NCBI GenBank assembly: GCA_012519695.1
Contig: JAAYPT010000038.1
Location: 1-45,604 of the forward strand
Direction of reading: 5' to 3'
From: Clostridiales bacterium
Lineage (GTDB): Bacteria > Bacillota > Clostridia > Lachnospirales > Lachnospiraceae
DNA: 45,604 nt
The notes beneath the pieces were generated by a model, which was not told the origin of the DNA, did not search any database, and saw only the letters and a program-made list of their open reading frames with translations. Positions 1 through 45,604 of this stretch are shown piece by piece (position 1 is the stretch's first letter; every line of letters starts with the position of its first letter). A program made the translations under genes and the position numbers.

Positions 1-1473
1 ATGCCCCCCTTGTGGGAACATATCCACCGGCTGCACCTTCTTCACCTCATATCCCTGTTCACACAGATACTTCAAGTCTCGTGCCAGTGTAGCAGAATCA
101 CAGCTTACATATACCACACGTTCCGGCTTCATTTTCAAGATGGTTTCCAAACATTTTTCATCACAGCCCTTGCGTGGTGGGTCTACTACGATTACATCCG
201 GATGCAGCATATCCTCCGGCTTTCCTTCTTCCAGACATTCCTTACGTTCCTTTACGTTTTCTTTGCTATCTGCGCACTCTGCCCCCAGCTTGCCTTTTGC
301 CATTCCCTTCTCATAGAAATCCGGCAGCACTTCCTCTGCCTTTCCTACGAAAAATGTTACATTCTCAATACCGTTTATTTTGGCATTATTCTTGGCATCT
401 GCAATAGCCGCCGGTACAATTTCCACACCATATACCTGCTTTGCCTTTTGCGCCAAAAACAGAGAAATTGTTCCAATTCCGCAATACAAATCCCAAACGG
501 TTTCTTTTCCGGTAAGTCCTGCGTACTCTAATGCTGTACCGTAGAGTTTTTCTGTCTGTATCGGATTGACCTGATAAAAAGAAAGTGGCGATATCTGATA
601 TTGAATGTCACCAATATAATCTGTGATATAATCCTGTCCCCAAAGGGATATGATTTGTTCTCCCAAAATGACATTGGTGTTTTTCTCATTTACATTCAAG
701 GTAATGCTGGTCATCCCCTGAATTGCAGTCAACTGCTCTACCAACTGCTCTGCATGCGGCAGTTTCTTTCCATTTACCACAAGACAGACCATAATCTCCT
801 TGGTGGTAAAACCAAAACGGATCAGCACATGGCGCACCAGACCTTTTCCGGTAGTTTCATCATAGGCTGAAATATGATATTTTTCCATAAAAGAAATCAC
901 AATATCCAGAATCTTCTCATTAATCTCTACACCAAGATAACACTTACGATTCGGTATAATATTGTGACTGCGGCTGGCATAAAAGCCCGTTATAATTTTT
1001 CCATTTTTATCTGTTCCGATAGGAAACTGTGCCTTATTCCGATAAAAATATGGCTCTTCCATGCCAATCACCGGATTTACTGTAAGACCATCGCCGCTGC
1101 CATCTGCTTCTTTTACAGCAAAACCACCGATTCTTTTCAGATTATTGCGTACTTTATTTTCTTTGAACTCTAACTGTTTCTGGTACGCTACTGCCTGAAT
1201 CTGACAACCTCCGCACTGGCGATGATATTCACATTTCGGCTCTACACGGTAAGGGGATGGAATCAGTATTTCCATCATTCTGGCATAACCGTAGTGTTTC
1301 TTCATTTTCATGATTTTTACACGAACACGGTCACCTAGCACAGCATCTTTTACAAAAAGAGTCACTCCTTCTGCCTTTCCAATGCCTTCTCCATCCACTC
1401 CCATATCTTCAATGGTAAGTTCCAGTTCCATATCTTTTTTTAATATATTTTCACTCTTATTTTTTCCTGACAT
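1..1473 (-). CDS. rlmD: 23S rRNA (uracil-5-)-methyltransferase, RlmD/RumA family, 3' end beyond window
   Basis: Methylates a uridine of 23S rRNA at C5 using S-adenosylmethionine. The frame starts at ATG 1473 and stays open for 491 codons to the window edge, so the C-terminus is missing. An N-terminal TRAM-like region (about residues 15-70) precedes Cys81, Cys87 and Cys90 in the C-x5-C-x2-C spacing of the RumA iron-sulfur site, with a fourth Cys in NRKCYLGVE. The catalytic region reads VVDPPRKGCDEKCLE followed by VYVSCDSATLARDLKYL. A charged stretch of about 35 residues (KGMAKGKLGAEC...EEGKPEDML) lies between the SAM-binding fold and DPPRKG, where most family members are shorter. The gene begins 9 bp after the yhaM-like stop, so the two are probably cotranscribed. 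The family assignment is firm; the exact target uridine is inferred. Confidence 0.93.
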   Translation of the reverse strand, partial: MSGKNKSENILKKDMELELTIEDMGVDGEGIGKAEGVTLFVKDAVLGDRVRVKIMKMKKHYGYARMMEILIPSPYRVEPKCEYHRQCGGCQIQAVAYQKQLEFKENKVRNNLKRIGGFAVKEADGSGDGLTVNPVIGMEEPYFYRNKAQFPIGTDKNGKIITGFYASRSHNIIPNRKCYLGVEINEKILDIVISFMEKYHISAYDETTGKGLVRHVLIRFGFTTKEIMVCLVVNGKKLPHAEQLVEQLTAIQGMTSITLNVNEKNTNVILGEQIISLWGQDYITDYIGDIQYQISPLSFYQVNPIQTEKLYGTALEYAGLTGKETVWDLYCGIGTISLFLAQKAKQVYGVEIVPAAIADAKNNAKINGIENVTFFVGKAEEVLPDFYEKGMAKGKLGAECADSKENVKERKECLEEGKPEDMLHPDVIVVDPPRKGCDEKCLETILKMKPERVVYVSCDSATLARDLKYLCEQGYEVKKVQPVDMFPQGGH

Positions 1474-1482
1474 ACGCGCTTC

Positions 1483-2430
1483 CTAATCACTGGTTCTTCG
1501 CAAATTAGACTCAAACATACGATTGTAGCCCACCCAGTCTGTATTTCCTTCTGGGACTGCTGCAAATATTTCTTTTATTGTTTCCATTTTTGCATCTGTA
1601 TTATCTGCAAAACTCAATGCTACCGCCTCTGCAAGTGCCGGTTTTTTCGGAGAACCATACTCCAATTCTCCATGATGTGCCAAAATACAGTGCTTCAGTT
1701 CATTTGCCAAACGTGGTGGAAATCCCGGAATCGTGCGAATACGCTCTCCTACCATTTCTGCACCAATCATAATGTGACCTAACAACTGACCTTCATCGGT
1801 ATAATCATTTGCCGGGAATACAGAAAGCTCCTCTAATTTTCCAATATCATGGAAAATAGCTGCTGCAAGCAACAAGTCTTTGTTCAGTATTGGATAATTC
1901 TGCGTATAATAATTACACAGTTTTGTAACACCCAAAGTATGCTCTAACAATCCGCCTACAAATCCATGGTGTACGCTTTTGGCTGCACTATGAAACTTAA
2001 ATCGCTTTTCAAAGTCTTTATCTTCTATAAAAAAGCTGGACAGTAATTGTTTCAAGTAAGGATTCTTCATTCCCTGTATAAATCCCACCAGCTCTGTATA
2101 CATTTCATCGATATTTTTATCACTAACAGGAAGATAATCCTTTGGCTCATATTCTCCTTCCTGTACCTTGCGCACACGCTTTACATTTAACTGTAAAGCT
2201 CCCTGAAAGCTTGTTACATCTCCTACCACATCGATATAATCTAATGCTTCAAATTCATCAATTCCCTGTGAATTTGGGTCCCATATTTTTGCATCTAATG
2301 TTCCTGTTTTATCCTGCAAAATCAAGGATTCATATGCCTTCCCTGCTTTGGTTAGTGCAGTCTGTTTCGCCTTGCACAAGTAAATCTCTCCAACACGTTC
2401 GCCCTCTCGCAGGGTTTCAATATATTTCAT
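1483..2430 (-). CDS. yhaM: YhaM-family 3'-5' exoribonuclease (OB fold + HD domain)
   Basis: This 315-residue protein matches the YhaM/CBF1 family, which trims short RNA (and DNA) 3' ends in Firmicutes. Residues 10-95 form an OB-fold nucleic-acid-binding domain (GKAYESLILQDKTGTLDAKIWD). Residues 150-290 form the metal-dependent HD phosphohydrolase domain, with HHGFVGGLLEHT at 154-165, HDIGK at 194-198 and a later AHHGELEYGSP. Length and domain order are those of the family. It lies between the HtrA-like gene and rlmD on the same strand. The start is the ATG preceded by AAGGAGCAAATT. The assignment is by motif and architecture. Confidence 0.9.
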   Translation of the reverse strand: MKYIETLREGERVGEIYLCKAKQTALTKAGKAYESLILQDKTGTLDAKIWDPNSQGIDEFEALDYIDVVGDVTSFQGALQLNVKRVRKVQEGEYEPKDYLPVSDKNIDEMYTELVGFIQGMKNPYLKQLLSSFFIEDKDFEKRFKFHSAAKSVHHGFVGGLLEHTLGVTKLCNYYTQNYPILNKDLLLAAAIFHDIGKLEELSVFPANDYTDEGQLLGHIMIGAEMVGERIRTIPGFPPRLANELKHCILAHHGELEYGSPKKPALAEAVALSFADNTDAKMETIKEIFAAVPEGNTDWVGYNRMFESNLRRTSD

Positions 2431-2477
2431 AATTTGCTCCTTCTACTTTTATCTCTTTTTCTAATTCTAACACAATC

Positions 2478-3746
2478 CTACTGCAAAACTCCAACTCCTG
2501 CATTACACTCAAGTTCTACATATTCCTCTGCATTTTGGCGTTTCAGCGTAATTTTCACTGCATCCCCCGGATTCAATCCCAGCAACAACTGATTGTACTG
2601 CTCTACCGAGGTGATTTCCTCACCATTCATTTTTACAATAACATCTGCTTCCTGTAATCCGGCTGCCATCGCAGGAGAATCCAGCTCAACACCTTTCACA
2701 TATACGCCCTTTGGTATACTATAAGTCTCAGAAATATCATCTGTTACGGTACTGATACGAAGTCCCAGATACGGAATATCCTTGTTATTTGAAAGATCTT
2801 CAATCACCTGCTTCAACTCGGAAATAGAGATTGCTGTAATGGTATTACGGTCTCCCTGATTACTATAATCTTTAAGTACCAGTCCCACAATCTCACCGGA
2901 CAGATTCAATAGCACACCACCACCATTTTCACTTCCTACCATATCCGTGGTAAAAATCGTATAATTATTATCAATGGTTGTTACCTTATTCTGAGTGGAG
3001 GTAATGGTTCCGCACATAATAGAATCACTTGAGCCCAATGGATTTCCAATGGCAATTACCACGGTTCCCTGAGACATTACCAGGGAATTTCCAAGTGTTG
3101 CCACTGCAATCCGACTCATCGTATCTTCGGAAATATCTGCCAATGCCACACTAATTACTGCAACTCCTGTGTTTCCATCATATTTTTTCAAAGTTGCAGG
3201 AACCGTTACCTTATCACAAAATGTAATAGATATGGACTGGGCATCTGCAATTACTTTTCTTTCTGTTAAAATCAATAACTCCTGTCCATTATTTCCAATA
3301 ATAATACCAGATGCCTGATTTTGACTTTCATACGGAGTATTGAACCAATCAGTTCCACTGGTAACTCCTGTTACCATAACTACAGACTTATCTGCCTGTT
3401 TTCCGATGGCATAAAGCTCCTTTTGCAGATTTTGATATCCATCTACTCCCAGTTCTTCCTGCACATATACGGGCTCTTGCGTTTCTTCTTCATTCTGTCC
3501 CTGTGATGTTTGCTCCTCATCCTTTGGTTCTTCATCCTTTGGGATTGTAATGGTCTGATCCTTTTTCGGCTGTGTCCATTCCTCAATATGCGGTTTTAAG
3601 CATACAAAAGCAAGACATGCCACCGCACCAAATACAATGGCGCACAAAATATCGTATGCCAGATGGATCAGCATACGCTTCTTGTTAATTGGTTTATCTT
3701 TTATTTTTTCCTTAATAAAAGAAAATTCCTCATCATCCTGTTTCAT
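2478..3746 (-). CDS. HtrA/DegP-like membrane-anchored PDZ protein, catalytic triad lost
   Basis: A 422-residue protein with the HtrA layout. It has a short cytoplasmic N-terminus, one membrane segment at about 26-50, an acidic linker (70-95), a trypsin-like double barrel (about 115-315) and a C-terminal PDZ domain (about 325-415, GVYVKGVELDSPAMAAGL). HtrA enzymes degrade or refold envelope proteins. Here the His motif TNNHV reads ILTERKV (Lys164), the Asp motif TDLAV reads NTGVAV (Gly194), and the serine motif GNSGGPL reads ENGGGVL (Gly275). All three catalytic positions therefore appear replaced, while IAIGNPLG and the fold-defining glycines remain. It is more likely a substrate-binding or regulatory pseudo-protease than a peptidase. 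The start ATG is preceded by AGAGGAG. Loss of activity is inferred. Confidence 0.85.
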   Translation of the reverse strand: MKQDDEEFSFIKEKIKDKPINKKRMLIHLAYDILCAIVFGAVACLAFVCLKPHIEEWTQPKKDQTITIPKDEEPKDEEQTSQGQNEEETQEPVYVQEELGVDGYQNLQKELYAIGKQADKSVVMVTGVTSGTDWFNTPYESQNQASGIIIGNNGQELLILTERKVIADAQSISITFCDKVTVPATLKKYDGNTGVAVISVALADISEDTMSRIAVATLGNSLVMSQGTVVIAIGNPLGSSDSIMCGTITSTQNKVTTIDNNYTIFTTDMVGSENGGGVLLNLSGEIVGLVLKDYSNQGDRNTITAISISELKQVIEDLSNNKDIPYLGLRISTVTDDISETYSIPKGVYVKGVELDSPAMAAGLQEADVIVKMNGEEITSVEQYNQLLLGLNPGDAVKITLKRQNAEEYVELECNAGVGVLQ

Positions 3747-3819
3747 AACGAGTTCTCCTCTAGTAAAACCACTTTAAACTTAACCATTTTAGACTCAAAA
3801 ATGCCTTGCATTTTTTCGT

Positions 3820-3898
3820 TAACATATCCACTCCTTCGGAGCTTACAGTTTTTGCTTCGCAAAAGCTGTGAAACTATTTCATAGTTTCTGATATGTTA
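3820..3898. repeat. three-armed inverted-repeat (cloverleaf-like) element
   Basis: Outer arms TAACATATC (3820-3828) and GATATGTTA (3890-3898) are exact reverse complements. They enclose three consecutive hairpins: CTCC/GGAG (3831-3841), ACAG-T-TTTTGC/GCAAAA-G-CTGT (3845-3869) and GAAACTAT/ATAGTTTC (3870-3888). Each has a three-base TTC loop on this strand. It lies between the divergent HtrA-like and mutS2 genes and would form the 5' leader of the HtrA-like mRNA. I do not recognise it as a known riboswitch. Confidence 0.8.
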
Positions 3899-3899
3899 C

Positions 3900-3928
3900 A
3901 TTATACGTTCTTCTTTCCATTGTTGCAA
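3900..3928 (-). promoter_or_regulatory. predicted promoter of the HtrA-like gene
   Basis: On the minus strand there is a -35 TTGCAA (3928-3923), a 17-bp spacer and a -10 TATAAT (3905-3900). Transcription would start near 3893, inside the outer arm of the adjacent three-armed element. The -35 hexamer is self-complementary and is shared with the mutS2 promoter. Confidence 0.7.
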
Positions 3929-3951
3929 GATTTTTATTTTTACGGTAAAAT
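3923..3951 (+). promoter_or_regulatory. predicted mutS2 promoter
   Basis: TTGCAA (3923-3928), a 17-bp spacer and TAAAAT (3946-3951), about 70 bp upstream of the mutS2 start. The same TTGCAA read on the other strand serves the divergent HtrA-like gene. Confidence 0.65.
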
Positions 3952-4022
3952 GTATTAAATAGGCGGATTCTCTGCTTATTTACCAGTAATCTTACAACTT
4001 TTTAATATAAGGACTTAAAATT

Positions 4023-6401
4023 ATGAATGAAAAAGTATTAAAAACATTAGAATATAATAAAATTATTGATCTGCTGACGGAGTATGCTACTTCGGAATCC
4101 GGAAGGGAACTTTGCCGAAAGTTAAAACCCATGACGGATTTAGAGGCTATTGAGGATGCACAGGCAAAGACCCGTGACGCTCTTTCTCGTATTTTTAAAA
4201 AGGGCAGTCTTTCCTTCTCCGGACTTCACAATATCGGAGCATCTCTGAAGCGTTTGGAAATCGGCGGTACCCTTGGAATTGAAGAACTTTTACGCATTGC
4301 CTCACTCCTTGAGGTTGCCAAACGTGCCAAGGCTTACTCTCGCAGCGACCGGGAAGATACCAAAGCAGACTCTCTTGACGAACTTTTTGACAAAGTCGAG
4401 CCTTTGACTCCTCTATTAGATGAAATTCGCAGATGTATCATTTCGGAAGATGAAATTGCAGACGATGCTTCTTCTACCTTGAAAAATATCCGTCGTTCCA
4501 TGAAAAACATCAATGACAAAATCCGTAATCAGATGAATACTATGTTAAATAACACAGACACTCGAAATCTGTTACAGGATGCTGTGGTTACCATGCGAAA
4601 TGGCAGATATTGCCTGCCGGTAAAGGCAGAAGCCAAGGGGCAGGTGCCCGGTATGATTCACGACCAGTCTTCTACCGGTTCTACCATTTTTATTGAGCCT
4701 ATGGCTGTAGTGAAGTTAAACAATGACTTAAAAGAACTGTTTTTAAAAGAACAGGAAGAAATCGAAGTCATTTTGGCAAACCTGAGTGCTCAGGTAGCTG
4801 AATACATTTCTTTTTTACAAGACGATTATCAGGTATTGACTGAACTGGATTTTATTTTTGCCAAGGGTTCTCTTGCAAAAAGCTACAACGGTACTGCTCC
4901 TCTTTTCAATACTGAGCACCGTATTCGTATTCGAAAGGGAAGACATCCACTGTTAGATTCTCACAAAGTAGTTCCCATTGATATTCACTTAGGGGATGAC
5001 TTTGATTTGTTAATTGTAACCGGTCCAAATACCGGTGGTAAAACCGTTTCCATTAAAACCGTAGGACTTTTTACCCTGATGGGGCAGGCAGGTCTTCATA
5101 TCCCTGCAAATGACCGCTCCGAGCTGTCTATTTTCCATGAAGTATTTGCAGACATCGGAGATGAGCAAAGTATTGAGCAAAGTCTTAGTACCTTCTCTTC
5201 TCATATGACCAACATTATTTCTATTTTAGACCGGGTAGACGAAGACTCACTGGTGCTTTTTGACGAGTTATGTGCAGGAACTGACCCAACAGAAGGTGCT
5301 GCACTTGCCATCTCTATTTTAACCAGACTTCACAACTACGGTATTCGTACCATGGCAACCACTCATTACAGCGAGCTTAAAGTTTTCGCCCTTTCTACTC
5401 CCGGTGTGGAAAATGCCTGCTGTGAATTTTCCGTTGAGACCTTAAGTCCTACTTACCGTCTTTTAATCGGTATTCCGGGAAAAAGTAATGCCTTTGCGAT
5501 TTCCGGGAAATTAGGCTTAAGTGAAGATATTATTACAGAAGCGAAAAAACACCTGACGGAGCAGGACGAAAGTTTTGAAGACCTGATTTCCGACTTAGAA
5601 TCCAGCCGTGTTACCATTGAAAAAGAACGTTTAGAGGTAGAGCAGTATAAGCAGGAAATTGCCTCTTTGAAGAAAAAATTAGAGCAAAAACAAGAGCGTA
5701 TCGACAGTCAGAAGGAAAAAATCATCCGTCAGGCAAACGAAGAAGCTCATGCTATTTTACGAGAAGCAAAAGAAGTTGCCGACCAGACTATCAAAAACTT
5801 CCACAAGTACGGAAAAGCCACTCCTTCCATGAAAGATATGGAACAGGAGCGTTCTAAACTTCGTGATAAAATGAATAGCTTAGAAAAGGATATGTCCCTT
5901 AAGCAGAAAAATGCCCAGACCAATCACAAGGTTCCTAAGAAACTGCGCATTGGTGACACAGTAAAAGTTTTGAGTATGAATCTCACCGGAACTGTCCACA
6001 CTCTGCCGAATGAAAAAGGCGACTTATATGTCCAGATGGGTATTTTACGGTCTTTGGTAAATATCAAAGATTTGATATTAGTAGAAGAAACTCCGGTACT
6101 TGGAAACAAGAAAAAATCCACCGGTGCCGGAAAAATCAAAATGGCAAAATCCGCTTCTGTTTCTACCGAAATCAATCTGATTGGTAAAACTACGGATGAA
6201 GCCATTGCACTTTTAGATAAATACTTAGACGACGCCTACATTGCCCATATGCCTTCCGTACGCATTGTACACGGAAAAGGTACCGGTGCACTTCGAAACG
6301 CCGTACACAATCATTTAAAACGTTTAAAATACATCAAATCCTACCGTCTTGGTGAATTTGGTGAAGGAGATGCCGGCGTAACCATTGCCGAGTTCAAATA
6401 A
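4023..6401 (+). CDS. mutS2: MutS2 family ATPase/endonuclease
   Basis: A 792-residue MutS2, a DNA-structure and collided-ribosome-associated ATPase that lacks the mismatch-recognition domains of MutS. Visible are the core/clamp domain (1-300), Walker A GPNTGGKT (334-341), Walker B SLVLFDELCAGTDPTEGAAL (near 405), a long coiled coil (about 520-630), a KOW-like segment (about 645-695) and a C-terminal Smr domain (about 715-792) with IVHGKGTGALR. The Smr entry motif, usually LDLR or LDLH, reads INLIG, so nuclease activity of that domain is uncertain. ATG 4023 follows a weak AAGGAC. It is the first gene of an apparent operon with the two-component genes; the response regulator ATG lies 12 bp after this stop. 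Confidence 0.95.
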   Translation: MNEKVLKTLEYNKIIDLLTEYATSESGRELCRKLKPMTDLEAIEDAQAKTRDALSRIFKKGSLSFSGLHNIGASLKRLEIGGTLGIEELLRIASLLEVAKRAKAYSRSDREDTKADSLDELFDKVEPLTPLLDEIRRCIISEDEIADDASSTLKNIRRSMKNINDKIRNQMNTMLNNTDTRNLLQDAVVTMRNGRYCLPVKAEAKGQVPGMIHDQSSTGSTIFIEPMAVVKLNNDLKELFLKEQEEIEVILANLSAQVAEYISFLQDDYQVLTELDFIFAKGSLAKSYNGTAPLFNTEHRIRIRKGRHPLLDSHKVVPIDIHLGDDFDLLIVTGPNTGGKTVSIKTVGLFTLMGQAGLHIPANDRSELSIFHEVFADIGDEQSIEQSLSTFSSHMTNIISILDRVDEDSLVLFDELCAGTDPTEGAALAISILTRLHNYGIRTMATTHYSELKVFALSTPGVENACCEFSVETLSPTYRLLIGIPGKSNAFAISGKLGLSEDIITEAKKHLTEQDESFEDLISDLESSRVTIEKERLEVEQYKQEIASLKKKLEQKQERIDSQKEKIIRQANEEAHAILREAKEVADQTIKNFHKYGKATPSMKDMEQERSKLRDKMNSLEKDMSLKQKNAQTNHKVPKKLRIGDTVKVLSMNLTGTVHTLPNEKGDLYVQMGILRSLVNIKDLILVEETPVLGNKKKSTGAGKIKMAKSASVSTEINLIGKTTDEAIALLDKYLDDAYIAHMPSVRIVHGKGTGALRNAVHNHLKRLKYIKSYRLGEFGEGDAGVTIAEFK

Positions 6402-6413
6402 GGAGTGACCACT

Positions 6414-7112
6414 ATGGTAGCAAAACAGAAAATTCTTATCGTAGACGATGATGTAAATATTGCAGAACTGATTTCTCTCTATCTGACCAAGGAGTGTTAT
6501 GACACTCGTATGGTCAATGACGGAGAGGAAGCACTTGCTGTATACGAACAATATCAACCCAACCTCATTCTACTGGATTTGATGCTTCCGGGTATTGACG
6601 GTTATCAGGTATGTCGTGAAATCCGTACCAAGTCCAACGTTCCGATTATCATGCTTTCCGCAAAGGGAGAAATCTTTGATAAAGTCTTAGGATTGGAATT
6701 AGGTGCCGATGATTATATTATGAAGCCTTTTGATTCCAAGGAATTAGTTGCTCGTGTAAAAGCGGTATTACGCCGTTATCAGCCATCCAAGCAGGAAGCA
6801 CCCGCCTCTGATATTAAGTGTGTGGAATATCCAGACCTTATTATCAACCAGACCAACTATTCTGTCCTTTACTATGGAAAACCTGTGGATATGCCACCGA
6901 AAGAACTGGAATTATTATATTTTCTGGCTTCTTCTCCAAATCAGGTATTTACCCGTGAACAGCTTTTAGATCACATCTGGGGCTACGAATACATTGGTGA
7001 TACCCGTACCGTAGACGTGCATGTAAAGCGTCTTCGTGAAAAAATCAAAGACCACAAATCCTGGAGTTTGGCTACCGTTTGGGGCATTGGTTACAAGTTT
7101 GAGGTGAAATAG
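6414..7112 (+). CDS. OmpR/PhoB-family response regulator
   Basis: A two-component DNA-binding regulator of about 232 residues. The receiver domain has the acidic pocket DDD at 11-13, phospho-acceptor Asp55 in LILLDLMLPG, Ser82 and Lys104 in MKPFDSKEL. A winged-helix effector domain (about 135-230) ends with RTVDVHVKRLREKI and a WGIGYKF strand. An in-frame GTG at 6405 overlaps the Shine-Dalgarno AAGGAG (6400-6405), so the ATG at 6414 with 8-bp spacing is the better start. The partner kinase begins directly after the stop. Target genes are unknown; proximity to mutS2 does not reveal the signal. Confidence 0.93.
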   Translation: MVAKQKILIVDDDVNIAELISLYLTKECYDTRMVNDGEEALAVYEQYQPNLILLDLMLPGIDGYQVCREIRTKSNVPIIMLSAKGEIFDKVLGLELGADDYIMKPFDSKELVARVKAVLRRYQPSKQEAPASDIKCVEYPDLIINQTNYSVLYYGKPVDMPPKELELLYFLASSPNQVFTREQLLDHIWGYEYIGDTRTVDVHVKRLREKIKDHKSWSLATVWGIGYKFEVK

Positions 7113-8528
7113 TTGAAACGTACATTATATTTAAAACTTTTACTGGGTTATGTGGCTTTTGGTATTTTGGGATTCATTACCATAGCCACATTTACTTCCC
7201 ATCACAGTATGAATTACATAGAAACAAAAGCTGCGGAAAACTTATACCGGGAATCTAACCTGATTGCTTCTAATTATGCAACCAGCTATTATCGACAGAC
7301 AAAAACCCTTGAAGATGTACAGTCTCAGATATCTGCCATTGCCACTTATCTCAATGCAGACGTATGGGTAGTAGATACGAAAGGGAAAATTTTAATTGAT
7401 TCCGCATCTACTACACCTTCCGATACTCCAATTAAGGACTTTGACATTACTTCCTTTGGTACCAAATACTACTTGGTAGGCGATTTTTATAATCTATATT
7501 CGGAAGATGTATTAACGGTGTTTTCCCCTATTACCATCAACTACAAAGTCCAAGGATACGTTTTGATTCATCAGCCTGTTGCACAACTTACCTCGTTTAA
7601 TAATGGCATATTAAATATTTCTTATATGACACTTGCCATTATCTTCCTATGCGCCTTTGTGGTTCTTGGATTGTTTACCTATACGGTATACATCCCCATT
7701 CGAAAAATTACAGAAGCAGCAAAAGAATATGCTACCGGTGATTTTTCAAAACAGATTAATATTCACAAGAATGATGAAATCGGCTATCTTGCCGCTTCTC
7801 TAAACTTTATGGCAACAGAGCTTTCCACCTTAGAAGAAGACCAGCGTAAGTTTATCGCCAATGTATCTCATGATTTTCGCTCTCCTTTAACTTCTATTAA
7901 AGGATATATCGAAGCCATTATGGATGGCACAATTCCTTATGAGATGCAGGATAAATACTTAAACATCATTCTTTTTGAAACCGAGCGACTCAACAAATTG
8001 ACACAGGGTATGCTGGAATTAAATAAATACGGAAAAAAGGGAACCATGTTAGACATTTCCCGGTTTGATATCAACAATACCATTAAAATGGTAGTACAGT
8101 CCTTTGAAGGTACTTGTACGCAAAAGAAAATTTCTTTTGAACTCATTCTAACCGGTCAAACACTGTTTGTTTCTGCCGATATGAGTAAGATTCAGCAGGT
8201 ACTTTACAACTTAATTGACAATGCTATCAAGTTTAGTCATGCTGATTCTTCTATCACTATTGAAACAACAGAGAAAAATGAAAAAGTCTTTGTCTCTGTA
8301 AAAGATACCGGAATTGGTATTCCAAAAGACAGTATCAAAAAGATTTGGGAACGCTTTTACAAAACCGATCTTTCCCGTGGAAAAGATAAAAAGGGAACTG
8401 GTCTTGGCCTTGCTATTGTAAAAGAAATTATTTCCGCACATAATGAAAATATTAACGTAATCAGTACGGAAGGTGTTGGTACCGAATTTATCTTCACACT
8501 TCCTCTTGCAGAAGAAAAGAACGGATAG
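7113..8528 (+). CDS. membrane sensor histidine kinase
   Basis: A 471-residue kinase paired with the preceding regulator. Transmembrane helices lie at about 8-28 and 169-191 and bracket an extracytoplasmic sensor of about 140 residues. A HAMP linker (192-245) follows. The HisKA domain carries the phospho-acceptor His253 in VSHDFRSPLTSIKGYIEAI. The HATPase domain has N box NLIDNAIKF (Asn370), G1 DTGIGIP (398-404) and G2 GTGLGLAIVKE (428-438). The start is TTG at 7113, immediately after the regulator's stop, with GAGGTG 6 bp upstream (7101-7106). No alternative start fits better. The sensor resembles the small PAS-like modules of PhoR/YycG kinases, but the ligand cannot be read. Confidence 0.93.
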   Translation: MKRTLYLKLLLGYVAFGILGFITIATFTSHHSMNYIETKAAENLYRESNLIASNYATSYYRQTKTLEDVQSQISAIATYLNADVWVVDTKGKILIDSASTTPSDTPIKDFDITSFGTKYYLVGDFYNLYSEDVLTVFSPITINYKVQGYVLIHQPVAQLTSFNNGILNISYMTLAIIFLCAFVVLGLFTYTVYIPIRKITEAAKEYATGDFSKQINIHKNDEIGYLAASLNFMATELSTLEEDQRKFIANVSHDFRSPLTSIKGYIEAIMDGTIPYEMQDKYLNIILFETERLNKLTQGMLELNKYGKKGTMLDISRFDINNTIKMVVQSFEGTCTQKKISFELILTGQTLFVSADMSKIQQVLYNLIDNAIKFSHADSSITIETTEKNEKVFVSVKDTGIGIPKDSIKKIWERFYKTDLSRGKDKKGTGLGLAIVKEIISAHNENINVISTEGVGTEFIFTLPLAEEKNG

Positions 8529-8554
8529 AGATATGCCTCTATCCGTTCTTTTTT
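8519..8554 (+). terminator. intrinsic terminator of the mutS2-two-component operon
   Basis: GAACGGATAGAG (8519-8530) pairs with CTCTATCCGTTC (8537-8547), followed by seven T residues. The kinase stop codon lies inside the left arm. Confidence 0.88.
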
Positions 8555-8594
8555 GTTATCCTATGGTAATCTATCCGCTGTCTCACATGATAGA

Positions 8595-9410
8595 TTACAC
8601 TACAATATTTATTCCTCCTGCCGCTACCGCTGCCTCTTGGGAAAACGAACTACCGGTAGCTGTTGTGCCTGCATTCATTTCATTTGCAATCTGCTGTGCC
8701 TGTTGTTCAATCTGAGCATCCGTCAACTGTGCTGCTTCTGCACTTAAATCTAAGGTTACTCCTGTGGAAGCTCCCCCGCTGGAGCTATATGGATTTCGTA
8801 AATTTCGTAGCTGTTGCTTCAAATAATTAAAGTCTGCTTCATTTACCTTACTTTGTTCCTCGCTACGATGAAATTTCTTTTTTCTTACTAATTCTCTTTT
8901 TTGGCTCTTTTGCTTTTGAATCCGCTGCATGCGTGCCAGTCCGCTTTTCTGCTCCTGCGCCCGCTCTTTTCGGGCTGCCCGCGCCTTTTCTTCATTCTTC
9001 TCCTGACGCAAATCCGCCTTTGCCTCATTCTCAAACTTCTTTTTTGCCCGTTCCTCCTGACGCAGGTTTTGCGTTTTCATTTGGGCACACTGAACCATTT
9101 TTTTTGCATGTGCAATTGCAACATTGACTTCCGCATCATTGTACTGCCCGCTTGCCTTACATTTCATCAGATTACTAAGTTTGCTTTTTGTCTGCATTAG
9201 TACTCTTCCGGCACTTTGTGATTTTTTCGCTCTTAAAATCGCTGCTGACATTTCTCTCGGGTTATAATTCAACTGTTTTTTCTGGTTCTTATTACGCCCT
9301 GTTGTCCTTTGTGTTACTTTGCTGATACTACTTAAACTATTTGTCGACACAGACATGGATGGTAAATTTCCCGTTACCAATCCACTTGCCGTATATGTGG
9401 ATACTTTCAT
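8595..9410 (-). CDS. unrecognised Lys/Arg/Gln-rich coiled-coil protein
   Basis: A 271-residue protein with no domain I recognise. The start is ATG 9410 with AAGGAGG 10 bp upstream (9421-9427); a longer frame to 9467 has no better site. The N-terminus (MKVSTYTASGLVTGNLP) is Ser/Thr-rich. The middle (about 90-200) is strongly basic and helical with many KKxxxEE and RxxKARAARKERAQE segments, consistent with a long single helix or coiled coil. The C-terminus is Ala/Gln-rich (SAEAAQLTDAQIEQQAQQ) and ends in GGINIVV. There is no signal peptide or membrane segment. It is divergent from a 64-residue gene at 9595. Being lysine-rich, it could bind nucleic acid, but nothing proves this. Confidence 0.75.
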   Translation of the reverse strand: MKVSTYTASGLVTGNLPSMSVSTNSLSSISKVTQRTTGRNKNQKKQLNYNPREMSAAILRAKKSQSAGRVLMQTKSKLSNLMKCKASGQYNDAEVNVAIAHAKKMVQCAQMKTQNLRQEERAKKKFENEAKADLRQEKNEEKARAARKERAQEQKSGLARMQRIQKQKSQKRELVRKKKFHRSEEQSKVNEADFNYLKQQLRNLRNPYSSSGGASTGVTLDLSAEAAQLTDAQIEQQAQQIANEMNAGTTATGSSFSQEAAVAAGGINIVV

Positions 9411-9594
9411 AACTATAATTCCTCCTTGAAACTCCCATTTCAGATGCTTCCATGCATCCTTATTCAAATTATACTATACAATATATTCATCGGAGTTTTT
9501 CGGAAAAATATTAACAGTACCATATTCCCACAAATTATATGTATTTTTTCTTTTTCTCCTGAAATACTAAATAAAAAAAAAAGAGGTTGAACTT

Positions 9595-9789
9595 ATGGAC
9601 ATCTATAATACCGGAGGACTCCCTATCGGCTTTACAATGGGACTGGCAATGAATGTAAATGCAATGAATCATTTTTCCAATATGACCGAATCAGAAAAAG
9701 AAGAAATCTTAAATCGTGCAAGAGATGCTAAATCCAAAGAAGAAATGCAGGAAATTATAAGTCAGTTATCTTCGGAAAAATTTCTTTGA
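9595..9789 (+). CDS. small 64-residue protein, unknown
   Basis: A short protein starting MDIYNTGGLPIGFTMGLAMN with a hydrophobic, Met/Gly-rich first third and a charged helical second half (TESEKEEILNRARDAKSKEE). AGAGG lies 8 bp before ATG 9595 (9582-9586). No signal peptide cleavage site or known domain is visible. The helical half resembles short regulatory or adaptor proteins, but I cannot assign a family. It is divergent from the basic coiled-coil gene and followed by a hairpin at 9814-9842. Confidence 0.65.
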   Translation: MDIYNTGGLPIGFTMGLAMNVNAMNHFSNMTESEKEEILNRARDAKSKEEMQEIISQLSSEKFL

Positions 9790-9813
9790 ATCAACACCAT
9801 TTTTTCTGTTGGC

Positions 9814-9842
9814 AAAACCCATGGATTCATTTCCATGGGTTT
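9814..9842. terminator. hairpin between convergent genes, probable terminator
   Basis: AAACCCATGGA (9815-9825) pairs with TCCATGGGTTT (9832-9842) across a six-base loop. T runs on either side are short, so termination strength is uncertain. It sits between the 64-residue gene and the 3' end of the sigma factor gene. Confidence 0.55.
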
Positions 9843-9853
9843 CAACCTTTATC

Positions 9854-11983
9854 CTACTGAATACTCTGAATATTCTCTTCTGTTAAGTTTAAGAATGGAA
9901 CATCCATTTCTTTTCCTGTTCCAACATAGGATTCTATGCTTCCGTCACCAGATACGCCACTACCTACTTCTTTATAGGAATCACTTTCCCCCATATACTG
10001 ATACATTACATATGACCATCCATCTGTATCATCCCCCTGATTATGAGAAGCGTCTGCTCTTATAAATCCGTTATCATAATATACCAGTGCTGGGAATTCC
10101 GAAAATTCTTCCATTAAAAAATCTCCACCGGAAAAACTATATATCACTTCTCTCATGCCTGCCATTGGACCTGAAACATATCGAATAATCAGTTCCTCTT
10201 CTCCATCGCCGTCAATATCCAATATGGTAAATTGACTTTGCGCTAAATCTTGCGCATCACGATAATTACATGTTGTTCCATTTGGGAATACATGGTTTAC
10301 ATAAAGATTTTCTAATGCAGCTTTGTAGGCTTCTTTTCTCGCTGCATCTTTTGCCTCATTGATAACATCCATTACCCTGTATTTTCCGGTTTCCGTCTTT
10401 TGCAATACTGCTACTCTATTCTCTACCGTACTTACATCTTCCCCTGTTTCCTCATCAATTCTTACATTTTCAACCTGATAATTGACTGTCAGCTTGTCTC
10501 CCTTAAGTGTTGCATTTAAAATTTCTGCATATTGACTATCGGCTGGTTCGGCTATCACAATTTCTAACTGGTCTCCCACTACTTTTTGTCGTTGCATACT
10601 GTCGTTGTCCTTCTCCTCAAATGGATGAGCTGTGAACACGGATATAAAATTATTTACCTCTGACAGATTATACAAATCACTTCCCCTTCCATTTGTTCCG
10701 GTTTTCGCAATTCCAATCTGATTCCGTTCCCCATCTGTAGCTATACGAAATACCAACTCACTTATGGCTTTCTTAGATATATTTCCATTTTTCATACTGT
10801 CCGGACCATAAGCTAATGCAAATTGGAACTGTTCTTTTGTAAGTCCCCCTTCTAAAAGTTGCGGATATTGATCATCTGTAACTGCTTTTTCTGTTTCTAT
10901 TTCTTCCGTTTTTGTTTCTTCTGGCGAAACTTCTTTATTATCTTTTTCTTTTGTATGAGACTTTTCCTCTACTACTGCATTTTGTTCTGCTCCCTTATCA
11001 CTCTTTTGGTTATTCATCACCACTGCTGTTGTTCCGGCAGCTACCAGACAAACAACACCTGCCACTGTAAGTTTTCCTGCAAGGGTATGTATAAATCCTT
11101 TTTTTACTGCTTCCGCAGCCGTTTTTGTTCCTACATTGGCTCCCACATTGGTTTCTGCCCCTGCTGTTCCTGCACTTGCTGTTCCTGCATTGGCTGTTCC
11201 TGCATTGGCTGTTCCCGCACCTGCTGTTTCCGCACTTGCTGTTCCGGCATTTGCCCCTGTTGATTGAGCTCCAGATGCTGCCACTTTATCTGCAATATTA
11301 CTTGCCATAGCCTTTCCTGCTGTTTCCAACATGCCCTGTGCTGCCAATGCATGTTCCTCTGATTTAAGCAGACATAATAAGAATGGTACCGGTGCCATGC
11401 CATAAAGCTTGTATCCTTTCTTTTGCAGTTCTTCTGCCTTTCCCTTAATGTTCTTTCTTCCATAATTTAATCTTGATTTTACTGTATTTTCAGAACATCC
11501 CAAACTTTCCGCTATTTCACTGATACTCTGTCCTTCTATATGAAACATTAAAATACACATTCTTTGTTCTTCTGACAGTGAATCAATCAGCTCATGCACA
11601 AGCTCCTGTGTCTCACGCTGTGAATATGCGATTTCCGGCTGATTTTCTATACTTTCATCTTCTATCTGATATTCAAATTCTTCCTCTTCCTGATCTCCCA
11701 CGATTTCAGAAAAAAGCATTGGATTTTTCTTCTGCAACGCATTCTTTGCCGTATTCGCAACAATGATTCCTAACCATGACGCAAACTTTTCCGGATTTTC
11801 CAATGTATCTAACTTACGAAATGCCTGAATATATGCATCCTGTAACACATCCTTTGCTGCTTCCTCATTTTGCATATACTTCAAGGCAAGATAATATTTA
11901 CTTTTGTAAGTCTCTTCATACAAAAAATTAAATCCGTTTTCATCCCCTTGCTTCACTAACCTTACTGCTTCCGTATAATTCAT
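9854..11983 (-). CDS. ECF-type sigma factor fused to a membrane anchor and extracytoplasmic domain
   Basis: A 709-residue fusion. Residues 1-90 are sigma region 2 (AAKDVLQDAYIQAFRKLDTL, then FASWLGIIVANTAKNAL). Residues 120-185 are region 4, with helix-turn-helix ISEIAESLGCSENTVKSRL. A low-complexity linker (243-278) is made of AGTAN/AGTAS repeats. One membrane helix (about 305-323, KLTVAGVVCLVAAGTTAVVM) follows, then a 380-residue acidic, presumably external domain. That domain contains a calcium-loop-like LDIDGDGEEEL (588-598). ECF sigma factors usually carry only regions 2 and 4 (about 180 residues) and pair with a separate anti-sigma factor, which is not seen here. The C-terminal part may sense an envelope signal and restrain the sigma domain. 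A matching ECF promoter lies upstream at 12151-12182. The ATG has GGGAAAGAG upstream. Confidence 0.88.
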   Translation of the reverse strand: MNYTEAVRLVKQGDENGFNFLYEETYKSKYYLALKYMQNEEAAKDVLQDAYIQAFRKLDTLENPEKFASWLGIIVANTAKNALQKKNPMLFSEIVGDQEEEEFEYQIEDESIENQPEIAYSQRETQELVHELIDSLSEEQRMCILMFHIEGQSISEIAESLGCSENTVKSRLNYGRKNIKGKAEELQKKGYKLYGMAPVPFLLCLLKSEEHALAAQGMLETAGKAMASNIADKVAASGAQSTGANAGTASAETAGAGTANAGTANAGTASAGTAGAETNVGANVGTKTAAEAVKKGFIHTLAGKLTVAGVVCLVAAGTTAVVMNNQKSDKGAEQNAVVEEKSHTKEKDNKEVSPEETKTEEIETEKAVTDDQYPQLLEGGLTKEQFQFALAYGPDSMKNGNISKKAISELVFRIATDGERNQIGIAKTGTNGRGSDLYNLSEVNNFISVFTAHPFEEKDNDSMQRQKVVGDQLEIVIAEPADSQYAEILNATLKGDKLTVNYQVENVRIDEETGEDVSTVENRVAVLQKTETGKYRVMDVINEAKDAARKEAYKAALENLYVNHVFPNGTTCNYRDAQDLAQSQFTILDIDGDGEEELIIRYVSGPMAGMREVIYSFSGGDFLMEEFSEFPALVYYDNGFIRADASHNQGDDTDGWSYVMYQYMGESDSYKEVGSGVSGDGSIESYVGTGKEMDVPFLNLTEENIQSIQ
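11163..11252. repeat. six tandem 15-bp repeats inside the sigma factor gene
   Basis: Six back-to-back 15-bp units (consensus gctgttcctgcattg with few changes) encode the Ala-Gly-Thr-Ala-Asn/Ser linker between the sigma domain and the membrane segment. In-frame copy-number change would lengthen or shorten the tether. Confidence 0.85.
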
Positions 11984-12150
11984 AGCTCTTTCCCTTTCTT
12001 CCTTTTATTGTACTTACTCTTACGTTTTACTGTTCTGTATACTTCTTGTTTGACTCCTACGTCTTCTTCATATTGTTCCATATCTCTTTTTATTACTCGG
12101 ATAATCCACTGTATCCAACCAATATTTCGCATCTTACCGCCTCCATCCTA

Positions 12151-12182
12151 CTACTAAGACAAACGGAACCGGTAAAAAGTTT
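12151..12182 (-). promoter_or_regulatory. predicted ECF-type promoter of the sigma factor gene
   Basis: On the minus strand the -35-like AAACTTTTT (12182-12174) and the -10-like GTCTTAGTAG (12160-12151) are separated by 13 bp. The same two blocks at the same spacing precede the zinc-ribbon gene. The form resembles ECF promoters (AAC-type -35, GTC-type -10), which suggests autoregulation. The leader to the sigma ATG is about 160 nt. The rest of the 11984-12331 gap holds no gene I would support, apart from the 12286-12322 hairpin. Confidence 0.6.
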
Positions 12183-12285
12183 TATTTTAATACTAATTTT
12201 ATTATATTTTTTACTTTCTATGCAGTCAATCATTTCTTATATTATTACATTATTACAATATCTCTTAGAAAATCTTCTTCATTAT

Positions 12286-12322
12286 AAAACCGGGTGTATT
12301 CCATTTCGGAATATCCCCGGTT
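12286..12322 (-). terminator. terminator of the zinc-ribbon operon
   Basis: AACCGGG (12288-12294) pairs with CCCGGTT (12316-12322), with an inner ATTCC/GGAAT stem. On the minus strand it is followed by TTTTATAAT. It lies just after the stop at 12332. Confidence 0.7.
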
Positions 12323-12331
12323 ACATCACAA

Positions 12332-12862
12332 TTAGCTTTCGTTTTCACTCACTTTTATTTTTTGTTGAAAAAATAATATGGGATCTTGTTCCCCCTTTTT
12401 GAGGAACTCCTCCGCCCAGGAAATCAAGCTGTTTATCATATTTTCAAAATCCTGCTGAGGTAAGTCTCCTAACGTCTCCATTACTCCCCACATTCGAGCA
12501 AACCACGCTGTAAGCTGACAAACTTCATACTCTTTCACATTTTCAATTTGAAAACATTGTGATTCTTCCATATCATGCTTGGTCAATATTGGATGACTCT
12601 TTTCTATTACCATGCAAACCTCTGGCTTCTGAATCTGATAAAACCGATATTTTTCACAAATAGCATTGGGTACATATCTTAAAAAGGAATTTACATCAAA
12701 TATTTTTGCTGCCGAATATTTCTCCCATCCCTCTTCCGTTTTACAATACTCCATACACGCCTCATAAATTGCCTGTTTCAAATCAAAATTTTCTGTTGGA
12801 ACTTCAAATTGTACTACCTCTGCCAGCTTACCACTATCATTTACTATCACTGTTTTTACCAT
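12332..12862 (-). CDS. hypothetical 176-residue protein
   Basis: I do not recognise a domain. The protein is acidic, cytosolic by appearance (no signal or membrane segment) and rich in aromatic and Glu residues. Near the N-terminus is QAIYEACMEYCKTEEGWEKY; near the end is a helical DFENMINSLISWAEEFLKKG. The start ATG 12862 has a good GGAGG 8 bp upstream. It follows the zinc-ribbon membrane protein by 33 bp on the same strand and ends at a hairpin terminator, so it is the second gene of an operon likely read by the fused ECF sigma factor. Function is unknown. Confidence 0.7.
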   Translation of the reverse strand: MVKTVIVNDSGKLAEVVQFEVPTENFDLKQAIYEACMEYCKTEEGWEKYSAAKIFDVNSFLRYVPNAICEKYRFYQIQKPEVCMVIEKSHPILTKHDMEESQCFQIENVKEYEVCQLTAWFARMWGVMETLGDLPQQDFENMINSLISWAEEFLKKGEQDPILFFQQKIKVSENES

Positions 12863-12895
12863 TAACGGTCCTCCGTTATATGTACCTTTTTCTTT

Positions 12896-13351
12896 TTATG
12901 CTAACGGACTTTTCTTTTTCTTTGTAAACTCTACGATTGAACCAATAATAGCCAAAATACCACCTAATATAATCAACATTGCTCCAATACCTATCTGCGC
13001 ACCATAATCAAATGCCGGTGAAAGATCAGCACATACAACTCCTATCATTATTACTGCCGGAATAAAGCTAAATTTTCTTGCTCTTGGTAAAACTCCAAGT
13101 ACTCCTGCAATAATTGCCAAGACCAGTATTCCCAAACCTTCTGTTTGAGTAGTTTCACTCATAAAAGCAAGAGATTCTCCCATGAAAGTTATCGCTGGCA
13201 TAAATGTTCCAATTACTGAAAGTACTGCACCAACTAAAATCAACCAATTCATTCCTTTGCTTTCTGCTTTCTTTCCCTGTACCCTTGCTCCACAATTAGG
13301 GCAAATCACACTGTTCTCCATAACTTCTTTTCCACATTGTTTACAATACAT
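12896..13351 (-). CDS. zinc-ribbon membrane protein
   Basis: A 151-residue protein. Cys3, Cys6, Cys17 and Cys20 (MYCKQCG...ICPNCG) form a short zinc ribbon. About four hydrophobic segments follow (roughly 33-55, 70-90, 93-115, 120-142), and the end is basic (EFTKKKKSPLA). Zinc-ribbon-plus-membrane proteins are common and mostly uncharacterised in Firmicutes. ATG 13351 has AGAGG upstream. An ECF-type promoter matching that of the fused sigma factor lies about 50 bp upstream, so this is probably a member of that regulon. Role is unknown; an envelope-stress or metal function would be a guess. Confidence 0.8.
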   Translation of the reverse strand: MYCKQCGKEVMENSVICPNCGARVQGKKAESKGMNWLILVGAVLSVIGTFMPAITFMGESLAFMSETTQTEGLGILVLAIIAGVLGVLPRARKFSFIPAVIMIGVVCADLSPAFDYGAQIGIGAMLIILGGILAIIGSIVEFTKKKKSPLA

Positions 13352-13400
13352 AACATTTTACCTCTTTTCTTTTGTTTTTGTTTTTATTTTTTTGCTTTCA

Positions 13401-13432
13401 CTACTAAGACAAGAGCAATTTCAAAAAAGTTT
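13401..13432 (-). promoter_or_regulatory. predicted ECF-type promoter of the zinc-ribbon operon
   Basis: AAACTTTTT (13432-13424), a 13-bp spacer and GTCTTAGTAG (13410-13401) on the minus strand. Both blocks and the spacing are identical to those upstream of the sigma factor gene, while the spacers differ. Confidence 0.62.
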
Positions 13433-13520
13433 TATATTTTTTTAAATTTTATAAAATTTTTTTCTTATTCCTTATTGAATGTATATTTCTTGTATACTTT
13501 CCTTTATTATACTCAATATT

Positions 13521-13546
13521 TTAAGTATAGTCAACAAATTAAGTAT
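13521..13546 (+). promoter_or_regulatory. direct repeat, possible operator of the XRE gene
   Basis: TTAAGTAT occurs at 13521-13528 and 13539-13546, 18 bp apart and about 40-60 bp upstream of the small XRE-like gene. This is a plausible site for autoregulation, but the repeat is short. Confidence 0.3.
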
Positions 13547-13584
13547 GTTATCTTTTTATTAGAAACAAAAGCGAGGTGCCTATT

Positions 13585-13791
13585 TTGATTTCATATAAAC
13601 CCTTTTATGATACTCTTTTCAAAAAGAATATGACAGAATACGAACTAATATTTAAACATGGACTTTCCGCAAATACGCTTTACCGCATGAAAAAGGGAGA
13701 AGCTATTACTACGAAAACACTTGATACCTTATGCTTTATTCTAGATTGTACCGTGTCTGATATTATCGAATATCAACGTCCACAATCATAG
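13585..13791 (+). CDS. small XRE-family helix-turn-helix regulator
   Basis: A DNA-binding protein of about 68 residues that is nearly all Cro/C1-type helix-turn-helix: YELIFKHGLSANTLYRMKKG followed by AITTKTLDTLCFILDCTVSDI. The family often starts M-ISYKPL. The TTG at 13585 gives this start with GAGGTG 6 bp upstream. The in-frame GTG at 13576 overlaps that ribosome-binding site and is less likely. It stands alone, convergent with rplQ, sharing the terminator at 13796-13852. Target unknown, possibly itself. Confidence 0.8.
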   Translation: MISYKPFYDTLFKKNMTEYELIFKHGLSANTLYRMKKGEAITTKTLDTLCFILDCTVSDIIEYQRPQS

Positions 13792-13795
13792 AAAA

Positions 13796-13852
13796 AAGAG
13801 CCACCACAAAAGATACATTTCAAATACCTTTTGCAGTGGCTCTTATATTTTT
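13796..13852. terminator. bidirectional terminator between the XRE gene and rplQ
   Basis: AAGAGCCAC (13796-13804) pairs with GTGGCTCTT (13836-13844); an inner CAAAAG/CTTTTG stem continues it. T-rich tracts lie on both outer sides. It ends the ribosomal supercluster on the minus strand. Confidence 0.8.
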
Positions 13853-13868
13853 ACTTTTTCCGATTCTC

Positions 13869-14405
13869 TTATACTAACTCAAGAAGAACTTCTAAAGCAC
13901 CGTCACCTTTACGCTGACCAATTTTAACGATTCTGGTGTATCCACCGTTACGATCTGCATATTTTGGAGCAATTTCGTCAAATAACTTGGTTGCAACGTC
14001 TACTGTCTTGGTGTTCTTTTTCTTTCCAGCGTTTTCAGTTGGTACAGATTTTACAGTGTAAAGCACTTTATTCATCTGATGTCTAGCATGTAAACGGGAA
14101 GGAAGGTCTTTTTTGATTTTCTTCTCTACTTCATCGTAAACAGTAACTTTCTTACCATCTACAACTTCTTTTACTCTCTTGCCATCTTTGTCCTTGCGGG
14201 CAACTTTAGCAGTTACAGTAACTTCTTCAAAGTTATCTTTTTCTTTTACAGCTAAAGCGATTAATCCTTCTGCTACTTTACGGATTTCTTTTGCTTTTGC
14301 TTCTGTTGTAACAATTCTTCCATTATTTAATAATGCTGTTACCTGGTTTCTGATTAAAGCTTTTCTCTGATCAGAAGTTCTGCCTAATTTTCTATACTTT
14401 GCCAT
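13869..14405 (-). CDS. rplQ: ribosomal protein bL17
   Basis: Large-subunit protein near the tunnel exit. MAKYRKLGRTSDQRKALIRN and GGYTRIVKIGQRKGDGA are diagnostic. The start is ATG 14405 with TGGAGG upstream; an extension to 14462 is not supported. At 178 residues it is about 55 longer than B. subtilis L17. The extra part is a charged insertion at about 54-101 (KEKDNFEEVTVTAKVARKDK and following) before LPSRLHARHQ. It is the last gene of the supercluster, 204 bp after rpoA, with a terminator downstream. Confidence 0.96.
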   Translation of the reverse strand: MAKYRKLGRTSDQRKALIRNQVTALLNNGRIVTTEAKAKEIRKVAEGLIALAVKEKDNFEEVTVTAKVARKDKDGKRVKEVVDGKKVTVYDEVEKKIKKDLPSRLHARHQMNKVLYTVKSVPTENAGKKKNTKTVDVATKLFDEIAPKYADRNGGYTRIVKIGQRKGDGALEVLLELV

Positions 14406-14440
14406 TTTAATAATCCTCCATTTGTGGAATATCTGCCGAT

Positions 14441-14524
14441 GCCTTTTGGTCTTACTCACCAAATATTATATACTTGTTTGTGTGCCACTCATGAATCTAA
14501 CGCGGCTTCGCCTTTTGGTCTTAC
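14441..14524. repeat. 15-bp direct repeat in the rpoA-rplQ spacer
   Basis: GCCTTTTGGTCTTAC occurs at 14441-14455 and 14510-14524. The second copy follows CGCGGCTT, similar to motifs in the other intra-operon repeats. The spacer also holds the 14558-14584 hairpin. Confidence 0.6.
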
Positions 14525-14557
14525 AAACCTCGCTGTATATGAGTACGAACCAGGAAC

Positions 14558-14584
14558 GTGATGGAACTCTATTCATTCCATCAC
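14558..14584. repeat. perfect hairpin downstream of rpoA
   Basis: GTGATGGAA (14558-14566) and TTCCATCAC (14576-14584) are exact complements with a nine-base loop. It lies 25 bp after the rpoA stop and has no T tract, so it may be an mRNA-stability or processing structure rather than a terminator. Confidence 0.6.
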
Positions 14585-14609
14585 TGTTATAGATTCTACA
14601 AATCTACTT

Positions 14610-15569
14610 TTATTCTTCACCTGGGTTCAGCTGAAGTCCTAATTCTTTTAATTTTGCTAATACTTCTTCTAAAGACTTACGTCCAAGGTTACGAACCTTC
14701 ATCATGTCTTCCGGTGTTCTATTTGTCAATTCTTCAACAGTGTTGATACCTGCTCTCTTCAAGCAGTTGTAAGAACGAACGGATAACTCAAGTTCATCAA
14801 TATTCATCTCAAGAACTTTTTCTTTTGCATTGTCTTCTTTTTCAATCATGACTTCTGCTGTTCTTGCATTCTCGGATAAATCAATGAACAGATTCAAATG
14901 CTCACTTAAAACTTTTGCTGCTAAACTTACTGCTTCATCAGGCTCTAAAGTACCATTTGTATAAACATCTAAAGTAAGTTTATCATAGTCTGTAATCTGA
15001 CCTACACGAGTGTTTTCAATTGACAGATTTACACGCTCTACTGGAGTGTAAATAGAATCAACTGCAATTACTCCGATAGGTACATCTTCACTCTTATTCT
15101 TGTCAGCGCTAACGTATCCTCTTCCCTTGGTAATGGTTAATTCCATATATAATCTGGAATCAGCACCACCGTTTAAGTGAGCGATTACCAAGTCTGGATT
15201 TAATACCTGAATATCCGGATCAACCTGAATATCTGCTGCTGTTACTACGCCTTCGCCTTCAAATTCGATGTAAGCAACTTTAGACTCGTTTGTTGAGCTG
15301 GTGTTTTTTAATGCCAGATTCTTGATGTTCATGATAATTTCCGTTACATCTTCCTTAACACCTGGAATTGAACTGAATTCATGCAATACACCATCGATTT
15401 TTACCTGGCTGACTGCTGCTCCCGGCAAAGAAGAAAGCATAATTCTTCTTAAAGAATTACCAAGGGTAGTACCATAACCTCTCTCTAACGGTTCCACAAC
15501 AAATCGGCCGTACTTTTTGTCTTCTGAAATCTCAGCAATTTCAATTTTTGGTTTTTCAAAATCGAACAC
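14610..15569 (-). CDS. rpoA: RNA polymerase alpha subunit
   Basis: A 319-residue alpha subunit that assembles RNA polymerase and contacts upstream promoter DNA and regulators. The N-terminal dimerisation domain shows [20 protein letters not shown]; the C-terminal helix-hairpin-helix domain (about 250-310) shows [20 protein letters not shown]. The start codon is GTG 15569, with GGAGG 9 bp upstream. It sits between rpsD and rplQ as in most Firmicutes and is likely read from the internal promoter before rpmJ. Confidence 0.98.
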
Positions 15570-15610
15570 TACAAAGTCCCTCCTTTTCGGGTATCGTTGC
15601 TCATTAATTA

Positions 15611-16204
15611 TTATTTAGAATACAACTCGACGATAAGCATTTCGTCTACTGGAACGTCAATAACTTCTCTGCTTGGTAATTCTTTTACAGCGCCTTTCAA
15701 GTTTTCCTGATCAACGTCTAACCAATCTGGAACTAATCTTCCAGCAGTTACCTCTAAGATATCTTTATATCTCTGAGATCCTTTGCATTTTTCTTTGATT
15801 TCAATTGTATCTCCAACTTTTACTAAGTAAGAAGGAATGTTTACCTGTTTTCCGTTTACTAAAACATGCTTATGGTCAACAATCTGTCTAGCTTCTTTTC
15901 TAGTTCTTGCGAAACCTAATCTGAAGATTACATTATCTAATCTGCTTTCCAGAATGATCATGAGGTTTTCACCAGTCATACCTTTCATTCTGTCTGCTTT
16001 CAAATAATAGTTATGGAAAGGTTTTTCCAATACACCATAAATGAATTTTGCTTTCTGTTTTTCTCTTAACTGAAGTCCATACTCAGATACTTTCTTATTT
16101 GCTCTCTTTAACTGTCTGTTGGACTTTTTATCTATTCCTAAATAAATTGGATCTAAACCAAGAGATCTACATCTCTTAAGAACTGGAACTCTATTTACTG
16201 CCAT
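15611..16204 (-). CDS. rpsD: ribosomal protein uS4
   Basis: A 197-residue primary 16S-binding protein of the small subunit, often a translational repressor of its own operon. It has the N-terminal S4 arm with [13 protein letters not shown] and the S4 RNA-binding domain (about 90-155) with [20 protein letters not shown] and [16 protein letters not shown]. The zinc-type cysteines of some S4 proteins are not visible at the N-terminus, so it is a C-minus form. It lies 19 bp after rpsK and 41 bp before rpoA. Confidence 0.97.
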
Positions 16205-16223
16205 CTTAACCTATACCTCCTAA

Positions 16224-16619
16224 TTAGACTCTTCTACGTTTTGGTGGACGACATCCGTTATGAGGTACTGGAGTAACATCCTTAATACTTGTTACTTCAA
16301 GACCGCATGCCTGAAGTGCACGAATTGCTGCTTCTCTTCCTGAACCAGGTCCTTTTACCATTACGTCTACTGTTTTTAAACCATGTATAAGAGCTGCCTT
16401 TGTAGCAGTTTCTGCTGCCATCTGTGCAGCATATGGAGTAGATTTCTTTGAACCTCTAAAACCAAGACCGCCTGCACTTGCCCATGATAAAGCATTTCCT
16501 TCAGCATCTGTAATAGTTACAATTGTATTGTTAAAAGATGACTGAATGTGCGCCTGTCCGCGTTCAACGTTTTTCTTCACACGACGTTTTGTCACTTTTT
16601 TTGCAGTGTTTTTAGCCAT
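16224..16619 (-). CDS. rpsK: ribosomal protein uS11
   Basis: A 131-residue small-subunit platform protein near the mRNA exit. Diagnostic parts are [25 protein letters not shown]-type [20 protein letters not shown], and the C-terminal [17 protein letters not shown]. It is separated from rpsM by 182 bp that contain a copy of the stop-adjacent repeat, and is followed after 19 bp by rpsD. Confidence 0.97.
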
Positions 16620-16672
16620 ATCTAAACTAACCTACTTTCTCATTCTTTTCTATAATTTACTTGTTACCATTT

Positions 16673-16794
16673 AAGGAAGTTCTGTTCGCTAACCTCAAGC
16701 TACACCTTAAAAACGGGCTTGCTCTCGCTAATCTCACAGAACGGCTTTCCCACTATCCTCGGGCTACGCCTGTCAGCCTGCCCTCATTAAGTGT
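16673..16794. repeat. stop-adjacent repeat, copy A
   Basis: A 122-bp element whose first 75 bp are nearly identical to copy B (17477-17598). It starts AAGGAAGTTCTGTTCGCTAA, contains the complementary ACAGAAC about 60 bp later, and ends CATTAAGTGTT. It lies 7 bp downstream of the rpsM stop within the operon. Confidence 0.85.
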
Positions 16795-16801
16795 TCAATG
16801 C

Positions 16802-17170
16802 CTATTTCTTCTTGTTTGCTACTGTTCTCTTTGGACCTTTTCTGGTTCTTGCATTAGTCTTTGTCTTCTGACCACGAACTGGAAGTCCTTTTCTATGACG
16901 AATTCCACGATAACATCCGATTTCCTGTAATCTCTTGATGTTCATAGCGATTTCTCTTCTTAAATCACCTTCTACTGTCTGGGATTCATCGATTACTGCA
17001 CTGATTCTCTTTACTTCTTCATCAGTTAAATCTCTAACACGAGTATCAGGATTAACGTTTGCTGCTTCTAAGATACGGGTAGCACTAACTCTACCAATAC
17101 CGTAAATATAAGTTAATCCAATCTCAACACGTTTTTCTCTTGGTAAATCTACACCTGCGATACGAGCCAT
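16802..17170 (-). CDS. rpsM: ribosomal protein uS13
   Basis: A 122-residue small-subunit head protein contacting the P-site tRNA and 23S bridge. [20 protein letters not shown] and the C-terminal [20 protein letters not shown] are diagnostic. The GIGR helix-hairpin-helix signature YGIGRVSA is intact. A 434-bp spacer separates it from rpmJ, unusually long for this operon. Confidence 0.97.
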
Positions 17171-17476
17171 GTGTGTTGTACACCTCCATTAATTTCTAAA
17201 AATGTTATTTGGTATGCACTGCATACCGGTAGCATTGTGGCAAATCTGCAACATAATCTGCCTAATACACGAAAAACAAACATATACAGCTACGGTTGCT
17301 CGTCCTGAAATGTGTGTATATCTTTGCCTTGTGTCAAAATATTCTGTTTATACCTTGTATTCCGCTTTCCTCGGTATCAAAAAAGGGGAACCCGGTGGCA
17401 TATACCGGTTATTATGAATAGTGAGCAACCCTTCCGGGTGTTTCACTACAGCCGCACATAAATAATTCAAACAAAT
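17171..17476. other. non-coding part of the 434-bp rpmJ-rpsM spacer
   Basis: No credible gene. It contains the hairpin GGTATGC/GCATACC (17211-17227) near the rpsM ribosome-binding site and several CCGGT-containing short inverted segments (around 17390-17450). I could not identify a convincing promoter here. Confidence 0.5.
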
Positions 17477-17598
17477 AAGGAAGTTCTGTTCGCTAACCTC
17501 AAGCTACGCCCTATAAACGGTCTTGCTTTCGCTAATCTCACAGAACGGTCTCACACTAAATTCACGCTTCGCTCATAAGCTTGCGTTCATTAAGTGTT
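17477..17598. repeat. stop-adjacent repeat, copy B
   Basis: 122 bp, the same length and orientation as copy A, 6 bp downstream of the rpmJ stop. GTTCTGT near one end and ACAGAAC internally can pair. Confidence 0.85.
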
Positions 17599-17604
17599 TC
17601 CGAC

Positions 17605-17718
17605 CTAACCCTGTCTCTGTTTGTGTTTTGGGTTTTCACAGATAATTCTGATGCTTCCCTTTCTTTTGATGACTTTGCATTTTTCGCAAATAGGCTTTAC
17701 TGATGATCTTACCTTCAC
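17605..17718 (-). CDS. rpmJ: ribosomal protein bL36
   Basis: A 37-residue large-subunit protein, [20 protein letters not shown] and onward, with zinc ligands Cys11, Cys14, Cys27 and His32, so it is the zinc-binding form. The start is GTG 17718 with AAAGGAGG 7 bp upstream; the longer frame to 17835 is not real. It is the first gene after the predicted internal promoter of the alpha part of the cluster. Confidence 0.96.
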
Positions 17719-17791
17719 AGCAATTCCTCCTTTCCCAATTGTAAAAGCCCCTGTTTTACGGGTTTTCCGCATTTTCAAGGGTCTACTCCAA

Positions 17792-17825
17792 AAGTGTCCG
17801 AATAACATTATATCATCGGACACTT
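17792..17825. repeat. 10-bp inverted repeat around a promoter -10
   Basis: AAGTGTCCGA (17792-17801) and TCGGACACTT (17816-17825) are exact complements. The -10 element of the rpmJ promoter lies in the 14-base loop, an arrangement typical of an operator or of a hairpin at the mRNA 5' end. Confidence 0.75.
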
Positions 17826-17835
17826 GAAAAAGCAA
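17807..17835 (-). promoter_or_regulatory. predicted internal promoter before rpmJ
   Basis: On the minus strand: TTGCTT (17835-17830), a 17-bp spacer and TATAAT (17812-17807). It would supply rpmJ-rpsM-rpsK-rpsD-rpoA-rplQ independently of the rpsJ promoter. Confidence 0.65.
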
Positions 17836-17861
17836 GCAATTTTGGGGCTTTTTTCAACTTT

Positions 17862-18080
17862 TTATTTATCACGCCAAATGATTCTTCCTTTTGTCAAATC
17901 ATATGGGGACATCTCAATGGTTACTTTGTCACCAGGCAATATACGAATAAAATTCATTCTTAACTTTCCACTAATATGTGCAAGAATCTGATGACCATTT
18001 TCAAGTTCTACCTGGAACATTGCATTTGGTAATTTTTCTACAACTGTTCCTTCTACTTCGATTACATCTGCTTTTGACAT
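17862..18080 (-). CDS. infA: translation initiation factor IF-1
   Basis: A 72-residue OB-fold factor that binds the ribosomal A site during initiation. [20 protein letters not shown] and the C-terminal [15 protein letters not shown] are diagnostic. The start is ATG 18080 with AGGAGG about 10 bp upstream. That site lies inside the last codons of the KOW gene, which overlaps infA by 19 bp, suggesting translational coupling. Confidence 0.97.
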
Positions 18081-18346
18081 TCTTTTATTCCTCCTAATTT
18101 GCAATAAAGCTTAATGGCTCTTTTTATTTCTTCGTTCCGAAAATTATCTTTTCCAGTAAACACCTCTGTAACCTCTTTCGGAAGCTTTTTTATAATCTGA
18201 ATATGCTTTTTGTTCTTTTTCTTTGGCTTTTCCAGAAGTTTGTACTTCCCGTCTGCCAGAAAATACATATCGGCTTCTTCTTTTATAATTACATAAATGT
18301 TATCCTTATCGTGACCGGATTTTGATATTGCTAGATTGATATTCAT
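18062..18346 (-). CDS. KOW-domain RNA-binding protein (L14e-like)
   Basis: A 94-residue protein with an N-terminal KOW-type fold: [20 protein letters not shown], then [20 protein letters not shown]. Such proteins sit between map and infA in many Firmicutes and are assumed to bind ribosome or RNA; their role is not established. The C-terminal [13 protein letters not shown] is encoded by DNA that is also the infA ribosome-binding site and start. ATG 18346 has GAGGAAGG upstream. It lies 127 bp after map; the spacer carries repeat copy C. Confidence 0.85.
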
Positions 18347-18395
18347 CTACGTTCCTTCCTCTTTATATGAAAGTTCTTTTTGCTATATAATTGAA

Positions 18396-18503
18396 CATTA
18401 ATAGTTCAATTATCATGAGCTCAAGCTACGCCTTTCAGGCTTGCTTTCTCTAAGCGTAAAGAACGGCCTCGCACTAAGCTCTGTCTTCGCCTTTCGGCTC
18501 ACC
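18396..18503. repeat. stop-adjacent repeat, diverged copy C overlapping the map 3' end
   Basis: Shares CTCAAGCTACGCC, GGCTTGCTTTCTCTAA and GAACGGCCTCGCACTAA blocks with copies A and B in the same order. GTTC (near 18396) and GAAC (near 18460) could pair. Unlike the others it overlaps the last codons of map. Confidence 0.6.
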
Positions 18504-19277
18504 AATCCCTAAGTTGCTTTCGGTCTCTGTAAGAGTTAAAATCTCTGGTTCGCCATCAGTGATTAAAATTGTATTTTCATAATGCGCTGATAAGGAACCA
18601 TCCTCTGTTACGACTGTCCAATCATCACTTAACCATTCCACATCTGGACGTCCTGCATTTATCATTGGTTCAACTGCAAGGGTCATCCCCGATTTCAGAC
18701 GTACTCCTCTACTCTTTTGAGCAAAGTTTGGTATCTGCGGATCTTCGTGAAGATGTGTTCCAATTCCATGTCCTACTAATTCTCGAACTACTCCATAGCC
18801 AAAACTTTCTGCATAGGCGCCAATTGCATTTGATATCTCGTGCAAATGATTTCCATCTTTTGCGTATTTAATGCCTTCAAAAAAACTCTGCCGTGTTCTT
18901 TCTATTAATAGTGCTGCTTCCTTCGAAATCTCTCCTACACCGTGGGTTCTTGCTGCATCAGAATGGTAACCTTTATAAATAACACCGGCATCTAAGCTTA
19001 CAATATCACCTTCGTGAATCAAATGCTTTTTGGTCGGAATTCCATGTACCACTTCGTTGTTTACAGATACACATATTGCTGCTGGATATCCATTATAGTT
19101 TTTAAAGGAAGGAATACATCCAAAACTGCGAATCATTTCCTCTCCCAGCTTATCGATTTCCCAGGTAGACATTCCCGGTTTCAATTCTTTTCCAAGATTT
19201 TCATGAACCTTTGCCAGAATTTTTCCTGCGGCACGCATTAATTCAATTTCTCTGGCAGATTTTATTGATACTGACAT
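18474..19277 (-). CDS. map: methionine aminopeptidase, type I
   Basis: Removes the initiator Met from nascent proteins; cytosolic and dimetal-dependent. The 267-residue sequence keeps all ligands in E. coli-like positions: Asp96, Asp107, His170 (GHGIGTHLHEDPQIPN), Glu203 (EPMINAG) and Glu234; His79 is also present. Typical enzymes end near residue 250 (GEPEILTLTE). Here about 15 extra residues (ESNLGIGEPKGEDRA) follow, the last nine coded by repeat-like DNA. It starts 3 bp after adk. Confidence 0.96.
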   Translation of the reverse strand: MSVSIKSAREIELMRAAGKILAKVHENLGKELKPGMSTWEIDKLGEEMIRSFGCIPSFKNYNGYPAAICVSVNNEVVHGIPTKKHLIHEGDIVSLDAGVIYKGYHSDAARTHGVGEISKEAALLIERTRQSFFEGIKYAKDGNHLHEISNAIGAYAESFGYGVVRELVGHGIGTHLHEDPQIPNFAQKSRGVRLKSGMTLAVEPMINAGRPDVEWLSDDWTVVTEDGSLSAHYENTILITDGEPEILTLTETESNLGIGEPKGEDRA

Positions 19278-19280
19278 GTT

Positions 19281-19925
19281 TTACGCTCCTAAAATTTCCA
19301 CGATGGCTTTGAATACATCTTCCATCGGTTGAACACCATTTACAGTTTTCAAGATATCTTTTTTCTTATAATAATCAATCAACGGCTGTGTCTGCTCATG
19401 ATATACTTCCAAACGTTTCTTTACTGTTTCCGGCTTATCATCGTCTCTTAATACTACTGGGCTTCCACAACGATCACAAATTCCTTCTACTTTTGTTGGA
19501 ATAGAAACAATGTGATAAGTAGCTCCGCAATTTAAGCAGGCACGTCTTCCAGACATTCTTGTAATAATGTTTTCATCTGGTACATCTACATCAATGGCAT
19601 AATCCATTTTTTCATTTATTTTTGCAAGTGCTGCATCTAAAGCTTCTGCCTGTGGAATAGTTCTTGGGAAACCATCCAGTACAAAACCGTTTTTACAGTC
19701 ATCCTGTTGTATTCTGTCTGCTACCAATTCAACTACTAACTCATCTGGAACTAACAAGCCCTGATCCATAAATGTCTTTGCTTTTTTTCCCAATTCAGTT
19801 CCATTTTTAATATTTGCTCTAAAAATATCTCCTGTGGAAATATGTGGGATGCTATACTTATCTGCAATTTGTTTTGCCTGAGTTCCTTTTCCTGCTCCCG
19901 GTGCTCCCAACATAATAACTTTCAT
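19281..19925 (-). CDS. adk: adenylate kinase
   Basis: Converts AMP and ATP to two ADP. The 214-residue long form has P-loop [10 protein letters not shown] (7-16), [16 protein letters not shown], and a zinc-type LID with Cys130, Cys133, Cys150 and Cys153, as in Gram-positive enzymes. It is encoded between secY (79 bp) and map (3 bp), the standard Firmicute order. Confidence 0.98.
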
Positions 19926-20004
19926 AACGATTCCTCCATAATTCTCTTAAAAACAACTTTAGTGCACCGTGGGAGATGCACTTAGCACCTCCCTGGTACA
20001 CATA

Positions 20005-21324
20005 CTAGTCATTCAAAAATCCTTTGTAATAGCGAACTAACATCTGTGACTCAATTTGTTTTAATGTTTCAATAATAACACCAACAATAATGATAATAGA
20101 TGTTCCACCGAACGATACGCTTGCATCAAATACTCCATTAAAGAAAATTGGAATAATTGCTACAATCATAAGTCCGACTGCTCCTACAAAAATGATATAA
20201 TTCAAGATCTTTGTTAAATAATCGCTGGTTGGCTTTCCTGGTCTGATACCCGGAATAAATCCTCCCTGGCGTTTCATATTGTTTGCAATTTCAAGTGGAT
20301 TAAAGGTAATTGATGTATAGAAATATGCGAATGCAATTACTAATACAATATACAACAGTAATCCCCAGCTATAAACTGGTTGTTTTGGATTACACCAGTA
20401 AGACTGAGATAATCCGTGAAGAATCTTGCTTCCGACTCCTGTTCCCTGACCTTTACCCAAAATGGTAGCAATCAATACTGGCATCTGCATAATGGACTGT
20501 GCAAAAATAATTGGAATAACACCAGCTGTATTTACCTTCAATGGAATGTAGCTGGTCTGACCACCAACCTGTTTTCTTCCTTGAATTTTCTTACTATACT
20601 GAACCGGTATCTTTCGTTGTCCATCCTGAAGAAATACAACGAAAACAACTGTTACTAAAATAACTGCAATAATAACAACCGCTGCAATAATTGCATTACC
20701 AACATTTGCTGCATTTGCAATGAACTTTGTATACAAAGTCATCAAATCGTCTGGCATACGGGATAAAATGTTAATTGTCAATACAATAGAAATACCGTTT
20801 CCAACACCTTTTTCCGTAATTCTTTCGCCAATCCACATAAGTGCTGCGGAACCAGCTGTTAAGGAAGTAACCATCATAATTACATTTAATGCATCAAACT
20901 TTTCCAGATATCCGCTACGACCAAATCCAATTGCCATAGCTACTGACTGGATTACCGCAAGTGCAACCGTTACATAACGTGTAATCTTGGTCATTTTCTT
21001 TCTTCCATCTTCGCCATCCCTTTGCATTTCTTCCAACTTTGGAATAGCAATGGTAAGAAGCTGAATAATAATGGAAGATGTAATGTACGGTGTAATGTTC
21101 AGTGCAAATACTGACATCTGCTCAAATGAACCACCTGTAATAGCATCAAAAAAGTTCAGTGCATCTACTCCCTGGTTTGCAAACCAGTTAGCAATTACTT
21201 CACTGTTGACACCAGGCAGGGGTAACTGAGACCCCAGTCTGATGACAACTAACATTGCTAATGTATAAAAAATACGATTCCTAATGTCCTTTATTTTAAA
21301 TGCGTTACGGAATGTCTCCAGCAT
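20005..21324 (-). CDS. secY: preprotein translocase subunit SecY
   Basis: A 439-residue channel subunit of the Sec translocon with about ten membrane helices. It begins [20 protein letters not shown] and contains RLGSQLPLPGVN and the plug-adjacent ITPYITSSIIIQLL. The C-terminal cytosolic loop GIRPGKPTSDYL binds SecA and the ribosome. Its ATG overlaps the rplO stop by one base (TAATG), so the two are translationally coupled. Confidence 0.98.
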   Translation of the reverse strand: MLETFRNAFKIKDIRNRIFYTLAMLVVIRLGSQLPLPGVNSEVIANWFANQGVDALNFFDAITGGSFEQMSVFALNITPYITSSIIIQLLTIAIPKLEEMQRDGEDGRKKMTKITRYVTVALAVIQSVAMAIGFGRSGYLEKFDALNVIMMVTSLTAGSAALMWIGERITEKGVGNGISIVLTINILSRMPDDLMTLYTKFIANAANVGNAIIAAVVIIAVILVTVVFVVFLQDGQRKIPVQYSKKIQGRKQVGGQTSYIPLKVNTAGVIPIIFAQSIMQMPVLIATILGKGQGTGVGSKILHGLSQSYWCNPKQPVYSWGLLLYIVLVIAFAYFYTSITFNPLEIANNMKRQGGFIPGIRPGKPTSDYLTKILNYIIFVGAVGLMIVAIIPIFFNGVFDASVSFGGTSIIIIVGVIIETLKQIESQMLVRYYKGFLND

Positions 21325-21764
21325 TAGATCACCTCTGCTTTTCCGCCCAGAGCCTCAATCTTTTCTTTAGCGCCTGCGCTGAAGGCATTTACCTGTACAG
21401 TGAGTTTCTTTGTAAGTTCACCGTTTCCAAGAATCTTAACGCCATCTCTTGGATTTTTAACGATTCCCTGCTCCAGTAATGTTTCTACTGTTACAACTGC
21501 ATCGTTATCGAATACTTCTAAAGCGGATACATTAATTCCAACGATTGTCTTGGAATTTCTGTTCTTAAATCCTCTCTTAGGTAATCTTCTGTATAATGGC
21601 ATCTGACCACCTTCGAAACCAGGTCTTGGTGCTCCGGAACGAGCTTTCTGTCCCTTGTGTCCTTTACCTGCGGTCTTACCATTTCCTGAACCGTGTCCAC
21701 GTCCTCTTCTGAAATTATCACTGTGTTTTGAACCTTCTGCTGGCTGTAAATTTGATAAGTCCAT
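21324..21764 (-). CDS. rplO: ribosomal protein uL15
   Basis: A 146-residue large-subunit protein. [20 protein letters not shown], the glycine-rich [20 protein letters not shown], and [20 protein letters not shown] are diagnostic. It follows rpmD by 23 bp and overlaps secY by 1 bp. Confidence 0.98.
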
Positions 21765-21787
21765 TCTGACACCTCCTTACTTTAATC

Positions 21788-21970
21788 TTAGATTTCTTCT
21801 ACTTTTACTAAATGTCTTACTCTCTGAATCATACCTCTGACTGCTGCGTTATCTGGCATTTCTACAGTATGATTTACTTTTCTTAAACCTAAAGCCTCGA
21901 TTGTTTTCTTATTCTTTGGAACAGCGCCAATTGTAGACTTTACAAGTGTAATTTTTAATTTTTCTGCCAT
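21788..21970 (-). CDS. rpmD: ribosomal protein uL30
   Basis: A 60-residue large-subunit protein: MAEKLKITLVKSTIGAVPKN and VNHTVEMPDNAAVRGMIQRV. The ATG at 21970 has GGAGG 9 bp upstream; an in-frame TTG two codons earlier is too close to that site. It follows rpsE by 14 bp. Confidence 0.97.
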   Translation of the reverse strand: MAEKLKITLVKSTIGAVPKNKKTIEALGLRKVNHTVEMPDNAAVRGMIQRVRHLVKVEEI

Positions 21971-21984
21971 CTTCAATTCCCTCC

Positions 21985-22494
21985 TTAACCAAGTATCTCT
22001 TCAACAGATTTACCGCGAAGCTTAGCTACTTCTTCTGGAGATTTCAACTGACTTAAAGCATCAATAGTAGCAAGAACTACGTTCTGCTTATTGTTGGAAC
22101 CTAAAGATTTTGTACGGATGTTCTTAATTCCTGCTAATTCACATACATTACGCGCAGGACCACCTGCGATAACACCGGTACCTTCAGGAGCTCTTTTCAG
22201 TAATACAGATGCACCGGTATGTTTTCCGGTAATATCATGAGTAATACTGTTGTTATCATCTAATTTTACAGAAATCAGTTTCTTCATAGCATCTTCTTTT
22301 CCTTTGCGAATTGCTTCTGGAATTTCAGCTGCTTTTCCTAAGCCTGCACCTACATGACCGTTGCCGTCACCAACAACAACCAAAGCTGTAAAACGGAAGT
22401 TACGTCCACCTTTAACAACCTTTGTTACACGCTTAATTGATACCACTTTTTCTGTTAATTCTAATTGACTAGCATCAATAATTGTACGTTTCAT
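21985..22494 (-). CDS. rpsE: ribosomal protein uS5
   Basis: A 169-residue small-subunit protein at the mRNA entry and decoding region. Seen are the double-stranded-RNA-like N-terminal domain (KEKVV-type [18 protein letters not shown]), [19 protein letters not shown], and the C-terminal fold with [19 protein letters not shown]. It lies between rplR and rpmD with 14-17 bp gaps. Confidence 0.98.
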
Positions 22495-22511
22495 GTAATT
22501 GTCTCCTCCTA

Positions 22512-22880
22512 TTAAAAGTCTAATCCAGCTTCTCTTGCTGCATCAGCTAACGCTTTGATTTTTCCCTGATATATGAAGCCGCCTCTATCGAAGACAACAG
22601 TGGTAATACCTTTTTCTAATGCTTTCTTTGCAATTACAGTTCCAAGATGTGCTGCTGCGTCAACATTATTTGTCTTTTCTAATTCTGCCTTTACATCTTT
22701 CTGAAGTGTAGACGCGGAAACCAATGTATTTCCTACTGTATCGTCAATAATCTGTGCATACATATGATTATTGCTTCTAAACACAGCTAAACGTGGTCTT
22801 TCGGCTGTACCGGAGAAACGATTACGCATTCTGCTATGTTTTTTAATACGAACTTCTGCTCTTGATTTTTTACTAACCAT
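22512..22880 (-). CDS. rplR: ribosomal protein uL18
   Basis: A 122-residue 5S rRNA-binding protein: [32 protein letters not shown] and [20 protein letters not shown]. It belongs to the central protuberance with uL5. ATG 22880 has AGGAGG upstream. Confidence 0.98.
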
Positions 22881-22897
22881 TTTTTGTTCCTCCTATA

Positions 22898-23437
22898 TTA
22901 TTTCTTACCAGTCTTACCAACTTTACGTCTAATAACTTCATCAGCATACTTGATACCTTTTCCTTTGTAAGGTTCAGGTCTTCTCTTATCTCTGATTTCA
23001 GCTGCGTACTGGCCAACTTTTTCTTTATCAATACCGGAAACAATAATTTTGTTACCGTCAACTTTAGACTCTAATCCTTCTGGATCTTCCATCTCTACTG
23101 GATGAGAATATCCAAGGTTTAATGTTAAAACTTTTCCAGACTTAGAAGCTCTGTAACCAACACCGTTTACTTCAAGCTCTTTGGTATAACCATCAGTTAC
23201 ACCAACAACCATGTTGTGAATTAAAGTTCTTGTTAAACCATGTAAAGATTTCATTTTCTTTAAATCGTTTGGTCTTGTTACAACAACTTCAGAACCTTCT
23301 AATTTGATTTCCATTTCTGCTGGAAGGGTTCTCTCAAGAGTTCCCTTCGGACCTTTTACAGTCACATGATTATTTTCTGCAATATCAACAGTAACTCCTG
23401 CTGGTACCGCGATTGGCATTCTTCCTATACGTGACAT
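22898..23437 (-). CDS. rplF: ribosomal protein uL6
   Basis: A 179-residue large-subunit protein near the factor-binding site: [33 protein letters not shown] and the C-terminal signature [15 protein letters not shown]. It follows a 174-bp spacer after rpsH that holds repeat copy E. Confidence 0.98.
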
Positions 23438-23500
23438 GCCCGTACCTCCTAATTTTATTTTCTTCTTATTATAGCTGTACTAGCTACAATCAAACCTCCA

Positions 23501-23611
23501 AAGTTCCGCTCGACTAACACGCTGCTCTCGCCAGAAACAGGCTCGGCACCGTTAAGTCTCGGGAACGGCTTTCGCACTATGCTCGAAAACACCTCGCCAA
23601 GTGCTTAATGC
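23501..23611. repeat. stop-adjacent repeat, diverged copy E
   Basis: Lies directly against the rpsH stop codon. Shares GAACGGCTTTCGCACTAT and AAGTGCTTAATGCC with copy A and has AAGTTCCG at the far end. The GTTCC/GGAAC pair here replaces GTTCT/AGAAC of copies A and B, a compensatory change. Confidence 0.7.
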
Positions 23612-24013
23612 CTACCATACATAAGCGAGAACTTCTCCGCCTACAGCTAATTTTCTTGCTTCTTTATCTGTTACAACACCCTGGTTTGTAGAAAGGATTG
23701 CAATTCCAAGTCCTCCCAAAACCTTTGGAATTTCGTTTTTGCCAGCGTATACACGAAGACCTGGCTTGGAAATTCTCTTCAGTCCTGTAATAATCTTTTC
23801 ATTCTTATCTTTTCCGTATTTTAACTCAATACGAATAGTTTTGAAGTTACCATCTTCTACGATATCGTATTTTGCAACATATCCTTCTTTTACAAGAATA
23901 TCTGCAATTGCAATCTTCATCTTGGAAGCTGGAACGTCTACTGTATCATGTTTAGCAGTATTTGCATTACGAATTCTTGTAAGCATATCTGCGATTGGAT
24001 CACTCATAGTCAT
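23612..24013 (-). CDS. rpsH: ribosomal protein uS8
   Basis: A 133-residue 16S-binding protein, in many bacteria the repressor of the spc operon. [20 protein letters not shown] and [20 protein letters not shown] are diagnostic. The second in-frame ATG (two codons on) could also be used. Confidence 0.98.
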
Positions 24014-24039
24014 GATGTTTCATTTCCTCCTTTTCCGGC

Positions 24040-24225
24040 CTACCAAGAAGCCTTCTTTACACCCGGGATCTGTCCCTTATAAGCTAATTCACGGAAGCAG
24101 ATTCTGCAAATTCCGTATTTTCTTAAATATGCATGTGGACGTCCACAAATTCTGCAACGATTGTATTCTCTGGTAGAGAATTTCGGTTTGCGCTGCTGTT
24201 TAATTTTCATAGATGTTTTTGCCAT
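24040..24225 (-). CDS. rpsN: ribosomal protein uS14, type Z
   Basis: A 61-residue zinc-binding S14: [20 protein letters not shown] and Cys24, Cys27, Cys40, Cys43 (CRICG...CRICF). This C-plus form is the usual Firmicute operon copy and needs zinc. It lies between rplE and rpsH. Confidence 0.98.
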
Positions 24226-24243
24226 ATTGAAATTCCCTCCTTA

Positions 24244-24786
24244 TTATTTTGCAAATGGCATATTGAACTGTGTCAATAATTCACGAGCTTCTTCATCGGT
24301 CTTTGCAGTAGTAACGAAGATAACATCCATACCACGCACTTTGTCAACCTTATCGTACTCAATTTCTGGGAAAATTAACTGTTCTTTAATACCAAGAGCG
24401 TAGTTTCCTCTTCCGTCAAATGCGTTTGGATTGATACCTCTAAAGTCACGCACACGAGGTAAAGCCAAGTTGATTAAACGATCCAGGAATTCATACATTT
24501 TGTCGCCTCTTAAAGTTACTTTACATCCGATTGGCATTCCTTCTCTGATTTTGAAGTTCGCTACGGAATTCTTAGCTCTGGTTACAACAGCTTTCTGACC
24601 TGTAATGGTTTCCATATCGCTGATTGCTGCGTCTAAGAGTTTTGCATTTTCTTTTGCTTCACCAACGCCCATGTTGATAACGATTTTATCAAGCTTTGGT
24701 ACTTCCATTTTATTTTTATATTCAAATTTTTTCATCAGAGCGTCTACGATTTCGTTCTGATAAGTTTCTTGTAATCTAGTACTCAA
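24244..24786 (-). CDS. rplE: ribosomal protein uL5
   Basis: A 180-residue 5S rRNA-binding protein contacting P-site t[42 protein letters not shown] and [20 protein letters not shown]. It follows rplX by 23 bp. Confidence 0.98.
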
Positions 24787-24809
24787 CTGAATGGACCTCC
24801 TTCCTTCTA

Positions 24810-25121
24810 TTAGTCAATTACATCGCCAGTAGATTTGGCAAAACGTACTTTTTTATCTCCGTCCATTTTGAATCCTACACGAGTAGCTTTTACTTTATGA
24901 ACATACATTACGTTAGAAATATCAACTGGTCCTTCCTGATGAATGATACCACCCTGCTGATTAGCCATGCTTGGTTTTGCGTGCTTGGTAACCATGTTGA
25001 TACCTTCTACCAGAACGGTGTTGTCTTTTTTATTTACAGCAATAACTTTGCCTTCTTTGTCTTTGTCTTTTCCAGCGATAACTTTTACTGTATCACCTTT
25101 TTTAATTTTTAAAGTTGACAT
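24810..25121 (-). CDS. rplX: ribosomal protein uL24
   Basis: A 103-residue assembly-initiator protein with a KOW domain: [20 protein letters not shown] and the conserved [15 protein letters not shown]. It follows rplN by 11 bp. Confidence 0.98.
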
Positions 25122-25132
25122 CGACCCACCTC

Positions 25133-25501
25133 CTATAATACTTCCGGAGCTAAGGAAACAATTTTCATAAACTGTTTCTCACGAAGCTCTCTAGCAACTG
25201 GTCCAAAGATACGGGTTCCTCTTGGGGTTTTGTCATCTTTAATGATAACAGCCGCATTCTCATCAAATTTGATATAAGAACCGTCTTTACGACGAGCACC
25301 TTTTTTTGTACGAACTACTACAGCTTTTACTACATCGCCTTTTTTAACAACGCCGCCTGGTGTTGCATCTTTAACCGTAGCAGTGATGATATCTCCGATA
25401 TTTGCATATCTTCTTGTAGAACCGCCCATAACACGGATACATAATAATTCTTTTGCTCCAGTATTATCAGCTACTTTCAGTCTACTTTCCTGTTGAATCA
25501 T
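25133..25501 (-). CDS. rplN: ribosomal protein uL14
   Basis: A 122-residue protein at the subunit interface: [40 protein letters not shown] and [20 protein letters not shown]. It follows rpsQ by 14 bp. Confidence 0.98.
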
Positions 25502-25515
25502 GCTGGTAGCCTCCT

Positions 25516-25770
25516 TTATTTCGCTCTTTCAATGATTTCTACAAGTCTCCATCTCTTATCTTTAGATAATGGTCTTGTTTCCATTACTCTGACGGTATCA
25601 CCGATTTTGCATTCGTTGTTTTCGTCATGAGCTTTTAATTTATAAGTTCTTTTTACGATTTTATTGTATAATGGATGTCTTACGTTATCTGCAACTGCAA
25701 CAACAATAGTCTTATCCATCTTATCACTTACAACTTTGCCTGTACGTGTTTTTCTAAGATTTCTTTCCAC
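25516..25770 (-). CDS. rpsQ: ribosomal protein uS17
   Basis: An 84-residue OB-fold 16S-binding protein: [20 protein letters not shown] and [20 protein letters not shown]. It follows rpmC by 28 bp. Confidence 0.98.
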
Positions 25771-25798
25771 GATTTATTGCTCCTTTCGTTCAGGATAA

Positions 25799-26005
25799 TT
25801 AAGCTTCTTTTGCTTTCTCAGTGATAATCGTCTGAATTCTAGCGATATTCTTACGAACCTCTTTGATTCTTCCGGTATTATCTAACTGATTAGTAGCATT
25901 CTGGAATCTTAAGTTAAAAAGTTCTTTCTTTGCAGCTACTAACTGTTCGTTTAATGCTGCTACAGATTCTTCTCTTAATTCTTTTACATAATTACTAGTT
26001 TTCAT
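25799..26005 (-). CDS. rpmC: ribosomal protein uL29
   Basis: A 68-residue protein at the tunnel exit where trigger factor and SRP dock: [20 protein letters not shown] and [20 protein letters not shown]. The ATG at 26005 is preferred over an upstream GTG (26014). It overlaps the rplP end by 11 bp. Confidence 0.96.
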
Positions 26006-26432
26006 TTGATTCACCGCCTTCTAAGTCTGCACGCGAAACTACTTTACATTTACAAGGTAATTTGTGTGTAGCAAGACGTAATGCTTCACGAGCTGTTTCT
26101 TCTGGAACTCCTGAAACTTCAAATAAAACACGTCCTGGTTTCACAACAGCTACCCAAAACTCCAAGTTACCTTTTCCTTTACCCATACGAACTTCAAGAG
26201 GTTTATGTGTAATTGGTTTGTTTGGGAAAATCTTAATCCATACTTTACCACCACGTTTCATATAACGTGTCATTGCGATACGCGCTGCTTCAATTTGATT
26301 TGCTTTAATCCAACATGGTTCTGTAGCTACAATACCGTACTCACCATTTGAAATTTTATTTCCTCGTGAAGCTTTTCCCGCCATAGAACCACGGAACTCT
26401 TTACGATGTTTTACTCTTTTTGGCATTAACAT
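25995..26432 (-). CDS. rplP: ribosomal protein uL16
   Basis: A 145-residue protein next to the peptidyl transferase centre: [39 protein letters not shown] and [23 protein letters not shown] 26432 overlaps the rpsC stop by one base and has GGGAG 9 bp upstream; an ATG two codons later is possible. Confidence 0.97.
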
Positions 26433-27088
26433 TATTTATCGCTCCCTTCCTTTGCTGCCTTTGTTGGAAGTACCTCGCCTTTGTAGATCCAAACCTTAAC
26501 GCCAACTTTTCCGTAGGTTGTATCTGCTTCAGCGAATCCATAATCGATATCTGCTCTTAATGTCTGAAGTGGAATAGTTCCTTCAGAGTAGAATTCGGTA
26601 CGAGCCATATCAGCTCCACCTAAACGACCGGAACAAGATGTTTTGATACCCTGTGCTCCTGCCTTCATACATCTTCCCATACAAGACTTCATTGCTCTAC
26701 GGAAGGAAACACGGTTCTCTAACTGTAAAGCGATGTTTTCAGCTACTAACTGAGCATCTTTGTCTGGTCTCTTTACTTCTTTGATGTCTACAACTAATTT
26801 CTTATCTGTAAACTTCTGAAGTTCTGCTTTTACTTTTTCAATTTCAGCTCCGCCTTTTCCGATTACAACGCCTGGCTTTGCTGTGTAAAGAATTACTTTT
26901 ACGCGGTCAGATGCTCTTTCGATTTCAATCTTAGAAACGCCTGCTGCGTATAATTTCTTTTTCAGATATGTTCTAATATTGTAGTCTTCTACTAAGAAGT
27001 CTGCAAAATCTGCTTCCGCATACCACTTAGAGTCCCAATCTTTGATTACACCGACTCTTAAGCCATGAGGATTCACTTTCTGTCCCAT
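26432..27088 (-). CDS. rpsC: ribosomal protein uS3
   Basis: A 218-residue small-subunit head protein with a type II KH domain ([20 protein letters not shown]) and the C-terminal signature [19 protein letters not shown]. The start [13 protein letters not shown] at ATG 27088 has GGAGGG upstream; a longer frame to 27118 would overlap rplV and is rejected. Spacing to rplV is 10 bp. Confidence 0.97.
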
Positions 27089-27098
27089 GATTGCCCTC

Positions 27099-27485
27099 CT
27101 ATCTTTCATCAAGCACAACTGTAATGTGGCTCATTCTCTTTTCGATTCTGTAAGCTCTACCCTGTGCTCTTGGTCTAACTCTCTTCATTGTAGGTCCTTT
27201 GTTTGCAAAGCACTCTGCTACATAAAGGTTTTCCGGATTCATTCCGTTGTTGTTTTCTGCATTTGCGATTGCAGATTTCAATAATTTTTCTATTACGCTT
27301 GATGCGTATCTTGGATTGTAAGCCAGGATAGCCAGTGCTGTCTGCACGTCTTTTCCACGGATTGCATCTAATACGAAGCAAGCTTTCTGAACTGACACTC
27401 TAGCATAAGATACTTTTGCTGAAGGTCTGGTGTCTTTCTGTGCGTTTCTTTCTCTCTTAATTTGACTTCTATGTCCTTTCGCCAT
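27099..27485 (-). CDS. rplV: ribosomal protein uL22
   Basis: A 128-residue protein lining the exit tunnel; its beta-hairpin loop is where macrolide resistance changes occur in other bacteria. [18 protein letters not shown] and [20 protein letters not shown] are diagnostic. It follows rpsS by 29 bp. Confidence 0.97.
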
Positions 27486-27514
27486 GGATGAAACCTCCTT
27501 TCAAATTCTTTTGA

Positions 27515-27796
27515 TTAACGAACTTTTGATTTCTTTTCGTCTTTTCCATGTCCTCTGTAAGTTCTTGTTGCAACGAACTCACCAAGTTTATGTCCAACCA
27601 TATCTTCGGTTACATATACTGGTACATGTTTTCTTCCGTCGTGAACAGCGATTGTATGTCCAACGAACTGTGGGAAAATAGTAGAACGGCGAGACCATGT
27701 CTTAATAACAGATTTGTCTCCTGCTGCGTTCATAGCGTCTACTTTTTTCAATAAACTTGCATCAGCAAATGGTCCTTTTTTCAGTGAACGAGCCAT
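27515..27796 (-). CDS. rpsS: ribosomal protein uS19
   Basis: A 93-residue head protein binding with S13: [40 protein letters not shown] and [19 protein letters not shown]. It follows rplB by 62 bp. Confidence 0.98.
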
Positions 27797-27858
27797 AATT
27801 TACCTCCTTGATTCTTGCCCCGTTTTCCGGGCACGAGTGTGCCCTTGGGTGCCTCCTA

Positions 27859-28704
27859 TTATTTCAGAGCTCTACCGTCTCTTCTTCTTACGATAAGCTT
27901 GTTAGATGATTTGTTCTTCTTTCTGGTCTTTAATCCAAGAGCAGGTTTACCCCAAGGAGTACATGGACCTGGACGTCCGATTCCTGCCTTACCTTCACCA
28001 CCACCGTGTGGATGGTCATTTGGGTTCATAACAGAACCACGAACTGTTGGGCGGATACCCATGTGACGTTTACGTCCTGCTTTACCAATCTTAACAAGGT
28101 TGTGATCTGTGTTTCCTACAACACCAACGGTTGCTCTACAGATAATTGGCACCATTCTCATTTCACCGGATGGTAATCTTAATGTTGCATATTTACCTTC
28201 CTTAGCCATTAACTGTGCGCTGTTTCCTGCGGAACGAACTAACTGTCCGCCTTTTCCAGGATATAATTCAATGTTGTGTACCTGAGTACCAACTGGAATA
28301 TTTTCTAATGGTAAGCAGTTTCCAACTCTTACTTCTGCTTCTGCACCACTCATAACAGTCATTCCGTCTGTTAATCCTTCTGGAGCAAGAATGTAAGCTT
28401 TTTCACCATCTGCATAGCAGATTAAAGCGATATTAGCTGTTCTGTTTGGATCGTATTCGATACCAACAACAGTTGCTGGGATACCATCTTTCTTATTTCT
28501 CTTGAAATCAATGATTCTGTATTTTCTTCTAGATCCGCCACCGCGATGTCTAACAGTAATTTTACCCTGATTGTTACGACCAGCATTTTTCTGTAAGGAA
28601 ACTACTAAAGACTTCTCTGGAGTAGTTTTTGTGATTTCAGAAAAATCAGAACCGGTCATATTTCTTCTGGAAGGTGTATATGGGTTATATGTCTTAATTC
28701 CCAT
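27859..28704 (-). CDS. rplB: ribosomal protein uL2
   Basis: A 281-residue protein needed for subunit joining and peptidyl transfer: [40 protein letters not shown], and the C-terminal [20 protein letters not shown] with the conserved His. It follows rplW by 66 bp. Confidence 0.98.
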
Positions 28705-28770
28705 GATGTTTCTCCTTTCGATTCTGGTTAAGTTTATTATCGCACTTTACTGTGCCTAAGTTCCAATCTC

Positions 28771-29070
28771 TTACAGTCCAGCAAAAATTTCAATATCCTT
28801 GCTATCTTCTGTTAACTGTACGATTGCTTTCTTGGTTTTAGCAGTTTTACCAACTACCATACCTCTTCTTTTCTTCTTGCCGTCGATGTTCATAGTGTTT
28901 ACACTTGCAACTTTTGTTCCTTCGAACATTTTTTCAACAGCTTCTTTAATCATAGTTTTGTTTGCGTCCGGATGTACCAAAAATGTGTATTTCTTTTCGC
29001 CCATAGCGTTCATACTCTTTTCTGTGATAACCGGTTTGAGGATTACGTCATAATATTGTACGTTTGCCAT
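28771..29070 (-). CDS. rplW: ribosomal protein uL23
   Basis: A 99-residue tunnel-exit protein, docking site for trigger factor and [43 protein letters not shown] and [23 protein letters not shown] 29070 overlaps the rplD stop by one base. Confidence 0.98.
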
Positions 29071-29690
29071 TATGCATACACCTCCTCGATTGTTGCTACG
29101 GCATCCTTGGTTACTACTACGGTGTCGTATTTCAAAATATCATATACGTTGATAGTATTTGTCAGCGCAGTCTTTACTGCTGGAATATTTCTTGCAGATA
29201 ATACTACGTTCTGATCATTTTCATTTAAAACTACAAGAGCTTTATTTACTTTCAGGTTGTTTAATACTTCCTGGAACTTCTTTGTTTTTACTTCATCTAA
29301 TTTTAATTCGTCAACAACGATGAACTTGCTGTCGTTTACTTTAGATGTTAATACAGATTTAAGAGCTGCTCTCTTTTCCTTCTTATTTAACTTGAAGGAG
29401 TAATCTCTTGGTACTGGAGCGAATACAACACCGCCGCCTGTCCATTGCGGAGCTCTGATAGATCCCTGTCTTGCATGACCTGTTCCTTTTTGTCTCCATG
29501 GTTTTCTTCCGCCACCGCGAACTTCAGAACGTGTTTTTGCTTTCTGTGTTCCCTGACGGTTATTTGCGAGCTGCTGAACAACTGCCATGTGTACTAAATG
29601 TTCATTGATTTCAACACCGAACACTGCATCGTTGAGCTCAAGGCTTCCAACTTCTTTGCCTTCCATATTATAAATAGCTACGTTAGCCAT
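29070..29690 (-). CDS. rplD: ribosomal protein uL4
   Basis: A 206-residue tunnel protein; in Gammaproteobacteria it also represses the S10 operon. [19 protein letters not shown] and [20 protein letters not shown] are diagnostic. It is 28 bp after rplC. Confidence 0.98.
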
Positions 29691-29718
29691 CGCTTAGTTC
29701 CTCCTTTCCTATCAAGCA

Positions 29719-30402
29719 CTATTTTGCTGCTTTTACTGTCTCTTTAACTGTTACTAAAGATTTCTTAGGTCCTGGTACGGCACCTTTTACTAAAAGCAGG
29801 TTGTTCTCAGCGTCTACTCTGACAACTTCAAGATTCTGAACTGTAACCTTTACAGAACCCATGTGACCTGGCATTCCTTTTCCCTTGAATACTTTACTTG
29901 GGCTGGAACATGCACCATTGGAACCCTGATGACGGTGGAATTTAGAACCGTGAGCCATAGGTCCTCTGTGCTGACCAAATCTCTTAATAGCACCCTGGAA
30001 TCCTTTACCTTTGGAAATTGCAGTTGCGTCAATCTTGTCGCCTTCTGCAAAGATGTCTGCTTTGATTTCGTCTGCTAAGTTGTAATCAGCAGCGTTTTCA
30101 AATTTGAACTCTCTTACAAATCTCTTGCTGGATACTCCGGCTTTTTCAAAATGTCCTTTTTCAGCCTTTGTAACACCATGTCTGTTTCTGATCTCTTTTT
30201 TGCCATTGGCATCTTTGTTAACAACTTTGTCTTTCTTGTCAGCAAAACCAACCTGTACTGCACTGTATCCATCATTTTCCACAGTTTTAATCTGTGTTAC
30301 AACACATGGTCCAGCCTGTAATACAGTTACCGGTACTAATACACCGTCTGCATTGAAGATCTGAGTCATTCCGACTTTTGTCGCTAAAATTGCTTTCTTC
30401 AT
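29719..30402 (-). CDS. rplC: ribosomal protein uL3
   Basis: A 227-residue assembly-initiator protein: [40 protein letters not shown] and the loop [20 protein letters not shown]. The start is ATG 30402 with AGGAGG 8 bp upstream; the frame continues upstream but without a better site. A 148-bp spacer with a direct repeat separates it from rpsJ. Confidence 0.97.
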
Positions 30403-30426
30403 TTCTTTACCTCCTGTTTTCTCTAC

Positions 30427-30473
30427 AGCGGAACGCTTCATGCCCAACTTGTGGGGTAGCGGAACCGTTCATC
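30427..30473. repeat. direct repeat in the rpsJ-rplC spacer
   Basis: AGCGGAAC-nn-TTCATnC occurs at 30427-30442 and 30458-30473, 31 bp apart. The spacer is otherwise without a gene. Confidence 0.55.
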
Positions 30474-30550
30474 CTAGAACAGTCTTATATAAGTGGCTGC
30501 GAGGTACGCAAAACTTCTATATGAAACCCTTCAGGATTGTTACCTAATTC

Positions 30551-30868
30551 TTATTTGTTTTTCATTTTGATATCAATGTACACACCAGCTGGCATTTCTA
30601 ATCTTGATAATGCATCAACTGTTTTCTGGGTTGGTGTCATGATATCGATAAGTCTCTTATGAGTTCTCTGCTCGAACTGTTCTCTAGAATCTTTGTACTT
30701 GTGAACTGCTCTTAAGATAGTAACTACTTCCTTCTTAGTTGGAAGTGGTACTGGTCCGCTCACCTGTGATCCGTTTTTCTTTACAGTTTCGATGATTTTC
30801 TTAGCAGATGCGTCCACTAACTGATGGTCATAAGCCTTCAGTGTGATTCTCATTACTTGACTTGCCAT
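30551..30868 (-). CDS. rpsJ: ribosomal protein uS10
   Basis: A 105-residue small-subunit head protein that also works with NusB in antitermination. [20 protein letters not shown] and [17 protein letters not shown] are diagnostic. The start ATG 30868 has AAAGGAGG about 11 bp upstream. It is the first gene of the supercluster, about 225 nt after a predicted promoter. Confidence 0.97.
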
Positions 30869-30905
30869 AAAAAAAGTCGCCTCCTTTTCGCACTTTACTT
30901 CAGTA

Positions 30906-31006
30906 CGACAAGCGGTGACTGTACACTTCTCCGTGTGTGTCATAAGCTTTACACACGTTGTTTCTACTTTTTGTAGACATCTTGATTGTGATACAGTGAC
31001 TTGTCG
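30906..31006 (-). promoter_or_regulatory. structured leader of the rpsJ transcript
   Basis: CGACAAG (30906-30912) can pair with CTTGTCG (31000-31006), enclosing hairpins CGTGTGT/ACACACG (30932-30938 with 30951-30957) and TCTAC/GTAGA (30963-30967 with 30973-30977). This is a possible three-way junction in the 5' leader. An autoregulatory site for a ribosomal protein is plausible but not shown. Confidence 0.45.
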
Positions 31007-31098
31007 CCAGTTTCCTAACTTGACATTCGCTCCACGGAAAACCTGCCATATCGGCAGCAACCTCACGCTTCAACGCTATCAATGCCACAGCAAGTAAT

Positions 31099-31127
31099 AG
31101 TATATAGGAAAAATGCTCGCAATGCAA
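31099..31127 (-). promoter_or_regulatory. predicted promoter of the S10-spc-alpha cluster
   Basis: On the minus strand: TTGCAT (31127-31122), a 17-bp spacer and TATACT (31104-31099). The expected start near 31092 gives a leader of about 225 nt before rpsJ. Confidence 0.7.
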
Positions 31128-31167
31128 GCACTTTTCAATAATTTTTGTATTTTTTTTCGTACAAGCT

Positions 31168-31194
31168 ACAAGTCCAGCTAAAATCTGGACTTGT
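31168..31194. repeat. perfect 10-bp hairpin upstream of the rpsJ promoter
   Basis: ACAAGTCCAG (31168-31177) and CTGGACTTGT (31185-31194) with a seven-base loop. It may end transcripts coming from 31549 on the minus strand, but no clear T tract follows. Confidence 0.55.
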
Positions 31195-31198
31195 AATC

Positions 31199-31548
31199 GT
31201 GAAAAATTTATTTTTCTAAGATTACAAGGCTAGATTTTATTTGGGCGACAGCCCACGAACGAGAAATGCGCAGCATTTCGAGTCTCGTGCTGGACGTATC
31301 CTCCCAAAAGCTTGCTTTCTGAAAGTTATACACTTGGTTTTGTATTGGGCGACAGCCCGCGAACGAGAAATGCGCAGCGTTTCGAGTCTCGCTCTCGGCG
31401 TTTTCCTTGTGAAAAATTTATTTTTCTAAGATTGCATGGCTAGATTTTATTTGGGCGACAGCCCGCGAACGAAGAATCTCTGATTCTGAGTCTTGCCCTC
31501 GACTTTCTCCTCGTAAAAATTTATTTTTTAAAGTTACCGGGCTAGTTT
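31199..31548. repeat. tandem ~105-bp structured repeats (about three and a half units)
   Basis: Units begin near 31199, 31304, 31409 and 31512. Each of the first three has GGGCGACAGCCC (31243, 31347, 31453) followed by CGAACGA and a palindromic arm ending in GAGTCT. The first and third start with an A+T block GTGAAAAATTTATTTTTC. The last, partial unit abuts the stop codon of the gene at 31549. This fills the gap between that gene and the rpsJ promoter; no gene is seen here. Confidence 0.8.
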
Positions 31549-32232
31549 TTACCGTATTCCAAAACACTCATTCATAATTGCTACTACCTTATCGGCTCGT
31601 TCCCAACATCCATCTGGATTGCCCGCTGTTTTCGGATATAGTTTTCCGTTTTCATCTACCACTAATCCCATAGCAGCATGCCCGATATAGAGATAATGTT
31701 TTCCATCTCCCATTGTATATCGATAAGAAGCAACATACCTACGCTGCATTTCTGTTATTCGTTCCATGCACACCTTACAAGTACTTTCTATCTCTTTTTC
31801 AGAAGTACCGGTGATTATTTCCATAAGGATTCCAGGACTATTGTTCTTGGAGTCATACACCGTGTCATATAAAACAATTTCTACATTTGGATAGGAAAAA
31901 CGCTTTCCTCCCAGCACGATTCCCTCTCTCGGGTCCATAAAGGGAAACCTTTCCCCTCGTCCAGTGTCATACACACCACACTTCCAACCATATTCCGCCG
32001 CAGAAATCACCAGTTTATGTTCCTTTCCACTAACGCTACAAGCCGCAATCATCATACTAAAAAATCCTGCTGCAATTGTCATTCCGCCTGCCACAGCATA
32101 CTTGGTATATACAACTACTCCTGCAATGGCAATGATAAACCCTAAACATACCGCTAAAATTCCGTGACTTTCTCTGGGTTTTTCTCCTTCATACCAGTTT
32201 TTCCATAATCCTTCTATCTGTTGTGAAAACAT
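31549..32232 (-). CDS. membrane protein of unknown function
   Basis: A protein of about 227 residues. Two adjacent hydrophobic helices (about 22-42 and 46-65) follow a short cytosolic start MFSQQIEGLWKNWYEGEKP. The C-terminal 150 residues are soluble, with VLYDTVYDSKNNSPGILMEI and VCMERITEMQRRYVASY; I recognise no domain. The ATG at 32232 has AAGGGAG 11 bp upstream and is preferred to the longer frame reaching 32334, whose extra N-terminus is basic and lacks a good site. It is 110 bp after a flavodoxin-like gene on the same strand; structured repeats follow the stop. Confidence 0.65.
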   Translation of the reverse strand: MFSQQIEGLWKNWYEGEKPRESHGILAVCLGFIIAIAGVVVYTKYAVAGGMTIAAGFFSMMIAACSVSGKEHKLVISAAEYGWKCGVYDTGRGERFPFMDPREGIVLGGKRFSYPNVEIVLYDTVYDSKNNSPGILMEIITGTSEKEIESTCKVCMERITEMQRRYVASYRYTMGDGKHYLYIGHAAMGLVVDENGKLYPKTAGNPDGCWERADKVVAIMNECFGIR

Positions 32233-32342
32233 CCCTTTTTCTACTCCCTTTTGCTTTCTTATTTTTCTCTTTCTTCCATATATAAGTATTCTATATATAA
32301 TAGAAGTAACAAAATATCTATAGATAAGTAACAAATTAAATT

Positions 32343-32906
32343 TTAGATAAAGTTTGTCTTTATTTTTTCTTCCTGTTCCGGGAGCTCTACTCCGGCTTTT
32401 TTACCAGCTTCTATACACTTTAACAACCATGCCATATTTTTCCCTAATACACGCATAATCTGAAGTCCTTCTTTATCTTGACGCACTTCCTCCGGTGTAT
32501 TTCCGTGTACCATTGTCCAATAATTAGAAGCTACTACCGGCATTTCATGGTATGTAAAGTATTTTAACAATACATCTAATGTGGCTGTTGTTCCTGCTCG
32601 TCTTGCGGAAGCTACTGCTGCTGCCGGTTTATGCAGCATATCTTTTCCTGCTGCTGAACAAAACTTATCCATAAACTCAATAATCTGTCCGGATGGGGAT
32701 GCCCAATATACCGGAGAGCCTACCACCAGAGCGTCTGCCTCTTTTAATTTCTCTGCTGCTGCTTTTACATTTTCCATTTCAGGATTTCCTGCCTGAAAAA
32801 TCTCTGTTTCGATTCCTTCTGCCTGAAGTGCCAAAGCCACCTCTGACAATGCGGTATAAGTACATCCTTCTTTTCTCGGACTTCCATTTAATAATAAAAC
32901 TTTCAT
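32343..32906 (-). CDS. flavodoxin-fold NAD(P)H-dependent FMN oxidoreductase
   Basis: A 187-residue member of the iron-sulfur-flavoprotein/NADPH-dependent FMN reductase group. MKVLLLNGSPRKEGCTYTAL gives the phosphate-binding loop for FMN, and ALVVGSPVYWASPSGQIIEF the second FMN loop. EEVRQDKEGLQIMRVLGKNM is a common C-terminal feature. Such proteins reduce flavins, quinones or nitro compounds; the substrate cannot be told. The cysteine cluster of iron-sulfur flavoproteins is absent. It stands between a DUF3592-like gene and the membrane protein. Confidence 0.88.
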   Translation of the reverse strand: MKVLLLNGSPRKEGCTYTALSEVALALQAEGIETEIFQAGNPEMENVKAAAEKLKEADALVVGSPVYWASPSGQIIEFMDKFCSAAGKDMLHKPAAAVASARRAGTTATLDVLLKYFTYHEMPVVASNYWTMVHGNTPEEVRQDKEGLQIMRVLGKNMAWLLKCIEAGKKAGVELPEQEEKIKTNFI

Positions 32907-33019
32907 CTTTTCACCTATTCCTTTCTACATTTCATATAATATTTCTTTTTTATCTCTTTTTACCTTTTCCTAATTATATATGTTCTTATACGTTTATATA
33001 TCTTACATATCTACATATC

Positions 33020-33733
33020 TTATGTGTAGTCTACAATCTTCTTTCCGGATACCTCTTGCGTATCCACATAATATTTACTATAATCCTTTGGATTCACATA
33101 TACTTTTATAGAACTTCCTATTGGAAAAAGTTCTGCCGGATTCATCCACAGATTCTCGCTTTTAAAACGATACAGAATGTTCTGATAGGAATCCTGATAG
33201 AAACAATAAATAAGATATGGATTTTGCCCATTTATGCTATAATTGGTATTTAACACAATATTCTCCACAGTTGCATATATTACCTGTCCATTTTCTAAGA
33301 CTTTCTTTTTCTGGGCACTGTTCACTTTCATTTTAATAAGCGGAATTCCGCCTACCAAAGTAAATAAGATTCCCATACCGCCCAGTATACTACCTACGAT
33401 TATTCCCGTAGAGCTGGTCATAATATGCCCAGGATTGTCCACATCGCAATACAGTTTGATTTTCTTTCCCTCATACATACCACTACTATATGAATTAAGC
33501 GGCACTTCTTTGTAATCTACTCCATCATATGTATAGTTCACATACACATGATAGCTTACCTCGCGATCAGAAGTATAATATCTCTCTACACCGGCAACTT
33601 CGCCTGTCACTTCTTCTGCATGAGACATAAATGTGCTATATTTCCAAGTTGTGAAAATTCCTCCTGCTAAGAGTCCAATTCCTATCACTAAAAAAATACT
33701 AAATATAATGTATACTACCTTTTGCTTTTTCAT
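33020..33733 (-). CDS. DUF3592-like membrane protein
   Basis: A 237-residue protein with two membrane helices (about 5-28 and 110-134) and two similar extracytoplasmic or cytosolic strand-rich segments: VTGEVAGVERYYTSD...VNYTYDGVDYKEVPLN and VIYATVENIVLNTNYSINGQ. The first segment, ending in KKIKLYCDVDNPGHIMTS, fits the DUF3592 pattern of small membrane proteins of unknown role. ATG 33733 has GGGAAGAAAG upstream. It lies just downstream of lgt on the same strand. Confidence 0.7.
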   Translation of the reverse strand: MKKQKVVYIIFSIFLVIGIGLLAGGIFTTWKYSTFMSHAEEVTGEVAGVERYYTSDREVSYHVYVNYTYDGVDYKEVPLNSYSSGMYEGKKIKLYCDVDNPGHIMTSSTGIIVGSILGGMGILFTLVGGIPLIKMKVNSAQKKKVLENGQVIYATVENIVLNTNYSINGQNPYLIYCFYQDSYQNILYRFKSENLWMNPAELFPIGSSIKVYVNPKDYSKYYVDTQEVSGKKIVDYT

Positions 33734-33765
33734 CTTTCTTCCCTCATCTTTTGTTTTACCTATTA

Positions 33766-34518
33766 TTAATCGTTCTCTCTTTTTCTTCCTGCTACTACAT
33801 ACATCACAATTCCAATTGCTAATATAAATACAGAAATCAACTGAGAAGTAGAAAACGGTCCATACTCTCCTCTGTAATCATTACGGAATATTTCTATTAC
33901 AAATCTTCCAATGCTATAAAGGATACAATACCCTGCTGCAACTCTTCCCTTTGCAGGCTCTTTCTTTGCATACGCCATCAAAAGAAATGCCATGGCAAAA
34001 TCTCCAATACCGGAATATATCTGTGTAGGAACCAGCTTTACTCCATTTGGTGCAAAATCAGATTGCCAATAGGTAATTCCCAATGGAGAGGTTGTCTCTC
34101 TTCCATAACAACATCCTGCAAAAAAGCATCCGATTCTTCCACAGCCTTGCGCAAAAGCTACTGCCGGAAGTACCAAATCCAAATACGCCACAAAGTCCAC
34201 CTTTTTTATCTTACAATATAAAAAGCTGGCAAGAACTCCTCCGATAATTCCTCCGTATACTACCCAGCCATTTTGGAAGTTCAATATAATAGAAGGATCT
34301 GCTATCACATCTTTTATATTTACGGTATAGTAAAGAATCTTACTTCCCAGTGCCCCGCCAATCACTGCGCACCAAAAAATCCCATATAGCACATCTGTAT
34401 TCATATTTCGCTTTTTTGCTCTCTTCTCACATATAAAAAGTGCACTTACATATCCAATTGCAATCATAATTCCATACATATGCAAGGTAAGCGGTCCAAT
34501 TTGTATATCATTAATCAT
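33766..34518 (-). CDS. lgt: prolipoprotein diacylglyceryl transferase
   Basis: A 250-residue, about seven-helix membrane enzyme that moves diacylglycerol from phosphatidylglycerol to the lipobox Cys of prelipoproteins. The signature GCGRIGCFFAGCCYG lies at 125-139, with GGIIGGVLASFL before it and a conserved GRFVIEIFRNDYRGEYG near the end. It would process lipoproteins such as the solute-binding protein at 42.8 kb. It is divergent from the methyltransferase gene. Confidence 0.96.
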   Translation of the reverse strand: MINDIQIGPLTLHMYGIMIAIGYVSALFICEKRAKKRNMNTDVLYGIFWCAVIGGALGSKILYYTVNIKDVIADPSIILNFQNGWVVYGGIIGGVLASFLYCKIKKVDFVAYLDLVLPAVAFAQGCGRIGCFFAGCCYGRETTSPLGITYWQSDFAPNGVKLVPTQIYSGIGDFAMAFLLMAYAKKEPAKGRVAAGYCILYSIGRFVIEIFRNDYRGEYGPFSTSQLISVFILAIGIVMYVVAGRKREND

Positions 34519-34598
34519 AATCTGCCCATCCTTTTCGTTATAATATTTTTATTATACGAGAATCTTTTTTCTATTGCAACCTCTTTCCCCAATAACTG

Positions 34599-34627
34599 TT
34601 GACTGTACTTTTTTCCGGCTATATAAT
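34599..34627 (+). promoter_or_regulatory. predicted promoter of the methyltransferase gene
   Basis: TTGACT (34599-34604), 17 bp, TATAAT (34622-34627): the closest match to a consensus house-keeping promoter in the window, 45 bp before the start codon. Confidence 0.8.
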
Positions 34628-34672
34628 GGTACAAGTAATATTTATATGATTTGTAAAAGAAAGGAATTATTT

Positions 34673-35533
34673 ATGTGGATTGCAGATAACTGGAAAGAAT
34701 ACGAAGTCATGGACTGCTCCTGCGGCGAAAAATTGGAACGCTGGGGGGATTATATATTAGTGCGCCCCGACCCACAGGTCATCTGGGATACTCCTAAAAA
34801 GTTGAAAGGCTGGCACAGCCCTAACGGTCATTATCATCGCAGCAAAAAAGGCGGTGGTGAATGGGAATTTTTTGATTTGCCAGAACAATGGGATTTACAT
34901 TATAATTCCTTAACTTTTCATTTAAAACCTTTCAGTTTTAAGCATACCGGACTTTTTCCGGAACAAGCGGTAAACTGGGATTGGTTTGGAAATAAAATCA
35001 GAAATGCCAATCGACCAATTAAGGTTCTTAATCTCTTTGCCTATACCGGTGGTGCTACTTTAGCTGCTGCCGCAGCCGGCGCAAGCGTTACCCATGTAGA
35101 TGCTTCTAAGGGCATGGTTACCTGGGCAAAAGAAAATGCTGTGGCTTCCGGCTTAGGGGATGCACCTATTCGCTGGCTAGTAGATGACTGTGTAAAATTC
35201 GTAGAACGTGAAATTCGCAGAGGCAATCACTACGATGCCATTATCATGGACCCTCCTTCTTACGGAAGAGGCCCGAAAGGAGAAATTTGGAAAATCGAAG
35301 AAGCGATTCACCCTCTGGTAAAACTATGTGTACAGCTTTTATCAGACAAACCTTTATTTTTCCTCATCAACTCCTATACTACCGGTTTACAGCCTGCTGT
35401 ATTAGCCTATATGTTGGGGACAGAATTAAAACAATTTAACGGAACTGTAGATGCGCAGGAAATCGGTCTTCCTGTTTCTTCTAACGGCTTGGTTCTTCCT
35501 TGTGGTGCCAGTGGTCGTTGGGAAGCCAGATAA
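34673..35533 (+). CDS. class I SAM-dependent methyltransferase (RlmI-like catalytic domain)
   Basis: 286 residues. The SAM fold starts with NLFAYTGGATLAAAAAGASV (motif I) and THVDASKGMVTWAKENA. The catalytic IIMDPPSYGRGPKGEIWKIE resembles motif IV of RlmI/RlmK-type rRNA cytosine or guanine methyltransferases. The N-terminal part lacks an obvious PUA domain and begins MWIADNWKEYEVMDCSCGEK. ATG 34673 with AAAGGA about 8 bp upstream is chosen over a longer frame to 34574, which would include the promoter. It stands alone, and a terminator follows. The RNA substrate is inferred. Confidence 0.88.
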   Translation: MWIADNWKEYEVMDCSCGEKLERWGDYILVRPDPQVIWDTPKKLKGWHSPNGHYHRSKKGGGEWEFFDLPEQWDLHYNSLTFHLKPFSFKHTGLFPEQAVNWDWFGNKIRNANRPIKVLNLFAYTGGATLAAAAAGASVTHVDASKGMVTWAKENAVASGLGDAPIRWLVDDCVKFVEREIRRGNHYDAIIMDPPSYGRGPKGEIWKIEEAIHPLVKLCVQLLSDKPLFFLINSYTTGLQPAVLAYMLGTELKQFNGTVDAQEIGLPVSSNGLVLPCGASGRWEAR

Positions 35534-35540
35534 CTATTTT

Positions 35541-35592
35541 AAAAACCCTATGAACTTTCTCATTTTAAGATAGCTCATAGGGTTTTCTTTTC
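35541..35592. terminator. bidirectional terminator
   Basis: AAAACCCTATGA (35542-35553) pairs with TCATAGGGTTTT (35575-35586); T-rich on both outer sides. It separates the plus-strand methyltransferase gene from the minus-strand L,D-transpeptidase gene. Confidence 0.85.
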
Positions 35593-35612
35593 CCTTTTAT
35601 GGTGTTTCCCTC

Positions 35613-37097
35613 TTATGGTGTGGTCTCTTCCTCTTTTTCCGGATCTTTATAAGAATATGCGTTGGATATTCTACAATTCTCTGCTGTCAATTCTACCGGT
35701 TCCCGATAATATGCAATTACCGGCGTTCCAACTTCTGCATTGGCATAAATTGTCTGTGCTACTTCTAACGGTGCATTGATACATCCGTGAGAACCACTGG
35801 TCTTATAAATGTCTCCACCAAACTTTCCATTTCTCCATGATGCATCGTGAATTCCTACATTATAGGCAAATGGCAGGAAATAGTTTACATTGGATTCGTA
35901 GTCTTCTCCTTTTAAAACAGCCGGGCTTTGTTTGTATACAATCTTAAATACTCCATCCGGAGAACCATTGTTTCGACTGATATTTCCTGATACAATATCA
36001 CTTTCCACTACAAGCGCTCCATCCTTATAAAACCACAGATGTTGCTTGGTGTAATCAATTTCTATATAAGTATTTCCAATATCATTGGCACCTTCTACAA
36101 ATGCCCGTTGTGAATATATCGGCTCGCGGCTCACCGGCTCTCCTGCTTCTAGGTCTGCCTTCAACTGTTCTGCCTCTTTTGCCTTATTTACAATCCATCC
36201 ATAGTCTCCACCACCGATATTTACCGTATCTCCGGAAGATGTCTGGAATGCTCGCACATCTGCATATGTATTATATTTGCTTGCCAGGCTTTGTACATAC
36301 TTCTCTATTTCTTTTTCATCCAGGCTGACTTCCAGGTCATCGCTAACCTGAATAAACTTTTCCATCTGCTCCGCATCTATCTTTTCTTCACCACCTTGTA
36401 CCTGATAGGTAACAACTGCGTTCTGATATTTCTGGATTTTTGCCATGGCATCTGTCAGCTCTGAACTATTTTTCGTATATTGGGGATTCTCATAATCCTC
36501 ATCTGTTAATGTGACAGATTCCTTTCCCTCTGCTACCGCTGTCTTTACTTTTTCCAGAACCTTTTCATAAATCATATGATTTCCCATGACTTCCGGCTCG
36601 ATATAATATCCGTCTTCTCCCTTGGCAATCTTAGCATCTTGTGGCTCTGTGATATTCTCTTCCTTAAAGCAGTTCATGGACTGTACCGTGTCTGCAAGCA
36701 ACTCTTCTTTATATTCCATGGTAAGTGTTGCTTTTTCGTCTTTTTGCTTAAAAATAGAAGTAATCCATCCAAATGCATTTTGTTTTTCCAATATCTTTTT
36801 CACTGTTCCATCCGGTACATACTGACATCCAATATCCTTTCCATAAACATGATGTTTTCCGCCATCCCGGTCAAATACCGTTAACAGATATTCTTCTACA
36901 TGGTCGCCTATTTTTTCTTCTGCCTGACTTACTGTCATTCCGCCTACTTTCCATCCATTAATCTCTGTTCGGAAAATAAAATGATTTTTAAAATAAAACG
37001 CCATTCCTAAATATACCATTAATAAAAGCAGTACTACTCCGCTAATACTTCCTATTATAATTATTTGCTTTTTTCTCTTACGTCTTCTTTCCAGCAT
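35613..37097 (-). CDS. L,D-transpeptidase (YkuD) with N-terminal peptidoglycan-binding-like region
   Basis: 494 residues. A basic start, one membrane anchor (about 12-33), a central region of PG_binding_4-type (about 45-300), then a YkuD catalytic domain (about 340-470). The catalytic motif SGSHGCINAP has Cys439, with the upstream His in AYNVGIHDASWRNG. Such enzymes form 3-3 peptidoglycan cross-links or anchor proteins outside the membrane. It ends at the bidirectional terminator; the C-terminal tail PEKEEETTP is acidic. Confidence 0.93.
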   Translation of the reverse strand: MLERRRKRKKQIIIIGSISGVVLLLLMVYLGMAFYFKNHFIFRTEINGWKVGGMTVSQAEEKIGDHVEEYLLTVFDRDGGKHHVYGKDIGCQYVPDGTVKKILEKQNAFGWITSIFKQKDEKATLTMEYKEELLADTVQSMNCFKEENITEPQDAKIAKGEDGYYIEPEVMGNHMIYEKVLEKVKTAVAEGKESVTLTDEDYENPQYTKNSSELTDAMAKIQKYQNAVVTYQVQGGEEKIDAEQMEKFIQVSDDLEVSLDEKEIEKYVQSLASKYNTYADVRAFQTSSGDTVNIGGGDYGWIVNKAKEAEQLKADLEAGEPVSREPIYSQRAFVEGANDIGNTYIEIDYTKQHLWFYKDGALVVESDIVSGNISRNNGSPDGVFKIVYKQSPAVLKGEDYESNVNYFLPFAYNVGIHDASWRNGKFGGDIYKTSGSHGCINAPLEVAQTIYANAEVGTPVIAYYREPVELTAENCRISNAYSYKDPEKEEETTP

Positions 37098-37194
37098 TTT
37101 TTTCTCCTTTATTTATCACGCCAGTTTACATAACTGTATTGTCATTTTACTACGCTTCTATCATTTATTCAAGCCTGTTCTGTCCAGTTCTCTC

Positions 37195-37223
37195 TTGTAA
37201 TTTGTAAAATTTTTGACTATAAT
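37195..37223 (+). promoter_or_regulatory. predicted promoter of the AraC-type gene
   Basis: TTGTAA (37195-37200), 17 bp, TATAAT (37218-37223), followed by AGGAGG before the ATG at 37266. Confidence 0.68.
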
Positions 37224-37265
37224 AGTAATATATTCAAGCAAAATAACATCACAGGAGGCCTTACT

Positions 37266-37988
37266 ATGGGACAAAACTCTGAATATACTTCTTCTGCCAT
37301 GAGCGAACTTGCAAAACGGTATGAATTGGAAAATAAATTTTTAGATGCTATTGCATGCGGAAACAGCGAACTAGCCGTGAAATCTTATCAGGAGTTTTCT
37401 GATTTTTTATCAGCTTCTTCGCAAAAAATTCTCCCCAGAACGGATGATTTACTGCGAAACAGCAAAAACATGTTAATTATTCTTAACACCCTTTGCCGAA
37501 AAACCGTTGAGCGCAGTCAGGTTCATCCAATTTACATTGACCGTTTTTCCGCCGGTTTTGGCAGAAAAATAGAAAGCCTCACTTCCAAGGAGGAATGTGA
37601 TAAGCTTCCTATTGAAATGATAGAAAAATATTGTTCTATTGTTAAGGATTATTCACTGGCTACCTATTCGCAACTTATCCGCAACACACTTACTTACATA
37701 AATATGAATATCAGTAGTCCTATAACTTTAAAAGATGTTGCACAAAATCAGAATGTAAACGCCTCTTATCTTTCTGCTCAATTTAAACGCGAAGTAGGAG
37801 AGACCTTAACCGACTATATTCGCCAACAACGAATTCGCTCTGCCATAGCTTTACTGAACACTACAGCTATGAGTATTCAGGATATTGCTTTCCAGGTAGG
37901 CGTGGAAGATATCAGTTATTTTTCAAAACAATTCAAAAAACAGGTAGGTATGTCACCTATGCAGTACCGGAAAATGTTAAAGCAATGA
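37266..37988 (+). CDS. AraC/XylS-family transcriptional regulator
   Basis: A 240-residue regulator. The C-terminal two helix-turn-helices (about 140-240) include ITLKDVAQNQNVNASYLSAQ, FKREVGETLTDYIRQQRI and the hallmark GVEDISYFSKQFKKQVGMSP. The N-terminal 130 residues are helical (LRNSKNMLIILNTLCRKTVE), like the region preceding the AraC domain in YesN-type regulators, but there is no receiver domain. The ATG has AGGAGG upstream. Its last 32 bp overlap the end of nrdG on the opposite strand. Targets are unknown. Confidence 0.92.
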   Translation: MGQNSEYTSSAMSELAKRYELENKFLDAIACGNSELAVKSYQEFSDFLSASSQKILPRTDDLLRNSKNMLIILNTLCRKTVERSQVHPIYIDRFSAGFGRKIESLTSKEECDKLPIEMIEKYCSIVKDYSLATYSQLIRNTLTYINMNISSPITLKDVAQNQNVNASYLSAQFKREVGETLTDYIRQQRIRSAIALLNTTAMSIQDIAFQVGVEDISYFSKQFKKQVGMSPMQYRKMLKQ

Positions 37989-38490
37989 TTTTCCCTTCCT
38001 GTAACGTTTTTGGCACATCAATTACCCTCTGATTGGAAGATCCTCGAAATTGGAGGGTAATGTCTTTTTTCTCCCAAACAAATTCTCCGTCTATCAATAC
38101 ATCCAGAAGGGATAACATTTCATCTGTCACTTCGCATCGTGCTCGGCTTTCCGTCAGTAATTCCTCATCTAACAAATATCCGGTATAGCACCAAATATTT
38201 TTCTGCGGATAGGTTTCTCGCACCTTTTTTAAAAAAGGTAACAGCCGTCTTTGATTGTCCGGCTCAAATGGTTCTCCACCAAGCAATGTTAAACCGGCAA
38301 TAAAATCCGGTTTTAATGCCTGTAACAGCTCTTCTTCTGTCTCCTCTGTGAATTTTTTTCCATAATTAAAATCCCATGTTTCTGCATTAAAGCACCCTTT
38401 GCAATGATGGGTACAACCAGAAACGAACAGGGATACGCGTACCCCTGTTCCGTTTGCAATGTCTGTTTTCTTTATTTCTGCGTAATTCAT
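37957..38490 (-). CDS. nrdG: anaerobic ribonucleoside-triphosphate reductase activating protein
   Basis: A 177-residue radical-SAM activase that makes the glycyl radical on NrdD. The cluster-binding CTHHCKGC gives Cys26, Cys30 and Cys33, followed by the family-typical FNAETWDFNYG, and LLGGEPFEPDNQRRLLPFL is the GGE region. It lies 11 bp after nrdD. Its 3' end overlaps the convergent AraC-type gene by 32 bp. Confidence 0.96.
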   Translation of the reverse strand: MNYAEIKKTDIANGTGVRVSLFVSGCTHHCKGCFNAETWDFNYGKKFTEETEEELLQALKPDFIAGLTLLGGEPFEPDNQRRLLPFLKKVRETYPQKNIWCYTGYLLDEELLTESRARCEVTDEMLSLLDVLIDGEFVWEKKDITLQFRGSSNQRVIDVPKTLQEGKIIALTFSGTA

Positions 38491-38501
38491 ATTTTCCTCT
38501 T

Positions 38502-40664
38502 TTATAGATGCAATACGCGTTCTTGAATCTCCTGTGTTCTTCCCTGATTCCAGAACTGTGTTCCTATATATCCGCAGGTTCTTCGTGCTACGTTCATTTT
38601 GTCCTGATCACGATTTCCACAGTTCGGACATTCCCATACTAATTTTGAATCGTCATCGGAAACAATTTTGATTTCTCCTTCATAGCCACATACCTGACAA
38701 TAGTCACTCTTTGTATTCAACTCTGCATACATAATATTGTTGTAAATATGCTGCATTACAGAAAGTACTGCTTCAATATTATTCTGCATGTTCGGAACTT
38801 CCACATAACTTACTGCTCCACCCGGAGATAATTTCTGGAACTGTGACTCAAAGGAAAGCTTGCTAAATGCATCAATTTCTTCTGTTACATGTACATGATA
38901 ACTATTTGTAATATAATTTTTATCCGTTACGCCCTTGATAATTCCAAATCTTCTCTGTAAACATTTGGCAAATTTATAAGTAGTGGATTCCAATGGTGTT
39001 CCATATAAACTAAAATCTATATTGGTCTCTTCTCTCCACTTCTGGCAGGCATCGTTCATTCCCTGCATTACCTTTAATGCAAATGGAGTTGCCTCCGGAT
39101 CTGTATGGGACTTTCCAGTCATATATTTGGTGCATTCACATAATCCCGCATATCCCAGTGATATTGTAGAATATCCACCATATAATAACTTGTCAATGGT
39201 TTCGCCCTTTTTCAATCTTGCCAATGCACCGTACTGCCATAAAATAGGTGCTACATCAGACGGTGTGCCTTTTAAACGATTGTGTCGATACATTAGTGCT
39301 TCTCTGCAAAGTACCAATCTTTCATTGAATATCTGCCAGAACTTCTCCATATCTCCACCGGATGAACAGGCAATGTCTACCAGATTCAAAGTTACAACAC
39401 CCTGATTAAATCTTCCATAGAACTTATATTTATCGTTCTCGTCTTTATATACAGTAAGGAAAGAACGGCATCCCATACAAGGATAGCAGTTTCCTTCTTT
39501 ATTTTCTTTCATGATTTTCTCGGAAATATAATCCGGCACCATACGCTTTGCTGTACACTTAGCTGCTAACTGGGTTAAATGCCAGTATTTACTTCCTTCT
39601 TTGATATTATCTTCTTCCAAAACATAAATTAACTTTGGAAATGCCGGAGTAATATAGATACCTTTTTCATTCTTCACTCCCTGCATACGCTGAATGAGCA
39701 TCTCTTCAATCACCATGGCAAGGTCATCTCTGGTACGACCTTCCGGTACTTCATCCAAATACATAAATACCGTCACAAACGGAGCCTGTCCATTGGTAGT
39801 CATCAATGTAATGACCTGATACTGTATCATCTGTACACCGCGCTTGATTTCTTCTTTTACACGCATTTCTGCTATCTCGTCTATCTTTTCTTCATTTAAT
39901 TCAAGACCTGCGGCTGTAAATTCTTCTCTTACAATTCTTCTTAACTTCTGACGGCTCACATCTACAAATGGTGCCAAATGGGAAAGTGTAATACTCTGTC
40001 CGCCGTACTGTGAGCTGGCAATCTGAGCAATCGCCTGTGTTGCTACATTACATGCTGTGGAAAAACTCTTTGGCTTTTCAATCATGGTTTCACTAATTAC
40101 CGTACCATTCTGAAGCATGTCCTCTAAATTTACCAGGCAACAATTGTGCATATGCTGCGCAAAGTAATCTGCATCATGGAAATGTATAATTCCCTCTTCA
40201 TGTGCTCGTACAATATTATCCGGCAAAAGAAATCTTCTGGTAATATCCTTGCTGACTTCTCCTGCCATATAATCACGCTGAACGCTATTTACAATTGGAT
40301 TTTTATTGGAATTTTCCTGTTTTATCTCTTCATTATTACATTCAATCAAACTTAAAATCTGCTGGTCTGTAGAATTAGACTTACGCACCAATGCACGTTT
40401 GTATCTGTATGTGATGTACTTTCTGGCAACTTCAAATGCCTTCATTTCCATCAGTTCATTCTCTACTAAATCCTGTATCTCTTCTACATTGTAAGTACGA
40501 TCCATTGCTTCGCAGAAATCTGTAATACGCTCTGTTATATTCAATATCTGTTTCTCTGTCAGTTGTTCATTCTCTGACACTTCTTTATTCGCCTTGCGGA
40601 TAGCCTCAATAATCTTCGTAACATCGAAACCTACTTCTTTTCCGCTTCTTTTAATAATTCTCAT
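38502..40664 (-). CDS. nrdD: anaerobic (class III) ribonucleoside-triphosphate reductase
   Basis: A 720-residue glycyl-radical enzyme reducing NTPs to dNTPs without oxygen, using formate or a thiol donor. It has an N-terminal ATP-cone (about 1-95, MRIIKRSGKEVGFDVTKIIE), a large barrel with HNCCLVNLEDML and GCRSFLTVY, a C-terminal zinc site from CQVCG and CPNCGNRD, and the radical loop RTCGYIG (Gly698). It is the first gene of nrdDG. Confidence 0.97.
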   Translation of the reverse strand: MRIIKRSGKEVGFDVTKIIEAIRKANKEVSENEQLTEKQILNITERITDFCEAMDRTYNVEEIQDLVENELMEMKAFEVARKYITYRYKRALVRKSNSTDQQILSLIECNNEEIKQENSNKNPIVNSVQRDYMAGEVSKDITRRFLLPDNIVRAHEEGIIHFHDADYFAQHMHNCCLVNLEDMLQNGTVISETMIEKPKSFSTACNVATQAIAQIASSQYGGQSITLSHLAPFVDVSRQKLRRIVREEFTAAGLELNEEKIDEIAEMRVKEEIKRGVQMIQYQVITLMTTNGQAPFVTVFMYLDEVPEGRTRDDLAMVIEEMLIQRMQGVKNEKGIYITPAFPKLIYVLEEDNIKEGSKYWHLTQLAAKCTAKRMVPDYISEKIMKENKEGNCYPCMGCRSFLTVYKDENDKYKFYGRFNQGVVTLNLVDIACSSGGDMEKFWQIFNERLVLCREALMYRHNRLKGTPSDVAPILWQYGALARLKKGETIDKLLYGGYSTISLGYAGLCECTKYMTGKSHTDPEATPFALKVMQGMNDACQKWREETNIDFSLYGTPLESTTYKFAKCLQRRFGIIKGVTDKNYITNSYHVHVTEEIDAFSKLSFESQFQKLSPGGAVSYVEVPNMQNNIEAVLSVMQHIYNNIMYAELNTKSDYCQVCGYEGEIKIVSDDDSKLVWECPNCGNRDQDKMNVARRTCGYIGTQFWNQGRTQEIQERVLHL

Positions 40665-40681
40665 TTCATTCCCTCCGACCT

Positions 40682-40693
40682 ACTAAATATAGT
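40682..40693. promoter_or_regulatory. possible NrdR-box-like site upstream of nrdD
   Basis: ACTATATTTAGT on the minus strand, between the predicted promoter and the nrdD start, resembles the partly palindromic core of NrdR boxes. A paired second box is not clear, so this is tentative. Confidence 0.3.
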
Positions 40694-40730
40694 ATCGGGA
40701 ACCATTTCCCATACCATATGTTGCTTTTCT

Positions 40731-40759
40731 ATTATATTATTATAGATATAAAAAAGCAA
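40731..40759 (-). promoter_or_regulatory. predicted nrdDG promoter
   Basis: TTGCTT (40759-40754), 17 bp, TATAAT (40736-40731) on the minus strand. The -35 lies within the 16-bp palindrome at 40756-40771. Confidence 0.68.
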
Positions 40760-40771
40760 TATTAATATTGC
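40756..40771. promoter_or_regulatory. 16-bp palindrome over the nrdDG -35
   Basis: GCAATATTAATATTGC is a perfect palindrome that overlaps the -35, a position typical of a repressor operator. It does not match the FNR consensus TTGAT-N4-ATCAA. Confidence 0.55.
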
Positions 40772-40904
40772 CCAATTTTCAGCGGCATTTTCAGAGAGAT
40801 TTTCTACTTGCCATCTCCTTGTGGTAGTTCTATCCCTGTTACACCATTTCTTTATTCATGATTTTATTTTTTGTTTCAAAATAGTTTTACAACATTTATT
40901 ACAT

Positions 40905-40953
40905 CGCACACAAAAATAAATACAGTGGCGGCTACTACTACCACCACTGTATT
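40905..40953 (-). terminator. terminator of the solute-binding protein-chemoreceptor operon
   Basis: AATACAGTGG (40919-40928) pairs with CCACTGTATT (40944-40953); on the minus strand it is followed by TATTTTTGTG. The rest of the 40665-40996 gap holds the nrdDG promoter region and no gene. Confidence 0.75.
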
Positions 40954-40996
40954 AAAAATATCCTTTTTCTTTTACACTGTTTTTCTATGTATCACC

Positions 40997-42730
40997 TTAT
41001 AGCTTTACAAATACCTCTGTCTCTTGTTTTAAAGCACCTGCAATCTGCTGGTTTTCATCCATATGACCGGTAATACTATCCATATCGCCCACAAGAACCT
41101 GTGTATTTTCTGCTGCACCCGTTACTCCGGTTACACCTTCGTCGATTGCAGTCGTGATACTGTCTATAGATTTTGCAATTTCAGAAACCGCAGACTTCAA
41201 TGCATCTGTCTTTGTATTAAATTCTGCCATTACGGTCTCAATATAAGTTGCATTATCTTTGTATTCACTTCCGGCAGTTACGAAGGACTCAAACTCCGGT
41301 AAAATAGATTCGTTCATATAAGATACTAAGTCATTTGCATGATTTGCCAAGTTATGTACTGCGGAAGTTACAATGCCGTTAATCTGTTGAATATTATTTG
41401 CAGCTTCTCTACTTGCATCAGCAAGCTGGCTAATCTCGTCAGCAACAACTGCAAAACCTTTTCCTGCTTCTCCTGCTCTTGCCGCTTCAATTGATGCATT
41501 CAACGCAAGTAAGTTTGTCTGGCTTGCAATATTTAAAATGTCATCTGTTAAGCTGTTTACCTGGTTAACGCTATTGCTCTCTTCAATTGCCTGATTTAAT
41601 ACGCTTAAAATTTCATTTACCTTAACGCTGGTAGATTCCATATTGGTCCGTGCTGTGTTTTCCATGCTTTCTGCATGTTCTTTCATTTGAATGGAGTAAT
41701 CGTTAATCTTACTTGTCTTATCTGCAATTTCATTTACTTCATCTCGTACTTCACCGGCATTGGTGTTGATAACTGCTGCATTGGCAGATACTTCTTCCAT
41801 GGTTGCTGCCAATTCTTCTGTTAATGCTGACAAATCGGATACACTATTGTTGGAAGTTCTTACACTATCCATAACTTCATTTACTACTACATCCATCTTC
41901 TGAGAGTTGTTTGTAATCATTTGGAAAATATGTTGCAGTTTTTCCATAAATACATTGATACCTTTTCCTAATGCTGCAATCTCATCATCGGAATAAACGG
42001 TAACACGTTTTGTCAAGTCTCCTTCTCTTCGATCAATGTCACTGATAATCTGAGAAATTTCTCTCTGCGCAATACTAATTGGCTTAATAATAAGTTTGTT
42101 TACGCTAAAGATTGCTGCCAAAATCGCTACTACACTAATAATAATAGTAATACTATTGCTAACTAATGCAGAATTATATACACTTGCCAACTGGCTACGG
42201 GCACTTGCTGCTCCTTTATTCGCCGTCTCTATCAATGTATCAATATTTTTCTGCATAGCATCTCCATAGGCTGCTAAATCTCCATTTGCACATGCATATG
42301 CTGCTTCACTGTTTCCGTTTGCACTATACGCCGCTACATTTGCCATTGCATCTTTTAGTCCCTGATAATTCGTCATCAGCTCTTCATAGGTTTGCTTTTC
42401 TGCTTCCGACATTTCTTCCTTGTATTTCGCTAAATTTTCTTCCAGCTCTGTTTCTTCTGTCTTAATTCCATCCATAATACTAATCATGGTATCTGCATTT
42501 GTTGCAATAATATGAGATAATGCCTTATTATGTAACTCTTGTGTCTGTTGCTGAATTACTCCTAAATCAGAAATTCCTGTCATATAATTATCTGCTATAT
42601 TAGATGCATTGGCATTTACATTACGGATATTCATAATTGCCATAGCATTGGAAATAATCGATACTATTCCTAATATAAGAACAGGAATCATAATATACAT
42701 TTTTATACTGGCATGCTTCTTGTTTTTCAT
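40997..42730 (-). CDS. methyl-accepting chemotaxis protein
   Basis: A 577-residue chemoreceptor: membrane helix 1 (about 11-33), a periplasm-facing helical ligand domain of about 155 residues (4HB-like), membrane helix 2 (about 188-210), HAMP (about 211-265) and a cytoplasmic coiled coil. The kinase-control tip has [20 protein letters not shown] and [20 protein letters not shown]. It is the second gene of an operon after a solute-binding lipoprotein (27 bp gap, AGGAGG before ATG). This suggests the receptor may read the ligand-loaded binding protein. Confidence 0.95.
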
Positions 42731-42757
42731 ATGTATTCCTCCTGCAATTTACAATTA

Positions 42758-44023
42758 CTACTGTCCAACCGATGCGGTAATTGCTTTGACTGTGTTATCC
42801 ATTAATTTTTGTAAATCCGTGCCGTCCGGATTGCCTGCTGCTAATGTACTTCCCAGCTCTGAGATTGGATTCCAATAGTTGTTTCCAACTCTCTGAAGTA
42901 CTGCATATTCTGACTGCGCTGTAAGTGCCTGAATTGCCGGAGAGTTCTTTACTTCATCAGAAGCTGCTTCATTATTATTACATGGTCCCTGTTCCCTTTC
43001 TTCAAAACGAAGCTTCTGATTTTGCTCATTGGTAATCCAATCTGCTAATTTCAATGCCCAATCAGTATGCTTAGAATATGCATTAACACCTACCATCTTA
43101 TATCCTTTAAAAGATGCCATCTGCACCTGCTGACCTGCACAAGTATAGGTTGGTAATTTTACTGCACCAAAGTTATCTCCCCATGCTTCCTTTAAAGTGG
43201 ATACATCCCATGCACCACTTATGCCTGCTGCAACAGTTCCATTCTTTGCGCCTTCTACAAAATCTGCATCTACCATATTGGCAAATCCAGGATTTGCCGC
43301 AATCGCCAACATTGCCTGTGCAATATCAACACCTTTGATGTTTCCCTCTGTGCTATTCCAGTCACAGCTCATACTAATACCATCATCATTTAAGCTCAGA
43401 TTCAATCCGGTATTTCCAAAGAAGGAATATAGATACCATCCGGAAGACCAATCCATTACTACTTTTTTATTAGCCGCTGCCGCAACATTTAACATCTGGT
43501 CGAGACTTGCTACGTCTGCATCAGAAAAAACACTTTTATCATAATACATAAGGTATCCATTGTCTGCTGTCATGGGATATGCATACAAAGTATCATTTAC
43601 AGAGGCTGCTGCTACCGCTTCTTCCAAATTTGCTGACTTCACTTCGTCTGCATTATCCACCGGTACCAGCGCACCGGCTGCTGCCAAACTTAATAACTGG
43701 TCATCTGCAAAGGCAAATACATCTGCGCCATTCAGGACATCTCCCAACAAAGCATCCTTACAAGACGCTTCACTTTCTGCCTCAATTGTAATATCAAAAT
43801 CTGCCTGATCAGCATATTCTTTCTTAAAGCTATCCACTATTTCTGCTAATAATGCCTGATCTTCTTCTGCCCCCCAAAGAGTTAACTCCACCGTACCGCT
43901 TTCTTTTTGCGCTTTCTCTGTCTTAGAGGTACTGCTCTTTTTCTTCTGGCTTCCCGCACATCCACTAAGTGCCATGCTAACCGCTAAGACAACCGCTGTA
44001 ATTGCTGCCATCTTTTTCTTCAT
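42758..44023 (-). CDS. extracellular solute-binding lipoprotein (family 1, sugar-type)
   Basis: 421 residues from ATG 44023 (AGGAAG upstream); the longer frame to 44062 is not supported. The lipobox LSGC (Cys22) follows a signal peptide MKKKMAAITAVVLAVSMALS and a short Ser/Lys spacer. The mature part resembles the MalE class: VELTLWGAEEDQALLAEIV, then AYPMTADNGYLMYYDKSVFS. No ABC permease or ATPase gene adjoins it; the next gene is a chemoreceptor. The ligand is unknown; a sugar or oligosaccharide is likely by class. Confidence 0.92.
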   Translation of the reverse strand: MKKKMAAITAVVLAVSMALSGCAGSQKKKSSTSKTEKAQKESGTVELTLWGAEEDQALLAEIVDSFKKEYADQADFDITIEAESEASCKDALLGDVLNGADVFAFADDQLLSLAAAGALVPVDNADEVKSANLEEAVAAASVNDTLYAYPMTADNGYLMYYDKSVFSDADVASLDQMLNVAAAANKKVVMDWSSGWYLYSFFGNTGLNLSLNDDGISMSCDWNSTEGNIKGVDIAQAMLAIAANPGFANMVDADFVEGAKNGTVAAGISGAWDVSTLKEAWGDNFGAVKLPTYTCAGQQVQMASFKGYKMVGVNAYSKHTDWALKLADWITNEQNQKLRFEEREQGPCNNNEAASDEVKNSPAIQALTAQSEYAVLQRVGNNYWNPISELGSTLAAGNPDGTDLQKLMDNTVKAITASVGQ

Positions 44024-44068
44024 GTCACTACTTCCTTTCTTTCTTGTGATATTGATATACATATATTA

Positions 44069-44097
44069 ATTATAGCACATTTTTACATTTTTTCCAT
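44069..44097 (-). promoter_or_regulatory. possible promoter of the solute-binding protein gene
   Basis: TGC-TATAAT, an extended -10 (44074-44069), with a weak -35 (TATGGA-like) 17 bp upstream. The remainder of 44098-44312 is A+T-rich and shows no gene. Confidence 0.45.
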
Positions 44098-44312
44098 ATC
44101 TTTATGTATATATTAGTATTTTTTTACCAATATTTTGTGCTTATAATACCGTTTTTTCTTCACACATGTATTTGTGTGAAATCGTTCTCATTCTCGTATG
44201 TAGTACTTTTTTACCATTCTAACACACACACAAAATTTGCTACTATTTTCTAAAAAATGAAACAGGAAAATCGTAACTTTCACACTTTAATACAACACGG
44301 TATTTCCTATTA

Positions 44313-44358
44313 CACAAAAAAATTACCGCAATCCCCTTTACAAGGGTTTGCGGTAATT
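44313..44358 (-). terminator. terminator of the truncated tuf gene
   Basis: AATTACCGCAA (44321-44331) pairs with TTGCGGTAATT (44348-44358), with an inner CCCTT/AAGGG stem. Seven T residues follow on the minus strand. Confidence 0.85.
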
Positions 44359-44377
44359 AAAGTTCTATCAGTTATAA

Positions 44378-44431
44378 TTATTCGATAACTGTAGCAACAC
44401 GTCCTGTTCCTACAGTACGTCCACCTTCACG
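44378..44431 (-). pseudogene. tuf: 3' remnant of elongation factor Tu
   Basis: The minus strand encodes REGGRTVGTGRVATVIE and a stop, the exact C-terminus of EF-Tu (17 codons), followed by a terminator 20 bp later. Upstream of CGT 44431 the sequence departs abruptly: the expected FAI codons before REGG are missing and unrelated A+T-rich DNA follows. So tuf is cut here, by an integration or rearrangement whose far side lies to the right. Confidence 0.88.
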
Positions 44432-44573
44432 CTTTCAAGTAAACTTACAGATAATGAAATTCCTTGTATTTATGTTGTTTTTATTCCTTAATTTTCCACC
44501 CATTCTTTTTAAAATACCCTGTTTTTTATTTTTTAAGGTCAAAACGAGGTCACGTAGGAACTTAGAAATAATG
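44432..44573. other. A+T-rich sequence next to the tuf junction
   Basis: About 140 bp without a gene, starting at the point where tuf homology stops. No inverted repeat typical of an insertion sequence was seen; it may be the edge of an integrated element. Confidence 0.4.
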
Positions 44574-45500
44574 TTATCTATTTTTTACCCACATATTATA
44601 ATTGGTCTCCGCATTCTTTCCACCATGTGCTTTAAAGATGTTTTTCCAATCTTCTAATGTAAGACTACCCAACCATTCTTTTACCTTTTCACATTGCTTA
44701 ATATCTATCTCACCATTCCTGCTATACCATTCCTTCGATAATATATGTGCCGCATACCTTGATACACCTAACATACACAAAGCTACTGCAACCATACTAT
44801 CAACTCCAAAATAGATAAATGCGGGAATAAGTGGATACGAATCGTCTTGTTTTTCCTGTGGATTAACAATTCCCTGTGCTTTAAAAACAGCCGAAATCCC
44901 CCATGGCAAATTATTAATAAGCCTAGAATATATGTACTTTCCGCATATATTCATCTTATCCTGTATATTACACTCTTCCCTATTTATACATGCATCAGAA
45001 ATTGCTCTTATACTCTTTCCATGAACCCACATCTTAGTTAACAAAGCAACATTTTCAGCATTCAATGGTGCGTTTGAATCATATATTCCTAAATTAATTT
45101 CAGGGATTCCATTAACCAGCTTAATTATATCTACTAGCTGATTGTCTCTACCACTAAACAATACTCTACTATTAGGAATAGACATTTTTGTATGATTAAT
45201 CTCATACATCAACTTTTTCATACTGATACTACTTATTCCTGTAGTATCAATAATATCCATAAGCTTCTTCTTTTTCAAATCACCTTCAATTTTTCCAATA
45301 TAATTTTTAGTGATTCGTAATAGTTTTTCTGCAAGTACACTATTCCCCTTTTTTTCAAGATTTGAATATACATAACTGCCACGCAATAAATCCTCTACTT
45401 CTATATCTTCATACAGCTTCTCAATATGATAAATATACTGTAATAAAGTAGACAATTCTCCATATTGCTCAATATATGCTTGAGTTTCCGCAAATTGCAT
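44574..45500 (-). pseudogene. helicase-like C-terminal fragment (uncertain)
   Basis: A 308-residue frame, MQFAETQAYIEQYGELSTLL to WVKNR, with no ribosome-binding site before its first ATG and a stop seven codons upstream, so it is probably the C-terminal piece of a larger protein. AENVALLTKMWVHGKSIRAI, then LPWGISAVFKAQGIV and AFIYFGVDSMVAVALCMLGV, resemble the C-terminal helical region of large DEAD/DEAH helicases found in mobile or defence loci. Helicase motifs themselves (Walker A and B) are absent. Codon use looks more A+T-rich than the neighbours. Assignment is low confidence. Confidence 0.4.
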
Positions 45501-45604
45501 TTGAAAGGTGAATAAATCTAACTAAAATGCCAATCTGCCATATTTTGAAAGGATTTATGTGGTAGTTCTTTGACTAGAGGCACTTTAACAAGCCCCGTCT
45601 AATA

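Follow-up and report, generated by a model that had tools for sequence, protein, structure and literature searches.

Described IMEs sit in the 3' ends of rpsI, rplL, rpmE, rpmG and guaA, IMESag-rpsI being one example, and passages of PMC5704250 and PMC5357655 portray such 3'-end elements as forming stacks, carrying a MobV relaxase and having sizes near 10 kb. The words tuf and EF-Tu are absent from the main text of both papers. The elements examined here resemble the IMESag-rpsI group in their tyrosine integrase, in their location at the 3' end of a conserved housekeeping gene and in their occurrence in stacks; moreover, Mob_Pre is found in 9 of 107 cargo proteins of relatives located at tuf, and the 14 relatives with both ends (leaving out L092, a duplicate of L091) span 4.6-12.8 kb. 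They differ from that group in their target, which is tuf, and the element of the genome under study (G000) shows no relaxase among ten proteins compared with Pfam, part of it falling into an assembly gap.

Similarity to two other systems is more limited. As in ICEBs1, a small excisionase-like protein is encoded directly before the integrase in G000, but its match to the ICEBs1 excisionase model is weak (32.1 bits, far below the cut-off of 100), and, unlike in ICEBs1, no conjugation genes were seen in the parts of the G000 element that could be read. According to passages of PMC3478194, EF-Tu genes of marine bacteria are carried in genomic islands and recombined by homology; there too an EF-Tu gene is found near islands, but as a carried gene and not as the target of site-specific integration. 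Passages of PMC5126054, PMC3173496, PMC3478194, PMC5704250, PMC5357655 and PMC9652813 never name tuf as a target, and no report of tuf in this role was found in the literature searched, most subscription papers being outside its scope. Elements at the 3' ends of housekeeping genes are hence already known, while tuf as their target appears to be new.

The tuf fragment and the probable right end of an element

The DNA analysed here, hereafter the window, is 45,604 nucleotides long and represents the whole of contig C92 in the 111-contig genome G000; its right end is the contig end. Three features make up its last part (44313-45604): the tuf tail and its terminator, some 1.05 kb of the element, and a repeat. 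The original prediction that the last 17 EF-Tu codons remain here together with the stop codon and terminator is confirmed: positions 44378-44431 on the minus strand encode REGGRTVGTGRVATVIE-stop (17 codons plus stop, 54 nt) and are followed on the same strand by a hairpin with a T run at about 44314-44359, of which 44321-44358 are self-complementary with an imperfect stem. This hairpin is likely the old tuf terminator. The fragment, which we designate attR, starts at CGTGA and agrees with the end of the intact tuf gene on contig C53 at 54 of 60 nt (E 8e-17). As was also predicted, the homology ends abruptly, the alignment to the C53 gene stopping at 44431 with nothing tuf-like beyond. A search of the genome with the fragment stretch returned only the fragment itself, the intact tuf end and a self-match of the hairpin, and the match is therefore not due to chance; there are just two tuf tails in the assembly. 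On the other side of the fragment the chromosomal flank begins with a gene for a solute-binding protein (SBP; 42758-44062, minus strand; Pfam SBP_bac_8).

Of the integrated element, the part of the right end that the contig includes would occupy 44432-45478, between the last tuf-like position and the border of the repeat. It contains, at 44574-45478 on the minus strand, the C-terminal remnant of a candidate defence protein that matches positions 758-1054 of the 1060 in the PADLOC model PDC-M23B (E 2.1e-43), and no full-length match to the model was obtained. The same 308-aa ORF is also matched weakly by HamB of PADLOC, while a scan of the remnant against Pfam and NCBIfam gave no match and a search of the G000 assembly for the missing N-terminus did not find it. 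As listed, the ORF extends to 45500. It is ruled out as a complete gene, since its start codon lies inside the repeat and only the last part of PDC-M23B is matched. The repeat itself (45479-45604) forms the last 126 bases of C92, and its end is found at 17 contig ends of G000, C92 included; in all 16 others the border corresponds to 45479 or one base before (query of 115 nt; two of the 16 ends covered just 57 and 40 nt of it). It is probably an insertion sequence of high copy number, with neither a transposase nor its body seen, and it would have cut the candidate defence gene at 45479 at a later time. The earlier suggestion that this part of the window marks the border of an integrated segment thus holds at 44431, while the window itself ends on the right in a multi-copy repeat.

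The intact tuf gene and the probable linkage of two contigs

The only intact tuf gene found in G000 encodes 395 aa and is located on C53 after fusA and a pair of genes that, judged by eye, are rpsL and rpsG. About 13 kb of other genes follow tuf, encoding a Mor-like regulator, zinc-ribbon proteins, DUF932, YqaJ, RecT, DUF5688 and a resolvase, and further on a number of unknown proteins, an excisionase-like protein of 60 aa and finally a tyrosine integrase (Pfam Arm-DNA-bind_4, Phage_int_SAM_3 and Phage_integrase). The integrase gene is cut by the contig end in G000 and complete in relatives; its missing end was sought in the G000 assembly and not found, and the last 268 bases of C53 are single copy there. 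Virion structural genes were not seen among nine proteins compared with PHROGs or ten compared with Pfam, again with part of the element in the gap. Two large backbone proteins, of 583 and 625 aa and encoded at 7950-9701 and 10134-12011 of L013 (the C53 locus), match no family of Pfam, PHROG or NCBIfam at E 0.001, and are conserved in the Lachnospira relative described below at 29% and 44% identity.

We consider it very probable that an element integrated into the 3' end of tuf by means of its own tyrosine integrase, displacing the old tail and terminator. The target of the integrase would be a short core sequence, located at the Arg codon (CGTGA) that lies 17 codons ahead of the stop, and the attachment site of the element would carry a copy of the tuf tail, usually with a terminator-like hairpin at the left end. 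After integration tuf would stay complete, with its tail and terminator now supplied by the element, and the old ones would end up, as a fragment, at the far end. In G000 the left end would be formed by the genes after tuf on C53, from the Mor-like regulator through DUF932, YqaJ and RecT to the excisionase-like protein and the integrase, and the right end by the candidate defence remnant followed by attR in the window. The layout agrees with this, as a direct repeat (54 of 60 nt) rebuilds the target at one end and leaves the fragment at the other. The original prediction had named three things to look for, a direct repeat, an integrase and a complete tuf of the same ending, and all three have been found, though on C53 and C92 and not on one contig.

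As C53 and C92 are unjoined in the assembly, their direct linkage is deduced from two contigs. It is supported by a one-contig genome of the same genus (G026), which carries tuf, three genes and then the SBP block in the same order as in the window: SBP, MCP, nrdD, nrdG, AraC, LD-transpeptidase, methyltransferase and lgt. G026 is not a clean empty site, because the three genes separate tuf from SBP by 2.8 kb. Relatives of two of them sit elsewhere in G000, on contig C83, and no FabF match was found in that stretch of C83. Across the genus an SBP match is present in 18 of 29 genomes, G000 included. A tuf tail was seen near SBP at none of 20 other same-genus loci, G026 among them, with only about 1.5 kb covered on each side, and within the same coverage tuf directly preceded SBP in no genome.

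The complete layout is preserved in Lachnospira sp. RGIG8763 (G350), where a single contig of 89,746 bases carries a homologous element. Here an intact tuf gene is followed by about 10 kb of other genes, the DUF932-YqaJ-RecT...integrase backbone, cargo and a tuf fragment, which lies about 25.7 kb from tuf and is succeeded by the start of a second element; there is no tuf tail between tuf and the fragment. The G350 integrase is the closest one to the G000 enzyme (78% over 301 columns).

Such successions of elements raise the question of whether the foreign genes of C53 and the right end in C92 belong to two elements stacked at tuf, with more material in the gap. Stacks do occur (L085, L088, L127, L102, L230 and L187), the gap between C53 and C92 is unread, and the integrase starts 1.0-2.1 kb after the border in 31 of the 35 loci with an upstream tail, compared with about 12 kb from the upstream tuf tail in G000. 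However, the G000 assembly has no third tuf tail, and G350 combines the same backbone order with an integrase far from tuf and no intervening tail, so that a stack in G000 appears rather improbable to us. The G000-type layout, in which the integrase is nearer the fragment, is also seen in L098, L101 and L102.

An integrase clade associated with tuf tails

An alignment of five integrases, used to scan a genome collection, gave 205 confirmed candidate loci, and the best 78 of these were compared in a phylogenetic tree. The EF-Tu tail was sought by script in all frames with a pattern that needs the Arg codon, so that fragments starting later would be missed. Together with G000, 51 loci are set apart by a branch of full SH-aLRT support, and a tuf tail was present in the stretch examined at 41 of these 51 and at none of the 27 outside. 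Along the tree the tuf-tail label changes 9 times, compared with a mean of 26.3 after shuffling (0 of 500 shuffles as low), although relatedness alone already clusters such labels. Site specificity hence appears to follow the integrase clade, the exceptions being L093, L099 and L228, and short contigs.

In eight of the ten clade members without a tuf tail, the contig ends within 4.2 kb upstream of the integrase; four of these eight (L097, L117, L119 and L130) nevertheless include 1.9-4.1 kb there, where most of the family would show the tail. In L093 and L099 the tail is absent from at least 7.5 kb examined on each side. Their integrases (L093:10001-11065 and L099:9923-10972) are close to the tuf integrase (85% and 80%) and form a supported pair, and the neighbouring genes, judged by eye, are involved in polysaccharide (glycan) synthesis. 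These two integrases may have been taken over for a different purpose, for example switching.

A second survey covered 299 genomes of the family, with at most six candidates scored per genome, and found 22 places at 54% identity or more in 19 genomes. The tuf tail was present at 20 of 21 such places (G000 left out), at least five of which are probably contigs of the first set, so the two surveys are not independent. The remaining place, L228, shows no tuf tail in the stretch read. Among integrases at 45-49% identity none of 11 has a tuf tail within 1.5 kb.

These distributions also bear on the possibility that a second tuf copy once stood beside SBP and was lost by deletion, leaving its last 17 codons behind, as the original prediction had offered in place of integration. 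Two tuf genes occur in some bacteria, and the fragment taken by itself has the look of such a deletion. The loss of a second copy is nevertheless not needed, because fragments with the same 5' border adjoin one integrase clade in many genera. That border is shared by all 16 pairs of ends described below, the intact tuf of G000 itself has mobile-element genes downstream, and G026 has tuf at this very place, followed by the genes that the fragment adjoins in the window. We regard a deleted second copy as very unlikely. An assembly or binning artefact producing a chimeric contig, to which the 111 contigs and a contamination estimate of 1.75% might point, is hardly credible, since the junction is internal to one contig, some 1.2 kb away from the contig end, and the same kind of junction recurs in many other assemblies. 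Integration at the tuf 3' end, supported by the repeat, by the integrase and by the complete layout on one contig in relatives, remains the reading that we prefer.

Proposed point of exchange and tail replacement, and cargo

In 16 attL/attR pairs, comprising G000 and 15 loci (with the duplicate L092 counted), the agreement of the two ends starts at the Arg codon, CGTGA. Upstream of it the agreement extends for at most 2 nt, while 43-54 of the 54 coding nt agree, and agreement without a break reaches at least 5 nt from the border. We infer that the exchange takes place at the left edge, at CGTGA, unless later changes have blurred it.

If the tail is borne by the element, identical attL tails are predicted beside differing tuf genes. 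Such a case is given by L113, L114 and L124, in which the attL tail is identical over its 54 nt and the following 90 nt are nearly identical, whereas tuf just upstream differs and the records are named Anaerostipes, Faecalicatena and Suipraeoptans. Cultured carriers of elements at tuf include Anaerostipes sp. 992a and Suipraeoptans intestinalis 68-1-5. A perfect hairpin with a T run is present within 140 nt after the tuf end at 26 of 36 left ends, that of G000 on C53 included (mean of 0.1 and maximum of 1 over 30 shuffles). At the fragments this was found in 6 of 22, and the G000 fragment is not among these, its imperfect stem not being scored by the strict perfect-stem scan. In G000 the terminator after the intact tuf on C53 is similar to those of same-genus genomes that showed no element, so that by sequence alone either tail might be the native one. 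It is the topology that makes the tuf tail in the window the chromosomal one. A replacement of the tail in G000 is presumed, as is a present mobility of the element.

The cargo of relatives was scanned in 107 of 123 listed ORFs, a list from which the integrase and its surroundings were excluded and from which 16 overlapping, spurious-looking ORFs were left out by hand. Besides Mob_Pre, Pfam identified AAA_25 in eight proteins, N6_Mtase in four, C5 methylase and BsuBI/PstI endonuclease in three each, and Abi_2 and SEFIR in two each. PADLOC likewise found type II restriction-modification models. Individual cargo proteins gave hits to bSEFIR, to Vsr, to type II restriction-modification and to a reverse transcriptase model of type VI retrons. 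Several of the elements at tuf carry genes of anti-phage defence.

EF-Tu is an abundant and essential protein, and its gene serves as a species marker. We tentatively suggest, as a possibility that we would put slightly short of an even chance, that small mobile defence islands of Lachnospiraceae use the tuf 3' end as a major docking site, with one integrase clade reading the nearly invariant last codons. Because these codons vary so little, the site would be at hand in every host. Each insertion would rewrite the C-terminal codons of EF-Tu and the terminator, so that tails would spread horizontally and EF-Tu output may change. A family of elements docking at tuf would explain stray tuf fragments, and tuf tails may offer a simple way to find and delimit such elements in gut Lachnospiraceae. 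They are also a warning that the 3' end of tuf can probably be acquired horizontally, and the stretch between integrase and tuf fragment seems to be a place to look for defence genes.

Related integrases were also found in virus and plasmid data. In phage and plasmid collections they are all below 60% identity (8 and 4 records, respectively), and IMG/VR yielded nine loci, two of them at 56-57% identity (L186 and L187). No tuf tail was found in the part of L186 examined, while L187 (positions 1-11944 of an IMG/VR contig) holds two tuf-type elements with a tuf tail between them; such elements are therefore filed as viral. Among six phage records examined only L181 (MT839393.1, from human faeces) has a tuf tail. 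Here a right end of the L113/L114 type, the tuf tail and a left end of the L115 type stand in a row (L181:198-300), an arrangement that would fit either an excised circle or a stack.
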